Shown: in pieces, positions 1-64,000 of the stretch
How the letters are laid out: the number at the start of each line of letters is the position of its first letter
Position numbering within the stretch: the stretch's first letter is position 1
Assembly (NCBI GenBank): GCA_003278365.1
Contig: QCFS01000003.1
Coordinates: 1 to 64,000, forward strand
DNA: 64,000 bases
Source of the DNA: Prochlorococcus sp. AG-363-M17
Lineage (GTDB): Bacteria > Cyanobacteriota > Cyanobacteriia > PCC-6307 > Cyanobiaceae
Direction: 5' to 3'
Translations under genes and position numbers: made by a program
The notes under the pieces: model-generated
Databases searched by the model: none
What the model saw: the letters and a program-made list of their open reading frames with translations, nothing else
Told to the model about the DNA's origin: nothing

Positions 1-799
1 CTAATTGAAGCCAAGTCTCAGGAGAAATCTCTTGAGGCCTCTGATTAAGTCCTATCCCTACTTCTTCTGCAAGATTCTCAAGTTGCTTAGAAGAACAAAC
101 GCCAACAAGAGTATTTCTCAACATTTTTCTACGAGAAAAAAAAGCTTTATTCAAAAGGCTCTCAACTTGACGAGCTAAATCAGGGTGCAAACACCTCTCT
201 GATTCAAATGGTTCAATCGCAATAATTTCCGACCAAACCTTTGGTGGAGGGTCAAAACAATCTGGAGAAACTGTACAAATCCTCCTACACCTAGCCATTA
301 GCTGAAGCCTGACACTTAGCGCACTAAAGCTTCGCTCTCCTGGCACAGCTCTAATCCTTTCCGCAACTTCCTTTTGCAATAGCAATATCAACAGCCGATA
401 TCTATCTCGTGGAGGCCTATCAAGACGTCCCAATAAACGCTCCAAGAGAGGGCCCGTAATGTTGTATGGGATATTTGCCACAACCTTCGTAGCTGGTAGT
501 CCACTTACAGGAATCAGTGGAACCTTCAACACATCCCCTTCTTCCAAGCTAAAGCGTGGTTGGCCAGCAAAACGTCGTCTTAACCCTTTGACCAAATCTC
601 TATCTATTTCAACAGCATGAACAGAGGCAACATCTGAAGCCAATAATTTTTCAGTCAGAGCGCCTCTTCCCGGCCCAACCTCAAGAACCCTGTCACCTGA
701 CCTTAAGTCTGCAGCCTCAACAATTTTCTTCAGGACTGTCGAGTCCCTCAACCAATGCTGTCCAAATCTTTTTCGAGCAAAATGCTTTTTAAGAGCCAT
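1..799 (-). CDS. rsmA: 16S rRNA dimethyladenosine transferase, C-terminus runs off the window
   Basis: Minus-strand translation begins MALKKHFARKRFGQHWLRDS...VLEVGPGRGALT...NIPYN, typical of KsgA/RsmA. Frame stays open to base 2. Confidence 0.95.
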   Translation of the reverse strand, partial: MALKKHFARKRFGQHWLRDSTVLKKIVEAADLRSGDRVLEVGPGRGALTEKLLASDVASVHAVEIDRDLVKGLRRRFAGQPRFSLEEGDVLKVPLIPVSGLPATKVVANIPYNITGPLLERLLGRLDRPPRDRYRLLILLLQKEVAERIRAVPGERSFSALSVRLQLMARCRRICTVSPDCFDPPPKVWSEIIAIEPFESERCLHPDLARQVESLLNKAFFSRRKMLRNTLVGVCSSKQLENLAEEVGIGLNQRPQEISPETWLQL

Positions 800-922
800 G
801 TCCAACCTGCTCAAGATTCACTACTACAGCCTGTAATACTTACCAGTTTCATCCAGCCTCCCACCTATGACACAATAAGAAGAACTTTTTCAGGATTTAG
901 CGTATATCTATCTGGCCGACAA

Positions 923-1219
923 ATGGTCCTATGGTCATTTAATTATTTCCATGGTTTGATGCTTACTAGCTTCGTAGCCCTAGCCTCTGCCACAATTATC
1001 TTTTTACTGTCTCTCCAACCAAGCTGGGCCGAAAGCAACTTCCCAAAACAAACTACTGACAGCTCTGACATCGATCTTCCCACATTCATAGATGAGGATA
1101 TTTTTGATGATCTACCTTTTGAGCAACGTCGCCAGGCCCTTAGAGAGGAAGTGGAACTCAGCTCCAAGAAACGAAAAACTTTCTCAGATCCTAAAAAATA
1201 CAACTTGTTAATCAGATGA
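923..1219 (+). CDS. hypothetical secreted/membrane protein
   Basis: ORF with N-terminal hydrophobic segment ending SWAES; the stop overlaps the start of the next ORF. The upstream part of the 755-1219 ORF is antisense to rsmA and was excluded. Confidence 0.5.
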   Translation: MVLWSFNYFHGLMLTSFVALASATIIFLLSLQPSWAESNFPKQTTDSSDIDLPTFIDEDIFDDLPFEQRRQALREEVELSSKKRKTFSDPKKYNLLIR

Positions 1220-1617
1220 GTTTTGACTCCCATAGCCTTGAAAAACTACAAGAGATAAGGAGACAATTACCCAAAAAACTACCCAGTCCCAACTCCACGC
1301 GAAATACAACTTCCGATACAGAAAAACGACATATTGTTGAAACAGAGGAGAATCCCGAGAAACTCTTCAAAGAACTTATGAAGATCAGCAAAGATGGCAA
1401 CGTACCCCCACATCTCTTGACTCGATTAAAAGAAATCGAGGCCAAGTACCCTTACAAAAAGCATGTTCAGTCCACTAGCCCCGGCGAAAGCTCATCCAGA
1501 TCAACGAAAAGGTCTCAAGCAAAATCGCAAAAACACAAATCACCTGAAACCAAGAAAGAAAATCAACTTTACGTTGACTTCAAACGCCTATTATTGGAAA
1601 ACGAGGAGGAATGTTAA
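1216..1617 (+). CDS. hypothetical charged protein
   Basis: 133 aa ORF overlapping the previous stop by 4 nt, just upstream of rlmH. Confidence 0.55.
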   Translation: MSFDSHSLEKLQEIRRQLPKKLPSPNSTRNTTSDTEKRHIVETEENPEKLFKELMKISKDGNVPPHLLTRLKEIEAKYPYKKHVQSTSPGESSSRSTKRSQAKSQKHKSPETKKENQLYVDFKRLLLENEEEC

Positions 1618-1634
1618 ATCTGAATTAGAAAATT

Positions 1635-2084
1635 GTGCTTTGCCCATCTCGCTACCGCATTCTTGCTATTGGCAAAATACGAAAAACATGGGTCAAAGAT
1701 GGCTTCAATCAATACCTGAAACGCCTACCAGGACTGACTATTTCTGAACTGCGTGACAGCACTCCACAACGAGAGGAAAAAGCAATTTGGGCGGCATTAA
1801 GTCAAGACGAAATACTCGTATCACTTGCAGAAGAGGGCGAACTATTGTCATCGCTTGAGTTTGCAAACCGTCTAGACAGCTTGGGATCTCTACGGTTGGC
1901 ATTTGTAATCGGAGGAGCTGACGGCCTAACTCCCGAATTAAAATCTTCGGCAAAATGGAAATTAAGCCTATCTCCCATGACACTCCCTCATGAGCTGACT
2001 CGGCTCATATTGATCGAACAACTGTACCGAGCACACGCAATACTCCAAGGGAGTCCATACCATCGCGGCACAACCCCTGTATGA
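1635..2084 (+). CDS. rlmH: 23S rRNA (pseudouridine1915-N3)-methyltransferase RlmH
   Basis: Translation has [12 protein letters not shown]...FVIGGADGL...[35 protein letters not shown], diagnostic of RlmH; GTG start. Confidence 0.95.
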
Positions 2085-2098
2085 TACATTTGTACTAG
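2083..2098. promoter_or_regulatory. candidate LexA/SOS box upstream of umuD
   Basis: GATACATTTGTACTAG resembles the cyanobacterial LexA palindrome (AGTAC-N-TGTACT-like), 26 bp before the umuD start. Confidence 0.4.
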
Positions 2099-2123
2099 AC
2101 AGGGACTGGGTCGCTTTACTGTG

Positions 2124-2573
2124 ATGGTCAATGGTTCTCGAGCAAGTCGCAGTGACGAGCAGTCTTTATCAAAAGAAAACTTATCAAGAAAAAAGACAGC
2201 CACAGGGTTTCCTTCGCCTGCTGACGACTACGAGGAAATTGGCATAGACCTCAATAAAGAGTTAATCCATCACCCCACAAGCACTTTTTTCCTGCGTGCT
2301 AACGGCAACTCAATGGCAACTAGTGGGATACATGACGGAGACCTTCTAGTAGTCGATCGCAGCCTAGACCCAAAACCAGGGCAAATCGTCATTGCAGTCA
2401 TCGATGGACATTTCACAATCAAACGACTTACCCACCACATGGGAGTACTACATCTAGAAACGGACAATCTAAGCGAGAAGATAATCAACCCGTATTGCAA
2501 CGAAAACCTGCACATTTGGGGCGTTGCCGTGTATTCAATTCATTGTCTTAGAAATGGGAATCAAGCCAATTAA
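2124..2573 (+). CDS. umuD: UmuD-like S24 peptidase
   Basis: FFLRANGNSMATSGIHDGDLLVVDRSLDPKPGQIVIAVIDGHFTIKRL: S24/LexA-like fold with GNSM catalytic Ser. Confidence 0.92.
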   Translation: MVNGSRASRSDEQSLSKENLSRKKTATGFPSPADDYEEIGIDLNKELIHHPTSTFFLRANGNSMATSGIHDGDLLVVDRSLDPKPGQIVIAVIDGHFTIKRLTHHMGVLHLETDNLSEKIINPYCNENLHIWGVAVYSIHCLRNGNQAN

Positions 2574-2611
2574 GAAATTCCACCCAAGCAACGAAAAGCA
2601 TTTAGTGCAAT

Positions 2612-2806
2612 CTACTCAACAGAAGACTCACGGTCGTATTCCATCCCTTTCTCATTCATCCACTGAGCCTCTGTCTTGCAATACTTAGAATGCATATTTA
2701 CGTGTATCGCTTCAATAAAGGCAAAGCAAGCGACCAAACCCACAGGAATGAACCATGAAGGCGAAGCCCAAAAATCACTTCTACGATTCATTATGCGAGA
2801 CAACAA
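2612..2806 (-). CDS. small hypothetical protein
   Basis: 64 aa ORF with one hydrophobic segment between umuD and umuC. Confidence 0.45.
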   Translation of the reverse strand: MLSRIMNRRSDFWASPSWFIPVGLVACFAFIEAIHVNMHSKYCKTEAQWMNEKGMEYDRESSVE

Positions 2807-2978
2807 AAATCATTTTTATATTCTAAATGCAAGCTTTAGGGAAGCTCGGTCAGCAGAACCTCATGCCAACAAATAACACCCTCTTCAACTTAACCAATTT
2901 CTTACTCAACCAAGGATCACAAGCCGCTATCTCGATAGTTCATTAGTACTATGATTATTGCAGTGACGTTTTCTTGCG

Positions 2979-4253
2979 ATGTCTCAGGTCACCGCCTTAA
3001 TTGATGGCAACAATTTCTACGCCTCTTGCGAGCAAAGTCTCGACCCATCCTTATCTCGCCAGCCACTGGTAGTTCTTTCCAACAATGATGGATGCATTAT
3101 TGCTCGTAGCAGTGAAGCCCGTGCACTCGGAATCCTCATGGGTACCCCATATTTCAAGATTCACCACAAGCTAGAGAAGTTACAAGTGCAGGTCCGTAGT
3201 TCTAACTACGCTCTCTACGCCGACATGAGTCAACGACTCATGTCAATCCTGGAAGCGAACTGTGAAGAGATTGAGATTTATTCTATTGACGAGGCATTTG
3301 CTCTCCTTCATCGCCCTGCCAATGGAGATCTACTCTCTTGGGCTCGTCAATTAAGAGCTCAAGTGCATCAAAGTTTGGGCATTCCAATTGCAATCGGTAT
3401 TGCCATGAACAAATGTCAGGCCAAAATTGCCAACCATACAGCCAAGAAGATAGCTTCACATTCAGGGATCTTCGACCTGGCTACCGAACAAAATACAGAT
3501 TCTTGGCTTGAAAGCATCGACATCGAAAACGTATGGGGTATTGGTCGCAAACTTGCTCAATGGTGTCGGCTACAAAACGTAAATACAGCTAGACAGTTTC
3601 GCGATATGCCAAGTGGCAAGCTGCGCGCAAAGTATGGGGTCAAGGCCATACGCCTACAACGTGAATTACTTGGAGACACCTGTATCCCACTGAGAACAAA
3701 TCCACCTCCCAAAAAAGAAACTTGCGTAAGTCGCAGCTTTAAGCGCCCAATCACTCAACTCAAGGAATTACAAGAAGCAATCTCCACCTATGTAGTTCGT
3801 GGAGGAGAGAAATTACGTCAACAAAACCAAACGACTAGAAGCTTGACCGTATTCGTACAAACAAGTTCCTTCAGCTCATCTTTCTATAGCAAATCAGCAA
3901 CAACCCAACTCAATCAACCAACTAATGACACAACAACCTTACTCAAGGCCACCATGCCACTTACAGAACAAGTTTTTCGTCCGTTTGTTCCATTCATCAA
4001 GGCAGGAATACTCATGCAAGGCCTACAAACAACTAAATACCAACAACAATACCTTTTGGCTAACTACAAGACACAAGAGCATAAAGGTAGCGAACAACTA
4101 ATGGCAACAGTTGACAAAATCAATAATCTATATGGCTCCAATACAGTTACCTGGGCCAGCTGCGGCAAAGGTACAACATGGAAGATGAGGCGGAATCGGC
4201 TAAGTCGCGCTTCCACTACCAAACTCCAAGATATTCCGATAGCGCATGCATAA
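2979..4253 (+). CDS. umuC: Y-family DNA polymerase V catalytic subunit UmuC
   Basis: ALIDGNNFYASCEQSLDPSL...SNNDGCIIARSSEA...IEIYSIDEAF; Y-family motifs. Confidence 0.95.
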   Translation: MSQVTALIDGNNFYASCEQSLDPSLSRQPLVVLSNNDGCIIARSSEARALGILMGTPYFKIHHKLEKLQVQVRSSNYALYADMSQRLMSILEANCEEIEIYSIDEAFALLHRPANGDLLSWARQLRAQVHQSLGIPIAIGIAMNKCQAKIANHTAKKIASHSGIFDLATEQNTDSWLESIDIENVWGIGRKLAQWCRLQNVNTARQFRDMPSGKLRAKYGVKAIRLQRELLGDTCIPLRTNPPPKKETCVSRSFKRPITQLKELQEAISTYVVRGGEKLRQQNQTTRSLTVFVQTSSFSSSFYSKSATTQLNQPTNDTTTLLKATMPLTEQVFRPFVPFIKAGILMQGLQTTKYQQQYLLANYKTQEHKGSEQLMATVDKINNLYGSNTVTWASCGKGTTWKMRRNRLSRASTTKLQDIPIAHA

Positions 4254-4351
4254 GGGAACCATAAGAGCCAAAGAAGTTGGCATAAAGCTTATAAAGTCTA
4301 AAGAATCAAGTATTAAAGCTATTTTTAAAGAAAGAACAAATTTTCTGGCCA

Positions 4352-4675
4352 CTAAAAATGCCTAATGAGTTGGATAGATTCTTCACGGACACTAGCTAAC
4401 AAAACCATATGACTACCGTGGACTTGGAGACCAGTTTGATAAGAGAGTGCTTCAGCACTAATTAAAGCGATGCCACAAGTTTCAAACAGCAAAACAGCAA
4501 TAGTTCCTACCCCACCATGCATGCATTGAAGATCTAAAGCCTGCTTAACAGCACGTTGTGCCTTGTCAGAGCCAATCTTTTCAACAAGTCGTGGCCATAG
4601 ATCATTTATATGAGCATAGGAATGAAGTTCAATCTGCAAGGTATTCATTAGTAACCAAAGTAGGAAGAGAGGCAA
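4352..4675 (-). CDS. hypothetical protein
   Basis: 107 aa ORF, no family recognised. Confidence 0.5.
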   Translation of the reverse strand: MPLFLLWLLMNTLQIELHSYAHINDLWPRLVEKIGSDKAQRAVKQALDLQCMHGGVGTIAVLLFETCGIALISAEALSYQTGLQVHGSHMVLLASVREESIQLIRHF

Positions 4676-4857
4676 AGACGGAAGTGGTCTAGGACAATTG
4701 CTATAAGTTATGAGTGCTGAGAGGTTATTTGTTATCAGGAAGCCTCAATAATTAGAGTGTCTATATAGCCCTAGAGAAAGCCAGAAGAGCGAAGCTCCAT
4801 AATAGTGGTGAGAAATAAAAAATCGAAGTTGTCTAATCAATAGAAGCAAAACAATAA

Positions 4858-6912
4858 TCAAGCCGAAAGAAATTCATCATCAGAAAAACCAGCGCAACGT
4901 TGCTGATCCAGATGAATTATATGTTTACGTTCGGTGTAATAGAGTTCTTGATAATGCAATGCATCTGCATTCAATTCCTGAAACATATTGTCTATTCGAT
5001 CTTCCATATTTACTGACTCAATCGGTTGCTGCCGTTCCTTCTCAATTAGGTCTGCTATACAACGTTCAAGAGTTTCAAGCCTTTGACCACCCCAAGCCTC
5101 CAAAAGATGTCTACAACGTCTAAGACTCTTTTGACGCTCTAACACTGCTGCAGCTCCTCGAAGCTGGAGCATAGGTTTTGATAAAGCTGCAAGTTGTACT
5201 TCTCCAGGTTTAAGAAGTGGAGTGAGGCAAGACAAAAGAGAATTGTCGTCAATCACAAATTGATCATTCAGCAGACTTGGCAAATCAAGTTCACCCAGGT
5301 CCTCACCAGAATCGGTTCCTCGAATTATTGCTTCCAAACGTGCAGCACCAATATTTGTTTCTTCTAGATCTGTAATTGCAGCCCATAACAAACGATGATG
5401 CTGCAAAGTAAAGTCTTCCAACTCTCTTCGTCTTAGTTCCCTTCGAATTGCAAATCGATGCGTAGGGCAGTGAAGATATAAGCGAAGGATTTCCGCCTCA
5501 CTACGTTCGCTTTGTGTCTCCTCTTCAGCGTTCTTATAACGACTTGATCGGCCGTGCCAACGTTGACCCTTGACTTGTTGGCGAAGATCCTCCTCAAGCT
5601 GAAGTGAAAGTCGGCCTTGTCCACCACTTAATCTTTCAGAAACCTTTTGTAAGTAATGAGTACGGACTGCGGTTTGAGGAAGCTTCCCCAGCAATTCAAC
5701 AAGACCACTAACAACTTGTTGAAACTCATCTGCTTTCGTTAAGTCATGTCCTTGAAATAGTTGATCAATCTGCCAATCAAGCCAAAGAGGTGCCTGATCG
5801 AGTAATGCCTTGTATTCTCCTGGACTACTATTTCTAAGAAATTCGTCAGGGTCTTTCCCCGCCGGCAAATGCAGAACACGCAATTGAAGATGTCCCTGCA
5901 TTGCTAAGTGCTCAACTTCTCCAATCGCTCTATTCGCTGCACGAATTCCAGCACCATCTGAATCAAAATTAAGGACAATACGCTTAGACTCACTACATCG
6001 ACATAATTGCGTAATTTGTTGATTACTTAAAGCGGTGCCCAAAGAGGCAACTACATTATGTACTCCTGCTGCATGTAATGAAATAACATCAAAATAACCT
6101 TCTACAATAACAGCCCTATCGTCTTTTCGAATAGCACCTGCGGCCTTGTCGAGGCCAAAAAGGTGTTTACCTTTCTCAAAAATTTCTGTCTCAGGAGAAT
6201 TCAAATATTTTGGTTCCGCACCATCAAGGCTTCTACCCCCAAAGCCAATAACGCGGCCCTGACGATCATGAATAGGCACAATGATCCGGTTCCGGAAACG
6301 ATCATAAAATCCGTTCCCTCCTTTACGAGAAACGACAAGTCCTGCTGCTTCAAGTAAGTCCACAGGAAGATTTTCAACATTCTGAAGATATGTCAGTAAT
6401 CCATCCCAAGCATCAGGTGCATAGCCGATACAAAAAGTCTCAAGAGTTAGATCAGAAAGGCCACGTTTGTTACGTAGATAATCCAAAGCGAGAATACCTT
6501 TTTCACCTAACAATTGACTTCGAAACCAACCCGTCGCCAATGAAAGGACTTTGTGTAATTGATCTCTGCGTGAAAGTTGCTGCCGTAAGCGCTCCTGCTG
6601 AGGTCCCTCAATAGTTTCTATAGGTAATTGATATTTTCTTGCTAAATCAAGAATTACTTCACTAAAACTCTGCTTCTGAAACTCCATTAAGAACTTTATA
6701 GAATTCCCTCCAGCTCCACAAGAAAAACAGTAATAAAACTGCTTTGCAGGTGAAACAGTCATAGAAGGCTTACTGTCGTCATGAAACGGACAGATACCTA
6801 CAAACTCTTTACCTTTCTTCTTCAGAAGAACATGCTCACCAACAACATCAACTATGTCGGATCGCTCTTTAACAGCCTCAATGGTACGAGGATGAAATCT
6901 AGGTACAGGCAT
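4858..6912 (-). CDS. dnaG: DNA primase
   Basis: CPFHDDSKPSMTVSPAKQFYYCFSCGAGG zinc-finger and Toprim AVIVEGYFDVISLHAAG...LNFDSDGAG. Confidence 0.97.
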   Translation of the reverse strand: MPVPRFHPRTIEAVKERSDIVDVVGEHVLLKKKGKEFVGICPFHDDSKPSMTVSPAKQFYYCFSCGAGGNSIKFLMEFQKQSFSEVILDLARKYQLPIETIEGPQQERLRQQLSRRDQLHKVLSLATGWFRSQLLGEKGILALDYLRNKRGLSDLTLETFCIGYAPDAWDGLLTYLQNVENLPVDLLEAAGLVVSRKGGNGFYDRFRNRIIVPIHDRQGRVIGFGGRSLDGAEPKYLNSPETEIFEKGKHLFGLDKAAGAIRKDDRAVIVEGYFDVISLHAAGVHNVVASLGTALSNQQITQLCRCSESKRIVLNFDSDGAGIRAANRAIGEVEHLAMQGHLQLRVLHLPAGKDPDEFLRNSSPGEYKALLDQAPLWLDWQIDQLFQGHDLTKADEFQQVVSGLVELLGKLPQTAVRTHYLQKVSERLSGGQGRLSLQLEEDLRQQVKGQRWHGRSSRYKNAEEETQSERSEAEILRLYLHCPTHRFAIRRELRRRELEDFTLQHHRLLWAAITDLEETNIGAARLEAIIRGTDSGEDLGELDLPSLLNDQFVIDDNSLLSCLTPLLKPGEVQLAALSKPMLQLRGAAAVLERQKSLRRCRHLLEAWGGQRLETLERCIADLIEKERQQPIESVNMEDRIDNMFQELNADALHYQELYYTERKHIIHLDQQRCAGFSDDEFLSA

Positions 6913-6984
6913 CGGGATATTCTGCTTAATGCCAAGTGTTTGGTCTAGCAATCTAAGCAGGAATTAACGCTCTTCATCACCCCG

Positions 6985-7938
6985 ATGCCTCTTGAAGGAC
7001 AAAAGCGGTGGTCCAAACTCAAGTCCTTGAAACAGAACTGGCCATCAATCACTAAAAGCTCATCAATCCTCATACAAGGGAGCAGGGCTCTAATCTCAAG
7101 TGCATTAGCTTTCAGCTTGATGACAGTTTGCGTCAAGCATCTAGGCGGTCGATTACCAGTAGCGGAAATTTTATTTGCAAGAGCCTTGATAAGTCTTGCA
7201 ATTACCCAGTTCTTACTAAAAAAAGCTGGCATATCGCCCTGGGGTAAAAACAAAGGGCTCCTTTTTGTAAGGGGTCTTCTTGGAACTGGTGCCCTTTATT
7301 GTTTTTTCCACGCCCTCGCAAAGCTTCCTCTTGGTTCAGCGACTGTTCTTCAATACACATATCCAACCTTCACTGCAATCTCTGCCTGGATCATATTAAA
7401 AGAAAAAATAAGACGTCGAATAATGATTGCTGTCCTTATTGGATGGATTGGAGTCACAATAATCGCAAAGCCAGAGTGGATTACAAAAGGCGACGGTGGG
7501 CTACCACTATTCCAAGTATTTATTGCCTTAACAGGTGCATTTCTTACTGCTCTTGCATATGTTTGTGTCCGGAAATTATCAAAGACAGAGCATCCTCTAG
7601 TGATTATCTATTACTTCCCTTTGATATCTATTCCTTTATCATTCCCGCTCGTTTTGAGGAACTTAATCATTCCAAGGGGTGACGAATGGCTATGGATAAT
7701 TGCGATAGGACTACTAACTCAATTGGGACAAATGTGGATAACGAAAGGGCTCACCTTAATACCTGCCGCCAAAGCAAGTGCAATCAACTATGTCCAAGTT
7801 CTCTTTGCTACAGCATGGGGTAGCCTTCTTTTTCAAGAACCGATAGATATTGCAATCATTCTAGGAGCCTTGTTTGTGCTTATTGGAACGATGATCAGCT
7901 TGAGTGGTGGGGATTTAAGAGAAAGGAGAAGTTATTGA
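6985..7938 (+). CDS. EamA/DMT family transporter
   Basis: About 10 TM segments with duplicated EamA-like pattern (SALAFSLMTVCVKHLGGRLPVAEILFARALI). Confidence 0.88.
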   Translation: MPLEGQKRWSKLKSLKQNWPSITKSSSILIQGSRALISSALAFSLMTVCVKHLGGRLPVAEILFARALISLAITQFLLKKAGISPWGKNKGLLFVRGLLGTGALYCFFHALAKLPLGSATVLQYTYPTFTAISAWIILKEKIRRRIMIAVLIGWIGVTIIAKPEWITKGDGGLPLFQVFIALTGAFLTALAYVCVRKLSKTEHPLVIIYYFPLISIPLSFPLVLRNLIIPRGDEWLWIIAIGLLTQLGQMWITKGLTLIPAAKASAINYVQVLFATAWGSLLFQEPIDIAIILGALFVLIGTMISLSGGDLRERRSY

Positions 7939-8115
7939 ATTCACCAGGCAAAGGCTTCAATTAAAAGGATTAGCGTATTAATACTCATCAATCAAGTCTT
8001 AACAGCTACTTGCCCAATTCTTAAAGATTGAGCAAGAATAGTGATAGGCAATTAGGTGGTTGTAATTCATGCCACTTTTCAGAAACTATCCCTCTTCATA
8101 GCAAGGAGTCAAAAC

Positions 8116-8517
8116 ATGAGATTTTTCCTTTTAGCCCTGCTAGCACTAAGCATCGCGCCACCATCCCTAGCTGAGAGTTCTCGACAACGAGGCTACTCAA
8201 CGAGCCAGACATGTACTCGAAATGAGTATCGAGAAGAGTATGTACCAGGGACACAAGCCTCACCTGGCTATGTGAAGTCTTGGAATGAGACAGTTGAATT
8301 TCCCTGCAACTCAAGCAAATCTCACACCAGTCACAGTCACAGACATGCTCAACCAGCAGATTTAGACACCAATGATTGTTCTGAAGGAACAATCATTGGT
8401 GGCCTGCTAGGGGCAGGCCTAGCAGGCATGGGGTCACGTGGAAAAGACCAGTGGCTTGCTGTCCCAGCAGGAGGAGTAGCAGGGGCAATGATTGGGTGCC
8501 AAGTAGATGGAGGCTGA
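8116..8517 (+). CDS. glycine-zipper 2TM-domain secreted protein
   Basis: Signal peptide, then C-terminal GTIIGGLLGAGLAGMGSRGKDQWLAVPAGGVAGAMIG glycine zipper. Confidence 0.7.
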   Translation: MRFFLLALLALSIAPPSLAESSRQRGYSTSQTCTRNEYREEYVPGTQASPGYVKSWNETVEFPCNSSKSHTSHSHRHAQPADLDTNDCSEGTIIGGLLGAGLAGMGSRGKDQWLAVPAGGVAGAMIGCQVDGG

Positions 8518-8613
8518 GGATAACTCAAATATCCTTTAGATTTTCTACTTCCAATTTCAATATCAATCAAAGGCGATATAACTCAAGCAAAGTATCTATA
8601 GAAAAGAAAAACC

Positions 8614-9288
8614 ATGATTGGCTGGCTTAAAGGTGAAAAGTTAGAAAGCTGGTATCAAGGCAACCGCCAAGGGGTATTAATAGATTGTGGAGGAGTTGGA
8701 TATGAAGTACAAACTTCTTCAAAAACTCTTCTAGCTCTAGACCTAAAAACAACCCTTACCCTTTGGATACACCATTTACACAGAGATGAAGGCCAGAGTC
8801 TCTTTGGGTTTCCTAGGAAAAACGAAAGGGATTTATTTCGCATTCTTTTAAGTGTTAGCGGAATAGGCCCTCAAATGGCCTTAGGGCTTTTAGAAGCCCT
8901 TGAAACAGAAGAACTTGTAAATGCGTTAATCAACTCAGACATCACAAAGCTCACACTCGCTCAAGGGGTAGGCAAAAGGACTGCAGAGAGACTTTCCATG
9001 GAATTGCACACAAAATTAATTCCATTTCAAAGTGAAGCAACTCCGCGCTCCACACAAAACGCAGAAAGGATTACACCAGATCTTTTAAACTTAGAGCGAT
9101 ATCAAGATCTGCATTCAACTTTAATTACGCTTGGATACGAAGATCTTGAGATTCGTCGAGCAATTAAATCAATAACACAAGCCAGCTCAAAAGAATTGGA
9201 TCAAAACGCTGTTGAGCAAATAAACCCAGATAATCAAGAAAGCTTGTTAAGAGCGAGTCTGCTTTGGCTTAGCAATAAAGCCGCCTAA
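8614..9288 (+). CDS. ruvA: Holliday junction DNA helicase subunit RuvA
   Basis: MIGWLKGEKLESW...LLSVSGIGPQMALGLLEAL...LAQGVGKRTAERLSMEL. Confidence 0.95.
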   Translation: MIGWLKGEKLESWYQGNRQGVLIDCGGVGYEVQTSSKTLLALDLKTTLTLWIHHLHRDEGQSLFGFPRKNERDLFRILLSVSGIGPQMALGLLEALETEELVNALINSDITKLTLAQGVGKRTAERLSMELHTKLIPFQSEATPRSTQNAERITPDLLNLERYQDLHSTLITLGYEDLEIRRAIKSITQASSKELDQNAVEQINPDNQESLLRASLLWLSNKAA

Positions 9289-9341
9289 GGGAAGCGCTAG
9301 GAGTTAAATTATGGTGTTATTGAACAGGGTGAAAGACAAAC

Positions 9342-9611
9342 ATGTCACTCAATACCGCTGAGAAGCAAAAGCTAATCAACACCTACCAGACCCATGGAAC
9401 GGACACAGGCTCTGTAGAAGTACAAGTCGCAATGCTCAGTGAGCGCATAACAAAGCTGAGTGAGCATCTTCAATCCAACAAACACGACTTTTCCTCAAGA
9501 CAAGGTCTATTGAAAATGATTGGCCAGAGAAAGCGCTTGCTGAACTACGTCAGGGACAAAAGCGAAGTTCGATTCAACGAGCTCATAACCAAATTGGGCA
9601 TAAGAGGTTGA
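9342..9611 (+). CDS. rpsO: 30S ribosomal protein S15
   Basis: 89 aa; [27 protein letters not shown]...RRLLNYV-type S15 signature. Confidence 0.97.
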
Positions 9612-9647
9612 AGCATTCCTTAATTCAACTAAACGCCCTTTTAAGCA

Positions 9648-10037
9648 ATGGTTGATCCGAATAGCAAGAGTTCACTCAGTAAAAAATCCACTGTTCCCAC
9701 ACCTAAGAAAGGGAAGGTGAAGCAACGACAAAGTGCGATCCCAAGAAACGTTGCCAATAGAATGGCCAGAAGGATTGCTTTTACTACAGGAATCCCCACA
9801 GCAACTGGCATGGGAGTATTCATTGCTAGCTATGTAGTAGTGAGCCGTGGAATTGCAGATATCGCTCCTATTCTAACTCTCTTTATCTCTGCAAGCTGCT
9901 TCCTGATAGGGCTTTTAGGCCTTAGTTTTGGTTTGTTTTCAGCAAGCTGGGAAGAAGCACCAGGAAGTTTTTTAGGACTAGAAAATATACGTCCTAATAT
10001 AGACAAAGTCCGTTCTTCATTTAATAACAGGAATTAA
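9648..10037 (+). CDS. PAM68-family (DUF3464) protein
   Basis: Basic N-terminus, two TM segments, C-terminal SASWEEAPGSFLGLENIRPNI. Confidence 0.85.
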   Translation: MVDPNSKSSLSKKSTVPTPKKGKVKQRQSAIPRNVANRMARRIAFTTGIPTATGMGVFIASYVVVSRGIADIAPILTLFISASCFLIGLLGLSFGLFSASWEEAPGSFLGLENIRPNIDKVRSSFNNRN

Positions 10038-10067
10038 TCTAACGTTATTTCAGTAATTATTTAAGGC

Positions 10068-13000
10068 TCAAACCAATAAGGGGTCAGTGCAGCGAGCATT
10101 GAAATCCTTTTGAAGCAAAGAATGCATTGCAGCCTTAGCATCTCGCACACAAAACTGATGTCCTAACCGTACGTATGTAAGGCCGGAGTTTTGTCTAATT
10201 GCTGCAACAACAGGCACTTTTACTCCAAATTCATCTTTTGCAGGAATATGTTGAGAAAGACATTCTCTAAGTCGATGTAACAAAGCAAAGTCAACTGCCT
10301 GGGAAGGCAATAACTCGATCAAAAGTAGACAAAGGTCATCAATTGCTCGACAGTCATCAACTATTAACTGCACACGATCATCCCGACGATCAACTGAAGC
10401 CCAAACCAGCAAACTTGCTTCTAGCATCAGATGATCACAAAGCCGCGCATAGCTTTTAGGAAAGACCACTGCCTCACAGCTACCTGTTAGATCTTCAAGC
10501 TGAAGAACTGCCATACGGTCGCCTTTGCGAGTCGTCACTTGTCTCAATTCTGAGATCATTGCAATGACACTAACTTTTGACTTATCAGCCTGGTTATCAA
10601 TACTTCCAATACCAATAGGAGCAAGAAGTTTGGCTGATGACCTTAATTGCTTTAAAGGATGATCAGAAAGATAAAAGCCAACCAACTCTTTTTCTCTTCG
10701 AAGCTTCTCTGTAGGGGGATAGTCTTCAACAGAAGGAGCTTTTGGTGCATTCTTTGAAGCATCTAACGATTGATCTTCATCTTCACTCGCCACCAAATCA
10801 AATAAATTACCTTGTCCACTCTCTCTATCCTTTGCTCGTGAAGAAGCCCATTCAATAATTAAGTCCAAGTCTGCAATTAACTGAGCTCTATTTGCATTCT
10901 CATCCATAGAATCTAAAGCTCCACAATGAATCAAAGACTCCAAACATCTTCTGTTTAAAATGTTCAATGGCAAACGATCACAAAGCTCCGCTAAAGAGTT
11001 AAATGGCCCATCACTTTCACGACTCTGAATAAGATTTCTAATGGCACCATCACCAAGATTTCTTACCGCTGAAAGTCCAAAAAGTATAGATTTCCCTTGT
11101 GGAGTAAAGTCAATTCCAGAAGTATTTATTTCAGGAGGCATAACCTCTATTCCCATTGAATTACAATTAGATATATATCTCTGAATCTTTTCAGTTGCGC
11201 CAGAGTTAACTGTCAACAATGCTGCCATATATGCAACAGGATAATGAGCTTTAAGATATGCAGTCTGATAAGTAACAGCACCATATGCTGTTGAATGACT
11301 TTTATTAAAACAGTACTCAGCAAATAAAACCATTTGATCAAAAAGTTGATCAGCAATTTGTGACTCCACACCTGTTGTCTTCAATGCTCCATTAACAAAT
11401 AAGTCCCTATGTTTTTGCATCTCTGCTACCTTCTTCTTGCCCATAGCTCTACGTAAAAGATCTGCCTCACCTAGAGAGTAGCCAGCAAGGTCTTGAGCTA
11501 TTCTCATAATCTGTTCTTGATAAACCATAATCCCATAAGTCTCATCAAGGATTGGTTCCAAAGAGGAATGAACGAATTCAATTCCCTCACGCCCGTGCTT
11601 ACGATTAATAAACTTTGGGATAAGGCCAGCGTCTAATGGGCCTGGTCTATATAGGGCCAAAATAGAAGAAATATCTTCCAAGGAAGATGGTTTCAAATCT
11701 CTTACAATTTGGCGCATGCCTGATGACTCAAGTTGGAAGACTCCTTCTAGGTCTCCTCGAGCAAGAAGTGCAAAGGTATCAGGGTCCTCTTTGGGCAAAC
11801 TATCTGCATCTACTTTCTCTCCAGAACTTGCTTCAACAAGTTCTAAGGTTTTATCAATCATAGTTAGATTTTTCAACCCTAGGAAGTCCATCTTGAGCAA
11901 ACCCATAGACTCAACATCTTCCATAAAATATTGAGTAATGATTTGACCATCATTGTTTCTCTGAAGTGGCACAAGATTATCTAAAGGCTCTGCTGCAATA
12001 ACCACACCAGCAGCATGAACTCCAAAAGTTTTATTAGTACCCTCAATTCGAATAGCCATGTCGACCCACTTCTTAACTGATGGATCATTAATATATTTCT
12101 CTCTAAACTGACTATTAGGAGATTTTTCACTGATCATTGCTGACAACTTTGCAGGTTTTCCCCGCACAACGGGAATCAATTTTGCTAATCGATCGGCTTC
12201 TCCATATGGGATATCTAGAACTCGAGCAACGTCTTTCAAGACCGCCTTTGATGTCATCCTATTGAAAGTAATAATCTGGGCGACCTTATCTTCTCCATAA
12301 CGAGAAGTTACATAGTCAATAACTTCTCCTCTTCTCTCAATACAGAAATCCGTATCAATGTCAGGCATAGATTTACGTTCTGGATTTAGAAATCTCTCAA
12401 ACAGAAGGCCAGTTCTTACTGGGTCAATATTGGTAATCCTAAGTGCATATGCAACCAACGAACCAGCTGCAGATCCTCTACCTGGTCCAACAGGGATTTT
12501 CTTATCTCTTGCAAAACGAATGTAATCCCAAACAACAAGAAAATAAGTTGCAAAACCCATCTGCTCAATAATCTCAAGCTCATAAGATAATCTTTTAAAA
12601 TATTCTTCATTAATGTCTTGATCTATAGATAAGCCTAGATGATTCCTTAACCCTTCTTCTGCTACTTCACGCAAGTAACTCTCAGCTGTATATCCATTAG
12701 GAATTGGAAAAAGGGGCATTTGGTAGCCACGGAGAATTTGATATTCCTCAACCTTTTCTGCAACTAGTGCTGTATTTTGTATCGCCTTATTAACGATCTC
12801 TGGTTCAATATGATCTGAAAAAAGAAGACCCATTTCTTTTTCAGATTTTATATATTCAGTTCCGGTATATCTCAACCTTTTATCATCACTAATCAACTTA
12901 CCGGTAAGTACACATAGCAAGGCATCATGAGCATCAACATCATATTTACTGAGATAGTGCGCGTCATTAGTAGCGATCAAATCAATTCCTAATTCCTTTG

Positions 13001-13592
13001 CCATTCGAACAATCTCTACATTCACAATCCTGTCTTCTAGAGATCCATGATCCTGAATCTCTAGATAGAAGTCATCTCCAAAAACCTCTTTGTACCAGGA
13101 AGCCACGCTTCTAGCCACATCAGCCCTACCCTGAAGGATGGCCTGAGGGATCTCACCACCCAAGCAAGCAGTGGAAACTATCAAACCTTCGCTATGAGCC
13201 TTAAGAAGCTCTTTATCGACACAAGCCCTTGAAAAAATCCCACGTCCTCTAACCCCTCGAAGGTGGCTAAGACTTGTTAGCTTGACCAGATTCCTATATC
13301 CAACAGCATTCTTAGCGAGTACCACAAGATGGTAGCGACGTTCTTTCTTTGGCTGAGGATCATCAATAGAACCATTAATGACATACATCTCATTGCCAAT
13401 AATCGGCTTGATCTCAGCTTTCTTGCAAAGTTTTAAAAGCTCTATAGCTCCATACATCACACCGTGATCAGTCAGAGCCAGAGCTTGCATCCCAAGCTCT
13501 TTAGCCCTTTCTACCATCTTTGGAAGCTGACTGGCCCCGTCGAGAAGACTGTAATCGCTGTGATTATGAAGAGGTACAAAAGCCATATCCAC
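10068..13592 (-). CDS. dnaE: DNA polymerase III alpha subunit
   Basis: 1174 aa; [19 protein letters not shown] motif; [12 protein letters not shown] and [16 protein letters not shown] polymerase motifs. Confidence 0.98.
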
Positions 13593-13662
13593 AGACTATA
13601 CGAATACTCAAGATATGGGGCCATATACCCTCATGTACACCATATCTTGTTAAAACTTACTC

Positions 13663-15123
13663 TTATGGGATGCAGCTACCCTTCGGATGCTTTGCCATCA
13701 CATCAGAAGCTTTTTCGTACTGATGAGCTACTTGCAGCAAGCGGGATTCCTCTAGAACATTTGTTATCAGCTGAACGCCAATAGGAAGACCACCTCCATC
13801 AAAGCCACAAGGCAAACTTATTGATGGCAGCCCTGCAAGGTTGGCAGGAATGGTTAGCAGATCGGATAAGTACATTGCCAACGGATCATCAGCATGAGAT
13901 CCAGCTGCGAAAGCAGTTGTAGGGGCAGTTGGTGTCAACAATACATCTACTTTTTTAAAGGCATTGTCAAAATCGCGCCTTATCAAGCTCCTTACTTGTT
14001 GAGCTTTTTTGTAATAAGCATCTACATAACCCGCCGATAGAGCATAAGTTCCAATAAGAATTCTCCTCTGAACTTCATTCCCAAATCCTTCAGCTCGACT
14101 TTTTGAAGTCATGTCAATGAGGTTGTCTGATCCTTCAGAGCGATACCCATATTTAACGCCATCAAAGCGAGCCAAGTTAGAAGAGGCTTCTGAGGGAGCA
14201 ATGACGTAGTAAGTAGCAATTCCATCATTAAATCGGGGGCAAGATATCTCAACCAATTCCGCACCTAACTCCTCTAGCTGAGTAGCCGCCGCCATGACCG
14301 AAGCTGTGACTTCAGACGAAAGGCCTTTCTGGTCAAAGCACTCCTTGATCAAGCCAACTTTTAAACCATTTATTGGCTGATCAAGTGAAGCACAATAGTC
14401 AGGAACAGGAGCTTTTAAACAAGTGGAATCCCTTGGATCAGCTCCAGCAATTACCTGCAAGACTTCAGCTGCATCAGCCACAGATGTTGCAAAAGGACCT
14501 ACTTGATCTAGGGAACTTGCAAATGCAACTAATCCCCACCGACTAACTCTTCCATAAGTTGGTTTTAGGCCAACAACTCCGCAGAAAGAAGCAGGTTGAC
14601 GGATCGAACCTCCTGTATCTGATCCGAGTGCGACCATGCATTCTCCAGATGCAACAGCTGCTGCACTTCCACCAGAACTACCCCCAGGAACTTTTGATAA
14701 ATCCCAGGGATTTGAGGTTGGTCCAAAAGCAGAGGTCTCTGTTGAACTCCCCATCGCAAACTCATCGAGATTCGTTTTACCTAAAAGCACAGCTCCAGCT
14801 TTCCAAAGCCTTTCAGTAACAGTTGATTCATAAGGCGCTACAAAGTTCTCAAGCATCTTGCTTGAGCAGGTTGTGCTAATGCCTTTTGTACATAAGTTGT
14901 CTTTTATAGCTATCGGAACTCCCGCTAAGGGAGGCAAGGATTCTCCAGCTGCCAAAGAATTATCTATTTGATCAGCTTCAGCAAGTGCCCTATCAGAAGT
15001 GACAGTCAAAAATGCCTTAATGGAGGGGTCGACCTCCTCTATCCGCCGGATGTACTGTTCAACAAGCTCTCTAGCGGAAATTTCACCTCGCCGTAACCTT
15101 CCTCGCAATAGATCTATAGCCAT
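13663..15123 (-). CDS. gatA: Asp-tRNA(Asn)/Glu-tRNA(Gln) amidotransferase subunit A
   Basis: Amidase signature [37 protein letters not shown]. Confidence 0.97.
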
Positions 15124-15180
15124 CTATAAAAATCCACCAATCAGTAAATTGACGCTATCAGCAGAGAGGTCATCCATCAT

Positions 15181-15414
15181 CTAAATCGTCAAGGGTTCAC
15201 TACGACGACCTCGAAAAAAACTATGGCAAATCTTCCCAGACCCTTCAATAGCCAAGTCGCCAATAAACAGGTCTAGATTATTATTCAAGCTCTTCTTTGT
15301 AAGAAAAGGACCAAACCAATACGTGACACTGGGTGTATTTGTTTCAACCTTGGCCCACCAAGCAACTCCAAGTTTGTTAACCAAGCTACGCAGGCCCAAC
15401 AAGAGAGGGCTCAT
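15181..15414 (-). CDS. DUF1816-like hypothetical protein
   Basis: 77 aa; VAWWAKVETNTPSVTYWFGPF pattern. Confidence 0.65.
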   Translation of the reverse strand: MSPLLLGLRSLVNKLGVAWWAKVETNTPSVTYWFGPFLTKKSLNNNLDLFIGDLAIEGSGKICHSFFRGRRSEPLTI

Positions 15415-15666
15415 AAAAGCAAATGCAACTTATTATTCATTTTGCCTTCACCAGAACAAAACGTCAGCAAAGGACTGCATTCCCTAACCAATTAAAAACT
15501 GCGGACATAATCATAAATATTAATTCCATTAGATCATTCAAAGATAAATCAAGTATCAAATATAATGCTAGAAAATAATATAAGTCGAGTTAATAATCTA
15601 GAAACTATAGAACATTATACAATTCTCCTCTTAAAAATTCGCTAGAAAGTTGTTCTTAGAAAATTG

Positions 15667-16944
15667 CTATTTACTGTCTTCTTTGTCTTCTTCTTTTTCT
15701 TTAGATTTCTCTATTTGAGAGCATTTCACTCTTTCGATACGTGGGGATGGGGCCTGTCCTTTTAAATCTTTCATCCAACCTCTCCTAGCAACCTCATATA
15801 AAAACATTGCTGTTGCAACTGAAGCATTCAAGCTTGGAGTAACTCCTCTTAGTGGGATACGAACAAGATGATCACAATGTCTGCGAGTTAGTAATGACAA
15901 CCCTTTATCTTCTGAACCTATAACAACAACCAAAGGTCCATCCAAGTCTATTTCAGGAAGCGTCTGATCACCTTCCTCAGCAAGGCCAATAACTCTATAT
16001 CCAGATTTCTTAAGGGTTTCCAGGGAACGGTTGAGATTTACCACACGCGCAACAGGGAGATGCTCAAGAGCTCCTGCAGCGACCTTTGCAACTGAACCAG
16101 TAAGGCCAGCACTTCGTCTTTGAGGGATAACCAAACCATGTGCTCCTAATGCCTCTGCAGATCTAACAATCGCTCCTAAATTTTGTGGATCTGTAAGGCC
16201 ATCAAGGGCCAAGAGGAGAGGAGACTCTCCCAAGGAAGAGCAACCTTTTACTAGAGAAGTCAAGTCAAGAGTCTCTGAAGCCGCCGTTTGAAGGACAATG
16301 CCTTGATGTACAGCTCCTCCAGTCAATTGAGCCAGTCGGGACCACGTAACTTCTTCAACCAGTACTCCCGAAGACTTCGCATCTCGAAGAAGTTGCAAAA
16401 ACTTGGCGGAACTTCTTAATTCAGAAGTACACCAAATTCTATGAATAGGCCTACCACTTTCTAAAGCAGCCTGAGTTGCATGCCTACCCCAAAGCAAATC
16501 ATCTGAAGAGGGGGTACCAAACATCTCAACTTCCGGAGGATGTCCCGAATCATTTTTCCAAGCTGAATATCTGGAGCCCGAAGAAGTGCCCTCTCGAGAG
16601 ACAGGGGTCCTTCCTCTTGAGAGTGAAGGCTTACCAAGACGGTCTTCTTTTGTCGGAAGAATTTGATCCCTTTTATTAAAGTTCCTTGGATTAGCTCTCC
16701 TTGAAGGCCCTCTAGTTTCTGCGTAGGGATTTTTAGATCGATCCTTAAATCCATCATCTTCAATAGATGAATCAGAATCTCTGCCATCCCTTCTTTTCAT
16801 AGGCCGATATTGACCAATATCATTTTTCTTTCTTCTAGAAGCATGATCCCTCCTAGGAGTTCGACCATTTTCACTAAAACGACCTCTTCCTGTACCCCCA
16901 GAGCGGGAAGAATTGCCAGAACGTTTGTCAAACCGAGGGCTCAT
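15667..16944 (-). CDS. rlmB: TrmH/SpoU-family 23S rRNA (guanosine-2'-O)-methyltransferase with long basic N-terminal extension
   Basis: C-terminal LWGRHATQAALESGR...LALDGLTDPQNLGAIVRSAEALGAHGLVIPQRRS...GSEDKGLSLLTRRHCD...SLNASVATAMFLYE. Confidence 0.93.
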   Translation of the reverse strand: MSPRFDKRSGNSSRSGGTGRGRFSENGRTPRRDHASRRKKNDIGQYRPMKRRDGRDSDSSIEDDGFKDRSKNPYAETRGPSRRANPRNFNKRDQILPTKEDRLGKPSLSRGRTPVSREGTSSGSRYSAWKNDSGHPPEVEMFGTPSSDDLLWGRHATQAALESGRPIHRIWCTSELRSSAKFLQLLRDAKSSGVLVEEVTWSRLAQLTGGAVHQGIVLQTAASETLDLTSLVKGCSSLGESPLLLALDGLTDPQNLGAIVRSAEALGAHGLVIPQRRSAGLTGSVAKVAAGALEHLPVARVVNLNRSLETLKKSGYRVIGLAEEGDQTLPEIDLDGPLVVVIGSEDKGLSLLTRRHCDHLVRIPLRGVTPSLNASVATAMFLYEVARRGWMKDLKGQAPSPRIERVKCSQIEKSKEKEEDKEDSK

Positions 16945-16967
16945 TGGTTAAGGACCTATTTTTCAAA

Positions 16968-17366
16968 TTAAGGTTCTGCCTCCTCAAGTCGATCGAAGAG
17001 CTGCGCAAGTCGCAGAGGATCCTTCAAAAAGAGCCATCCAATCATTGTCTCAAACCCTGTTGCTCTGCCATAGATAGCAGCCTCTCCTTTTCTTGGACCC
17101 TGACCTGCTTTATTTCTACCTCTTCTAACTAAATCCATCTCAGATTGAGTCAAAAAAGGTTGAAGCTTGTCAAGAGCAGCCACTTGGGCATCTGCCTTTA
17201 CCTCTGCGACAACAGAAAGGTGCAACTCCTGAGATCGACCGGGCCTGTGACAATGTCTTAAGCGCTGATGAAGCTCCCAGACAGAATCTCCAAGCCAAGC
17301 CAACTGTAAGGGGCCTAAGTCCTCACCAGAAGTAATTGGTTGCTGAACTCGGATCCAACTACTCAA
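16968..17366 (-). CDS. mrnC: Mini-ribonuclease III
   Basis: LAWLGDSVWELHQRLRHC...RRGRNKAGQGPRKGEAAIYGRATGFETMIGWLFL. Confidence 0.88.
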   Translation of the reverse strand: MSSWIRVQQPITSGEDLGPLQLAWLGDSVWELHQRLRHCHRPGRSQELHLSVVAEVKADAQVAALDKLQPFLTQSEMDLVRRGRNKAGQGPRKGEAAIYGRATGFETMIGWLFLKDPLRLAQLFDRLEEAEP

Positions 17367-17719
17367 CCTGCTAATTGGCTAAACGCTGAAGGTAAATCAG
17401 GGACAAGGTGAAGGAATTCCTCCAACCTGACTAGTTTTACAGTCTGAACAACCCTTGCATTACCAACTACCTTAAATGATCTTTTTTCCTTGTTGCACTG
17501 CTTTGCAGTTTGAACCAAGGCCCCTAAACCAGAAGAGTCAAGGAAATCAACCTTACTCAAATCAAGAATCAAGGAAGATTTGTTAGTACTCAAAACATCA
17601 CTCACAAAAGTGAGGAACTGTTTTTCAGAGTAAGCATCAAGCTGACCAGTGAAAGAAAACACTAGACAACCCTGGCGTCGTTCAAAACCGCCACGTAATG
17701 AAACCGTAAGTCGCTGCAA
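17363..17719 (-). CDS. STAS-domain anti-sigma factor antagonist
   Basis: LILDLSKVDFLDSSGLGALVQTAKQCN STAS signature. Confidence 0.85.
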   Translation of the reverse strand: MQRLTVSLRGGFERRQGCLVFSFTGQLDAYSEKQFLTFVSDVLSTNKSSLILDLSKVDFLDSSGLGALVQTAKQCNKEKRSFKVVGNARVVQTVKLVRLEEFLHLVPDLPSAFSQLAG

Positions 17720-17792
17720 TTCCGCTATGAGATCAATCCCCCGGGAGGCAATGGGAAGAAGTGTAGGTATTTAGAGAGACCTAAGCCATGGT

Positions 17793-18932
17793 TTAGCGAC
17801 GTTTTTCCATAAGAGCTACAAATTTGGCAAAATGATGATCAGCATCATGTGGGCCAGGACTTGCTTCTGGGTGATATTGCACTCCAAAAATAGGTCGGTC
17901 ACGAAATGAAATAGCCGCAACAGTTCTGTCATTGAGATTTAGATGTGTCACAGAAACAATCTCTTCAGGAAGCGAGTCAGCGTCTAAGGCGAAGCCATGA
18001 TTTTGGCTTGTTATTTCCACTTTTCCACTAGTGCCACAAGGATGATTCAGGCCTCTATGACCGTAAGGAAGCTTAAAAGTTCGCCCTCCTATAGCCAGAC
18101 CTAATATTTGATGTCCAAGACAAATCCCAAACAAGGGCAGATCTATCTTCTGGACTAGCTTTTGAGCAAGGTCAATTCCACTAGTGACAGCAGCAGGATC
18201 CCCGGGGCCATTAGAAAGAAAAACACCTTCTGGATCTGAGTTAAGAACCAGCTCTAAATCAGAATCTGCAGGTAAAACTTCCACTTCACAACCATGGGCG
18301 ACGAGTCGATCAAGAATTGATTTCTTTATTCCAAAATCAATTGCTACAACTTTGTATGGTTTAGCGTTTTTATTTTTCAACCTTTGATCAAATTCTACGG
18401 AACAAACTTCTTGCCATTTATAGGGAAATTTAGTGGAGACTTTTTCAGCCAAGTTCAATCCCTCCATTAAGGGTATCTTGACTAATTCTTTAAGCAGCTG
18501 CTTAGGAGGCGTTCCATCACTACTAATCACACCGTTCATTGCGCCTAGCTCTCGAAGGTGCCTAACAAGTGCTCGAGTATCTATCCCGAAAATCCCAACA
18601 ACCTTATTCTTCAGAAGCCATTGATCCAGTGAATTAGTTGCTCTCCAATTACTTGGTACAAATGTAATTTGTCTAGCAATTACTCCTTTAAGAGAAGGAC
18701 TAATGGCCTCTTGATCCTGGGGGTTAACTCCTGTATTTCCTAGTTCAGGATAGGTAAAGGCAACTAATTGTCCGGCATAGCTTGGGTCTGTAATGACCTC
18801 CTGATAACCAGTCATTCCAGTATTAAAGACGACCTCTCCGAAAACAGTGCCTACATGGCCAAAGGATTGTCCTTCAAACAAGGTTCCATCTGCCAACAAA
18901 AGAAATGCTGGTTTTTGCAAAGGCAAATTCAT
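17793..18932 (-). CDS. carA: carbamoyl-phosphate synthase small subunit
   Basis: [15 protein letters not shown]...[21 protein letters not shown]...[13 protein letters not shown]...[15 protein letters not shown]. Confidence 0.97.
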
Positions 18933-18965
18933 TAGCAAAGAACAAATAAATCCATAAAGTGCCTA

Positions 18966-20012
18966 TTAACTAGGGTTGTTTTGAGATAAAGCTTTCTGCA
19001 GCATCTCAAAACGTTCCCAAGGAAGGCCTTTTGATAACGAATCTTTGGCCATTTGAACTCCTTTCGTGAAATCATTCTGAATGCCAGCAGCCCAAAAAAC
19101 CAAAGCAGAGTTCAAAGCAACAACATTTTCTTGCGCTGAAGACCCTTCTCCTTGAAGCACAGCCACAAGTATCTGTTTATTCACCTCAAGACCTCCACCC
19201 CTCAAATCATCTAAACAAGAGTTTGTTAGTCCTAAATCGGAAGGATCAAGACAAAGTTCTCTAATTAGGCCATTCTCAAGCAAACGCAAATGATTTACTC
19301 CTGCTAAGGAAGCTTCATCTATTCCGCCAGCTCCGTGAACAACTACAGCACGTTTATGGCCTAATTTTTGAAGAGCTTCAGCAACTGGATCCAATAATTC
19401 TTTGCTTGCAACTCCAAGAACTTGAGAGGTTGGACGAAGTGGATTAACCAGCGGCCCCAAAAGATTAAACACCGTTCTAATTCCAAGACTTTTTCTTAAT
19501 GGCGCCAAGTTAACCAACGCAGGATGCCAAGCCGGAGCAAAAAGGAATGTAATTCCAACTATGGAAAGTGCTCCTACAACTTTTTCTAATGGAGCCTTCA
19601 AATTAAGTCCAAGCCCTTCTAGTACATCAGCAGACCCGACCTTTCCACTAGCGCTTCTATTGCCATGCTTAGCAACGTTCACACCACAAGAAGCTGCTGT
19701 AAAGGCAACTGCTGTAGAAATATTGAAGGTATCTGCACCATCCCCGCCGGTACCACATGTATCAACAAGACTTAATTGAGGGATCGAGCATGGCAAAGGG
19801 CATGCGGATTGCAACACAGCTGCCATTGAAGCTAACTCCTCTCCTGACAAACTTTTGGTTCTTAACGCAGAAAGAAACGCACCTGTCTGGACTGGCGTCA
19901 ATTCCTCCGAAAGCCAAGCCTCCATAAGGCAAGATGCTTCCAAATCAGAAAGATTATTTCCTTGAATAAGACTTTCAAGAAGCAAGGGCCAAGAAACTGC
20001 AGAAGATGTCAT
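18966..20012 (-). CDS. trpD: anthranilate phosphoribosyltransferase
   Basis: [26 protein letters not shown]...[23 protein letters not shown]. Start at MTSSAV chosen because a terminator-like hairpin lies inside the longer ORF's N-terminus. Confidence 0.95.
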
Positions 20013-20020
20013 CGGGTCAG

Positions 20021-20050
20021 AAAAAAACCCGGGTGCTCTGCACTCCGGGC
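20021..20050 (-). terminator. rho-independent terminator downstream of the DUF3288 gene, in the trpD 5' leader
   Basis: Minus strand CCCGGAGTGC-AGA-GCACCCGGG followed by TTTTTTT. Confidence 0.7.
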
Positions 20051-20130
20051 CTGGTGATGGGGACACATCTACTATCACCTAAAATTTGTTAGCTGGCGAG
20101 GGTTGGTAAACAATCAGAATGAAGAAAATT

Positions 20131-20457
20131 CTAGTTGGTCCCATCATCTGAAGTATCAAAACCAGACCCCACCGAATCATCAGAACCTTGCCCTGGCCTA
20201 TATCCCCTCTCCCATACGCCCCTCACTTTTTCATTAAGTGAGTCACGATTTAACCCCCAAAGATTTAATGTCTTGTTCATATCCTCCTGAAGGTCCTCAG
20301 CCCCTGGAAAACCCTCATAGCGCATCAGAAGTCGAGCCAAATCAACCAAATCCTCCTCACCAGGTGAATCCTTGGACAGCAACCTGTCAATATGTTCACG
20401 ATCAATCCTGTAAAGGGGGTGATTCTGTTGCTGGGAGGGATCAGTTTCTTCATTCAT
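20131..20457 (-). CDS. DUF3288 family protein
   Basis: HPLYRIDREHIDRLLS...DLVDLARLLMRYEGFPGAEDLQEDMNKTLNLWGL. Confidence 0.75.
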   Translation of the reverse strand: MNEETDPSQQQNHPLYRIDREHIDRLLSKDSPGEEDLVDLARLLMRYEGFPGAEDLQEDMNKTLNLWGLNRDSLNEKVRGVWERGYRPGQGSDDSVGSGFDTSDDGTN

Positions 20458-20525
20458 GAAATTGAACTTTATGAGAGAAGTAACTCAGTCCAACAAAGAA
20501 CATTCATTATCAATCTCACAAAAGC

Positions 20526-22277
20526 ATGAAAGGATTACGCTTTGATCTTATCTATAGATACCTAAAGCCTCATAGAAGAAAAGTAATTTTTGGTGCTTGT
20601 GCTCTTGTAGTGGTGAATATTCTTAGCGTCACCATTCCATTAGAAGTAAGGAAAATCATAGACAACTTACAGGAAGGTTTCTTAATAAAAGAACTCCTCA
20701 ATCAAGCTTGGTGGATTGTCATGCTTGCAAGCGGAATGGCAATTGTGAGGCTTTTGTCTAGACAACTAGTTTTTGGTGTTGGGAGACAAATCGAAGTTGA
20801 AGTTCGACAAAAATTATTTGACCATATGCTTAAGCAAGATCCTGGTTGGGTTCAGCAACTAGGGAGTGGCGATGTTATTAGCAGAGCTACAAGTGATGTA
20901 GAAAACATTAGAAGACTTCTTGGGTTCACAATTTTAAGTCTCACAAATACAGTCTTGGCCTATTCGTTCACGCTTCCTGCAATGGTAGCCATCGACCCAT
21001 GGCTAACAGCTGCTGCGATATCACTTTACCCAGTAATGCTTGGCACAGTAAGTCTTTTTGGAGGACGCATGGTTAGGCAAAGAAGACGTCAACAAGAAAC
21101 TCTATCGAAATTAAGTGAATTAATTCAAGAAAATCTTTCAGGGATAAGCGCAATAAAAATCTATGGCCAAGAAGATTCAGAACAGAAAGCCTTCTCAAAA
21201 AGGAATACTGCCTATAGAGACTCTGCAATAAATGTCGCACGAACTGCAAGCACTCTTTTCCCAATGCTACAAGGAATTTCGTCGATTTCTTTACTACTAC
21301 TAATTGCCCTAGGTAGCGCAAAACTTCAGCAAGGGACTCTATCAATTGGAGAACTGGTAGCTCTTATTCTGTTTGTCGAACGACTGGTCTTCCCAACAGC
21401 TCTATTGGGGTTCACTCTAAACACCTTTCAAGTAGGTCAAGTAAGTCTTGAAAGAGTGCAAGAAATCCTAGAAAGAGAACCTATTGTTAGAGATATTGAA
21501 AAGCCTATTCAAATCAACAAACCTATAAAAGGACTTGTTGAAGCAAAAGGACTAACGATTAAATATCCAGATTCCGAAAGAGAAGTCCTCTCCAATCTAA
21601 GTTTCTCTATTCAACCAGGAGAACTTGTTGCTGTGGTAGGACCAGTTGGCTGCGGCAAAACAACTCTTGCAAGGGCTATTGGAAGAATGCTGGAAGTTCC
21701 CAAAGAACAACTATTTTTAGATGGATATGATGTCAATAATCTACAACTCAATGATCTTCGCAAAAACATTGCCATTGTCCCTCAAGAAGGATACCTTTTT
21801 ACATCCACACTTGCAGAGAACATTAGGTATGGAGAGCCTTCTGCTTCTTTTAATCGTATAGAAAAGTCAGCAAAGCAGGCAAGTCTTATTGATGATATAA
21901 GCGGATTCCCTGATGGGTTCAATACTCTCGTTGGTGAACGTGGAATCACCTTGAGCGGAGGTCAAAGACAAAGAACAGCACTCGGGAGAGCATTGCTAAT
22001 TTCTGCCCCCGTAATTGTTTTAGATGATGCTCTTGCAAGTGTAGACAATGAAACTGCTGCCAAAATACTGAACTCAATAAGGGAGCAAGAAAACAAAACC
22101 ATAATTATGATCAGTCATCAGATTTCTGCTGCTGCTGCATGCGATCGTGTTCTTGTTTTAGATAATGGCAAACTTGTACAAGAAGGGGCTCACAAAGAAT
22201 TAATCAATATTGATGGGCCATATAGTCGATTATGGGAAAGACAACAAGCTGTAGAAAAGCTAGAGACTATTTCCTAA
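20526..22277 (+). CDS. ABC transporter ATP-binding/permease
   Basis: N-terminal 6 TM; Walker A VGPVGCGKTTLA; signature LSGGQRQRTALGRAL; Walker B VIVLDDALASVD. Confidence 0.95.
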   Translation: MKGLRFDLIYRYLKPHRRKVIFGACALVVVNILSVTIPLEVRKIIDNLQEGFLIKELLNQAWWIVMLASGMAIVRLLSRQLVFGVGRQIEVEVRQKLFDHMLKQDPGWVQQLGSGDVISRATSDVENIRRLLGFTILSLTNTVLAYSFTLPAMVAIDPWLTAAAISLYPVMLGTVSLFGGRMVRQRRRQQETLSKLSELIQENLSGISAIKIYGQEDSEQKAFSKRNTAYRDSAINVARTASTLFPMLQGISSISLLLLIALGSAKLQQGTLSIGELVALILFVERLVFPTALLGFTLNTFQVGQVSLERVQEILEREPIVRDIEKPIQINKPIKGLVEAKGLTIKYPDSEREVLSNLSFSIQPGELVAVVGPVGCGKTTLARAIGRMLEVPKEQLFLDGYDVNNLQLNDLRKNIAIVPQEGYLFTSTLAENIRYGEPSASFNRIEKSAKQASLIDDISGFPDGFNTLVGERGITLSGGQRQRTALGRALLISAPVIVLDDALASVDNETAAKILNSIREQENKTIIMISHQISAAAACDRVLVLDNGKLVQEGAHKELINIDGPYSRLWERQQAVEKLETIS

Positions 22278-22383
22278 GTTTAAAAACGATAATTATAATG
22301 AATGTATGAAAAGATAAACGATCAAGAAACATCAAAAACACTTGATGCCACTTAAAGATTAACTCCTCCAACTAATCATCATT

Positions 22384-22635
22384 ATGACTTCCTTAACTCG
22401 TTATAACATTAGATGCAATCTGAAGTTTGGGGACATCTATGCGCAAGTCTTAGCTTGGATGGCTGTAATTTTTGTAAGCCTTGCAGCAGGGCTTGGATTA
22501 ATGGGTTCTTCTAGACCTCTTTTTGCTCTTGTAGGAGTTGGATTAATACTTGTACTTAGCCTTCCTTTCCTTCTTTTTGCTTTTGTCACGACTCTCCTTA
22601 ACCACATACAGCTAGAACCCAATCAAGGAGATTAG
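22384..22635 (+). CDS. small membrane protein
   Basis: 83 aa, two hydrophobic segments. Confidence 0.65.
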
Positions 22636-22658
22636 AGTGTAATCGCATTCAAAATCTT

Positions 22659-23381
22659 ATGTTTTCAAGCTGGTTTAACGAAAAGAATGATCAACATTCC
22701 TCTCCTAATCAATGCGAAGGCGTCCTACATGCTGTTTTAGGCACTGATATAAGCAAGCAAAAAGACACAACTGAAAGTGAAGCCTTCTTTGCCTGTGGTT
22801 GTTTTTGGGGAGCAGAAAAAGGATTCTGGAAGCTACCAGGGGTTGTCACTACTGCTGTTGGTTATGCAGGTGGACAGGTTGAGAACCCAAGATATCAAGA
22901 TGTCTGTACTGGCCGGACAGGACACACTGAGATAGTGAGAGTGGTTTGGGACAACAACTCCATTCATTTCAGTGACTTATTAAAAATGTTTTGGGAATGC
23001 CATGACCCAACCCAAGGAAATCGCCAAGGTAATGACTCTGGAAGTCAATATCGTTCTGCAATTTATACAACTACATCAGAACAACTTGAACTTGGATTAG
23101 CAAGTATGCGTTCTTATCAGGACTCCCTAAAAAATAATGGGTTTGGAGATATTACTTCAGAAATAAAGCCTCTAAATGATTTCTATTATGCTGAGAAGTA
23201 TCATCAGCAATATCTTGCAAAGCCTGGAAGTCGTCCTTACTGTTCAGCAATGCCAACTAAAGTAATTCTAGAAGAGTTCCCAGGATCTAAATTCATGCTT
23301 CCAAAAAAGATTTGGAATGAGTTTAACTGGTCAATCAGTCACTGTGTACTACGGAGTGACAACAAGCCTTTAACAACCTGA
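22659..23381 (+). CDS. msrA: peptide-methionine (S)-S-oxide reductase
   Basis: [31 protein letters not shown]...[10 protein letters not shown]...[15 protein letters not shown]. Confidence 0.97.
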
Positions 23382-23416
23382 ATTACTCTTGCAAATTAAA
23401 GTTCTTAACTGATTCA

Positions 23417-23578
23417 ATGAACGAGCTACCTGACAAAACCGTTATAGTCGCTTTAATTGCAACTATACTATTAATATTTGGACTTATCTTTAGTACAAGG
23501 CCTCCGCAGGAAAACCTTCAGCCTTCTATACAATGGCGAGAAGCCTCTCCAGACATTTTAAAATCAATGGAAATATAA
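23417..23578 (+). CDS. small single-TM protein (not in ORF track)
   Basis: 53 aa: MNELPDKTVIVALIATILLIFGLIFSTRPPQENLQPSIQWREASPDILKSMEI*. Confidence 0.5.
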   Translation: MNELPDKTVIVALIATILLIFGLIFSTRPPQENLQPSIQWREASPDILKSMEI

Positions 23579-23655
23579 TTATAATTAAATATTGACAGAA
23601 TGTGATTTAACTAATCAGCTAAATCATATCTTCTAAGAAAAGTTATGCCCTTAAT

Positions 23656-25197
23656 TTAATCTGGCAATGACCAAGGGTTTATCCCTAACTGTGCACCAAT
23701 ACGATGAGCACAAGCGAAACCACTAAAAGCAACTGCATTCAAACCCTGACCAGGGAAGCAAGAATCACCAACACAAAAGAAATCATTAATCGCCGTACTG
23801 TTAAATGGCATAGGGAGCAATCCAGGTAAACGCATTGAAGGGACAGGTCCATAACTACCCTGATGCCTACCAAGAAAACGCCTATGACTTCTTGGTGTTC
23901 CTATTTCTTTATGAATAATTGACTCGGACAAGCCAGGTAATATTTCCTCCACTGAGGAGATTAGTTTTTTAGCATCTCTTTCCTTTTTAAATCCATACTC
24001 TGACGAAGATAACTTATCCCAGTTACTCATTTTAGAAGGTGAAAATATATGTACTATATGCGAATCCGTTGGAGCCAAATCTGGATCAAGCAAAGTAGGG
24101 ATTGAGACAAAGACAACTCCTTGTTCCGATTCCATTGCATCCCATGAGTTCAAAAGAATATGATGACAATGGAAAGAGTCCTTAATTAAAGATTTGCTGA
24201 CCCCTAGGTGAAGGGAAAGGAAAGAAGAAGAAGGTTTATAGCGTTTTCTCCAAAAATGTTCTTTATCAGGAATTTTAGTAGAATCTAGCAATGGATTCTT
24301 AACACCTTCTCCACCAAATGTATCCCATCGAGTTGCATTTGAAATAATTTTCTTTGCATAGATCTTTTCTCCAGTAGACAGTTGAACTCCACATGCTCTA
24401 CCAGAATCAATAAGAATCTTCGTTACCCTTTGTTTATAACGAATATCTCCGCCAAATTTCTTCAAACCACTAACTAACTTTTGAGCTATAACACCAACAC
24501 CTCCTTTAGGGTAATTAATACCACCAGCATGACGATCAGAAAAGACCATGCCTGCATTGATCATAGGTGTTCTTTGGGCTGGCATTACTGACCAACAAAA
24601 ACATTCGATGTCTATAAATTTCAAGAGCGCTGGATCTCGAATATATTTCTTTGCAACATCTCCCACATTTACGGGCAACCATCTAGCAAGTCCTAGGCAA
24701 GCCAAAGGAGCTCTTAGGAAGACCTTAAAGAGATATGCAGGATCTTCAATCGATAGAAGTGGCATAGCATCTAAACAATTAAATACTTGCCAACAAATTC
24801 CATAGAATTTACGTATTCCTTTTTCCTCATGGGGGAATTTCTCTATCAACTTAGATATGAACTTCTCATAACTTCTTTCAACCTCTAAGGTAAAACCCTC
24901 CGGAAGGTGATAAACAAGTTGAGTAGGATCAGGAATTGTAATACATTTCTCATCTACATCGGCTAATGCTCTTGTCAGTAAATTCGTATGTCCCTTATCT
25001 CCAAAACCAAAAATCATTGAGGCACCAACATCAAAAGTATAACCATTTCGAGTAAATGAACCTCCACTCCCTCCTGGGATTAAATACTTCTCCAGAACTA
25101 AGACTTTTGCTCCTTTTGCAGCTAGCTGGGTAGCGGTAACTAAACCCCCAATTCCAGAACCTATAATAACAGCATCAAGTTGATTATCTTTACTCAT
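23656..25197 (-). CDS. crtH: carotenoid isomerase CrtH/CrtISO
   Basis: DAVIIGSGIGGLVTATQLAAKGAKVLVLEKYLIPGGSGGSFTRNGYTFDVGASMIFGFG. Confidence 0.92.
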   Translation of the reverse strand: MSKDNQLDAVIIGSGIGGLVTATQLAAKGAKVLVLEKYLIPGGSGGSFTRNGYTFDVGASMIFGFGDKGHTNLLTRALADVDEKCITIPDPTQLVYHLPEGFTLEVERSYEKFISKLIEKFPHEEKGIRKFYGICWQVFNCLDAMPLLSIEDPAYLFKVFLRAPLACLGLARWLPVNVGDVAKKYIRDPALLKFIDIECFCWSVMPAQRTPMINAGMVFSDRHAGGINYPKGGVGVIAQKLVSGLKKFGGDIRYKQRVTKILIDSGRACGVQLSTGEKIYAKKIISNATRWDTFGGEGVKNPLLDSTKIPDKEHFWRKRYKPSSSFLSLHLGVSKSLIKDSFHCHHILLNSWDAMESEQGVVFVSIPTLLDPDLAPTDSHIVHIFSPSKMSNWDKLSSSEYGFKKERDAKKLISSVEEILPGLSESIIHKEIGTPRSHRRFLGRHQGSYGPVPSMRLPGLLPMPFNSTAINDFFCVGDSCFPGQGLNAVAFSGFACAHRIGAQLGINPWSLPD

Positions 25198-25316
25198 ATC
25201 AATACAAGTAAGGGACGTAATTAGAAAACATAGGATTTATAGGATGGAGTAATTCAATAACGGAACCAACCTACATTAATAAATAAGGTACATTTCATAT
25301 TAGAGCTTTCAAAAGC

Positions 25317-26696
25317 TTACGAAGAACTAGAGCTAAGGATCTTTAGAGCAGATTGAAGCTCCAACAATGCTCGATCTCGATAGGCAGCATATCGTTCACG
25401 CTTAGCAGGAATTCGTTTGGCTAAATCTGGTAATAGTCCAAAGTTAGCTGGCATAGGTTGAAAAGATCCTTTCTGTGCACCCCCTCCAGATTGGCTAACA
25501 AAGTGTGTTAATGCACCGATCATAGTAGTAATAGGAAGGCTTATTGCAGAGAGGCCCTTAGCCAACCTTGCCGCATTAGTTCCTGCCAGCCATCCTCCTG
25601 CAATAGCTGCAGCATATCCTTCAGTACCAGTAATCTGGCCAGAAGCAAAAAGTGTGGATCTTTTTGAGAATTGCAATGTTGGCTCAAGTAACTTTGGAGA
25701 CTCCAAGAAGGTATTGCGATGCATAACTCCTAAGCGAACGAACTCTGCGTTCTCTAAACCTGGAATCATTCGAAATATTCTTTTTTGGTCACCCCATTTG
25801 AGGTTGGTTTGAAACCCAACCAAATTCCAAAGGCGACCGTCACGATCCTCCTTCCTTAATTGAACTATCGCATAGGCACGTTTAGTCATCCTGTTCTCCC
25901 GGTCATTTAAATCTCCCCAACGTGGATCCCAAATACCTATTGGCTTTAAGGGGCCATATCTCATTGTTTCCTCACCTCTTCGAGCTAATTGCTCAATAGG
26001 AAGACATCCTTCAAAGAAGCTGGATTGATCCTGATCAAAATCACTCAACTGGGCCTGCTCGCCTGCAACAAGTTCTTCTCGAAAAGTGAAATATTGCTTA
26101 CGATCCATCGGACAATTTATGTAATCAGCATCACCTTTGTCATACCTACTTGCACGAAAAGCAATCGACTGGTCAATGCTCTCCCCAAGTACAATTGGAC
26201 TAGCCGCATCATAAAAATGGCAATAAGAAAGACCTGTAAATTCAATTATTGATGATGACAAGGATTCGCTTGTAAGAGGTCCGGTTGCTAAAACAGTTAT
26301 CTGATCGGAAGAAGGGATATTCAACTGCTCACGCCTATCAATAGTCACCAAAGGGTGTGAAGCGAGTGCTTCTGTAAGAGACCTGCTGAATATTGATCTA
26401 TCAACGGCTAAAGCTCCTCCAGCAGGTACTGCATGCATATCTGCTGTTCTAATGACTATTGATTTCAATATTCGAAGTTCTTCATGGAGCAATCCAGCAG
26501 CACGATCACTACTCTTAGCGCCAAAACTATTGCTACAAACCAACTCAGCAAATTCACCACTGTGATGAGCAGGGGTATTTGTGACTGGTCGCATTTCAAC
26601 CAGCCTTACTGGTACACCAGCTGAAGCAATCTGCCAAGCAGCCTCAGTACCAGCCAAGCCTGCTCCAACAACTGTGACTAAAGAGTTGGAGGACAA
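25317..26696 (-). CDS. trmFO: methylenetetrahydrofolate-tRNA-(uracil-5-)-methyltransferase TrmFO
   Basis: [31 protein letters not shown]...[27 protein letters not shown]. Confidence 0.96.
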
Positions 26697-26740
26697 CTAT
26701 CAAAGATTCAATACTGACTCAATCCGTGAAATTGGGAAAA

Positions 26741-26866
26741 TCAGATTGCCTTGTTATCACCAGAGAACTGTCTTGACCACTGTTCTTTCGCTGGCTGAGC
26801 AATATTAAAGAGGACCCATCCCAACGCTGCAAGGATAGGAAGTGAAACAAGTATGAGCCGAAGCAT
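26741..26866 (-). CDS. psbY: photosystem II protein Y (not in ORF track)
   Basis: 41 aa: [41 protein letters not shown], PsbY-like. Confidence 0.85.
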
Positions 26867-27059
26867 GAGTAAGTGAGTAATTTTGACGGTAATTTAGCTG
26901 ACAAGGCGTAAATCCTGCGGTCATTTTTACTACAGTTGACGAAATTCTGAAAATTCGCCTAAAAAGAGCTCAGAAGCTCTTGATTACTTGAGAAACCACA
27001 AGAAGCTGTTTTAAGAGGGCGGCAACATGATAATTTTCATTGTGGCTTCAAGCATCAAA

Positions 27060-27131
27060 GGGTCGCTAGCTCAGCGGTAGAGCATCCGGCTTTTAACCGG
27101 CTGGTCCTGAGTTCGAATCTCAGGCGACCCA
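27060..27131 (+). tRNA. tRNA-Lys(TTT)
   Basis: 72 nt cloverleaf GGGTCGC...CGGCTTTTAACCGG...GAGTTCGAATCTC...GCGACCC-A. Confidence 0.95.
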
Positions 27132-27246
27132 TTAAGCAGGATCAATAGTGGTACTGGTAAGAGGTTAAAGTTAGGATTGAAAGCGCAAAGTTTCTTAATC
27201 ATTAAGGTATACATGCTTATGCCTTAACAACACTGAATAACAATTT

Positions 27247-27372
27247 ATGCTATTTGGATTATCTAAAAAGAAAATCATCTGGATAGGGATACTAGCTACA
27301 GGGCTCAAGTTTGCGATCGGTGCTTTTATTTTTACAAAGCTAGGCTTGCATTTTTCAATTAACTTTACTTAA
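27247..27372 (+). CDS. small membrane protein (not in ORF track)
   Basis: 41 aa: MLFGLSKKKIIWIGILATGLKFAIGAFIFTKLGLHFSINFT*. Confidence 0.4.
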   Translation: MLFGLSKKKIIWIGILATGLKFAIGAFIFTKLGLHFSINFT

Positions 27373-27606
27373 ATTAAATTTACACAAAGAAAGTAAGTCT
27401 TTAAAATTATTCTCAATAACTCAAATTAGTCATCGAGCCAAACGTAAATATTAACAGCAGTGAAGGAGTTTAGCCAAGTATCTACCTGCAAGAGGAATCT
27501 AAAAGGTAGTAATGGCAAAATTGTGCTGAAATTAACTTCGACTTCAAAGAAAGAAACAAAAAAGTAGTAGAAGGGGTATATAGTAAATAAATGGAATATC
27601 AACCTA

Positions 27607-27858
27607 ATGAATACGCCCTGGACCCTTTACCTGACTTTATTTTTATTGTTATCAGGAATTCTAATTCTTGCTAGAAGTCTGAAAAAAAGAAATCGTTATA
27701 CTTGGAACAATCAAAAAGACATCGCGAATTGGATGAGGATGAGCTACAAGGACAGATTAAAACAAGATGAGAACCATAAAAAAATCGTGGCACAACGAAA
27801 GAGGTTGTTAGTAGAACAAATCAGGAAAGAGTACAAAAAGGTTACCTCTAAAAAATAG
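27607..27858 (+). CDS. small hypothetical protein with N-terminal TM
   Basis: 83 aa; hydrophobic N-terminus, basic C-terminus. Confidence 0.5.
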   Translation: MNTPWTLYLTLFLLLSGILILARSLKKRNRYTWNNQKDIANWMRMSYKDRLKQDENHKKIVAQRKRLLVEQIRKEYKKVTSKK

Positions 27859-27911
27859 GTAATAATAATTAATCCATAGTTAAACAAAGTTCGAATAAAA
27901 AATTCTATTAA

Positions 27912-28103
27912 TCAACCTAGGGGTCGGTTTCTTTTTACCGAATATTGACTGCCAGATTGATTCTCGTAAGTGCGCTCAACAATCTTCCCATCTTGGATAA
28001 CCATAGAAATCAAACGTGCCTCATTTGGTCTTGTCCTTCGTAATCTTCTAAAAAGCCAAGCTATTAAGAAGACAAGAACGATTGAAAAATAAACAAATCT
28101 CAT
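27912..28103 (-). CDS. small single-TM hypothetical protein
   Basis: 63 aa; FVYFSIVLVFLIAWLFRRLRRTRPNEARLISMVIQDGKIVERTYENQ. Confidence 0.55.
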   Translation of the reverse strand: MRFVYFSIVLVFLIAWLFRRLRRTRPNEARLISMVIQDGKIVERTYENQSGSQYSVKRNRPLG

Positions 28104-28225
28104 GTTTTTACCTTTGATCTAGTAAAGAGAACATTCAGGAAAAGTCAAAGATGGAATCATTCTCTAAATTTATTTTTTGATGTTTATATATTCTATTTAG
28201 ATTAGAACAACAAAATAAATCTATT

Positions 28226-28405
28226 TCATTTAACTGTGCCATCTGTTCTCTCATCTGTCAAATCATAAGTAGGTTTCTCTATAATCTCTTCTCCTTCTAT
28301 GAGGGCAGAAAATAATCTTAATGTTCTCCCAAAGATTGGCACCCAAAATCTTTCATAGAAAAGCTTTAATGGATTTTTTTTAGGGTCTTTGAGAGGGTTT
28401 AACAT
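28226..28405 (-). CDS. small hypothetical protein (not in ORF track)
   Basis: 59 aa: MLNPLKDPKKNPLKLFYERFWVPIFGRTLRLFSALIEGEEIIEKPTYDLTDERTDGTVK*. Confidence 0.5.
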   Translation of the reverse strand: MLNPLKDPKKNPLKLFYERFWVPIFGRTLRLFSALIEGEEIIEKPTYDLTDERTDGTVK

Positions 28406-28574
28406 AACTGCACAATAATAAATATATTATACAGTCCAAATTGGGAAAAAACATGGTCTCATCAAAGGAGCAATAAGAGTTTTTCTCTTATTGCTAAAAA
28501 TACAAGCTATGCATCAAGCAGGTCTTTTAAAGTGATTCTATTAAACTTTACTAAGCACACAACCCATTTAGTCC

Positions 28575-28916
28575 ATGAGTTCTTATTCAATTATCGCTCT
28601 AACGGCTTTTCTCCTTCTATCAAGTCGAGCATTTGCTGGTTTAGACAAGTTCTCGCGCATAGATAAGATAGAGAATTGGATTATAGAGAGGAAAATCGAT
28701 TCAGGGGATCAACAGATAAAATGTAGGGCCTATATACCAAGCTATTATTCATGGTTTGGAGGAAGGACTAGGCTAAATTCAAATGGCGATCTGTTTATTT
28801 CAAACAAAGATGCAGAAACAAAAACTCCAGACCAAAAAATCGTTAATAAGGTTAGGAAGGCAATTGAAGCTTGCAATTCTAGCTTGATCTATAACCTTGA
28901 GGTTGAAAGTAAATAG
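28575..28916 (+). CDS. hypothetical secreted protein
   Basis: 113 aa with signal-peptide-like N-terminus. Confidence 0.5.
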   Translation: MSSYSIIALTAFLLLSSRAFAGLDKFSRIDKIENWIIERKIDSGDQQIKCRAYIPSYYSWFGGRTRLNSNGDLFISNKDAETKTPDQKIVNKVRKAIEACNSSLIYNLEVESK

Positions 28917-28947
28917 TAGCAAGATGATTTTAAAAATTAGTTTTTGC

Positions 28948-29184
28948 CTATTCAAAATTCTTTAAAGCACATTCATAACCTGAAGATCTAATATCTTCAC
29001 CTTGATCAACAATTAATGTCAACGCACAATCGCAATAGCTTTCTATAGACTCTTCAGTCACACCTTCTATACTCGGATTTTGTTTTGCACTAGCAATACA
29101 GTCTTGTAGTTGCTCTTGTGGATAAGAGATCACTGTTGGGGTAAACAAGAAAAATAGGACTAAGAAAGCAACTAAAAGTCTCAT
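28948..29184 (-). CDS. hypothetical secreted Cys-containing protein
   Basis: 78 aa; signal peptide then QDCIASAKQNPSIEGVTEESIESYCDCALTLI. Confidence 0.55.
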   Translation of the reverse strand: MRLLVAFLVLFFLFTPTVISYPQEQLQDCIASAKQNPSIEGVTEESIESYCDCALTLIVDQGEDIRSSGYECALKNFE

Positions 29185-29572
29185 TGAAAATAAATCTCAA
29201 CTCTTATTACTTAGCACTAAACAGTTGAGTGAGGACCTATCTGCACTCAAAGTAAATAGCTTGTGGGAATAAGCCAAACAAGAATTCTTGAGAAGGCAAC
29301 CATATCCAACCGGTATTGTGCTGCAAAAGCTTGAATCGTCTGAAATATGAGCGGTCTCCTTTTTAAAACTACCAATATTAATAGGAGTGTTTTCTTGTCG
29401 TAGCACTTTCATAGTCATATTTGTTCGGTATCATCCCTCTAGTACAAACCAACCAAAGCTCAGTGCTCCTGAATTCATTTCATCGGCTTACAGATTAATC
29501 ACAGGTACCTTTCAAGCCCTGTGATCACAATCAGTCTCATGTCTACTCCTCAATTTAAACATCCTAATTGAT

Positions 29573-30865
29573 ATGAAAGAAATCAACTGCCCAGAATGTG
29601 GAAAAGTCTTCGAGATTGACGCGACTGGATTTTCAAAAATCCTTAAACAGGTAAGGGATGACGAATTTCATCAGGAACTAAAGAAGAGACTCGAACTGGC
29701 AGAAAAGGACAAAGCCAAATCTATTGAGCTTGCCGAGAAAAACATCAAAATTCAAATGCAGGCATCTTCTACCAACAAAGACTCAAGAATACAGGGACTA
29801 GAAGCACAGTTAGAGGCTTCAGAGATAGAGAAAACATTGGCGATCACTCAAGCCAAAAGTCTTGTCGAAAAAGAACGCGATGCCCTTGCCTACAAACTTG
29901 AAAGAATCAATGAAAGCTCGGAGGCTGCCCAGAAGCTCGCAATTAATGAAGCAGTCAGTGAATTTCAGAAAGAACAAGCAGAGCTAAGAAGCAGCCTCCA
30001 GAGGACTGAACTTGAAAAGCAACTCGCTGAGAAGTCTTTGAAAGAGAAATACGAAATTCAAATCAAAGATCGCGATGAAGCAATTGAAAGGCTACGTGAT
30101 ATGAAAACAAGGCTATCAACAAAGATGATTGGGGAATCACTTGAGCAGCACTGTGAAACAGAATTCAATCGTATTAGAGCAACAGCATTCCCTCATTCCT
30201 ACTTTGAAAAAGATAATGACAGCAGTGCTGGTAGCAAGGGTGACTACATTTTCAGAGACCTAACTGACATTGGCACTGAAATAGTTTCAATAATGTTTGA
30301 GATGAAAAATGAAAGTAGCTCTACATCAACAAAAAAGAAAAACGAAGACTTCCTAAAAGAACTCCATAAAGACAGGAATGAGAAGGGCTGCGAGTATGCC
30401 GTATTGGTATCACTACTCGAACCAGGTAGTGATCTTTACAATTCTGGCATTGTCGACGTCTCGCATCGTTATCCCAAGATGTATGTAGTACGTCCACAAT
30501 GTTTTCTGCCGATCATTACTCTCTTAAGGAATGCTTCATTAAAGTCACTCGAATACAAATCCGAACTAGCGCTAATTAAGGCACAAAACATAGACATTAC
30601 AAACTTCGAGCAAAGTCTAGATGTTTTCAAAAGTGCTTTTGATAAAAATTACAGCCTTGCCTCTAGACGGTTCGAAACAGCAATCCACGAAATTGACAAA
30701 TCTATCGATCATTTACAAAAAACAAAAGACGCTCTGTTAGGAGCAGATAGGAATCTTCGACTAGCGAACGACAAGGCTCAGGAAGTCACTGTCAAAAAGT
30801 TAACTAAGCACAACCCCACGATGGCATCTAAGTTTGAGGATCTAAGAAGCAAAAACGCTGCCTAA
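29573..30865 (+). CDS. DUF2130 domain protein (N-terminal CPxC, coiled coil, nuclease-like C-terminal domain)
   Basis: [16 protein letters not shown]..., long coiled coil, then [27 protein letters not shown]...KGDYIFRD...[50 protein letters not shown]. Confidence 0.85.
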
Positions 30866-30917
30866 AGAGATCAAGAAAATCCTCTTATGCGAAACTTTAA
30901 AGGCTTCTCAAACATTC

Positions 30918-31259
30918 ATGACTAAGAAAAGCTCTAAAGGCTACAGGATAAGCACTTCAACCTTCACCAATCCGGTTTCTTTAGCTAAGGATGTAGAGAA
31001 GGTGCTCCCTTGGATCACCCCTGTATATGTAGAGACATTCAAAAAAGACATATGTCCTGGGTTGAAAGAATCTAAGAAGACAAGAAATTTATCAACTGTT
31101 TATGAGTTTCGTTCCATACAGGCCATGAATGATGACTCAATGAATAAGGAGTATCACGAAACGACTAAGCTTCTTAGAGCTTCTACCGAGAACTCAATCT
31201 TCACAATCATCGAAAGAATGTGTGGAGCTGAAAAACCAAGTAAAGCAATGAGTAAATAA
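30918..31259 (+). CDS. hypothetical protein
   Basis: 113 aa ORF following the DUF2130 gene. Confidence 0.45.
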   Translation: MTKKSSKGYRISTSTFTNPVSLAKDVEKVLPWITPVYVETFKKDICPGLKESKKTRNLSTVYEFRSIQAMNDDSMNKEYHETTKLLRASTENSIFTIIERMCGAEKPSKAMSK

Positions 31260-31427
31260 ATGGCATTTTCTGACGAACAGTATTTTCAAGCCATCGCTGG
31301 TAACGAAACAGTGAAAAAGTCCTTCAGCCAAATCAAGGAAGCTTGTCAGGCTTTACAAGTCGAAACTGGGTGTCCTGATGAAGACGTTGATGACTTTCTT
31401 AAATTCATTGCGGGGAAATGGAAATAG
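31260..31427 (+). CDS. small hypothetical protein (not in ORF track)
   Basis: 55 aa, starts immediately after the previous stop: MAFSDEQYFQAIAGNETVKKSFSQIKEACQALQVETGCPDEDVDDFLKFIAGKWK*. Confidence 0.45.
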   Translation: MAFSDEQYFQAIAGNETVKKSFSQIKEACQALQVETGCPDEDVDDFLKFIAGKWK

Positions 31428-31542
31428 AGAAAGTACCCGTTCAGAAGTTCCCTCCTAAATCTTTTTTGCACGATAGTGAAATCCGGTCAATTCTCCTCGA
31501 AGAGCAAATGGCCTACCCTATTTTTTTTGCAAAGGTACTTAC

Positions 31543-31716
31543 CTATCTTGTGTAGTACTTAACCACATCAAAAATTAAATACACAATAAAAATCCCCACA
31601 AGAATATAGGGCAGGCTTGGATATTTGGAGAACAGCCCTAGTGAATCATTGGTTGAATCTGTCTTTGGACTCCTAGGTGACAACCCCTGATCTTTTCGTC
31701 GTTTAGCTTCTCCCAT
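31543..31716 (-). CDS. DUF2839-like small membrane protein (not in ORF track)
   Basis: 57 aa: MGEAKRRKDQGLSPRS...YPSLPYILVGIFIVYLIFDVVKYYTR*; MGEAKRR start typical of this family. Confidence 0.6.
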   Translation of the reverse strand: MGEAKRRKDQGLSPRSPKTDSTNDSLGLFSKYPSLPYILVGIFIVYLIFDVVKYYTR

Positions 31717-31745
31717 AAAGTCTTCATTTCAGTTTTATATCTCCA

Positions 31746-31910
31746 TTATCGTACCGTTGGACTAGTTGTCTGATTTACTTCAAGAGCCTCACCTTGCACA
31801 CACTCATGTGGGTAAGAAATCACATGTTTAGCAGTGATTCCAGCACCTATTGCTACTATTGCAATACCAAGCAACCATTTAGACCTTTCATTAGATAGGA
31901 AACGAGTCAT
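31746..31910 (-). CDS. small single-TM hypothetical protein (not in ORF track)
   Basis: 54 aa: MTRFLSNERSKWLLGIAIVAIGAGITAKHVISYPHECVQGEALEVNQTTSPTVR*. Confidence 0.45.
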   Translation of the reverse strand: MTRFLSNERSKWLLGIAIVAIGAGITAKHVISYPHECVQGEALEVNQTTSPTVR

Positions 31911-32188
31911 AGAAGTAATGAGTGGACAGCACGTGAGGAGAGGCCTCCTTCGACAATAATAAAACTTTTGTAGAGTCGTTTAAGCAAAGGAGTCCAACAA
32001 AAGCAAATTGATTACGACTCTATTAAATCGTCCACGCAGGAGAGGATCTAACAAAAAAGCTCTTAATGAGTGAGCGTAGTCTCAACCCCTGGTTCACAAC
32101 GACCATCTCTATTCAGCTGATAGAACATTGAGCAGTGAGTATATGCCTATGTGTTTTCTCGATCTTTTAGTGGTACAAACCGAAGTAA

Positions 32189-32572
32189 GTGGTCTTTACC
32201 GTATCAATTCTTTCGGTTTGCATCATTATTGCTTCTAAAAACTTAAGTCAAAGTAATGGTGTTCCCGCACAGGACATCATGTACACATCCTTATTCGACA
32301 CTATCTTCGCTGACTCATTCTTTTCTCCTATGAGAACTGTTTATTTTGTCTCCGATAGCCAGCTAGAGGAGATTAATCGTAAGCAACGACAAGAGGAACT
32401 CGACAACCTAGAGGCCTCCCGTAAGAGGCTTGAAGAGACTTATCAATCACGCATTAAAATCATTGATGAACGTGAGCATGAGCTTCAAGCAGAGTTGAAA
32501 GCGCTAGCGCAAGCTGAAAAAAAAACAGAACTTCCTGCTGAAGAAACTAAAAAGTGTGCTGTTAAGCCTTAA
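32189..32572 (+). CDS. hypothetical membrane-anchored coiled-coil protein
   Basis: 127 aa; TM then EEINRKQRQEELDNLEASRKRLEETYQSRIKIIDEREHELQ. Confidence 0.5.
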   Translation: MVFTVSILSVCIIIASKNLSQSNGVPAQDIMYTSLFDTIFADSFFSPMRTVYFVSDSQLEEINRKQRQEELDNLEASRKRLEETYQSRIKIIDEREHELQAELKALAQAEKKTELPAEETKKCAVKP

Positions 32573-32774
32573 TCCTTTCAACAAGCTGAGTGATGGGGAT
32601 CACTAAGGAGGTACATAGGGGCCGTAACTGGTCCCTTTTTTCTTATGTAGCCTTCTGGTCAGAGTAGCTTTTGAAGATTATTGTAACCATGGTTTCTTCG
32701 AGTAAAAAGCCAAGTCTTCTACAACACCAAAAAATAACTCGTCAAAGAAAGTCAGAGTGATCAGGTGAAAAACT

Positions 32775-33056
32775 CTATCCATCTATTCTTATCGAATTTA
32801 AAGCCTCTAGCGCTTTTTCTACAGATAACCCGGCCATAGCTTTAGCAGCTATCCAAGCTTGATCATCGGAGACACCTTCGAGAAGTTCAATTAGCTCTCT
32901 TGCCGTTTCCTTGGTGCCATCAACTTTCTCCGGTGTTTCTTTAAGCAGTCTGATATTTTTCTGAAGAGTACTCCTACCATTGCTTCTAACGATTTGATTA
33001 TGAAGCTTGCAACGCCATTCGGTATGAAAAGAGGTACCGTCTATCGCCTCATACAT
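32775..33056 (-). CDS. hypothetical protein
   Basis: 93 aa ORF. Confidence 0.4.
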   Translation of the reverse strand: MYEAIDGTSFHTEWRCKLHNQIVRSNGRSTLQKNIRLLKETPEKVDGTKETARELIELLEGVSDDQAWIAAKAMAGLSVEKALEALNSIRIDG

Positions 33057-33348
33057 AGAAGCAAGTCAAGTTTTTTATTTATAGCTGAATAGAAAAAGTC
33101 CAGCCACATTGTGACCATACTTATCCGACAATCAATTCTTCTGTGAAGGTTGTCAATTTTAACTTAGGCCTAAAACACATCAGCAATTTCACAAGCTTGT
33201 CACTTCTTGGTTGCTAAAGGGATTGGTTCTCGAGCTTTCACAAAACAATATCCATATGAGTGAAAAGATCAACAGCACGTCTAACTAGTGTTTCTCTTGT
33301 AATCTCAAAATGTCCTCTATTTATATTCTTGGTTATCTAGTCGAGTCG

Positions 33349-33830
33349 CTAAGTTTTCAGATGCTCTAAAAGCAGTCGCCATGCAAATTGAGATGCTTCG
33401 GCATCAAAGCTCTCCCGTTGTTCACATATAAAACCATGGTCAGCCGAGTAAATGTCTACATAAGGCAATCGCTTCCCTTCTGGATCTTCATTTTCTAACG
33501 CTTCTTTGATTGCCACTCGATCCAATGCAGGAATCAAAGCATCAGCAAGAATATTCTCAGTAGTGGTTAGTTTTTTATGTCGCCTTCCCTCAACCAAGTC
33601 CTCTTTGCTATAGCCAAGCTCTAACTCCGGTGCTGTTCGAGAAAAAGTGGTATTGCCAAAGAAGCAAATCCGCAATCAGCCAATCGATTAACAACACTTC
33701 TAACCCAACTGTTTACCCCGAAAACCTCTGGGAAAACAAGGACTACGTGATTACTTTCTCGATGAGGATTATTCCACCAACATCGTCATGGAACTGGAGC
33801 TTGTTCAATGACAACCCAACCTGCTGCCAT
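33349..33830 (-). pseudogene. dienelactone hydrolase family pseudogene
   Basis: Fragments MAAGWVVIEQAPVP*RCWWNNPHRESNHVVLVFPEVFGVNSWVRSVVNRLADCGFASLAIPLF / SRTAPELELGYSKEDL...SADHGFICEQRESFDAEASQFAWRLLLEHL. In-frame TGA, -1 frameshift at an A-run (~33642-33646), and the central catalytic region appears missing. Confidence 0.7.
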
Positions 33831-34033
33831 TCGTCATTAAAAAATGAGCACCATTACATACACTATGCAAGAAAACTCTTATGGCCTTAAACACTTAGCA
33901 AAATCCTAAACCCTATTGAATAAACACTCAGACAATGAAGATAGCCTTTCTTAGTTTGAGATTCCTAGAGATCACGTTATATCAGAGGGATTCGAAGCTA
34001 TGAGCAAGTCCTCCTAAAACATCAAAGATAGAT

Positions 34034-34330
34034 CTAGTGAGTTACAGAGCCATCCATAATTGTGATAGTGGTATCAGTTGAACTAGCCCAACGCAATTTA
34101 CTGATTTCTTGATAATCGACTCTGTTGTAGGCATCTATTGCAGCCTCTTTGGAAGGAAATTCAATGATCACAGCAAGTTTGCCGCCTTTGCCTTCAACTG
34201 TTTTTGAATCCATGTCTTTTGCAAAGACTGATCCACCTACTGATTCCACCCAAGGCTGAAAAGCCTCCACATAGTCTTTAAAAGCTGGACTAGTAATGGT
34301 TGTTGTGACAATCCAGAATCCTTTCGCCAT
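34034..34330 (-). CDS. DUF1330 family protein
   Basis: MAKGFWIVTTTITSPAFKDYVEAFQPWVESVGGSVFAKD...AVIIEFPSKEAAIDAYNRVDYQEI. Confidence 0.85.
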   Translation of the reverse strand: MAKGFWIVTTTITSPAFKDYVEAFQPWVESVGGSVFAKDMDSKTVEGKGGKLAVIIEFPSKEAAIDAYNRVDYQEISKLRWASSTDTTITIMDGSVTH

Positions 34331-34540
34331 GAAAGATGATTAGAAGTGAGGAGATGTTTGCACTATTACTTCAGAAAGAAAAGCAATCGTTGTCAAATCA
34401 AAATGAAACCATAAAGCAGGTTTTGTCCCCCTTTGCGCACTAGTCCATTCCTATAGATTTTAGAGCGCGGGGCTAATGATTTGCTGAATTCTTCATCAGA
34501 AAACTTCAGCAATTATTTTTTCTACTGAGTGAGATTCTAT

Positions 34541-34585
34541 TCGGGGCGAAAGGTTCCGAACTTGCGACCTAGTACTCCCAAAGCA
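34541..34585 (-). repeat. degenerate tRNA-Pro 3'-end remnant (old att scar)
   Basis: TCGGGGCGAAAGGTTCCGAACTTGCGACCTAGTACTCCCAAAGCA, a few mismatches from the intact tRNA-Pro 3' half. Confidence 0.75.
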
Positions 34586-34613
34586 TCAGTGAGTATTAGT
34601 GAATGATGCAGTT

Positions 34614-34808
34614 TTAGCAACAAGAGCAATCGCTACCGCCTTCTATGAGAGGAGCTTCAAAGGCATACGCAATATCTCTAAGCATTACAGCAACAAACTC
34701 AAGGGGGCATTTAAGTTCATTGATATAACCAGCACACTGCAGAGCTATGTCCTGCATACCAGGAAGAATAATTTTGTCCACTTGTTCTTGTCTTGGTTGC
34801 CAAGTCAT
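34614..34808 (-). CDS. small hypothetical protein with Cys-rich end
   Basis: 64 aa ending GGSDCSCC. Confidence 0.35.
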   Translation of the reverse strand: MTWQPRQEQVDKIILPGMQDIALQCAGYINELKCPLEFVAVMLRDIAYAFEAPLIEGGSDCSCC

Positions 34809-34917
34809 TTGACAGTTGTCAGTAATTAATTAAAAAGCATTCATTTCCCATCATGGCAGGGGGCATTGAATACTTTGAACCTTCGTACTCCGTTATTCTT
34901 GCGATTCTCTAAAAACC

Positions 34918-34964
34918 AGTCGGGGCGACAGGATTCGAACCTGCGACCTAGTGCTCCCAAAGCA
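34918..34964. repeat. att repeat (partial tRNA-Pro 3' end)
   Basis: AGTCGGGGCGACAGGATTCGAACCTGCGACCTAGTGCTCCCAAAGCA, identical to 49968-50014. Confidence 0.92.
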
Positions 34965-35060
34965 TTGGGTTGTAAAAATGAGACAAGCAGTAAATCCCAG
35001 TCAGCCACTAGTCAAAATGTAGTACAGAAGAGTGATTTGAGACTCAATCTTGTGTAAACT

Positions 35061-35086
35061 AAATAGATCTATTTAAATCTATTTAG
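35061..35086. promoter_or_regulatory. palindrome/direct repeats upstream of the integrase
   Basis: AAATAGATCTATTT is a perfect 14-bp palindrome, followed by AAATCTATTTAG repeating ATCTATTTA. Confidence 0.4.
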
Positions 35087-35090
35087 TCAA

Positions 35091-35112
35091 GAGGGCCCCA
35101 GGAGGGCCCAAG
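35091..35112. repeat. candidate integrase arm-type site (left)
   Basis: GAGGGCCCCAG-GAGGGCCCAAG, tandem 11-bp units, matching the pair at 49921-49942. Confidence 0.55.
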
Positions 35113-35129
35113 ATTAAATTCACTCCTCG

Positions 35130-36401
35130 ATGAAAGCAAGATCGGAAACTGAACCGTGGGTATCGAGTCTGAGGACCTTTATACGGGATTCTCTTGGTAA
35201 TAGTTGGCAGGTCAAAGACAAAGGAGGAACCACTAACCTGCGGATTCGCTTAGACGATGGAACAAGGGTTTATCGAAATCTTGGTTTGCCATGGTGCAAA
35301 GCATCTGCAGCAAGCATTCGAGAATCAGTAGAAGAAATCCACGAACTTGTCATACACCAAAAGGTCTCAGTTGATGAGGCAGTGAAACGAGTCAAGCAAA
35401 CACGATCTAAAACTCCTAAAGCAGCAAGACGAGCGAATCCAAAACTCCTCATCACTGCATGGGAGAGCTATGAGAACTACAAAGTCAATGTCAGTGGAGA
35501 CGTGAGTCAAAAGACATGGGACGTTGAATATGGCAAAACGTTCCGCAGGCTCAAAGAAATTGCAGCATCGAATGCTAATGATCTACTGATTGAAATTGGC
35601 AAACAATACGAACCAGGATCGAGAAGCAGACAGATCAGAGTTCAACATATAGCTGCCTTTTTGCGGTGGGCCACCTCTAGAGCATCAGGTCATTTCTTAC
35701 CTGCTGATAACTGGACTCCCCCGCCTAAAAATGCCCTAGGAGACTATGTGGGACGCAAGTCTGCCAAGAAGCAACAAGAGTCCTCTAATCCGACTGTGGT
35801 TATAGAAGATGAGGATCTGCTGGGGCTGATCAACTCACTACCGATTGATCTTGATAAGGCTGAGAAGAAACACCGATTACGTGATCGTGCAATGGAATGG
35901 GATCTAGCTCTCAAGCTTGCAATTGTTTATGGATTGCGTCCCATCGAAGTCAGTTACGACTATTTAGAGATTAAAAAGAATGGAAAAGACTATCTGTTCT
36001 GTACCTACTGCAAGAAAGCTGGTGGAGGCATTACTAAACCCAGAAGACTATGGCCCCTACATCCTGAGTGGGAGGAGAAGTGGAAACTCGTTCAAAGAAT
36101 CAAACGCAAAGACCCTCTTCCCCGAATGAAAGCAGGTGCTGGTGATGCTTTTAAAAATTACCTGCGCTTTAACCAAGTTTGGAAAAGACTAAAGGCTGAG
36201 AGTGGAGTAGTGCCCTACAGCTTCCGGCATTCGTACAGTAAACGAGGGCATCAGGTCTACAAGCTTTCTGATACAGAGATGGCCGCCTTTATGGGTCACA
36301 CCGTCCAAGTACATAACGCTGCTTATGCCCAATGGAGCAGTGAATCAATGTTGGAAGCATCGATGGAACGCGGTATTCGATATAGAGATCTCACCTCTTA
36401 A
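35130..36401 (+). CDS. tyrosine recombinase / integrase
   Basis: 423 aa; catalytic motifs YGLRPIEV, YSFRHSYSKRGH and FMGHTVQVHNAAYAQW; adjacent to an att repeat. Confidence 0.9.
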   Translation: MKARSETEPWVSSLRTFIRDSLGNSWQVKDKGGTTNLRIRLDDGTRVYRNLGLPWCKASAASIRESVEEIHELVIHQKVSVDEAVKRVKQTRSKTPKAARRANPKLLITAWESYENYKVNVSGDVSQKTWDVEYGKTFRRLKEIAASNANDLLIEIGKQYEPGSRSRQIRVQHIAAFLRWATSRASGHFLPADNWTPPPKNALGDYVGRKSAKKQQESSNPTVVIEDEDLLGLINSLPIDLDKAEKKHRLRDRAMEWDLALKLAIVYGLRPIEVSYDYLEIKKNGKDYLFCTYCKKAGGGITKPRRLWPLHPEWEEKWKLVQRIKRKDPLPRMKAGAGDAFKNYLRFNQVWKRLKAESGVVPYSFRHSYSKRGHQVYKLSDTEMAAFMGHTVQVHNAAYAQWSSESMLEASMERGIRYRDLTS

Positions 36402-36724
36402 CTTGTTAATTGATGAGTACAACTAGAGTCTTCTAAGCTCATATCTACTAACCAATCTTTATCGATGCCAAGGAGTTCAATAGCCTTTAATTCAAAACCA
36501 TCAAGTTCAAAGTAGTTGTAAGGAACCTTTACCCGTAAGGTTAATTGCCCCTCTTCTCTTGAAATGGAGTGATTGGAAAATCCAAGTTCTTCCAAATTTC
36601 CATCAACATCATTTGAGATAGTTAGTCTTAAGATCTTCTTTAGATTCCATGGGGATTTATCCATGAAACTTGCTTGATCTTCCCAGTATTGTTTATAAGC
36701 ATGGAACCCTTTCTTGATGTTCAT
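36398..36724 (-). CDS. hypothetical protein, copy 1 of a duplicated gene
   Basis: 108 aa MNIKKGFHAYKQYWEDQ..., differs from 43646..43972 by G/E plus the final residue. Confidence 0.65.
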   Translation of the reverse strand: MNIKKGFHAYKQYWEDQASFMDKSPWNLKKILRLTISNDVDGNLEELGFSNHSISREEGQLTLRVKVPYNYFELDGFELKAIELLGIDKDWLVDMSLEDSSCTHQLTS

Positions 36725-36759
36725 TGCTCACTCCATTTAAAGTTGATTAAGGGTTATAG
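36403..36759. repeat. 357-bp direct repeat, copy 1
   Basis: Identical to 43651-44007 except C36582 versus T43830, comparing the full sequence by eye. Confidence 0.92.
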
Positions 36760-36968
36760 TTAGTATTATAAGTCAACGGCTGGTTAACGAATCCCACCTA
36801 TTTACAAGTTGGGTACCTGTACCCTTATTGCATCAACCACCCAAGGAATTAACAATAGAACAAGTGTTTTGAACAGCGATAGAAATGGTATTTCCCGTTA
36901 GCATTCAATCATCAACATAAAAGAGATATTTCTGCACTGTTCTTTCAGAATCTAATTGTCTATATTTA

Positions 36969-37148
36969 TCAATCAATTGAATCTCGAAATTGCTCAAGAC
37001 GTACATCACTTAATCCTTGTATTAAAGCCCAAGCTGTTTCACCAGAGATAGTCTTTTCATCACAATATTGCAAGACTACTTTATCTATTCCTTGTATAAG
37101 AGCTTGGACATCTTGCTCTTCTAGGTGTTTGAATTTTTCATTATTCAT
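36969..37148 (-). CDS. small hypothetical protein downstream of ptrA
   Basis: 59 aa MNNEKFKHLEEQDVQALIQGIDKVVLQYCDEKTISGETAWALIQGLSDVRLEQFRDSID. Confidence 0.5.
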   Translation of the reverse strand: MNNEKFKHLEEQDVQALIQGIDKVVLQYCDEKTISGETAWALIQGLSDVRLEQFRDSID

Positions 37149-37158
37149 TACGATAGAA

Positions 37159-37797
37159 TCACCGAATAACTGGTTGATTCGACAGCAAAATGCGTCCATT
37201 CTTAGATTTCTTTAGCCAGCCATCATCCTTTAAATGATTCATCATTCTTGTCACAGTAACACGAGTAATTCCTAATGCATCTGCTATTTGGTCATGATTT
37301 ATCTTAAAGCCAAAGACGATACCACCTTCGACTACATGTCCAAAGTCAAGAGCAAGCATTTCAAGAAATGCTTGCATTTTCTTTTTTGTATTCTTTATAC
37401 CTAAAACAACTAAGAATGATTCCACATAATTATTGCGAGCAACAATTGATTGAAATATTAACTGCGAGATAGATCCCGAAGCATAAGCTTCATCTATGTT
37501 TAAACAAAGGACATCACAATCACAAAGAGCCAAGGCATTGTATCCATCAATTCTAGACAAAGGTTCACCAAAAGATTGTCCAGGCCCTACAAACCCAAGC
37601 ACAGATACGGCCTCATTTTTGTTCTCTGCAGATAAAAAAGCAGCGCCTCGAACTAAGAGCCATATCTGATTTTTCAGCATAGGAAAAAAACTTTTTGCTG
37701 AGATGTGCACAAGATTTCTTTTTGCATAAGTAGTTTCCAAAAACTCAAGGGCTCCTTCGTAAGAGTCGATGAGACTTGGTCTTTCAAGCAAAGTCAA
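37159..37797 (-). CDS. ptrA: Crp/Fnr-family transcriptional regulator, PtrA-like
   Basis: Cyclic-nucleotide-binding-like N-terminus, HTH DQIADALGITRVTVTRMMNHLKDDGWL; divergent from pstS as in Prochlorococcus phosphate clusters. Confidence 0.75.
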   Translation of the reverse strand: MTLLERPSLIDSYEGALEFLETTYAKRNLVHISAKSFFPMLKNQIWLLVRGAAFLSAENKNEAVSVLGFVGPGQSFGEPLSRIDGYNALALCDCDVLCLNIDEAYASGSISQLIFQSIVARNNYVESFLVVLGIKNTKKKMQAFLEMLALDFGHVVEGGIVFGFKINHDQIADALGITRVTVTRMMNHLKDDGWLKKSKNGRILLSNQPVIR

Positions 37798-37881
37798 ATG
37801 AATCCTCCAGGCAGATAAAGAAAGCTCACTGATGCCCTAGGGCAAAGGCGAAGCAATGGCAACACCTTACATCAAATCTTC

Positions 37882-37923
37882 TTGATGCATCAACAAGGCT
37901 TGATCTTATCAAGATATTTTGAT
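37882..37923. promoter_or_regulatory. tandem ArsR-type operators between ptrA and pstS
   Basis: TTGAT-GC-ATCAA-CAAGGC-TTGAT-CTT-ATCAA-GATATT-TTGAT: two exact ATCAA-N6-TTGAT repeats (37889-37904, 37908-37923). Confidence 0.65.
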
Positions 37924-37955
37924 TAGTATCTGAAAGCCATGTTCGTGCGCCTCTC

Positions 37956-38957
37956 ATGACCTTCTCAAGGAAGGTGATTTCCTTCGCTTCTATTGCCACC
38001 CTTGGGGCTGGCATCGTTGCATGTGGAACAACTGATTCAACCTCCAGTGTTCGCCTAAGTGGTGCTGGAGCATCTTTCCCCGCAAAGATCTACACCCGAT
38101 GGTTCTCTGATCTGGCTAAATCTGGAGGGCCAAAGGTTAACTACCAAGCCGTTGGGTCTGGGTCTGGGCGTAAAGCATTCATTGATCAAACCGTTGACTT
38201 TGGAGCTTCGGATGATCCGATGAAAGCGAAAGACATCGCCAAGGTCACTCGTGGCTTAGTGCAAATTCCTATGGTGGGAGGCACCATCGCCTTTGGCTAC
38301 AACAAGCCAGATTGTGATCTTAAGTTGACCCAACTCCAAGCGGTCAGAGTCGCAATGGGTAAAATCAAAGACTGGAGAAAACTCGGTTGTCCTGCTGGAA
38401 AACTCACTTGGGTCCATCGTTCTGATGGTTCAGGAACGACCAAAGCTTTTACCAATTCAATGCAAGCTTTCTCAAATGACTCCAGTGAATGGTCTCTAGG
38501 TACTGGTAAATCAGTCAAGTGGCCAGCAGGTGTAGGGGGCAAAGGCAACGCAGGGGTCGCAGGTTTAATCAGACAAACACCTGGAGCCATCGGTTACGTC
38601 AACCAGTCCTACATAAGAGGGGACGTAAGAGCCGCAGCTCTACAAAACCTTTCAGGTGAATTCTTGAAGCCAAGCACCAAAGCAGGAGCTGCGGCTCTAA
38701 ACGGAATCAGATTGGATCGAAATCTTGCAGGTAAAAATCCAAATCCAACTGCAAGAGGTGCCTATCCAATCGCTACTCTGACTTGGGTTCTAGCTTACGA
38801 AACAGGCAATGGTTCTAAAACAGAAGCCATTAAAGAATCACTAAAATATCTTTTAAGTAATAAGGCTCAAGCAAAAGCTCCAACTTTAGGATTCGTTCCT
38901 CTTAAAGGAGACATTCTTAAAAAAGCTCGTTCAGCTGTCAATAGGATTGGGAAGTAA
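37956..38957 (+). CDS. pstS: phosphate ABC transporter substrate-binding protein
   Basis: Lipoprotein-like IVACGTT; LSGAGASFPAKIYTRWFSDL...YQAVGSGSGRKAFIDQTVDFGASDDPM...HRSDGSGTTKAF. Confidence 0.95.
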   Translation: MTFSRKVISFASIATLGAGIVACGTTDSTSSVRLSGAGASFPAKIYTRWFSDLAKSGGPKVNYQAVGSGSGRKAFIDQTVDFGASDDPMKAKDIAKVTRGLVQIPMVGGTIAFGYNKPDCDLKLTQLQAVRVAMGKIKDWRKLGCPAGKLTWVHRSDGSGTTKAFTNSMQAFSNDSSEWSLGTGKSVKWPAGVGGKGNAGVAGLIRQTPGAIGYVNQSYIRGDVRAAALQNLSGEFLKPSTKAGAAALNGIRLDRNLAGKNPNPTARGAYPIATLTWVLAYETGNGSKTEAIKESLKYLLSNKAQAKAPTLGFVPLKGDILKKARSAVNRIGK

Positions 38958-38994
38958 TTTAAGCAAAAGCTTTATTAAATTTCCAAACTAATCA

Positions 38995-39024
38995 AAGAGG
39001 AGTTTGTAACTCCTCTTTTTTTTC
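38995..39024 (+). terminator. rho-independent terminator after pstS
   Basis: AAGAGGAGTT-TGT-AACTCCTCTTTTTTTT. Confidence 0.85.
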
Positions 39025-39030
39025 AAAAAA

Positions 39031-39165
39031 ATGAAACGAAAATCATTAATTGATTGGATACTGTTTGCAATAGCTCCTACCATTAGGATTTTCTTCTACT
39101 GGCAACAAAATCATTCACCAGAGACAAGAAGAAAGCTATCAGCAGATGTAATGTTTTTAGATTAA
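39031..39165 (+). CDS. 44-aa small protein between two terminators (not in ORF track)
   Basis: MKRKSLIDWILFAIAPTIRIFFYWQQNHSPETRRKLSADVMFLD*. Confidence 0.45.
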   Translation: MKRKSLIDWILFAIAPTIRIFFYWQQNHSPETRRKLSADVMFLD

Positions 39166-39177
39166 ATTACCAAATTA

Positions 39178-39207
39178 AAAAGAGAGATTTACCACTCTCT
39201 TTTTTTA
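39178..39207 (+). terminator. rho-independent terminator
   Basis: AAAGAGAG-ATTTACCA-CTCTCTTTTTTT. Confidence 0.7.
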
Positions 39208-39337
39208 TGCAGAGCAATGATCGTATAGGCAGTGGTTTAGGTGTTTCAATAACCCAACAAATGGCTGTTAACCATAAAGGTCTATTGAAGCTTGTAATGA
39301 TATTAATGGTGGTGCTTTAATTCAAATCAAATTACGT

Positions 39338-40576
39338 CTACAAAAATAAAATTTGGATGGTCATACCTAGGGCAATAGATATCGCAACTAATTTATAAGG
39401 CTTTATGGATTGTTTAAAACTTATGATTAGACTAATAAAAAAGATTAGACTATAAATACAAGTTTCAAAGATATTTTTGCCAAAAATGACCTTACCCGTC
39501 ATCGGTATGACTACGGCAAGAATTGCACCCGGTATGCCTGATAACACTCCATTAATATAGTTGGCTATACTTACTTTTGTTTTGATCCTTTGTATCAAAG
39601 GGTCCCCTAGAAGAATAAAAATAAAACTTGGTAAAAATATCGCGAATGTTGAGATGAGGGAGAAAAATGTTCCTAAAAGAATAGATCCTTCTTTTGCACC
39701 AACTTGAAAACCTATAAATGCACTTGAAAGAACTACTGGCCCTGGAGAGAGTTGACCTATGGCTATAGCATCAATAAAACTACGACTATCCAACCAACCC
39801 ATCTCAATTACTTGAGTTTGTAGAAGTGGAATAATTACTAGCCCTCCACCAAAAACCAGCAAACCTGCTTTAAAGAATACATAAAATAACTTTAAAGAGT
39901 TGGATGATAGATTGCCTATATCTTCTCGAAATATTGGAACCGTTAAAAAACTTGGGAAACTAAATGAACTTAGATCGACATAAGAATGCTCAAAGCCAGA
40001 AGGAATAAAGAAAAAACTCAGAAATCTCTTTGAATTATTTTGATAGATTCCGAAAATTCCAGCTAGCAATAAAAGCAATGTAATAGGTAAATGGAGTGAA
40101 GTTGATCTATCAATAATTGACCCAATAAATACAAAAATAGCTATTGTCAATTGCCATACTTGGCTACGTTTTTTTAATAGGTTTAAAGCAAAACCCCAAA
40201 TGATTGAAGTTACAATTATTTGAGGAATAGACAAAAAAACCGGAAAATTTTCAAATGATTGTCCATGTCTCCAAAGTTGGCTCAAAAGTAAAATGATGAA
40301 AAATCCAGGCAATAAAAAACATATCCCACTTATCAATCCTCCGTAAAAACCTTTTATCTTTGTCCCTAAAAAGATTGCTAATTGGCTTGATGTCGGCCCA
40401 GGTAATATTTCGCAAATACCCAATCCTTGATCAAACTCTTGCTCAGAAACCCAATTCCTTTGAGTTATGATCTCGTCTTTAAACATAGCTATGTGCGCAA
40501 ATGGGCCACCAAAACTAAAGAGTCCTATTCTCAGAAAAGTTGAACTCAGTTCAGTAAATCTTGCGGTCACTTTCAA
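39338..40576 (-). CDS. chrA: chromate transporter ChrA
   Basis: FLRIGLFSFGGPFAHIAMFKDEII...CEILPGPTSSQLAIFLG...and second-half FKAGLLVFGGGLVIIPLLQ...IGQLSPGPV. Confidence 0.93.
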   Translation of the reverse strand: MKVTARFTELSSTFLRIGLFSFGGPFAHIAMFKDEIITQRNWVSEQEFDQGLGICEILPGPTSSQLAIFLGTKIKGFYGGLISGICFLLPGFFIILLLSQLWRHGQSFENFPVFLSIPQIIVTSIIWGFALNLLKKRSQVWQLTIAIFVFIGSIIDRSTSLHLPITLLLLLAGIFGIYQNNSKRFLSFFFIPSGFEHSYVDLSSFSFPSFLTVPIFREDIGNLSSNSLKLFYVFFKAGLLVFGGGLVIIPLLQTQVIEMGWLDSRSFIDAIAIGQLSPGPVVLSSAFIGFQVGAKEGSILLGTFFSLISTFAIFLPSFIFILLGDPLIQRIKTKVSIANYINGVLSGIPGAILAVVIPMTGKVIFGKNIFETCIYSLIFFISLIISFKQSIKPYKLVAISIALGMTIQILFL

Positions 40577-40628
40577 TCACAAAGTGTCAGATTAAAAAAT
40601 GTAGAATTAAACTTCTTGCATGAGGATT

Positions 40629-41891
40629 TCAGGCTTTTTCAATGGCTATAGCACTTGAAACTGGTGGTAGTCGTAGACTTGTCAACAATGAGATAAATAC
40701 AAATAAGCTTGAACACCATAAACATAGTTGCATTCCTATAGAGGCATTTGTACCAAGCATGAATAGGACACCTGATAAGAGCGTACCAATCAGTCTTCCA
40801 GCCGCATTTGCCATGTAATAGAAGCCCACGTTTAGACTTACGTTTTCCTTATCCGTATATGCAAGAACCATATATGAATGTATCGATGAGTTCATTGCAA
40901 AAATGAATCCAAATGTTATTAATCCAACTGTAATTGCTATTTCTGGATTGCTATGTCGCCATAGTGCTATAGCTATTAAAGCTGGTATTGCCGTTAAGAC
41001 AGCGCTCCAGAATTGAACAGAAGAAACTCCTGGGCTTGTTTTATTTCCCCATAAATTTCTTAAAGACGGCGCAAACGCTTGGATAAAGCCATAACCAATA
41101 ACCCAGAATCCTAGGAAAGCTCCAATCTCAGAAAAATTCCAATTTAGATACGTTTCAAGAAAAACAGGTAGTGCTACGACGAACCATACGTCTCTTGCCC
41201 CAAAGAGAAAAAAGCGTGCAAAAGAGAGGACATTGATCCCTTCAGATTTAGAAAATAAGTCTTTGAAGATTGGTTTGCTTTTCATCTTCCCAATATCTCC
41301 AGGCAAAATTAATGTCAATAAAAACGAAACACCTAAACCGATTGCCATTAATTCAACTGCTTTATTAAAACCAAAACTGGTCAGCAAAAGTCCACCAAGA
41401 AAAAAGCCAACTCCTTTGAGTGCATTTTTTGAACCAGTTAAGATAGCAACCCATTTGAATAATTGATTATTTCCACCATCTTCTTCAGGGGAATCTGGAA
41501 CGACAGTTTTGATTGCACTTTTGGCACTCATTTTATTGAGATCCTTTGCTACACCACTAATCGCTTGAGCAACCATGACATAAATGACACTCAAAAGTTT
41601 CGACCAACCACTTGAAACTGGTATCAACATCAATAAGGCACCTATTTGTAAAAGTGTCCCTACCCATAGTGTTAGACGTAATCCATATCTTGCTCCAATC
41701 CATCCACCATAGAGATTAGTGACGATGCCAAAGAACTCGTAAAAAAGGAATAAGAATGCGATTTCTAAGGTTGTATATCCAAGGCTATGAAAGTGAAAAA
41801 TCACTAGCATCCTTAGAGCACCATCTGTCAGAGTGAATGCCCAATAGTTGGTCGTTACGATCCCGTATTGCTGTAGTGACGATAATTTCAT
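40629..41891 (-). CDS. arsJ: organoarsenical efflux MFS transporter ArsJ
   Basis: YGIVTTNYWAFTLTDGALRMLVIFHFHSLGYTTLEIAFLFLFYEFFGIVTNLYGGWIGAR; next to a GAPDH gene. Confidence 0.9.
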   Translation of the reverse strand: MKLSSLQQYGIVTTNYWAFTLTDGALRMLVIFHFHSLGYTTLEIAFLFLFYEFFGIVTNLYGGWIGARYGLRLTLWVGTLLQIGALLMLIPVSSGWSKLLSVIYVMVAQAISGVAKDLNKMSAKSAIKTVVPDSPEEDGGNNQLFKWVAILTGSKNALKGVGFFLGGLLLTSFGFNKAVELMAIGLGVSFLLTLILPGDIGKMKSKPIFKDLFSKSEGINVLSFARFFLFGARDVWFVVALPVFLETYLNWNFSEIGAFLGFWVIGYGFIQAFAPSLRNLWGNKTSPGVSSVQFWSAVLTAIPALIAIALWRHSNPEIAITVGLITFGFIFAMNSSIHSYMVLAYTDKENVSLNVGFYYMANAAGRLIGTLLSGVLFMLGTNASIGMQLCLWCSSLFVFISLLTSLRLPPVSSAIAIEKA

Positions 41892-41902
41892 TTGGTTATC
41901 TT

Positions 41903-42931
41903 TTAACCTTTGCTATCTAGATTCACGACATAAGAAGTCAAGTCAGCCATCCGACAGCTATAACCCCATTCATTGTCATACCAGGCAAAAACCTTTAATT
42001 GATTCTCATCTATAACCATTGTGGACAAAGCATCAATAATTGAACTGCGTGAATCATTGACGTAGTCAATAGAGACTAAGGGTCTTTCTTCATAACCAAG
42101 AATTCCTTTTAAGTCTCCTTCCGCTGCACGTTGAAAAGCGTCATTAACCTCTTGAACTGAGACCTTTCTCTCAAGTTCGAAAACGGCATCAGTCAGGGAT
42201 GCATTCAACAGTGGAACACGTACAGCATGTCCGTTTAATTTGCCTTGAAGCTCTGGGAAAATCATGCCTATTGCCTTCGCCGAACCGGTAGTAGTAGGAA
42301 TAAGACTTTGAATGCTGCTACGGGCTCGTCTTAGATCACTTTTAAATGAGTCAATTGGCACTTGTGTATTCGTGATGTCATGGAGTGTGGTAATGGCTCC
42401 ATGGATAATGCCAAAACTTTCATTGACAACTTTGACAACTGGTGCCAAGCAATTGGTTGTACACGATGCAGCTGTGACTAGTCGATGAATCTTAGGGTCG
42501 TAAAGATTATGGTTGATTCCATAGACGATATTTAGAGCTTCTGTCCCTGCCACTTCACCTGTCACGGGACAAGCAACAACAACTCTTTTAATGCCACACT
42601 GATCAAAGTAAGGGTTTAATAGTTCTGGTGTTTTTATCTTTCCACTGCATTCCAGAACAAAGTCAACACCCGCCTGCTCCCATGGAACATTAGTGGGAGC
42701 ACTCTCTTGCGAGTAGCTAAGAAATTGACCATCAATCTTGATCCCTTTTAAGTCGGAATCAATGTGCTGGTCCCAACGACCATGAACGGAGTCAAATTCC
42801 AGTAGATGAGCTGCTGTTGGAGCATCTCCTGCTGGGTCATTGATATGAACGAGTTCAATATTGGAACGACCCCATAAGGCACGAAAAACTAAGCGGCCAA
42901 TCCGACCAAAACCATTAATACCAATGCGCAT
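41903..42931 (-). CDS. ArsJ-associated glyceraldehyde-3-phosphate dehydrogenase
   Basis: [19 protein letters not shown]...[16 protein letters not shown]...[13 protein letters not shown]; arsJ immediately downstream. Confidence 0.92.
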
Positions 42932-42994
42932 TGAACCAACTAGCAGTAAAAAAAAGAACGCTCTGGGCTTCAAAGAAAAGCTACCTTAGAACGC

Positions 42995-43028
42995 ATCAAT
43001 TTATTTTGATATATCAACCCTGCTTGGT
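42995..43028. promoter_or_regulatory. tandem ArsR-type operators between GAPDH and arsR
   Basis: ATCAA-TTTATT-TTGAT-AT-ATCAA-CCCTGC-TTGGT: one exact and one single-mismatch ATCAA-N6-TTGAT. Confidence 0.65.
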
Positions 43029-43091
43029 GCAAGCTATTGTGTGATTGGTTCAAAAATTGATAGCAAAAACCTTTGTAGATCATTTGGATTC

Positions 43092-43421
43092 ATGGGAGCA
43101 GTAGTTGCTGAAGAAAATGTGCTTGCGGCAAGTCAAGCCAGTGGGCTTCTCAAGGCCTTAGCCGATCCTCTTCGTATGGAAGTCATTCAATCTTTATCAG
43201 AAGGAGAGTGTTGTGTTTGTGATCTGATGAAAAAGACAGATCTTGCACAATCACGCCTTTCATTTCATCTCAAGGTTCTAAAAGATTCAGGATTAATTAC
43301 AGACCGTCAAAGCGGACGTTGGGTGTACTACAAATTGGATCTAAAAGCGTTTCAATTATTAGAAGATTGGATAGCTGATCTGAAAAAGAGTTGTAAGAAT
43401 GCAGCAAAGCCTTGTTCTTAA
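43092..43421 (+). CDS. arsR: ArsR-family transcriptional repressor
   Basis: LLKALADPLRMEVIQSLSEGECCVCDLMKKTDLAQSRLSFHLKVLKDSGLITDRQSGRWVYYKL. Confidence 0.93.
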   Translation: MGAVVAEENVLAASQASGLLKALADPLRMEVIQSLSEGECCVCDLMKKTDLAQSRLSFHLKVLKDSGLITDRQSGRWVYYKLDLKAFQLLEDWIADLKKSCKNAAKPCS

Positions 43422-43645
43422 TCCGTACTTATAGGATCTGACTTTAATGATTGATCAACTCTTTAAAATATCAACAACATTGTCTTCTTCAAGGTATTAA
43501 TTGGTGTTCTTGTTGCCCTCGCTAATGAACGATACCCCAATCAGTAAAACCGTTCATATTGATAAGTAAATATACTAAATAGTAGCAATATGTCTCAGTG
43601 ATTCAGAAGATTGTAGAAGAACTTCTGTTTAACTCAATAGTCATT

Positions 43646-43972
43646 TTACTTTGTTAATTGATGAGTACAACTAGAGTCTTCTAAGCTCATATCTACTAAC
43701 CAATCTTTATCGATGCCAAGGAGTTCAATAGCCTTTAATTCAAAACCATCAAGTTCAAAGTAGTTGTAAGGAACCTTTACCCGTAAGGTTAATTGCCCCT
43801 CTTCTCTTGAAATGGAGTGATTGGAAAATTCAAGTTCTTCCAAATTTCCATCAACATCATTTGAGATAGTTAGTCTTAAGATCTTCTTTAGATTCCATGG
43901 GGATTTATCCATGAAACTTGCTTGATCTTCCCAGTATTGTTTATAAGCATGGAACCCTTTCTTGATGTTCAT
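43646..43972 (-). CDS. hypothetical protein, copy 2 of a duplicated gene
   Basis: Near identical to 36398..36724. Confidence 0.65.
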   Translation of the reverse strand: MNIKKGFHAYKQYWEDQASFMDKSPWNLKKILRLTISNDVDGNLEELEFSNHSISREEGQLTLRVKVPYNYFELDGFELKAIELLGIDKDWLVDMSLEDSSCTHQLTK

Positions 43973-44007
43973 TGCTCACTCCATTTAAAGTTGATTAAGG
44001 GTTATAG
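43651..44007. repeat. 357-bp direct repeat, copy 2
   Basis: One mismatch to 36403-36759. Confidence 0.92.
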
Positions 44008-44048
44008 GAAGGTTGCAAGCCTTCAGATGATGAGCCATGTAGAAAGCT

Positions 44049-44324
44049 CTAGGAAGCACCCTTCCCTTGAGGAAGTCTCAATAACGAAAGTCCTGTTATA
44101 AGAAGCATCAAAGTCAATATACCTATCAATGGTGAATATATGGACTGCAAGTTAATAACTCCAAAATTCCCAGTGTGAAGTTTAATTAGCCAAAAAGCAT
44201 CTATACCAACTGCCAAAAGAATTGAATAAATCGATCCACTTAGAATTGTTAATAAGAGTGGAATGGCTAGGAAAAAAGCAATTCTCCTATGCCAAAAACG
44301 ACTTACTGGTGAAGCTCCTCTCAT
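44049..44324 (-). CDS. PepSY-associated TM-like membrane protein
   Basis: RFWHRRIAFFLAIPLLLTILSGSIYSILLAVG..., three hydrophobic helices. Confidence 0.5.
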   Translation of the reverse strand: MRGASPVSRFWHRRIAFFLAIPLLLTILSGSIYSILLAVGIDAFWLIKLHTGNFGVINLQSIYSPLIGILTLMLLITGLSLLRLPQGKGAS

Positions 44325-44326
44325 GT

Positions 44327-44527
44327 TTATCTTTCCCTAAGTGCTTTGTGTAGCTCTTTTTCATTAGCACAAGGCATCCAATAGTCTCCATTCTTGTGAA
44401 TACCCTCGCATTGCAATTCAGCTGACTGTTGGCGAGCTTCATTTTGGGTCTTGTAAATTCCTTTTGGATGAGCTTGAACAGGAGAAGCAAGCGCAAGTAT
44501 TAACGGTGCAAGTAGTAAACGGTGCAT
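44327..44527 (-). CDS. DUF3721-like small secreted protein
   Basis: Signal peptide, then HPKGIYKTQNEARQQSAELQCEGIHKNGDYWMPCANEKELHKAL. Confidence 0.7.
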   Translation of the reverse strand: MHRLLLAPLILALASPVQAHPKGIYKTQNEARQQSAELQCEGIHKNGDYWMPCANEKELHKALRER

Positions 44528-44974
44528 AAAATCAGGAGTTCGACAGCTCAGTGCTTGGCACTCCATCGACATAAGCAGTCTTATACAATCTAATGAGCAT
44601 CACCGAAACGTCCCGCTAGGACGAGGTGATTACTTCTGCTTGCGAGGAATGAATACCTTCATTTAGAGGCTTAAAAGTGTGAATAGAGTATGAACAGATT
44701 TTGTGAATTCCTTGTAATTGCTTTTCCTCATTCAAATCCACTTGTTCATTAGTCAGCACAGTTAATTTCCTGTTTGCCATGGGATCTCAGCGAAAAGTGG
44801 CGGTTTGGATAGACCCTCGATCTCAGCAGGGGATTTCTGTTTTTTCTATCTTGGTCTATTTGTATTGAAGTTGCAGTTGCTTTTGGGCCATCTCTTTTAG
44901 TGGGCCTTGGGGGAGCTCATTGAGAAGATTTGCCAGGGTTGGAGTAGGAGGACGATTTCGCAGTTGTATTCGAT

Positions 44975-46054
44975 TTATGAAAATCCTTTAGGAGATGTTT
45001 TTATGCGATTTTTAAAATCCCAAACATTAATTCCTCCGTTTGCATTAACGGCAGCTAGACCACAGTCATCAGGTCGCCAAGCAATTGCTTCGATACGGCC
45101 TCCTACGAATGCACCGCCAAGTGGCTCACCATGACCATTCTTCTGGAGAAGCCAAACAAAAACCGAACCATCCCTTGATCCAGAGGCTAATAGTGACCCT
45201 CGCTTGGAGAAGGTGAGGCTGGAAATCGCTCCAATGTGAAGGTCTAACTCTCCTGGTACCGTTCCTTCAGGGCCATTCCCCTGAAAGCTCCAAACCGTTA
45301 CACGTTCACTTCCACCAGTAGCCAGTAGTGTGCCAGTGTGATCAAAAGCAAGATGGCATGGCTTGCCTGGATAGCCAGACATCTCAAGGTCTTTCTCAGT
45401 TGAACGACGCCAAAAATGAACAGTGTTGTCCTGACTACCGCAGGCCACAATATCTCCGTCAGGGCTTAGTACCATGGACACAAGTGAACCTTGCCATTCC
45501 AGCTTCTGATTTACCTGGTCACGAATTACATCATAAAAAGTGACTCGGCCGTAGCATGCAGTTGCTAATTCATTCGATTTTGACCAAGCAATCGCGCTGA
45601 CAGTACTAGGATGTTTATCTGAGCGCCAATGTTCTTCTCCATCGGCACCAAAAACATAGACGTACTGCGAAAAGACTGCGGCTAAGAATTGTCCATCTGG
45701 TGACCATTGGAGATGTTCAACCCATCCTTTACCGAGTTCCAATGCCTTATTGGACTCCCCTTCTTTACTTTTCCAAATCAGAACACGTCCATCCTGACCT
45801 GCAGTAGCAAAAATATCTCCATCTGGATGAATGGACATCGCAAGTAAGCCACCTTCATGGACTTCCTTTCGATGCCAAAGGGTGGTTCCAGACTTGCCTT
45901 CAAAGGCATAAAGGCCTCCTGCAGCATCACCCACTAAAAAAGCATTGCCTTCTAGTGCCCATCCGCAAACAATGACATAATCGGCGACTTCAGTACTCCA
46001 CCCCTCGTGAAGCATACCCCGACCCTGAGGGCCGAGTTCTCTTATGTCAGGCAT
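44975..46054 (-). CDS. WD40-repeat protein
   Basis: Repeated SPDGDIVACGSQDNTVHFW / KRGSLLASGSRDGSVFVW units; stop-start overlap with the CobW gene. Confidence 0.9.
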   Translation of the reverse strand: MPDIRELGPQGRGMLHEGWSTEVADYVIVCGWALEGNAFLVGDAAGGLYAFEGKSGTTLWHRKEVHEGGLLAMSIHPDGDIFATAGQDGRVLIWKSKEGESNKALELGKGWVEHLQWSPDGQFLAAVFSQYVYVFGADGEEHWRSDKHPSTVSAIAWSKSNELATACYGRVTFYDVIRDQVNQKLEWQGSLVSMVLSPDGDIVACGSQDNTVHFWRRSTEKDLEMSGYPGKPCHLAFDHTGTLLATGGSERVTVWSFQGNGPEGTVPGELDLHIGAISSLTFSKRGSLLASGSRDGSVFVWLLQKNGHGEPLGGAFVGGRIEAIAWRPDDCGLAAVNANGGINVWDFKNRIKTSPKGFS

Positions 46055-47424
46055 TTGTCGAACCCACTTTGCAAGGCCTCTTCATCAAGGTTCCGACCGA
46101 TGAACACGAGTTGATTGCGGCGAGGTTCATTACCCCACTCCCTATCAGGCTGTGAGGTAAAGAGCATATGTACACCTTGAAAAACTATTCGCCGCGGCTC
46201 GCCGGCAAAGCTGATGAAACCCTTCATGCGAAAGATGTCCACACCTTTCTCTGAGAGAAGTCGGCTCAGCCAAGCGTTGAGCTTTTCAGGATCGACATTG
46301 CCATTCCGCTCAATAGCAATTGAACCCACTTCATCATCGTGTTCGTGTTGTGCTACCCAAGTTCGCTCTGCTATAGGAGGAATTAAAAGGTCATTCTGTT
46401 GAGTACTTCCTGACTCAGTAACTGAAGTATCCATTCTCCTCACTTTGATATCGAATTCCTCGGCCGTGTGCTGAGTGAATAAACCAAGATGCCCAGATTT
46501 CTCAACTTCAAGCGAGAACGACTTACTCCCATCGGACTGCAGCTGAAGATTCACATGCTTGTTCAGTGGGATTTTGTCACCTGGATGTAGGAGCTCAGCA
46601 GGTTCAGCGTAAAGTCGTACACATGATTCTGCACCTTCATTGAGAGATTCTTCGTCTGTGCCTTGGTCAGCTACAACGACGAGAGACATCATCGGGTCAG
46701 GCCCCTCTTCGAGACTAACTTCGTAACGACCAGGCTCAAGTTGAAAAACACCCGTCCACTCAAATGGATACTCTGGTTCTAGGAAGCTGGGGCGGCGCTC
46801 CAAAACCTGGTCAAGGTCAAAAGCACCGAGGTTTAGAACAGTTTCAACAGAGACATCCGCTTGCTTACTACGTACGACACGCGCCATACGGTTCATGTCA
46901 CGTAGTCGTGCTTCAAGAGTATCGAGTGACTCATCAGAAACGAGATCAGTTTTGTTCAGAACCAGGACGTCGGCAAATGCAACCTGCTCGGAACTCTCAT
47001 CACTGCGTCCCAGTTGCTGATCAATATGAGCTGCATCAACAAGCGTAACGATCCCATCGAGTGAAAATTCTGAACGAATTTCATCGTCCATGAAGAATGT
47101 TTGAGCAACCGGACCGGGGTCAGCAAGCCCCGTGGTCTCAACCAATACATAGTCGAACTTATCGCGTCTCTTCATGAGGTTGCCAAGTACGCGAATTAGA
47201 TCTCCTCGAACGGTGCAGCAAATGCAACCATTAGACATTTCAAAGACTTCTTCGTCGGCATTGATAACCAGTCCCTGATCAATACCGACTTCACCATATT
47301 CATTTTCAATGACGGCGATTCGCTTACCATGCTCTTCGCTCAGAATCTTGTTAAGAAGAGTCGTCTTTCCAGAACCAAGAAATCCAGTAAGGATAGTTAC
47401 GGGTACTTTTTGAGTACCATTCAT
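46042..47424 (-). CDS. CobW/COG0523 G3E-family GTPase (putative metal chaperone)
   Basis: PVTILTGFLGSGKTTLLNKIL...GCICCTVRGDLI...LVETTGLADPGPV...LNKTDLV. Confidence 0.93.
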   Translation of the reverse strand: MNGTQKVPVTILTGFLGSGKTTLLNKILSEEHGKRIAVIENEYGEVGIDQGLVINADEEVFEMSNGCICCTVRGDLIRVLGNLMKRRDKFDYVLVETTGLADPGPVAQTFFMDDEIRSEFSLDGIVTLVDAAHIDQQLGRSDESSEQVAFADVLVLNKTDLVSDESLDTLEARLRDMNRMARVVRSKQADVSVETVLNLGAFDLDQVLERRPSFLEPEYPFEWTGVFQLEPGRYEVSLEEGPDPMMSLVVVADQGTDEESLNEGAESCVRLYAEPAELLHPGDKIPLNKHVNLQLQSDGSKSFSLEVEKSGHLGLFTQHTAEEFDIKVRRMDTSVTESGSTQQNDLLIPPIAERTWVAQHEHDDEVGSIAIERNGNVDPEKLNAWLSRLLSEKGVDIFRMKGFISFAGEPRRIVFQGVHMLFTSQPDREWGNEPRRNQLVFIGRNLDEEALQSGFDKCLT

Positions 47425-47460
47425 AGCCTTAACAGCCGAAAAACAGTTCCATTATATTGA

Positions 47461-47479
47461 ATATAATTACCATTATCAT
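47461..47479 (-). promoter_or_regulatory. candidate Zur/Fur-type box upstream of CobW
   Basis: Minus strand CATGATAATGGTAATTATAT resembles a TGATAAT-type Fur/Zur dyad, 37 bp upstream of the start. Confidence 0.45.
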
Positions 47480-47619
47480 GCTCATTTCCATTTTAGGACG
47501 TGCTTCACCCAAGCTTTCTTGGGTGCCAAATATGTAGAAAATTTAGATTTTGCGATTTTTATCTCCTAGGTTGTGGATCAACCAGCCGTGAGTTTTGATT
47601 TTTGATTTCAAATCAAAGC

Positions 47620-48072
47620 TCAAACGTCAATAACCCTGCCGCCTTCCAGCGCATTCAATGACTCTCTAATAGCCCTTAATTGCTCAGCGTTTTCCCTTTC
47701 AGTGACACCCTTATCAATGATGGCAAAGACTGCCTGGCAAGCGCTTACAGCAGCATAGTTTTTCGTGTTGGGATCTAAGGCGATTTGGAGTAGACGTTCT
47801 GCTACTGCAGGGGCACTTGCAATCAAAACAGAGTGACTTTGATCGAGATGGTCTTTGGTTTGTTCTTCGAGGAATTGCAGGCTGTCTGGATGTACTCTCA
47901 CATATCGCCTCAACGTTCTGTAGTCCATATCCACTGCGGCTGCTGCATCTTTCCAAGACGCACCACCACTCCTAAGAGTTAACGCCCTTTGAACATCAGG
48001 AGGCAATGGGATTTCTTCTATGGGTGGACGACCTCGACTCTCACGTTTTCTGTGGCTTGTAATTGTCATCAA
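47620..48072 (-). CDS. HTH DNA-binding protein, terminase-small-subunit-like
   Basis: RGRPP...GGASWKDAAAAVDMDYRTLRRYVR HTH followed by a helical region. Confidence 0.55.
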   Translation of the reverse strand: MMTITSHRKRESRGRPPIEEIPLPPDVQRALTLRSGGASWKDAAAAVDMDYRTLRRYVRVHPDSLQFLEEQTKDHLDQSHSVLIASAPAVAERLLQIALDPNTKNYAAVSACQAVFAIIDKGVTERENAEQLRAIRESLNALEGGRVIDV

Positions 48073-48357
48073 TTCATCAATCTAGGAATACTTTTATGAG
48101 GCTCAATATGACCGCTAATCATAAGCTGAGGCTTGAAATCTTGGGGGTGTAGCACACTAGAAATCATTGATGAAAATATTGAGAGCTAGATACAGGTTCC
48201 CTGGACGCTGATCTCAATCCCAATAATCTCCTACACCTCCCCCCTTCTTACGAAGACAGCTAAAACAGCTGCTATAGCTTTGGCGTAATCAAATAAACCG
48301 CTATTCCAATTAAAACCAACGTATCGACAACACTAATTCCTATGAGCAGGGATGGAC

Positions 48358-48531
48358 TCATTTGGGTTCGTCCTGCTTTTTCATGCTTCGCCACACCAGC
48401 GGGTTATTCCCTTTCGTCATTACTGTTATCGCTTTGCCTAAAAACCAACTTCCCACCAGGAAGCCCACAGCGGCTACGGCATACAACACATTTGCTTGTG
48501 TAGTAGTGGCTAGAAAAGTTGGAAAGTTCAT
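48358..48531 (-). CDS. small membrane protein
   Basis: MNFPTFLATTTQANVLYAVAAVGFLVGSWFLGKAITVMTKGNNPLVWRSMKKQDEPK. Confidence 0.5.
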   Translation of the reverse strand: MNFPTFLATTTQANVLYAVAAVGFLVGSWFLGKAITVMTKGNNPLVWRSMKKQDEPK

Positions 48532-48564
48532 ATCCCTATTAAAGAGGGCCGCCAAACTATTTTG

Positions 48565-48699
48565 CTACTTCTCTTTCTTGGAAGAATCTTCCTTGCTCGA
48601 ATCTTTTTCTATTAGCGGTACAAGTGCATCAAGAACACTGCGGGCCACCTTCATGCGTGCCCTGTTTAACCCGTCCCACAAGAGCTTGAAGGGGTTCAT
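48565..48699 (-). CDS. 44-aa small protein (not in ORF track)
   Basis: MNPFKLLWDGLNRARMKVARSVLDALVPLIEKDSSKEDSSKKEK*. Confidence 0.4.
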   Translation of the reverse strand: MNPFKLLWDGLNRARMKVARSVLDALVPLIEKDSSKEDSSKKEK

Positions 48700-48867
48700 T
48701 TATTTGCCCTCGACGTTAATTACTAAATCCCATTCTGTGAGGTCTTCTGGATTCGGTTGGTCTTCTGCTGCATTGTTTTTAACACACCTGAGAATGGGGG
48801 GATGTTGAGCAACTGAAAGCTTTGCAACTTTGGCTCGTAGACGTTCCAATCGAAGTGTGTAATTCAT
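48700..48867 (-). CDS. 55-aa small protein (not in ORF track)
   Basis: MNYTLRLERLRAKVAKLSVAQHPPILRCVKNNAAEDQPNPEDLTEWDLVINVEGK*; stop directly abuts the next ATG. Confidence 0.45.
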   Translation of the reverse strand: MNYTLRLERLRAKVAKLSVAQHPPILRCVKNNAAEDQPNPEDLTEWDLVINVEGK

Positions 48868-49003
48868 CTAAGTAAATTTGTTTCCTGAGAGATTAAACAG
48901 TCTTCAAAATGGCGATAAATGACATTAATTAATTAACTGTGTTTTACGAATCCATTAGTTCACGTTCCAGCGACTTACGCGCGTGGAGAGGTTGTAGATA
49001 GTC

Positions 49004-49196
49004 GTCCCATCCTAGCAAAATCCAGTAATGAAGAGGGATCTGGTACGGGACAGACCCCTGAGACACAGCCAGTTTGTCCCACCCCTGAGATAAAAGACCC
49101 CGTCCCACCCCTTTGTCCCATGCCAGAACCCAGTGGTGATGAGGGAAGTGCTATAAATGGGACGTTTGGGAAATATCCCCGCGCGCGCGTAGGGAC
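49004..49196. repeat. iteron-like GTCCCA/TGGGAC cluster
   Basis: GTCCC at 49004, 49076, 49102 and 49115, GGGAC at 49047, 49159 and 49192, plus two ACCCCTGAGA units; locally GC-rich with a CGCGCGCGCG run. Confidence 0.5.
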
Positions 49197-49231
49197 AGCG
49201 TTGCAATCAAGAATGGCGAATGAGAGGGCAG

Positions 49232-49453
49232 TTAATTCATGAGAGTTGGAGCTACCCAATTGGCAAAGACCTTTTCTACTTCTTCGAGATTCCAAAGATA
49301 TTTGCAAGTCTTCGCTATCCCTGATTTGTAGTAGTGAACACCTTGTTCAAAATATCCTTCCTTTCTTTTCTGAAGCAGGGTGAGTGGATGTATTCCCAAT
49401 GCGAAAGCACATTGAGACGTGCCGATCCATTGGACCGAATTAAGAGTTAGCAC
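49232..49453 (-). CDS. small DNA-binding protein, possible excisionase/RDF
   Basis: 73 aa; winged-helix/excisionase-like size and composition (FALGIHPLTLLQKRKEGYFEQGVHYYKSGIAKTCKYLWNLEEVEKVF). Confidence 0.5.
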   Translation of the reverse strand: MLTLNSVQWIGTSQCAFALGIHPLTLLQKRKEGYFEQGVHYYKSGIAKTCKYLWNLEEVEKVFANWVAPTLMN

Positions 49454-49456
49454 GAA

Positions 49457-49666
49457 TTATGCGAGGGGTATTCCTTTTGCTCTTGCTACGGCTTGAACAG
49501 ATTTCGGCCAATTGTCTAATTCCCAGACAATTCCATCACGCCCTTCAGTAAGACGGTCAAGATCCTTGTCGATTTGAGATGCAGACTGCTGAGAGACAAG
49601 TGGGACGGCAACTGATATGCCATTCACTTGTGATCTATTGGCGAACTTGTTCTGTTTTCGTGGCAT
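49457..49666 (-). CDS. small hypothetical protein at the element right end
   Basis: MPRKQNKFANRSQ...DLDRLTEGRDGIVWELDNWPKSVQAVARAKGIPLA; stop 4 nt upstream of the next gene's start. Confidence 0.45.
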   Translation of the reverse strand: MPRKQNKFANRSQVNGISVAVPLVSQQSASQIDKDLDRLTEGRDGIVWELDNWPKSVQAVARAKGIPLA

Positions 49667-49920
49667 AGAGCCCAAGGCAACAACAGAACCCGCTCATCAA
49701 TCCACCAAAAACAAAAGATTTCGAGGCCTTTTGCTGGCAGTCCGACTCCCAAATGGGAGGTTGGTTTAGCAGGAATAACCTGGGCACCCAACTGGATTAA
49801 AAGAACTATAGAGATTTTTTTAGTTTTTTAATCGGGCAATAACACCATCTGCAGTGTCTAATCTTCTTCTTCCTCAAAACCTAGTGAAAGGCTCAATAGA
49901 ACTCAGAACTAATCGTTCAG

Positions 49921-49942
49921 GAGGGCCCAATGAGGGTCCAAT
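49921..49942. repeat. candidate integrase arm-type site (right)
   Basis: GAGGGCCCAAT-GAGGGTCCAAT, tandem 11-bp units. Confidence 0.55.
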
Positions 49943-49969
49943 CCCAATTCGAGATCTCCAAAAAACGAG

Positions 49970-50043
49970 TCGGGGCGACAGGATTCGAACCTGCGACCTA
50001 GTGCTCCCAAAGCACCCGCGCTACCAAGCTGCGCCACGCCCCG
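49970..50043 (-). tRNA. tRNA-Pro(TGG)
   Basis: CGGGGCGTGGCGCAGCTTGGTAGCGCGGGTGCTTTGGGAGCACTAGGTCGCAGGTTCGAATCCTGTCGCCCCGA on the minus strand. Confidence 0.95.
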
Positions 50044-50405
50044 CTATACATAACATCTTAAAGCTTAGTCGAAAACATAGCCCGGGAACAACTCAAACTC
50101 CCCACCAAGCTATTGAATGCAGAACAAGGGAAAGCTGGGTCAGATAACTCAAAGATCTATTAATTCCAAGCGTGCTGAGTTCAAATAAGAGCTAGAAAAA
50201 TTTAACCAAAGACGATTAACCCTTCAGTACGAGCACTATATCGACAGTGGAGCCATGTTCATTAACTTCATCTAGACCTCTATTGCATAAAGAGAATCTT
50301 TATTAGTCTAGAGAAATGTTTTAAATAATAGTCAGCGAGAGGCATTGCACCTCTCATGCCGCTTATACGGGCTGACCGAAAGTAAGAGGTAAGAGGAGGT
50401 AGGTG

Positions 50406-50921
50406 TTACTGAGCTGCCGATGCAGTTGCTCTATTAGCCCTTCTGGCTCTTCTCGCAGGTCTTGGCGTCACTGCCTTAGTGACGCGCTTTGACGCTGATG
50501 ACACTTGCTTGACAGCACTCTTCTTAGCAACCGGCTTCTTTGCAGCGACCTTTGCAACTGTTTTCTTGGTTAAAGAAGCCTTCTTAGAAGTTTTTACCTT
50601 TGTTGACTTAGCAACCTTTTTGGCCGCAGTACTTTTGCGGTTGCGATGGGCAAGTATTAAGGCCCACTCCTCTGCAGAGACATTAGCGGGTTTGTTGCCG
50701 TGGATTTCAGATTGTTTTGCAGCTTTCTCGATGTCTTTAATAAGGTTCTTCCAAGAAGTAGCAAAACGTTTGTCTGATTGAGACTTTGCGCCGCTTTCTA
50801 CAAGAGTTTCGACAACGCCCTGTGCTGTTACTTTCTTACGACGACGATTGAAAATCTCCTTTTGCAATTGAGCAATCATGGCATCTGCCTTAGCGCTCAC
50901 TTTGATGGTTAGTTGGGCCAT
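50406..50921 (-). CDS. histone H1-like Lys/Ala-rich DNA-binding protein
   Basis: C-terminal half is AAKKVAKSTKVKTSKKASLTKKTVAKVAAKKPVAKKSAVK...RPARRARRANRAT. Confidence 0.65.
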   Translation of the reverse strand: MAQLTIKVSAKADAMIAQLQKEIFNRRRKKVTAQGVVETLVESGAKSQSDKRFATSWKNLIKDIEKAAKQSEIHGNKPANVSAEEWALILAHRNRKSTAAKKVAKSTKVKTSKKASLTKKTVAKVAAKKPVAKKSAVKQVSSASKRVTKAVTPRPARRARRANRATASAAQ

Positions 50922-51020
50922 TAGTTGTAGAACTATCTATACAACATCTAGCAAAGTACTGGGCCTTAGGTCAATTATTGACTACCTGCATAGAGGGATA
51001 CCAAGAGAGTTGTCGATTAT

Positions 51021-51200
51021 CTAAATGCCTTCACTCCAATCGACCTCAACCCCGTATTGGCTTGCAATACCTAGCAAGTCGGCGAACTCTAGATCTAAGA
51101 AATATCCCATAATCGATTGATAGGCGTTGAAGCTCTCAATGTTACGACGATCTTTATACATAGCTCTAGTGATCCGAAAAGCAAGTTCATTCTTAGACAT
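51021..51200 (-). CDS. small hypothetical protein (not in ORF track)
   Basis: 59 aa: MSKNELAFRITRAMYKDRRNIESFNAYQSIIGYFLDLEFADLLGIASQYGVEVDWSEGI*. Confidence 0.5.
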   Translation of the reverse strand: MSKNELAFRITRAMYKDRRNIESFNAYQSIMGYFLDLEFADLLGIASQYGVEVDWSEGI

Positions 51201-51481
51201 CAGGAAGCCTCCTGATAGGTGTTCACAGAATGCTCAATTACTTTCTGCCAATAAGGACAACCTTTAGAAAGGTGATCCCCATGAGGTATTAGACGTTTGT
51301 GTATTCTGCAAATAAGAAGAGTTTTAAAGTGCTTATCACAGGAATAATCGAAATGCTTACATGTTATGCATACGCTTGATGAACAGGAACTAGAAAGGGA
51401 ACCTTCATCAAACAGCTGCCAGAACTCTTCGGAAGTATTAGCTCGATTAGATTCTGATTGTGGGGGTGATCGCTTAAGCAC
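51200..51481 (-). CDS. Cys-rich hypothetical protein
   Basis: VCITCKHFDYSCDKHFKTLLICRIHKRLIPHGDHLSKGCPYW; possible metal site. Confidence 0.55.
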   Translation of the reverse strand: MLKRSPPQSESNRANTSEEFWQLFDEGSLSSSCSSSVCITCKHFDYSCDKHFKTLLICRIHKRLIPHGDHLSKGCPYWQKVIEHSVNTYQEAS

Positions 51482-51969
51482 GGACTTAATTAAATCGAAG
51501 AAACAGTTGCCATGCCGAGGGCCTCAGCTGATTGCACATCGGAGACGACCGACGCGCAGGCTAACTAGCAATACACATGTACTAGCGGTAAGAAGCGGAG
51601 TAGTCAAGGCAAGTGCGACTTCGGGTAACTGAACCATTGATAGTCATGGCAACGGCTAAAACACGAGGTTCTAAAAACAAAAAGGATTTAAGCTGCGATT
51701 TTTGGACGAAATATATTTTTGAAAGAATACTGAGTTCAATATGGTTAGTACGGAATAATAAATGGAACGAATGATTGAAGTACATTCAGAACTTGTAAAT
51801 ATGAATAAGCAGAACAAAACTCAAAGCTGATAGTTTTATAAGTAGATGAGTAAATCTTAATAAATAAGTTAATAAGTTACGAGGAGTATTAATATTTAAG
51901 AAACTAAGCAAAAGATGGTGAAAAAACAAACATCATACTTATCATATTAGGATAAGATCCTATAAGAAT

Positions 51970-52932
51970 TTAGTTTACAACGATAATACCTGAAGCTGAT
52001 AAAGACTTGATGATTGGAATATCAACCGATAAAAGTATTGGCGTTAAAACTAGGGTAATGATCATAGAAGCTGATAATAGCTTATCTCTTAACAAAAGGG
52101 TAGGATTATGAGTAGTAGAAGCAGAGCCAGATAAAGAAACTTTAAGATATCGGGACATACATATTATTAGTATGGGCAGTAAGATCGACATCTCAATTCG
52201 ATACAAGGAAATAAAGATGCTCAAAAAGGCTATTGATCCTGTTGCTGAAGAGAATGCTATGAGATATAAATTATGTTGAGTATACAAAGACAGTGATTTC
52301 CTGTAAGAGGAAATTGAGTTGTCAATGTCATCCCATTCTTCAATTTCTGCGATCCTCTTACATGTCATTAAAAAATAACCTAAAAGCCAAACTGAAATTA
52401 AAAGAGAGGCTGGAGGAATTGATGATGATGCGGCCAACCAACCAAGACAAAAGCGAAGAGGGTTATTAAGAGATTCAGATAAAACATCAAGAAGATAAAT
52501 GTCCTTAAATCGAAAGGGAGTCTTGTTATATAAGATCCCATTAAAGAGAATGGCTATTAACAAAAACAACTCAAGGTGATTTCCAGTTGTAAAAGCAATA
52601 AATAAAGATAATAAGGATAAGAAAAGATAAAGAGATAGAGTCTCAATCTTGGAAACCAATCCAGATGGGATTGGACGTAGTTTCTTAAGGGGATGTGATG
52701 AGTCTGGAATACGATCACACCACTCATTCAAAACATAGTTACTAGAGGAAGCCAACAATGAAGAAAGCAGCAGAATCAAAAAGTGGTTAAAGGAGGTTGA
52801 AAAGTAAGATGTTATTGCGATTGCGAAAAAAGCGCCAAAAAAGAAGAATATATGCTTGACTGCATATTCTGGTCTCATTAAACGAAAATATATCCGAAGT
52901 TTTGGCATAGTCTTGTAAAAAAACTTTTTCAC
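51970..52932 (-). CDS. UbiA-family prenyltransferase (polyprenyl-phosphate phosphoribosyltransferase-like)
   Basis: RLMRPEYAVKHIFFFFGAFFA...NYVLNEWCDRIPDSSHPLKKLRPIPSG...NGILYNKTPFRFKDI...RIAEIEEW. Confidence 0.8.
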   Translation of the reverse strand: MKKFFYKTMPKLRIYFRLMRPEYAVKHIFFFFGAFFAIAITSYFSTSFNHFLILLLSSLLASSSNYVLNEWCDRIPDSSHPLKKLRPIPSGLVSKIETLSLYLFLSLLSLFIAFTTGNHLELFLLIAILFNGILYNKTPFRFKDIYLLDVLSESLNNPLRFCLGWLAASSSIPPASLLISVWLLGYFLMTCKRIAEIEEWDDIDNSISSYRKSLSLYTQHNLYLIAFSSATGSIAFLSIFISLYRIEMSILLPILIICMSRYLKVSLSGSASTTHNPTLLLRDKLLSASMIITLVLTPILLSVDIPIIKSLSASGIIVVN

Positions 52933-53130
52933 CTTTGACCGAAGAGTTTAATTATGCTTATTATATCCTATTATAAATAGTAAAGAAGTAGAAACGAGCA
53001 ACATTAGAATTGAGTAGTAATGAGTTGATATTTTAAGTTGGTTTATATTTAGATATAGGGGTGATCATCAAGAAATTTAGATTTAGAAAAAGTGAATCAA
53101 AAGGTTTATTGCTAGTAGCAAACAAAGTAG

Positions 53131-53814
53131 TCAATTAATCATAGGAGGTTGCAATCTATACAAAAGGGAAGTTCGAATATCCTTACTGATCTTCTTGTTA
53201 GGGATCATATTCAACATATCAAGGTCTCTAGGACTATCTGTAATGGCCAGTACTGGATTTAGGACTTGACCTCCAAAAGTAGAACGGATACGTTGAGATT
53301 TTTTTGGAAAATCAAATAAGGGTGAGTATGGTTCCAGTTCAAGTCCTATAACATGGTAAGGGTGCTTCTCAAAGACAAGCTTAACTAGGTCAGTATAATT
53401 ATTAGTGACAATAAGAATAACAAATCCATTGTCATGGAGTTCTTGAATCGCTTTTGAGAGAAAATGACGCTTAAATTTTGAATGGTTACTTAACATAAAA
53501 TCCCTCCTAACTTTTTCAGAGGAAACAGAGTAAGCAGTTTTAGTCAAAGAATATTTTAAAAGCTGCTTAAATTTTGCAATGCTAATTGGGCTTGAAAAAG
53601 TCTTAGTAAGAGAAGATATCCATATACAGGTAAATTTCAATGGGAAGGATAAAAAAGATTGATATAGTAAAGCAAAAAGGGAGTCGTTAGTAATCAATGT
53701 TCCATCATAATCTATTAAAACATGAGAATGAGTTGCTTTGGAACTAGATGAGAGCAATAAATTGTTTATATCCCCTTCGAGGTCTGAAAATGATGTAGTT
53801 ATTGTTATAGTCAA
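53131..53814 (-). CDS. HAD-superfamily phosphatase
   Basis: HVLIDYDGTLITNDSLFALL motif I; AITDSPRDLDML motif IV. Confidence 0.85.
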   Translation of the reverse strand: MTITITTSFSDLEGDINNLLLSSSSKATHSHVLIDYDGTLITNDSLFALLYQSFLSFPLKFTCIWISSLTKTFSSPISIAKFKQLLKYSLTKTAYSVSSEKVRRDFMLSNHSKFKRHFLSKAIQELHDNGFVILIVTNNYTDLVKLVFEKHPYHVIGLELEPYSPLFDFPKKSQRIRSTFGGQVLNPVLAITDSPRDLDMLNMIPNKKISKDIRTSLLYRLQPPMIN

Positions 53815-53967
53815 TTTATGAATCGATGAAAGATAGAATTAAGTTATGATAGCAAAGATACGTTTAGCATGCTAAAAGCTCTAGCTTAATTATGATTAAA
53901 ATTTCAATTAGCTGGGAATAGGATTAAAGGACTAGTGTAAAATATAAATATTTTAGATAAAGAAGAG

Positions 53968-55605
53968 TTAATTTCGCAGCAATTCATAAATTTTTAAATT
54001 ATCTGTTTGATAGATCAAATTAGATTTCCGATTAATAAAATCGTCATTTGCATAAATTCCTCCTTTTGATGTGAAGTCAGAAATATCTCCTTCATTTTGC
54101 CTTATTATGATTATTTGTTTAAGTTTTTTAACCTCATTATTATTACGTAAATCTCTTGATCTGGGTTTTCTTCCCATAAACTTCGCAAAATCACTTTTGA
54201 TATGATCATAGTAATCTGCAAAGTTATCTATTCTCCTAATTTTTAGACCATTAATATAAAAAGGTGCTCGGAAATACCAATTATAAAATGCTATAGATGC
54301 TTCAAGACCTCCACCAACAATTATATTATAGTTTTCAGTTGAGTCAATAATTTGTCCTTTTAGAAACTTTATAGCAGAAGGAGCATCGGGGAGACTGCCT
54401 GGATCAATTGAATTTATTGTTGATCTAAATGTTCCTCCTACATATCTAGGGGTAAGAACAAAAAGCATTAATGATAATAAGGTTATTCGGATTAATCTAA
54501 TTATTCTTAATCTGGCAAATAAGTATGTACAACCCTCATCTGCAAAAACAAAGGCTATGGGGAGCAAGTAAATCCAAGTACGTTCATAAGGAAGAACTCT
54601 GGTAGAAATGATGATCAGATTACTACCTATTATTAGAGAGGGGATTAAGAGTATTGCCAAGTATGCCCTTCGATAGAAATAGCTAAATAAGCCAATAAAG
54701 ATCAGTATCGAAATTAAATAAAGTATAAAGCTAGGTAATCCAAGAGTAAGTATATGAAAACTTTCAATAATGTGTTGGTAATATTCTTTACCGAATTGAT
54801 CCCAAGGTAAACGTACAACATCATGAAATGCGTCTTTATTTCCGATAATCTTTCCAACTCCACCTGTCATTATGACAACAGGGAGATACAAAATACATGT
54901 AGCTAAGATTGTACAAGTAATAACTAGGGTTAATTTACTGATCGAATCTTTAATCTTACTAGAGTCGTTTCTAATACTTGCAAAACCTATCCAAACAAGT
55001 AGTCCTGCTAAGCTAAATAGATTACTTGGTATAGCAAAGAGGTAAAGAGCATTTACAATAGAAAGCTTGATTAGACTGACTTGATCTTGAAATCTCGTAA
55101 GTTCTTGAATTAGCGTTATTATTATTAGGCTAATAAATATAGACAAGCTGTAGCCTCTACCATTGGTTGAATAGAGGATTAAGGATGGCCAAAAAGCAAA
55201 TAAGAAGACTGATAGGTTTCCATTATTTCCAAACCTTCTGCAAATTCTATAGATCAAGAATAATGAACCAATTCCGCTAAAGAATGATGGAAACCTAAAT
55301 CCAACTAAATCATTGCCCATTAAGGTAGTTGTAACTTTAGTAGTAATTGAATAAAGAACATGGTTATTTGGTCCTGAATAATAAAAGACCCTCAATGGGT
55401 TACCTACAATATAATTTAATGCGCTACTTGCCTCATCAGTTCGCATGGGTTCTGACAAGTAAAATGTCCTGATAGCCGATGCGATAACAATAGCAATCCA
55501 GAAAACATAATGTTCCTTAAATGGTAAGAAGTTCTTCCTAAAGTCTCTAGCAATATCTTCAAACAGATGAGCCGGAGATCTTACTATTGACTTAACAAGA
55601 AGCAT
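53968..55605 (-). CDS. GT39/GT-C family membrane glycosyltransferase
   Basis: FYLSEPMRTDEASSALNYI acidic first-loop motif; about 10-12 TM segments. Confidence 0.75.
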   Translation of the reverse strand: MLLVKSIVRSPAHLFEDIARDFRKNFLPFKEHYVFWIAIVIASAIRTFYLSEPMRTDEASSALNYIVGNPLRVFYYSGPNNHVLYSITTKVTTTLMGNDLVGFRFPSFFSGIGSLFLIYRICRRFGNNGNLSVFLFAFWPSLILYSTNGRGYSLSIFISLIIITLIQELTRFQDQVSLIKLSIVNALYLFAIPSNLFSLAGLLVWIGFASIRNDSSKIKDSISKLTLVITCTILATCILYLPVVIMTGGVGKIIGNKDAFHDVVRLPWDQFGKEYYQHIIESFHILTLGLPSFILYLISILIFIGLFSYFYRRAYLAILLIPSLIIGSNLIIISTRVLPYERTWIYLLPIAFVFADEGCTYLFARLRIIRLIRITLLSLMLFVLTPRYVGGTFRSTINSIDPGSLPDAPSAIKFLKGQIIDSTENYNIIVGGGLEASIAFYNWYFRAPFYINGLKIRRIDNFADYYDHIKSDFAKFMGRKPRSRDLRNNNEVKKLKQIIIIRQNEGDISDFTSKGGIYANDDFINRKSNLIYQTDNLKIYELLRN

Positions 55606-55970
55606 AGTCCATAAGTAATTTAATTAATATCCTACTTCAGATAGTAAGGACAATAGGGCATTAATCTAATAGTAGATAGCAATCTACACATTTAAGCATA
55701 TAAGAATATTAAAAACTTGTTGTATTAGTTTTTAAAATTAATGCATCAATGTTTAAATAAAAATTAGTTTCTTTTAGCTCAATTTGTAGTTATTTTAATA
55801 TTTAAACTATTCCTTCTAGATCTGCTTTAGTAGATAATAACCACAGGTAAAGCTAAATAGAGATTAGGAACTTGACTAAATCTGGCCATGGAAAAATTGA
55901 CATCTATTTAGGATTAAACTGTAAAACATGCAACTTTTAAGAGCTTCTATGGATTACCATATAAGGAAGC

Positions 55971-56081
55971 ATGAGACAAAGGGAGTTTTTGAAAAGAGTT
56001 GAGAATGCAATGAGACTTAACAACGTTCCTGGGGAAGTAATGAAACTCTTTCATGACAAAGGTTTTAAAGTTTCTCATTAG
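55971..56081 (+). CDS. 36-aa putative peptide (not in ORF track)
   Basis: MRQREFLKRVENAMRLNNVPGEVMKLFHDKGFKVSH*. Confidence 0.25.
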   Translation: MRQREFLKRVENAMRLNNVPGEVMKLFHDKGFKVSH

Positions 56082-56158
56082 CAAATGTTTATTGGAATTT
56101 CCTATTCTGAAACAAGTAGGATTTAGCATTTATAATTATTGATAATGAGTTTGTCCCC

Positions 56159-56362
56159 ATGCCTACCAAAAGATATTCCGACGAGGAGCTTGCGGAAATA
56201 TGCGAAGACGCCTTCGTGAACGTAAAGGAAGCCTGCATGCGGCTACAAGAAAGGACCGGGTGCGCAAATGAGGTAGTGGTGTCAATGCTAGGCAGCGTCG
56301 CTGAGTTCTATAACAGCCAAAATGATCCTGAATGCCCAACAGAGAGAAAGGGTGCTGAATAG
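56159..56362 (+). CDS. small hypothetical protein
   Basis: 67 aa ORF. Confidence 0.5.
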   Translation: MPTKRYSDEELAEICEDAFVNVKEACMRLQERTGCANEVVVSMLGSVAEFYNSQNDPECPTERKGAE

Positions 56363-56496
56363 AGGGAAAAGCCTTGTGAGCTCGATCTCAAAGATGATTT
56401 ATTTATCTATTTTATTTGTTTAACTTAAGAAGATTTGATTATAGAAGAAAGAATAGTAAGTTAAGCGAGAAGGAAGTAGCACTCTTAAGATAAAAC

Positions 56497-56697
56497 ATGA
56501 ATCCCTCCATATCAATTGGTCTAGTTCTATGCATTCTTTGGCTATTAGGCCATGCTGGATTTACATTCTGGTCCGGTGGTTTTCAGCCAGGAACACTTAT
56601 AGCCAATATCTTTGTAATTGTCGATTCATTAGTGTCGATAGCTTTGGCATTATATATTTATAATCTAAGAGATAAAAAAAGTTCCGCAGACAATTAG
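56497..56697 (+). CDS. small membrane protein
   Basis: 66 aa, two hydrophobic helices. Confidence 0.5.
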   Translation: MNPSISIGLVLCILWLLGHAGFTFWSGGFQPGTLIANIFVIVDSLVSIALALYIYNLRDKKSSADN

Positions 56698-56866
56698 GTA
56701 AAAAATAATAGGTCTCCTAAAAGTAAATATTCCTATATGAAGCAAAGATCTTATCTAGAAGGCAACATTAGAAATCTCTCTGAAGGTTAAGAGATCATAC
56801 TTTGCAAAGGTTTTTCTAAAGACTTCTTGCTAGTAAAGGAATGGTGTTTCTTTTGGAGAAAAGCAA

Positions 56867-57040
56867 ATGTCGAAAAAGCAACTTGTACACTTCTTTGAAA
56901 AAGCCGTAAATGACAAAGGCCTACAAAGCCAAATAGATGCCTGTGGTCCAAATAATAGCTGTATTGTTGCGGTTGGTAGAAAGTATGGTCACAAGTTTTC
57001 TCCTGCAACACTAAGTCACTGGCAAAGAGACCACAGGTAA
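56867..57040 (+). CDS. Nif11-like leader-domain small protein (not in ORF track)
   Basis: 57 aa: MSKKQLVHFFEKAVNDKGLQSQIDACGPNNSCIVAVGRKYGHKFSPATLSHWQRDHR*; Nif11-type L..FFEKA..D..LQ...VA...G..FS pattern. Confidence 0.65.
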   Translation: MSKKQLVHFFEKAVNDKGLQSQIDACGPNNSCIVAVGRKYGHKFSPATLSHWQRDHR

Positions 57041-57521
57041 ACTATAAGTCTAATAGTTCTATCAGTTGAGTTCGGAAAGATCTAAAATTCCTTTATCTTG
57101 TTAAATGATGCGAAGTGGAAATAAGCAATAGAAAACACATTATCAATCCTAAATAAGCTCACATCTAGCACGATGTAGTGATTTAAACCATCGGCATAAA
57201 ATTTTAATGGATTAAAGCTCTGCCTCTGGAGTAATGTATTCAAGTTGATAACCATACTTTAAAGGAGACTAGAAGCCTAAAAGATAATATGGTCTCAAAT
57301 GGAACTTGATACCTAGTTCTTTCATCAGTGGCATGTAAAAAGAGTATTGGATTCTTAATTCCAAAGTATTTAATGAAAGAACTCTAATTAGTTTTAACGC
57401 TTCCGGAAGCAATGAAAAGAAAGAAGCTGCTAAGAATGCTTGAACGCTAGCTCGAAAATTTTATTCCAATCCAATTCAACCTTGACAAGCACGCATAATA
57501 GGTACGTTAGAGGTTAGTGAA

Positions 57522-57683
57522 ATGGTATCCATCAACTTAGACAACAAACAGCTTAAAGCACCTCAAGTCAAGCAAGCCATGAGATCAATTGTCAAAATGC
57601 TCATTCGTGATGCAAAATGTATGGTTCATAAACACCCCTCCAGCACAGAGCTCTATCTTTGGAGCAGAAGCTATAAGAGTTAA
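57522..57683 (+). CDS. 53-aa hypothetical protein (not in ORF track)
   Basis: MVSINLDNKQLKAPQVKQAMRSIVKMLIRDAKCMVHKHPSSTELYLWSRSYKS*. Confidence 0.35.
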   Translation: MVSINLDNKQLKAPQVKQAMRSIVKMLIRDAKCMVHKHPSSTELYLWSRSYKS

Positions 57684-57781
57684 TACTTAGAATTGTATAT
57701 AGAGCAATTGATTGATTGATTGATTAAATATTAATAAGTCAAGTAAATATATCTCTAGGCACTATATTTTGGATAGGAATA

Positions 57782-57988
57782 TCATTTGTTGTTTAAGGCC
57801 TCAGAAGACAAAGAGATAGCACCAGCAAAAATAATTAGGCCTGAGATCCCAAACACTGCTAGTTCTGCAGTATCTCCTTGTTGGTAAGAGCCCGACTTGA
57901 TCAACCCTATATTTAAAAAGTATGCTAAAGCAATCCATCCAAGAATCCAACTTAATATATAACCAGAGATCAGAAGAAATCTTTTCAT
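57782..57988 (-). CDS. small membrane protein
   Basis: 68 aa, two hydrophobic helices. Confidence 0.5.
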   Translation of the reverse strand: MKRFLLISGYILSWILGWIALAYFLNIGLIKSGSYQQGDTAELAVFGISGLIIFAGAISLSSEALNNK

Positions 57989-58253
57989 CTTAGTAGATAT
58001 TTCAAGGGAGGATACGAATGAACTAAGATCCCATCTTTAATATCATCCTCAAAAAAACGACTTTGTATTAAGGTAGTAAATATTTTTAAAAATTAGACCT
58101 TAGTATCGTGCGAAATAATTGTAATAATACCTATTTCTTTCAATCTGATTTACACCGGCCCTTCAAGTTGCTTCAATCACTAAGAAATTGTACTTACGAG
58201 TACAGTCTGGTAGGCAAATTGTTTAATTGCAAGAATTTCAGCTATTCATAGTC

Positions 58254-59654
58254 ATGGTTTCTGCAATAGTTAGTACTCCAATAAACCATTTAATAGCAAT
58301 AGCACTAGATAAAGCTATCCAATTTATACAAGTGCCCCTTGGCAAGAGCATCTTCTTAGCTCTTATTTTACTAGCACTTTTAGCTTTACTACTAAGTCTA
58401 GGTCGTCGATTAGAGCTTGCGGTTCGTCTTGAGAGGCTTGGAATACCTACAGCACTAATTGCAGGATTAGTGGGCCTTACCCTAGGGCCATATGGTCCCC
58501 TCCCAATACTCCCTCAAAGCGTTGCTGACATTTGGGTCCAATTACCAACTCCTCTTCTAACCCTCGTATTTGCAACATTGTTATTAGGTCGTCCACTTCC
58601 AAATGGTCCAGGCTTATTAAAACCTGTTCTTTCTCAATCACTACTTGGATTCCTTATTGGCTTTGGTCAATATGTTGTTGGAGGAATGGTTGTCATCTTT
58701 TTCTTAATTCCTTTTTACGGTGTAGATCCATTGATGGGATGCCTTATTGAGGTTGGATTTGAAGGAGGGCATGGAGCAGCAGCTGTCATGGGTAAAAGCT
58801 TTGATGAACTTGGTTTTTCGGGAGGACAAGATCTGGGCTTAGCAATGGCAACTGTTGGTTTATTGGCCTCAACAGTTTTAGGGAGTGGACTAATAGTCAT
58901 TGCAAGATTCAAAGGATGGGTTGCCTCCGAATTCTCAGATGAAGAAGTTAATAATAAAGAGAACAAATCAACAGCTCTTTCAGAGAGAATAAAACAACTG
59001 ATCTTGAATCTATCCTTTCCAGGAATTGCCATACTTATTGGGCTTGCATTATTAAATACTTTAAAGTTTCTCTCATCATATTTTGGGGACACCTACCAGC
59101 AAGTTATTAATGCCTTTCCAGTATTTCCATTGGCTCTACTAGGATCATTGCTAGTTAGGCTATTCCTTGAAAGGTTTAATAAGATTGCTCAGGTATCAGA
59201 AATATTGCAACGTGAAGTTGGAACAATATCGACAGATTTACTTATAACCACAGCAATAGCGAGCTTGGATTTACCATTGTTGCGAGAGAACTGGATACCA
59301 ATAACAGCACTATCTGTAGCTGGTTTAACATGGAATTTAATTGTCATGCTTTTACTTGGTAAAGTTATTCTTAAAAATGAATGGTTTGAAAGGTCGATCA
59401 CTGAATTTGGGAATGCAACAGGAGTGGCCGCAAGTGGTTTGCTACTACTCAGACTGGCAGATCCAAGAAACTCAACTATCGCTCTCCCAGTATTTTCAAT
59501 AAAGCAGCTACTTCTTCAGCCTTTATTGTCAGGAGGCTTAATTACTGTGCTAGCTCCAATAGCCATTAAACATTTTGGTTTAATTAGCTGGACTGAGATT
59601 ACAGGCATCATTACAATTATATTTATTATTTTCTCAATATATTCTCAGAAATAG
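58254..59654 (+). CDS. gltS: sodium/glutamate symporter GltS family
   Basis: RLGIPTALIAGLVGLTLGPYG...EVGFEGGHGAAAVMGKSFDELGFSGGQDLGLAMATVG. Confidence 0.88.
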   Translation: MVSAIVSTPINHLIAIALDKAIQFIQVPLGKSIFLALILLALLALLLSLGRRLELAVRLERLGIPTALIAGLVGLTLGPYGPLPILPQSVADIWVQLPTPLLTLVFATLLLGRPLPNGPGLLKPVLSQSLLGFLIGFGQYVVGGMVVIFFLIPFYGVDPLMGCLIEVGFEGGHGAAAVMGKSFDELGFSGGQDLGLAMATVGLLASTVLGSGLIVIARFKGWVASEFSDEEVNNKENKSTALSERIKQLILNLSFPGIAILIGLALLNTLKFLSSYFGDTYQQVINAFPVFPLALLGSLLVRLFLERFNKIAQVSEILQREVGTISTDLLITTAIASLDLPLLRENWIPITALSVAGLTWNLIVMLLLGKVILKNEWFERSITEFGNATGVAASGLLLLRLADPRNSTIALPVFSIKQLLLQPLLSGGLITVLAPIAIKHFGLISWTEITGIITIIFIIFSIYSQK

Positions 59655-59779
59655 CATATTAATTCAACACAAATTCCGACAAGAGGAAACCTACAGACTA
59701 ATTCCACCTAAAGATAAGCTAAAGTTAAGCTTAATCAGACAAATTTATGCTCTGATCGAATACGAATCCCTATTCTTTA

Positions 59780-60034
59780 ATGAATTACAGTCGCCATAGA
59801 GATGTCCCAAAACAGGAATCAAGAGAAAAATGGTTTAAAAGCCATTTACTCGACAGAGAGGTTGAACTTAAGGAACTCTATGAGATGCCACAAGAAGAAC
59901 TAGATATGTTAATGGCTGAAACTGCAGAACTGAGAAGTGATCCAGAGAACAGACAAAGAAATATTGGAAAATATTGTACTGCAGGCTACTTTCTCGAACT
60001 TGCAAGAATCATTGACAAAAGAAGAGCTGAATAA
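59780..60034 (+). CDS. hypothetical protein
   Basis: 84 aa charged ORF. Confidence 0.5.
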   Translation: MNYSRHRDVPKQESREKWFKSHLLDREVELKELYEMPQEELDMLMAETAELRSDPENRQRNIGKYCTAGYFLELARIIDKRRAE

Positions 60035-60039
60035 AGTAT

Positions 60040-61035
60040 TCATGGAAAAGTTTCTACTCTTATGATCGCAGAAGCTGGAATAGGTCCATAAACATGTGGA
60101 TAGCTAAGTCCATCATCAGCAAGGTCTAATCTCACTACTGCATTTAACAGCTTCACATCAATAACAAGCAATATTATGGTACCTAAATCTCTATAGTATT
60201 TGTGGTAGACATCATTCAACTGACTTGAATAGGCAAGATGAATATAACCAATAGCATCAATGTGCATACCACGAGTTGAGATCTTATAAGTAGATTCGTT
60301 TTTGTATATTTCCCAATCAGATGGTAAAGCCAAGTGATAAAGGGTCTCTTCTTTAACATTAGAGGAAGAATTATTTGGGAAGTTATTTTCTCCAGAACAT
60401 GAAGGGAAGGACTTCTGTTTTTTCATTAAGATATCAAAAAGAGGATTTTCGCAGAACGATTCCAGCCATTTTCGTGTTTCGAGAAGTCTATTATCATTAT
60501 TAAGCCTTTTTAAATCACTATTCCAAAACTGACGCACGAAAGGCCATATAGCCCAGTCTGCGAGACTTTCCGCACCACCTACAAGCCATCTTCTTTTTTT
60601 ATTTGTTCCTTTAAGTCTTTGTTCTAACTCCAAGAGAAAATTTACAGCTGCTTCTCTGTGAAACTCAATGTTTTCATCAGGATAGCGTGATGAATACTTA
60701 TACCGATCTATATGTCTTTTAAAGTATTCATCATTCTGACGAACAAGTAATTCAACCTGATCTCTCTCTCTTTTATTATTGTTTCTTAAAATATTCTGAT
60801 GATCAAATCTTTCTAATGACCACTTAATTATATCAATGCTTTCATCAATAACTAAGCCTTCCTCGGTCAGGAGAACTGGAACAGTTCCTTTAGGTGAAAG
60901 TTCTAAGAGCTCTTTAGGCTTACTTTTTAAATCTACCTCTCTCAAATTAACAACCATGCCAGTTCTAAGAATTGACCATCTTGCTCTCATGGCATATGGA
61001 CATCTTCTAAAACTATATAAAATATTTTTCTCCAT
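60040..61035 (-). CDS. glutathione S-transferase-like protein fused to DUF952
   Basis: N-term ILYSFRRCPYAMRARWSILRTG...PKGTVPVLLTEEGLVIDESIDI; C-term YHLALPSDWEIYKNESTYKISTRGMHIDAIGYIHLAYSSQLNDVYHKYYRDLGTIILLVIDVKLL...YPHVYGPIPASAI. Confidence 0.8.
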   Translation of the reverse strand: MEKNILYSFRRCPYAMRARWSILRTGMVVNLREVDLKSKPKELLELSPKGTVPVLLTEEGLVIDESIDIIKWSLERFDHQNILRNNNKRERDQVELLVRQNDEYFKRHIDRYKYSSRYPDENIEFHREAAVNFLLELEQRLKGTNKKRRWLVGGAESLADWAIWPFVRQFWNSDLKRLNNDNRLLETRKWLESFCENPLFDILMKKQKSFPSCSGENNFPNNSSSNVKEETLYHLALPSDWEIYKNESTYKISTRGMHIDAIGYIHLAYSSQLNDVYHKYYRDLGTIILLVIDVKLLNAVVRLDLADDGLSYPHVYGPIPASAIIRVETFP

Positions 61036-61092
61036 AAGCTCAATAAAAGTCAATAGCTTATCGACTGTAGTTGCTATTAAGACAAGTATTAA

Positions 61093-61650
61093 TCATCTCC
61101 CTAGAAATTGATTTAATGATTCTAATGTGAACGCAATCGAAACAAACGAAAGTGCCAAGACGAATCCCTTCATTCGATTAGACCATGTAGAGAAGAAGGG
61201 GACATCCTGTGCATCGTAGCCACCAAAACTACCAGTAAGGAAAAGTAACCACATAGGCAAAGATGCCAAAGCAAACCCTATAGCTGTATCTCTTGCCAAG
61301 CCTGCCTTTGAGAAGAGTGCCAAACCAAATCCACCTATGCCCAAAATAAATGCCCCTTTAAGTCCAGTAGCGACTTCTTCGTCTAGAGGGGTAGGGGTAG
61401 TTTTATCAATATTCATCTGCTGGATACACTCCTGAACCTGATCTTTATCAAGCCGAAAGTATTCAGTCTCTGGGATCCTAAAAGCCTTATATTTACCTAA
61501 TAGTCTAGCTTCGATACCGAAGGGGTCGTCAGTCTGAACTGTTTCGAGAATTTCATCAGGTCTGAGTTTCTTTATGACCTTCTGCATGTCTGCTGCATGT
61601 CCAATTTTATACAGGTCACCATTACGTAATAGATAAACGACCCTTGCCAT
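61093..61650 (-). CDS. GIY-YIG (T5orf172/MUG113-like) domain fused to TM helices
   Basis: MARVVYLLRNGDLYKIGHAADMQKVIKKLRPDEILETVQTDDPFGIEARLLGKYKAFRIPETEYFRLD followed by 2-4 hydrophobic segments. Confidence 0.7.
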   Translation of the reverse strand: MARVVYLLRNGDLYKIGHAADMQKVIKKLRPDEILETVQTDDPFGIEARLLGKYKAFRIPETEYFRLDKDQVQECIQQMNIDKTTPTPLDEEVATGLKGAFILGIGGFGLALFSKAGLARDTAIGFALASLPMWLLFLTGSFGGYDAQDVPFFSTWSNRMKGFVLALSFVSIAFTLESLNQFLGR

Positions 61651-61851
61651 GATCAACTCTTGAGATAATTCAGTCTTGTATATTCCCTTTATAACTTGCT
61701 TTTGATCTTTTAGGAGAAAAGTATCATCATGCTCGATAAATTTAAAAATATGAGCTTATTAGTTAATTCATGATGAAATCTCATCAGTGAGGGTTGTGAG
61801 ATGTCTAAACAATTCTAAAACGCTATTTGTAAAAAGTGAAAAGCCATTAAA

Positions 61852-61878
61852 AAGCCCCACCAAATCATGGTAGGGCTT
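61852..61878 (-). terminator. rho-independent terminator of pcb
   Basis: Minus strand AAGCCCTACCA-TGATT-TGGTGGGGCTTTTT. Confidence 0.75.
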
Positions 61879-61942
61879 AGAAACTTATAACACTTGTCAG
61901 TGTTATTGAGTTAATTAGGAATTTGAGAAGCTAAATAATTCC

Positions 61943-62995
61943 TCAATCCTTAAGAGTGGCTGGTTTACCTAGAGGGCCGTATGCCTGATCTAACGTGCGT
62001 TTGAAATCGAAGCCCATTGCACGCAAGGCATGGAAAAGGTGCCCTTGGATGTAAAAGAATCCAAGATAGTAGTGAATGTTTGTCAACCATGCACGTGAGG
62101 TGTGAGCACCATCAGGAAGTTGGACAGTATCAATCCAGTAAGGAGAGATGCCGAATTTCAATGCTAATGGCTCGCCAAACCACTCCACTGGATAAACAGT
62201 TGTGTTTGTTGAACACCAGAAGGCTGCAACAATTGCCATCCAACCGATACCTGCTAGAGACCAAGAAAGAACTGCTTCTGCTGAAAGCAAACCAGATCCC
62301 TTGAATTTGGTGTATTCACCAATTTGCTTGGTAGCAATGTGGAACGCTCCACCACCTATTTCGAAGAAAGCTAAGAAGGCATGGCCACCCATTACATCTT
62401 CAAGGCTGTCAATAGCTAGGAAGTCAAATTGATGATTCCAGATTTGAGTTAGATCAAGGTTGTAGTTGACCTGACGAACAGCACCTAAAGCAGGATCGTA
62501 AATCCCATGGATTCTTGCCCATTCAACAAACCAGATACAGGCAACACCCATGAAGATGAGGTGGTGACCAAGAATGAAGGTTTGATTGTCAGGGTTGTCC
62601 CACTCAAGCTTGAATTTTTTAGCTTGAAGTATTTCTGAATCCTGGATGTCACCTGGGAACAGAAGTGAGTGCATAAGTCCACCAGCTCCATAGACCATGG
62701 ATAAAACCAAGTGAACGATGCCAATATTTGCAACACCTGCCCCGGTCCATGCACCTGCACCATCAAACCCAAGGCCGATAGATGCCAGATGAGGAAGGAC
62801 GATTAAGGGCTGATGCCCCATAGGCAGCGTGGGGTCAAAGCGAGCAAGTTCAAAAAGGGTAAAAGCACCGGCCCAAAAGGCAATTAAGCCTGTATGCGCA
62901 GCGTGCGCAGCAATAAATTTGCCTGAGCGGTTGGTGACCCCTGCGTTACCAGCCCACCACCCATAGGTGACGTCTGGGTTGCCATAGGTTTGCAT
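61943..62995 (-). CDS. pcb: divinyl chlorophyll a/b light-harvesting protein Pcb
   Basis: MQTYGNPDVTYGWWAGNAGVTNRSGKFIAAHAAHTGLIAFWAGAFTLFELARFDP..., IsiA/Pcb/CP43-like. Confidence 0.95.
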   Translation of the reverse strand: MQTYGNPDVTYGWWAGNAGVTNRSGKFIAAHAAHTGLIAFWAGAFTLFELARFDPTLPMGHQPLIVLPHLASIGLGFDGAGAWTGAGVANIGIVHLVLSMVYGAGGLMHSLLFPGDIQDSEILQAKKFKLEWDNPDNQTFILGHHLIFMGVACIWFVEWARIHGIYDPALGAVRQVNYNLDLTQIWNHQFDFLAIDSLEDVMGGHAFLAFFEIGGGAFHIATKQIGEYTKFKGSGLLSAEAVLSWSLAGIGWMAIVAAFWCSTNTTVYPVEWFGEPLALKFGISPYWIDTVQLPDGAHTSRAWLTNIHYYLGFFYIQGHLFHALRAMGFDFKRTLDQAYGPLGKPATLKD

Positions 62996-63170
62996 TAATA
63001 GAGATCGCGAACTGCAATGCCGTACGAGGATACTCTTAAGTAACTACTACTTGCAGAGGCACTGTCACAAGACTTTGACAATGCATCAAACTTGAACAAA
63101 ATGCCTAGCAACCCAAATAAAGGTTATAAAAGGGAAAGTTGCCTTTATTTCCAATCTAAAAAAGGAAAAA

Positions 63171-63710
63171 TTATTGATTTGTGTTCAAACCACTACTCAA
63201 CAGTTCTTCATCTAGAAAATAAGTACTGATCTTCTCGCTGCCAAGAACAAAGCCACCTGAGACAAGTTTTTGTTGATTTTCAAGCAGATATCTCTCTAAG
63301 TCTCCTGGCAGAGATTTAAAAACTGCCATGACCTCGGTTGTTTTTTGATTGCTTTGTAAGCGCAGAATAAGAGTTAGGCCAGCTGATTCTTGATCTTTAA
63401 TTTCATTATCAAAGAACTTTACCCAATCGGAAAAGCTTTTATTAATTTCGAATTTAACAACATTAATAATTGGGTCTGGGATGACAGCCTTATCTTCCTT
63501 ATTTCGAGACTTATTAATCAAGGACCACACAAATGAAGCCAAAAGAGCGAAACCAATTGTCCAAATCAAGATGGTTATTAGAGATGCAATATCTTGGTTG
63601 AGAAGACTTGGAGGGAATAGAGATAACCTGATTAAGATTGGTCCACCGATTCCCCAAATCAACAAGCATATTGCTAGGAAAGAAAAGAAAAATGTGTTTT
63701 TATTGTTCAT
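63171..63710 (-). CDS. two-TM hypothetical protein with DUF3764-like C-terminus
   Basis: N-terminal two TM; VVKFEINKSFSDWVKFFDNEIKDQESAGLTLILRLQ. Confidence 0.55.
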   Translation of the reverse strand: MNNKNTFFFSFLAICLLIWGIGGPILIRLSLFPPSLLNQDIASLITILIWTIGFALLASFVWSLINKSRNKEDKAVIPDPIINVVKFEINKSFSDWVKFFDNEIKDQESAGLTLILRLQSNQKTTEVMAVFKSLPGDLERYLLENQQKLVSGGFVLGSEKISTYFLDEELLSSGLNTNQ

Positions 63711-64000
63711 GGCAAGTAATCCTGAGAAAAGGTTAGGAGGAGTGCTAAACCGATAAGGCTGTTTAGAAGCCTGTAAGTCTATCTTTTTTTAAAAATACTC
63801 TAAATAAGAATCCAATAGAGAATATTAGCTAAATGTTCTGATTATCTTAAATTTCTTCATTTGGAGGCTATTGATACTAGCTTTTAATGAATATTTGCAA
63901 AGGTAAACCTAATAATTTTATATTCCTATGGTAAAAATTTATCTAATTAACACTTGATTCTTCAAGCAAATACAGGAGAAGTTAGTGCTTTTTAATTAGA

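Follow-up and report, generated by a model that had tools for sequence, protein, structure and literature searches.

An array of predicted ArsR operators in the promoter region of a Prochlorococcus phosphate-binding protein gene

The control of pstS by an arsenic repressor is not new as an idea, because ArsR1 of Agrobacterium tumefaciens 5A binds and represses pstS1-phoB1 (PMC7965956). In Synechocystis PCC 6803, the ArsR regulon comprises only five genes, and arsenic represses the pst genes (PMC4010505). The footprinted ArsR site of Synechocystis is ATCAA-N6-TTGAT, present in two repeats (Lopez-Maury 2003, via PMC4585019), and another paper gives the same motif as the core consensus of ArsR (PMC9137774). 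Prochlorococcus is the most abundant phototroph, and phosphate stress in the ocean is widely tracked with pstS as a marker. Here, we analyse a 64-kb stretch of DNA (the window) from a Prochlorococcus-like assembly that is 74% complete, in which three exact copies of this motif separate pstS from a divergent regulator gene. These palindromes are likely operators through which the ArsR encoded 5 kb downstream controls pstS, bearing in mind that binding, the direction of regulation and its benefit are all inferred. The genes of the cassette are:

37159-37797, minus strand: ptrA-like Crp-family regulator, divergent from pstS, predicted ArsR target (best profile NF053664, PtrA)
37956-38957, plus strand: pstS, phosphate-binding protein, predicted ArsR target (TIGR00975, 237.9 bits, cut-off 205)
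39338-40576, minus strand: chrA, chromate-type transporter (TIGR00937, 228 bits, cut-off 171.7)
40629-41891, minus strand: arsJ, organoarsenical efflux MFS permease (NF033734, 574 bits, cut-off 400)
41903-42973, minus strand: ArsJ-associated GAPDH (NF033735, 549 bits, cut-off 450)
43041-43421, plus strand: arsR, As(III)-sensing repressor (NF033788, HTH_metalloreg, 91.2 bits, cut-off 55)

ArsJ and GAPDH form a detoxification pair, encoded by adjacent genes that both exceed curated cut-offs; the true GAPDH start is probably near 42931. For arsR, homologues point to the ATG at 43092 as the likely start, in agreement with the first-pass annotation, and the protein carries the alpha-3 As(III) site C-x-C (ECCVCDL), with CVC invariant across the aligned orthologues. 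The Crp-family regulator reaches 187 bits on the PtrA profile and not its equivalog cut-off of 300, and is thus called PtrA-like only, while chrA is tied to the cassette by linkage alone. Near-identical 108-aa orphan proteins (MNIKKGFHAYKQYWEDQ...) are encoded at 36398-36724 and 43646-43972 (both minus strand); together with similar flanking DNA they stand in direct orientation on either side of the ptrA-pstS-chrA-arsJ-GAPDH-arsR cassette. The copies tested had no match in NCBIfam, nor in Pfam or PHROGs where these were tried, and it is possible that the pair marks the ends of a recombining cassette. Beside the duplicated orphan, 35130-36401 (plus strand) encodes a 423-aa protein that looks like a tyrosine recombinase by eye (FRHSY...AAFMGH...) and has no match in Pfam, NCBIfam or PHROGs.

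The regulatory elements of the two intergenic regions are:

37871-37886, no strand: ArsR-type operator 1, ATCAAATCTTCTTGAT, exact palindrome, kept at -85 in L148-L150
37889-37904, no strand: ArsR-type operator 2, ATCAACAAGGCTTGAT, exact, orthologous site in other lineages
37908-37923, no strand: ArsR-type operator 3, ATCAAGATATTTTGAT, exact, orthologous site in other lineages
37900-37929, plus strand: putative pstS core promoter, TTGATC (37900-37905), 18 bp, TAGTAT (37924-37929)
42995-43010, no strand: ArsR-type operator of the GAPDH-arsR region, ATCAATTTATTTTGAT, exact
43013-43028, no strand: second GAPDH-arsR operator, ATCAACCCTGCTTGGT, one mismatch

The anatomy of the array is plain: three exact ATCAA-N6-TTGAT palindromes spanning 37871-37923 start 85, 67 and 48 bp before the pstS ATG (37956) and are joined by linkers of 2 and 3 bp. 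A chance origin is rejected by the shuffle counts, as five exact sites occur in the window against an expected 0.29 (maximum 2 among 100 shuffles) and none of 20,000 shuffles of the 158-bp ptrA-like/pstS intergenic region contained two. Of the 12 exact sites in the 1.41-Mb genome, four lie within this 5-kb stretch; the other eight mostly fall within coding sequence. The first-pass annotation had read 37882-37923 as two such palindromes: its letters are correct, but its count is too low because the left half of palindrome 1 falls outside that interval. Its claim that the GAPDH-arsR promoter has the same architecture also held (an exact site at 42995 and a one-mismatch site at 43013, with a period of 18 bp), as did its assignment of the motif to the ArsR type, given the literature consensus and the presence of the motif in every arsR-GAPDH region examined.

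Indeed, at least one exact copy is found in 76 of the 76 picocyanobacterial arsR-GAPDH regions fetched (in three of these, the exact copy overlaps an end of the protein alignment), which ties the operator to arsR. Where copies are paired in these regions, the linker is 2 bp in 53/53 cases; the second GAPDH-arsR operator, imperfect in the window, is exact in the close relatives L145-L148 and L158. Pairs in pstS promoters are instead mostly joined by 3 bp (38/43). The half-site spacer is strictly 6: 126 sites upstream of pstS have it, and no other length between 2 and 12 has more than one. We conclude that the motif is the published ArsR operator, an identity that rests on the literature and not on binding data obtained here. 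An FNR-like reading of the same letters, TTGAT-Nx-ATCAA, was rejected since its gaps (2 and 3 bp) vary when the ATCAA-TTGAT gap is always 6.

Placement of the pstS promoter relies on a reading of the sequence and on a TTGAT-TA(A/G)TRT stretch that lineages other than high-light Prochlorococcus conserve behind the last palindrome; a generic promoter scan did not report it (8/12 matches, under the scan threshold). In most non-high-light lineages, the last palindrome runs directly into a TA-rich hexamer that is conserved (TAGTAT in the window) and lies 18 bp from a TTGAT half-site able to act as a -35. The right half of operator 2 thus overlaps the putative -35 and operator 3 occupies the putative -35/-10 spacer, a classical repressor position, for a promoter inferred from conservation. 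The geometry differs in high-light Prochlorococcus (group g18), where the operators stand well upstream of a TATAAA-like -10, and a simple steric block therefore fits less well there. Across relatives, exact half-sites are kept while spacers and flanks diverge; in that alignment half-site conservation is a product of row selection, but the divergence around it is not.

The operator is conserved well beyond the window. In a family survey, 133 of 400 genomes contain the paired operator and none contains a reversed control pattern (0/400). In the 30 loci fetched from this survey, arsR-GAPDH regions and the sequences upstream of pstS account for nearly every pair, apart from the orphan pair of L145-type genomes and a copy beside a damaged arsR (L021). 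Pairs upstream of pstS occur across Prochlorococcus and in some marine Synechococcus, and fall within the promoter in most non-high-light lineages. The orphan pair (5722-5756 in L145, also in L147, L156 and L157) stands about 1 kb past the arsR 3' end, where no pstS adjoins it. Its sequence is nearly identical to operators in the pstS promoters of other clades, and it is perhaps what is left of a pstS copy that was lost.

The genomes of 85,462 prokaryotic species were also scanned by pattern, without a protein query and with a viral scan added, which extends this picture. At least 95 paired sites belong to ars clusters (68 at arsR/GAPDH, 26 at pstS and one orphan) and at least 43 lie elsewhere; an ArsR-family gene stands no more than 400 bp from 20 of the latter, and several of the remainder adjoin acr3, the arsenite permease gene. 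Viral contigs yielded four paired sites, none of them near pstS (0/4). Outside the family, L233, L238 (Pleurocapsa-type) and L344 (one further family) align arsR, the paired operator, a PstS-family gene (TIGR02136, over cut-off) and acr3 in the same direction, and arsR, the operator and a PstS-family gene also occur in L345, which belongs to a different family again. With four such loci outside the family, operators at pstS are hard to call an accident of one lineage.

Pho boxes and the ATCAA-N6-TTGAT operator are nearly mutually exclusive at pstS. Pho-box-like sites, defined as triplets of TTAA with an 11-bp period, are found in only 3/76 operator-type pstS promoters versus 37/78 others, and within high-light Prochlorococcus in 2/42 versus 33/39; some promoter counts rest on near-identical genomes. 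Near the window pstS there is no Pho box, the best candidate having 4 mismatches in 12 (shuffle p 0.66). In the PstS tree, high-light Prochlorococcus proteins form two paralogue clades, one with a Pho box in 33/34 and the other with the operator in 33/37. The operator follows the paralogue and not the position: when the arsJ cluster contains a Pho-type pstS, it is the other, unlinked copy that has the operator.

Whether the palindrome at pstS depends on arsR is less clear-cut. Outside g18, an exact palindrome stands upstream of a pstS in 32/51 genomes with arsR versus 1/10 without (Fisher 0.004, relatedness uncorrected). Inside g18 there is no association with arsR, the palindrome being present at pstS in 28/47 genomes with arsR versus 7/12 in which arsR was not found (Fisher 1.0). 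Some arsR-less g18 genomes have altered sites, with point changes in G228, G269, G363 and G394 and a one-base insertion in G244, as expected after loss of arsR; other genomes are unaltered. No ArsR/SmtB protein was found in G251 and G366, two high-light genomes listed as 100% complete. Both retain an exact palindrome upstream of pstS (L115 and L335). Palindromes without arsR could reflect recent loss, incomplete assemblies, reuse of a half-site as promoter or another binder, all of which remain possible. In high-light Prochlorococcus, the pstS of ChrA-type clusters is close to arsR and has a Pho box and no operator. The first-pass annotation had made its reading refutable by an absence of the repeats from pstS promoters next to arsR; the outcome of that check is mixed.

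Phosphate regulators may belong to the same regulon. ptrA-like genes located apart from pstS have their own palindrome 38-45 bp upstream, and these separate operators support ptrA as a second ArsR target. In L145, L146 and L159, the gene divergent from pstS encodes a PhoB-like response regulator, with a palindrome 12-23 bp upstream of the open frame. Operators before both ptrA-like and PhoB-like genes suggest that ArsR may also set the levels of phosphate regulators. The L145 example (12166-12975) scores 187 bits on the PhoB profile, whose cut-off is 296, and has operators at 12010, 12029 and 12139.

Could another protein read these sites? A first alternative is that the neighbouring Crp-family protein PtrA binds the palindromes to control itself and pstS. 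PtrA is a known phosphate-stress regulator, and ptrA-like genes have a palindrome near their start in three arrangements, which is compatible with autoregulation. However, a PtrA-like protein is absent from 35 of 65 ArsR-positive genomes whereas every arsR region examined has the arsR-GAPDH operator; eight pairs of neighbouring ptrA and pstS genes lack any palindrome (L053, L094, L124, L137, L138, L139, L142 and L143); and neither intergenic region contains an NtcA (GTA-N8-TAC), FNR (TTGAT-N4-ATCAA) or CRP (TGTGA-N6-TCACA) site, despite the NtcA-like recognition helix of PtrA. Distribution and site type thus lead us to reject PtrA as the binder, and we regard this alternative as very unlikely. 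A second is that PhoB controls the window pstS and the palindromes are incidental or vestigial, as might be argued from the Pho boxes of other pstS copies in these organisms and from the palindromes that remain in genomes where arsR was not detected. The scarcity of Pho-box-like triplets in operator-type promoters speaks against it, as does the retention of exact half-sites amid diverged surroundings (with the caveat on row selection given above); PhoB control of the window copy is rejected for want of a Pho box and is equally improbable. Finally, ArsR might bind the array mainly for ptrA, with pstS a mere neighbour, since the array sits between two divergent genes and ptrA-like genes elsewhere have operators of their own, but this is again very unlikely because many genomes without a ptrA-like gene have paired operators upstream of pstS, and the operators hold a fixed place relative to the conserved -10-like element on the pstS side.

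The preferred reading, control by ArsR, suggests the following circuit. Without arsenite in the cell, ArsR dimers would occupy the array and operator 3, in the -35/-10 spacer, would exclude RNA polymerase, so that the window copy of pstS would be silent; the divergent ptrA-like gene would be covered by the same array or, in relatives, by an operator of its own. Once arsenate had entered the cell and been reduced, As(III) would bind the CVC cysteines of ArsR, which would leave the DNA. Its release would start detoxification, in which GAPDH makes 1-arseno-3-phosphoglycerate and ArsJ exports it (a pathway taken from the literature), and would simultaneously provide a dedicated phosphate-binding protein and the PtrA-like regulator. 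The likely benefit would come from the additional PstS, which would favour phosphate over arsenate in loading the Pst permease. ArsR binding, release by As(III) and the arsenic response of pstS are all inferred, as there are no binding or expression data for these promoters.

With this reservation, the proposal made from the sequence alone, that ArsR controls pstS and/or ptrA, is supported because the operator is a known one, is present in all arsR-GAPDH regions, recurs at pstS, also in other families, and rarely coexists with Pho boxes, and because PtrA is an unlikely binder. It is therefore likely, if still an inference, that arsenic, and not phosphate shortage, switches part of the phosphate uptake of marine cyanobacteria. 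A bolder reading is that a whole pstS lineage of marine picocyanobacteria has moved from PhoB control into the arsenic regulon, which it would share with ptrA-like regulators and, in certain clades, PhoB-like ones; the balance tips slightly against this reading at present. If true, intracellular arsenite, which rises at high As:P, would be a second and PhoB-independent cue for phosphate scarcity, and operator-type pstS transcripts in the ocean would report arsenic exposure and not phosphate stress alone. Marker data would need splitting by promoter type if one pstS lineage answers to arsenite via ArsR, and there would be a concrete genetic circuit to set beside the arsenate problem of waters low in phosphate (PMC6426599).

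How does this locus compare with known systems? (i), like arsBHC of Synechocystis PCC 6803, it involves a cyanobacterial ArsR and repeated ATCAA-N6-TTGAT sites in a promoter (two in Synechocystis; PMC4585019), but the Synechocystis regulon includes no phosphate genes, whereas here pstS and ptrA-like genes have the operator; (ii), Agrobacterium 5A offers an arsenite-induced, ArsR-repressed phosphate-binding gene that belongs to an arsenic locus and diverges from the gene of a phosphate regulator, an arrangement that L145-type relatives resemble with pstS divergent from a PhoB-like regulator and an operator on each side. In Agrobacterium, however, a whole pst/pho/phn operon lies in an arsenite-oxidase island, its motifs, among which ATCAA-N6-TTGAT is not reported, are outside the 12-2-12 model (PMC7965956), while the window has the binding protein only, in an arsJ cluster; (iii), Nodularia spumigena shares a phosphate-binding gene in an arsR-sphX-GAPDH-arsJ neighbourhood, for which the relevant sections do not describe an operator or ArsR control (PMC9846622); and (iv), proteobacterial "arsenic islands" similarly co-locate ars and pst genes, a proposed aid to the use of scarce phosphate under arsenic, but they come from a gene-order study of arsenite-oxidisers that included no cyanobacteria (PMC3834237). 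The literature searched yielded no description of ArsR control of pstS in picocyanobacteria. Relative to that literature, what is new is the prediction, which has good support, that a pstS lineage of marine picocyanobacteria is assigned to the arsenic regulon and that this assignment is conserved.

Follow-up and report, generated by a model that had tools for sequence, protein, structure and literature searches.

ArsR is predicted to bind a tandem operator at positions 42995-43028 of a 64,000-nucleotide stretch of Prochlorococcus sp. AG-363-M17 DNA (the window), in the gap between arsR and a divergent GAPDH-arsJ unit. The tandem would control arsR on one side and GAPDH-arsJ, perhaps with chrA, on the other, and the same ArsR would act on a triple site between a ptrA-like gene and pstS. 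We place the probability of this reading at about 0.88. The operator itself is a new instance of an already known ArsR operator type.

The genes flanking the tandem were identified by profile matches, which bear out the placement given in the preliminary description. On the forward strand, arsR (43092..43421) has its likely start at ATG 43092 and encodes 109 aa, with the reading frame open from GTG 43041. Its product belongs to the ArsR/SmtB winged-helix family (HTH_5, 61.7 bits; NF033788, 91 bits, above cut-off) and carries the cysteine motif CVCDL. This motif and mostly C-terminal cysteines are conserved among ArsR homologues, which also have the recognition-helix region in common. On the reverse strand lie the ArsJ-associated glyceraldehyde-3-phosphate dehydrogenase (GAPDH; 41903..42931; NF033735, 549 bits, cut-off 450), the organoarsenical efflux transporter gene arsJ (40629..41891; NF033734, 574 bits, cut-off 400) and, in line with arsJ, a chromate-transporter-family gene, chrA (39338..40576; TIGR00937, 228 bits, cut-off 172). 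Farther left is a second divergent pair: pstS, encoding a phosphate-binding protein (37956..38957, forward; TIGR00975, 238 bits, cut-off 205), and a gene for a Crp-family regulator (37159..37797, reverse; uncertain TTG start codon). The latter scores 187 bits against the PtrA model NF053664, below the cut-off of 300, and is therefore best called "ptrA-like". Among named organisms, the cluster has its nearest relatives in Prochlorococcus; those in Synechococcus and Cyanobium are more distant. The recovered genome (1.4 Mb) encodes one HTH_5 ArsR protein, four Crp-type HTH proteins, ArsC and two pstS genes. No PhoB was found in it (best match 39% identical); absences from this genome are provisional because it is 74% complete.

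The tandem reads ATCAATTTATTTTGAT-AT-ATCAACCCTGCTTGGT, exactly as had been described: one exact and one single-mismatch copy of ATCAA-N6-TTGAT with an 18-bp period. Site 1 (42995..43010) is the exact copy and site 2 (43013..43028) ends in TTGGT; as predicted operator sites, neither is assigned a strand. Close relatives with GAPDH 97-99% identical have TTGAT in the second half-site, and the mismatch is therefore a derived, recent change. When up to three mismatches were allowed, the tandem pattern occurred twice in the window (0.02 expected), here and as an exact pair at 37871-37904. Each intergenic region was also dinucleotide-shuffled 20,000 times; no shuffle produced a tandem with one mismatch or fewer, and a single exact site arose in 0.05% of the arsR-GAPDH shuffles and 0.17% of the ptrA-pstS shuffles. 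The tandem is far beyond chance.

Conservation was assessed in the sequence upstream of ArsJ-associated GAPDH at 44 dereplicated picocyanobacterial loci, which are related rather than independent. An unbiased count of inverted repeats (all 5-mers, spacers of 0-10) returned ATCAA-N6-TTGAT as the commonest 5-bp inverted repeat, exact in 41 of the 44 regions. The runner-up (15/44) was the tandem's own junction, TTGAT-N2-ATCAA. The 18-bp tandem is found in 14 regions and a single site in most others. The motif follows arsR closely: it is present in 37 of 38 dereplicated regions with an adjacent arsR, and two of the three regions without an exact copy (L076 and L168) have no adjacent arsR. Two further GAPDH loci have the motif with no arsR beside it.

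The same motif has been linked to ArsR in Synechocystis sp. PCC 6803, where ArsR gave a DNase I footprint over a pair of direct repeats containing ATCAA(N)6TTGAT (Lopez-Maury 2003, via PMC4585019). As far as the available accounts go, this is the operator of the arsBHC operon, and its ArsR is an arsenic-resistance repressor responsive to reduced metalloids, as would be the case here (PMC4585019; PMC4010505). The two systems differ in detail. The repeats described for Synechocystis measure 17 bp, whereas the period in the window is 18 bp (PMC4585019), and arsR is unlinked in Synechocystis, whereas in the window it lies beside GAPDH-arsJ. The Synechocystis targets reported in these accounts are arsBHC and a few others (five genes in an arsR mutant), with no phosphate genes among them (PMC4585019; PMC4010505); those in the window are predicted to be GAPDH-arsJ and probably pstS and the ptrA-like gene. 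Although assigning the motif to ArsR relies on a footprint from a distant cyanobacterium, the match to that footprint, the conservation upstream of GAPDH and the single HTH_5 protein with CVCDL together support the earlier proposal that ArsR acts at the arsR-GAPDH tandem.

Three further exact copies, predicted to be of the ArsR type and again given no strand, lie between the ptrA-like gene and pstS: site A (37871..37886), site B (37889..37904; 18 bp from A) and site C (37908..37923; 19 bp from B). The triple arrangement is also found in three relatives (L048, L051 and L052). These copies have two candidate regulators, and the distributions of arsR and ptrA were thus compared. The motif precedes pstS in 18 of 26 dereplicated loci, the window included, in which pstS is linked to arsR and arsJ (it is missing from the other 8), and in none of the 13 in which arsR is not linked. 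The Fisher probability for this association (about 8e-5, computed with 18/27) is a guide only, because the loci are related. Eleven of the 13 have pstS paired with ptrA at a distance from ars genes, so the motif does not travel with ptrA (0/11). Nine arsR-linked pstS loci have it with no ptrA adjacent. In the 99% complete genome G058, where searches for PtrA and PhoB returned only background matches, tandem sites precede pstS and one site precedes GAPDH. From the linkage to arsR and the case of G058, the ptrA-pstS copies are probably ArsR sites and not PtrA sites, in agreement with the proposal in the preliminary description that they share the regulator of the arsR-GAPDH gap.

Is ArsR also the protein that reads the sites at phosphate genes? 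ArsR might be limited to the arsR-GAPDH pair, with another protein of the same or similar specificity acting at the phosphate genes. This alternative draws on sites that occur apart from arsR. A clean paralogue control, with unlinked pstS genes free of the site, held only in part: a single exact site was found at 4 of 20 pstS genes outside the cluster (0.02 expected), and the second pstS of the window genome has a one-mismatch site. Linkage to arsR is thus not absolute. An exact site is likewise found within 150 bp of phoB in 8 of the best 30 phoB matches, spread over three genera (0.016 expected). The exception to co-occurrence with arsR is G001: this genome, complete and from the same genus, has no detectable ArsR, and yet an exact site stands about 30 bp before an unlinked pstS (L230, 1233-1248). 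Either a relic or a different reader might account for this site. Against a separate reader, the pstS sites co-occur with arsR within clusters, the window genome has one HTH_5 ArsR, and G001 is a single case. We consider a second reader unlikely and favor ArsR at both sets of sites.

The reach of ArsR probably extends to phosphate regulators in several picocyanobacteria, since exact sites front ptrA, phoB and unlinked pstS genes. For instance, ptrA itself is preceded at 30-40 bp by an exact site in L044, L074 and L086, and a phoB-like gene has one just before it in L044 and L065. In the freshwater relatives L091, L096 and L172 it precedes a different pstS-family gene. In L058 (about 13960-14040), the operator survives along with a few bases that resemble a phoB start, where L065 has the phoB gene; this remnant suggests a recent loss of phoB.

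A second alternative assigns the sites to the adjacent Crp-family PtrA-like regulator, read as the Fnr-like TTGAT-N2-ATCAA. The triple site does sit in the ptrA-pstS gap, and the tandem's junction, counted above in 15 of 44 regions, contains this sequence. Many regions have a single site, however, and so no junction; the motif is absent from the ptrA-pstS loci away from ars genes and present where ptrA is missing, and G058 is without PtrA yet has sites. Furthermore, the recognition helix of the PtrA-like protein (TRVTVTR) matches its counterpart in the genome's NtcA-like protein (TRVTITR). NtcA recognises GTA-N8-TAC. The distribution and the recognition helix led us to reject the Fnr-like reading, which we regard as very improbable, and to retain ArsR.

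Across the recovered genome, 12 exact ATCAA-N6-TTGAT sites were found, against 2 for a reversed control pattern. All seven outside the window lie within ORFs and were rejected as members of the regulon. The fifth exact site in the window, at 22331, is intergenic; it shows no conservation in 11 family relatives and was also rejected. Conserved exact sites in intergenic DNA were therefore seen only in the cluster, which has four. A chance repeat with no function might account for the isolated copies in ORFs and for 22331, but for the tandem it is refuted by its absence from the shuffles and by the conservation in 41 of 44 regions.

A consensus promoter was looked for around the window sites and none was found. 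In other lineages, 17 of 48 regions upstream of GAPDH have a hexamer resembling a -10 element a single base beyond the operator. Over all genes such a hexamer was present in 34 of 86; shuffled flanks gave 23%, and the opposite side 26 of 86. Promoter overlap of the operator was not relied on, because this all-gene enrichment is weak and the window has no consensus promoter.

From what is known of the protein families, ArsR dimers would occupy both sites when arsenite is absent and keep both transcripts low. As(III), which would be made inside the cell from arsenate by its ArsC, would bind the cysteines of ArsR and release it, inducing arsR, GAPDH and ArsJ. GAPDH would then make 1-arseno-3-phosphoglycerate for export by ArsJ. 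The triple site in the ptrA-pstS gap would be occupied by this ArsR as well. With less support, pstS and the phosphate-type regulator may be derepressed along with the arsenate efflux genes, a logic by which phosphate-selective uptake would be raised once arsenate is inside the cell. The sites suggest arsenic control of part of the phosphate supply in this organism.

Links between ArsR and phosphate genes have been described elsewhere. In Agrobacterium tumefaciens 5A, ArsR1 represses the divergent pstS1 and phoB1 (Kang et al., via PMC7965956). As predicted for the window, ArsR there binds between divergent phosphate genes beside ars genes; the difference is that control there has been demonstrated by gel shift and RNA-seq, and that the motifs proposed in the available account of this only distantly related bacterium are unlike ATCAA-N6-TTGAT (PMC7965956). 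In cyanobacteria, arsenic-responsive co-regulation of arsR-pstS-gap3-MFS clusters has been proposed from gene order (PMC4284471). These clusters show the same gene association as the window, but the accessible parts of that paper describe no operators and do not mention ptrA or phoB in this context (PMC4284471). The Prochlorococcus-specific, PtrA-related regulator CK_00056804 has been found enriched in low-phosphorus waters, as have chrA and an arsenate efflux gene (PMC10119275). The ptrA-like gene of the window is probably of this kind; the difference is that ArsR control is not mentioned for CK_00056804 in the accessible text (PMC10119275).

A broader role can be put forward only tentatively. 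ArsR may have a standing role in regulating how Prochlorococcus and some Synechococcus scavenge phosphate, with intracellular arsenite as a signal of phosphate scarcity, and may substitute for PhoBR; we lean somewhat against this. If true, an ArsR operator would front phoB, ptrA and pstS, and arsenite would be a readout of the ratio of arsenate to phosphate taken up. ArsR would then stand in for PhoBR in lineages like that of the window, where no PhoB was found in the 74% complete genome, and may explain the control of pstS in Prochlorococcus lineages without PhoB. ATCAA-N6-TTGAT would serve as a reliable signature by which the ArsR regulon can be recognised in the most abundant photosynthetic organisms; the idea that open-ocean phosphate acquisition is partly set by arsenic becomes testable. 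The part worth following is the spread of the operator to phosphate regulators.

Several observations concern the surroundings of the cluster. In L044, a further tandem with a 19-bp period lies at 2928 and 2947, with no clear gene there, about 500 bp from the 108-aa ORF that is found beyond arsR. It recurs in L043, L045, L046, L214 and L215, exact except for one mismatched copy in L043, and possibly marks a small gene or RNA that ArsR controls and that has escaped annotation. In the window, the whole ptrA-pstS-chrA-arsJ-GAPDH-arsR cassette is bracketed by a near-identical direct repeat of about 355 bp (36404-36759 and 43652-44007, one mismatch, 7248 bp apart), each copy of which holds a 108-aa ORF. 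Through such repeats the cassette could be excised, duplicated or exchanged. Beside the left repeat, a 423-aa ORF (35130-36401) has no Pfam or NCBIfam match; its residue pattern resembles that of a tyrosine recombinase, and fragments or relatives of it are found near the same cassette in L048-L050.
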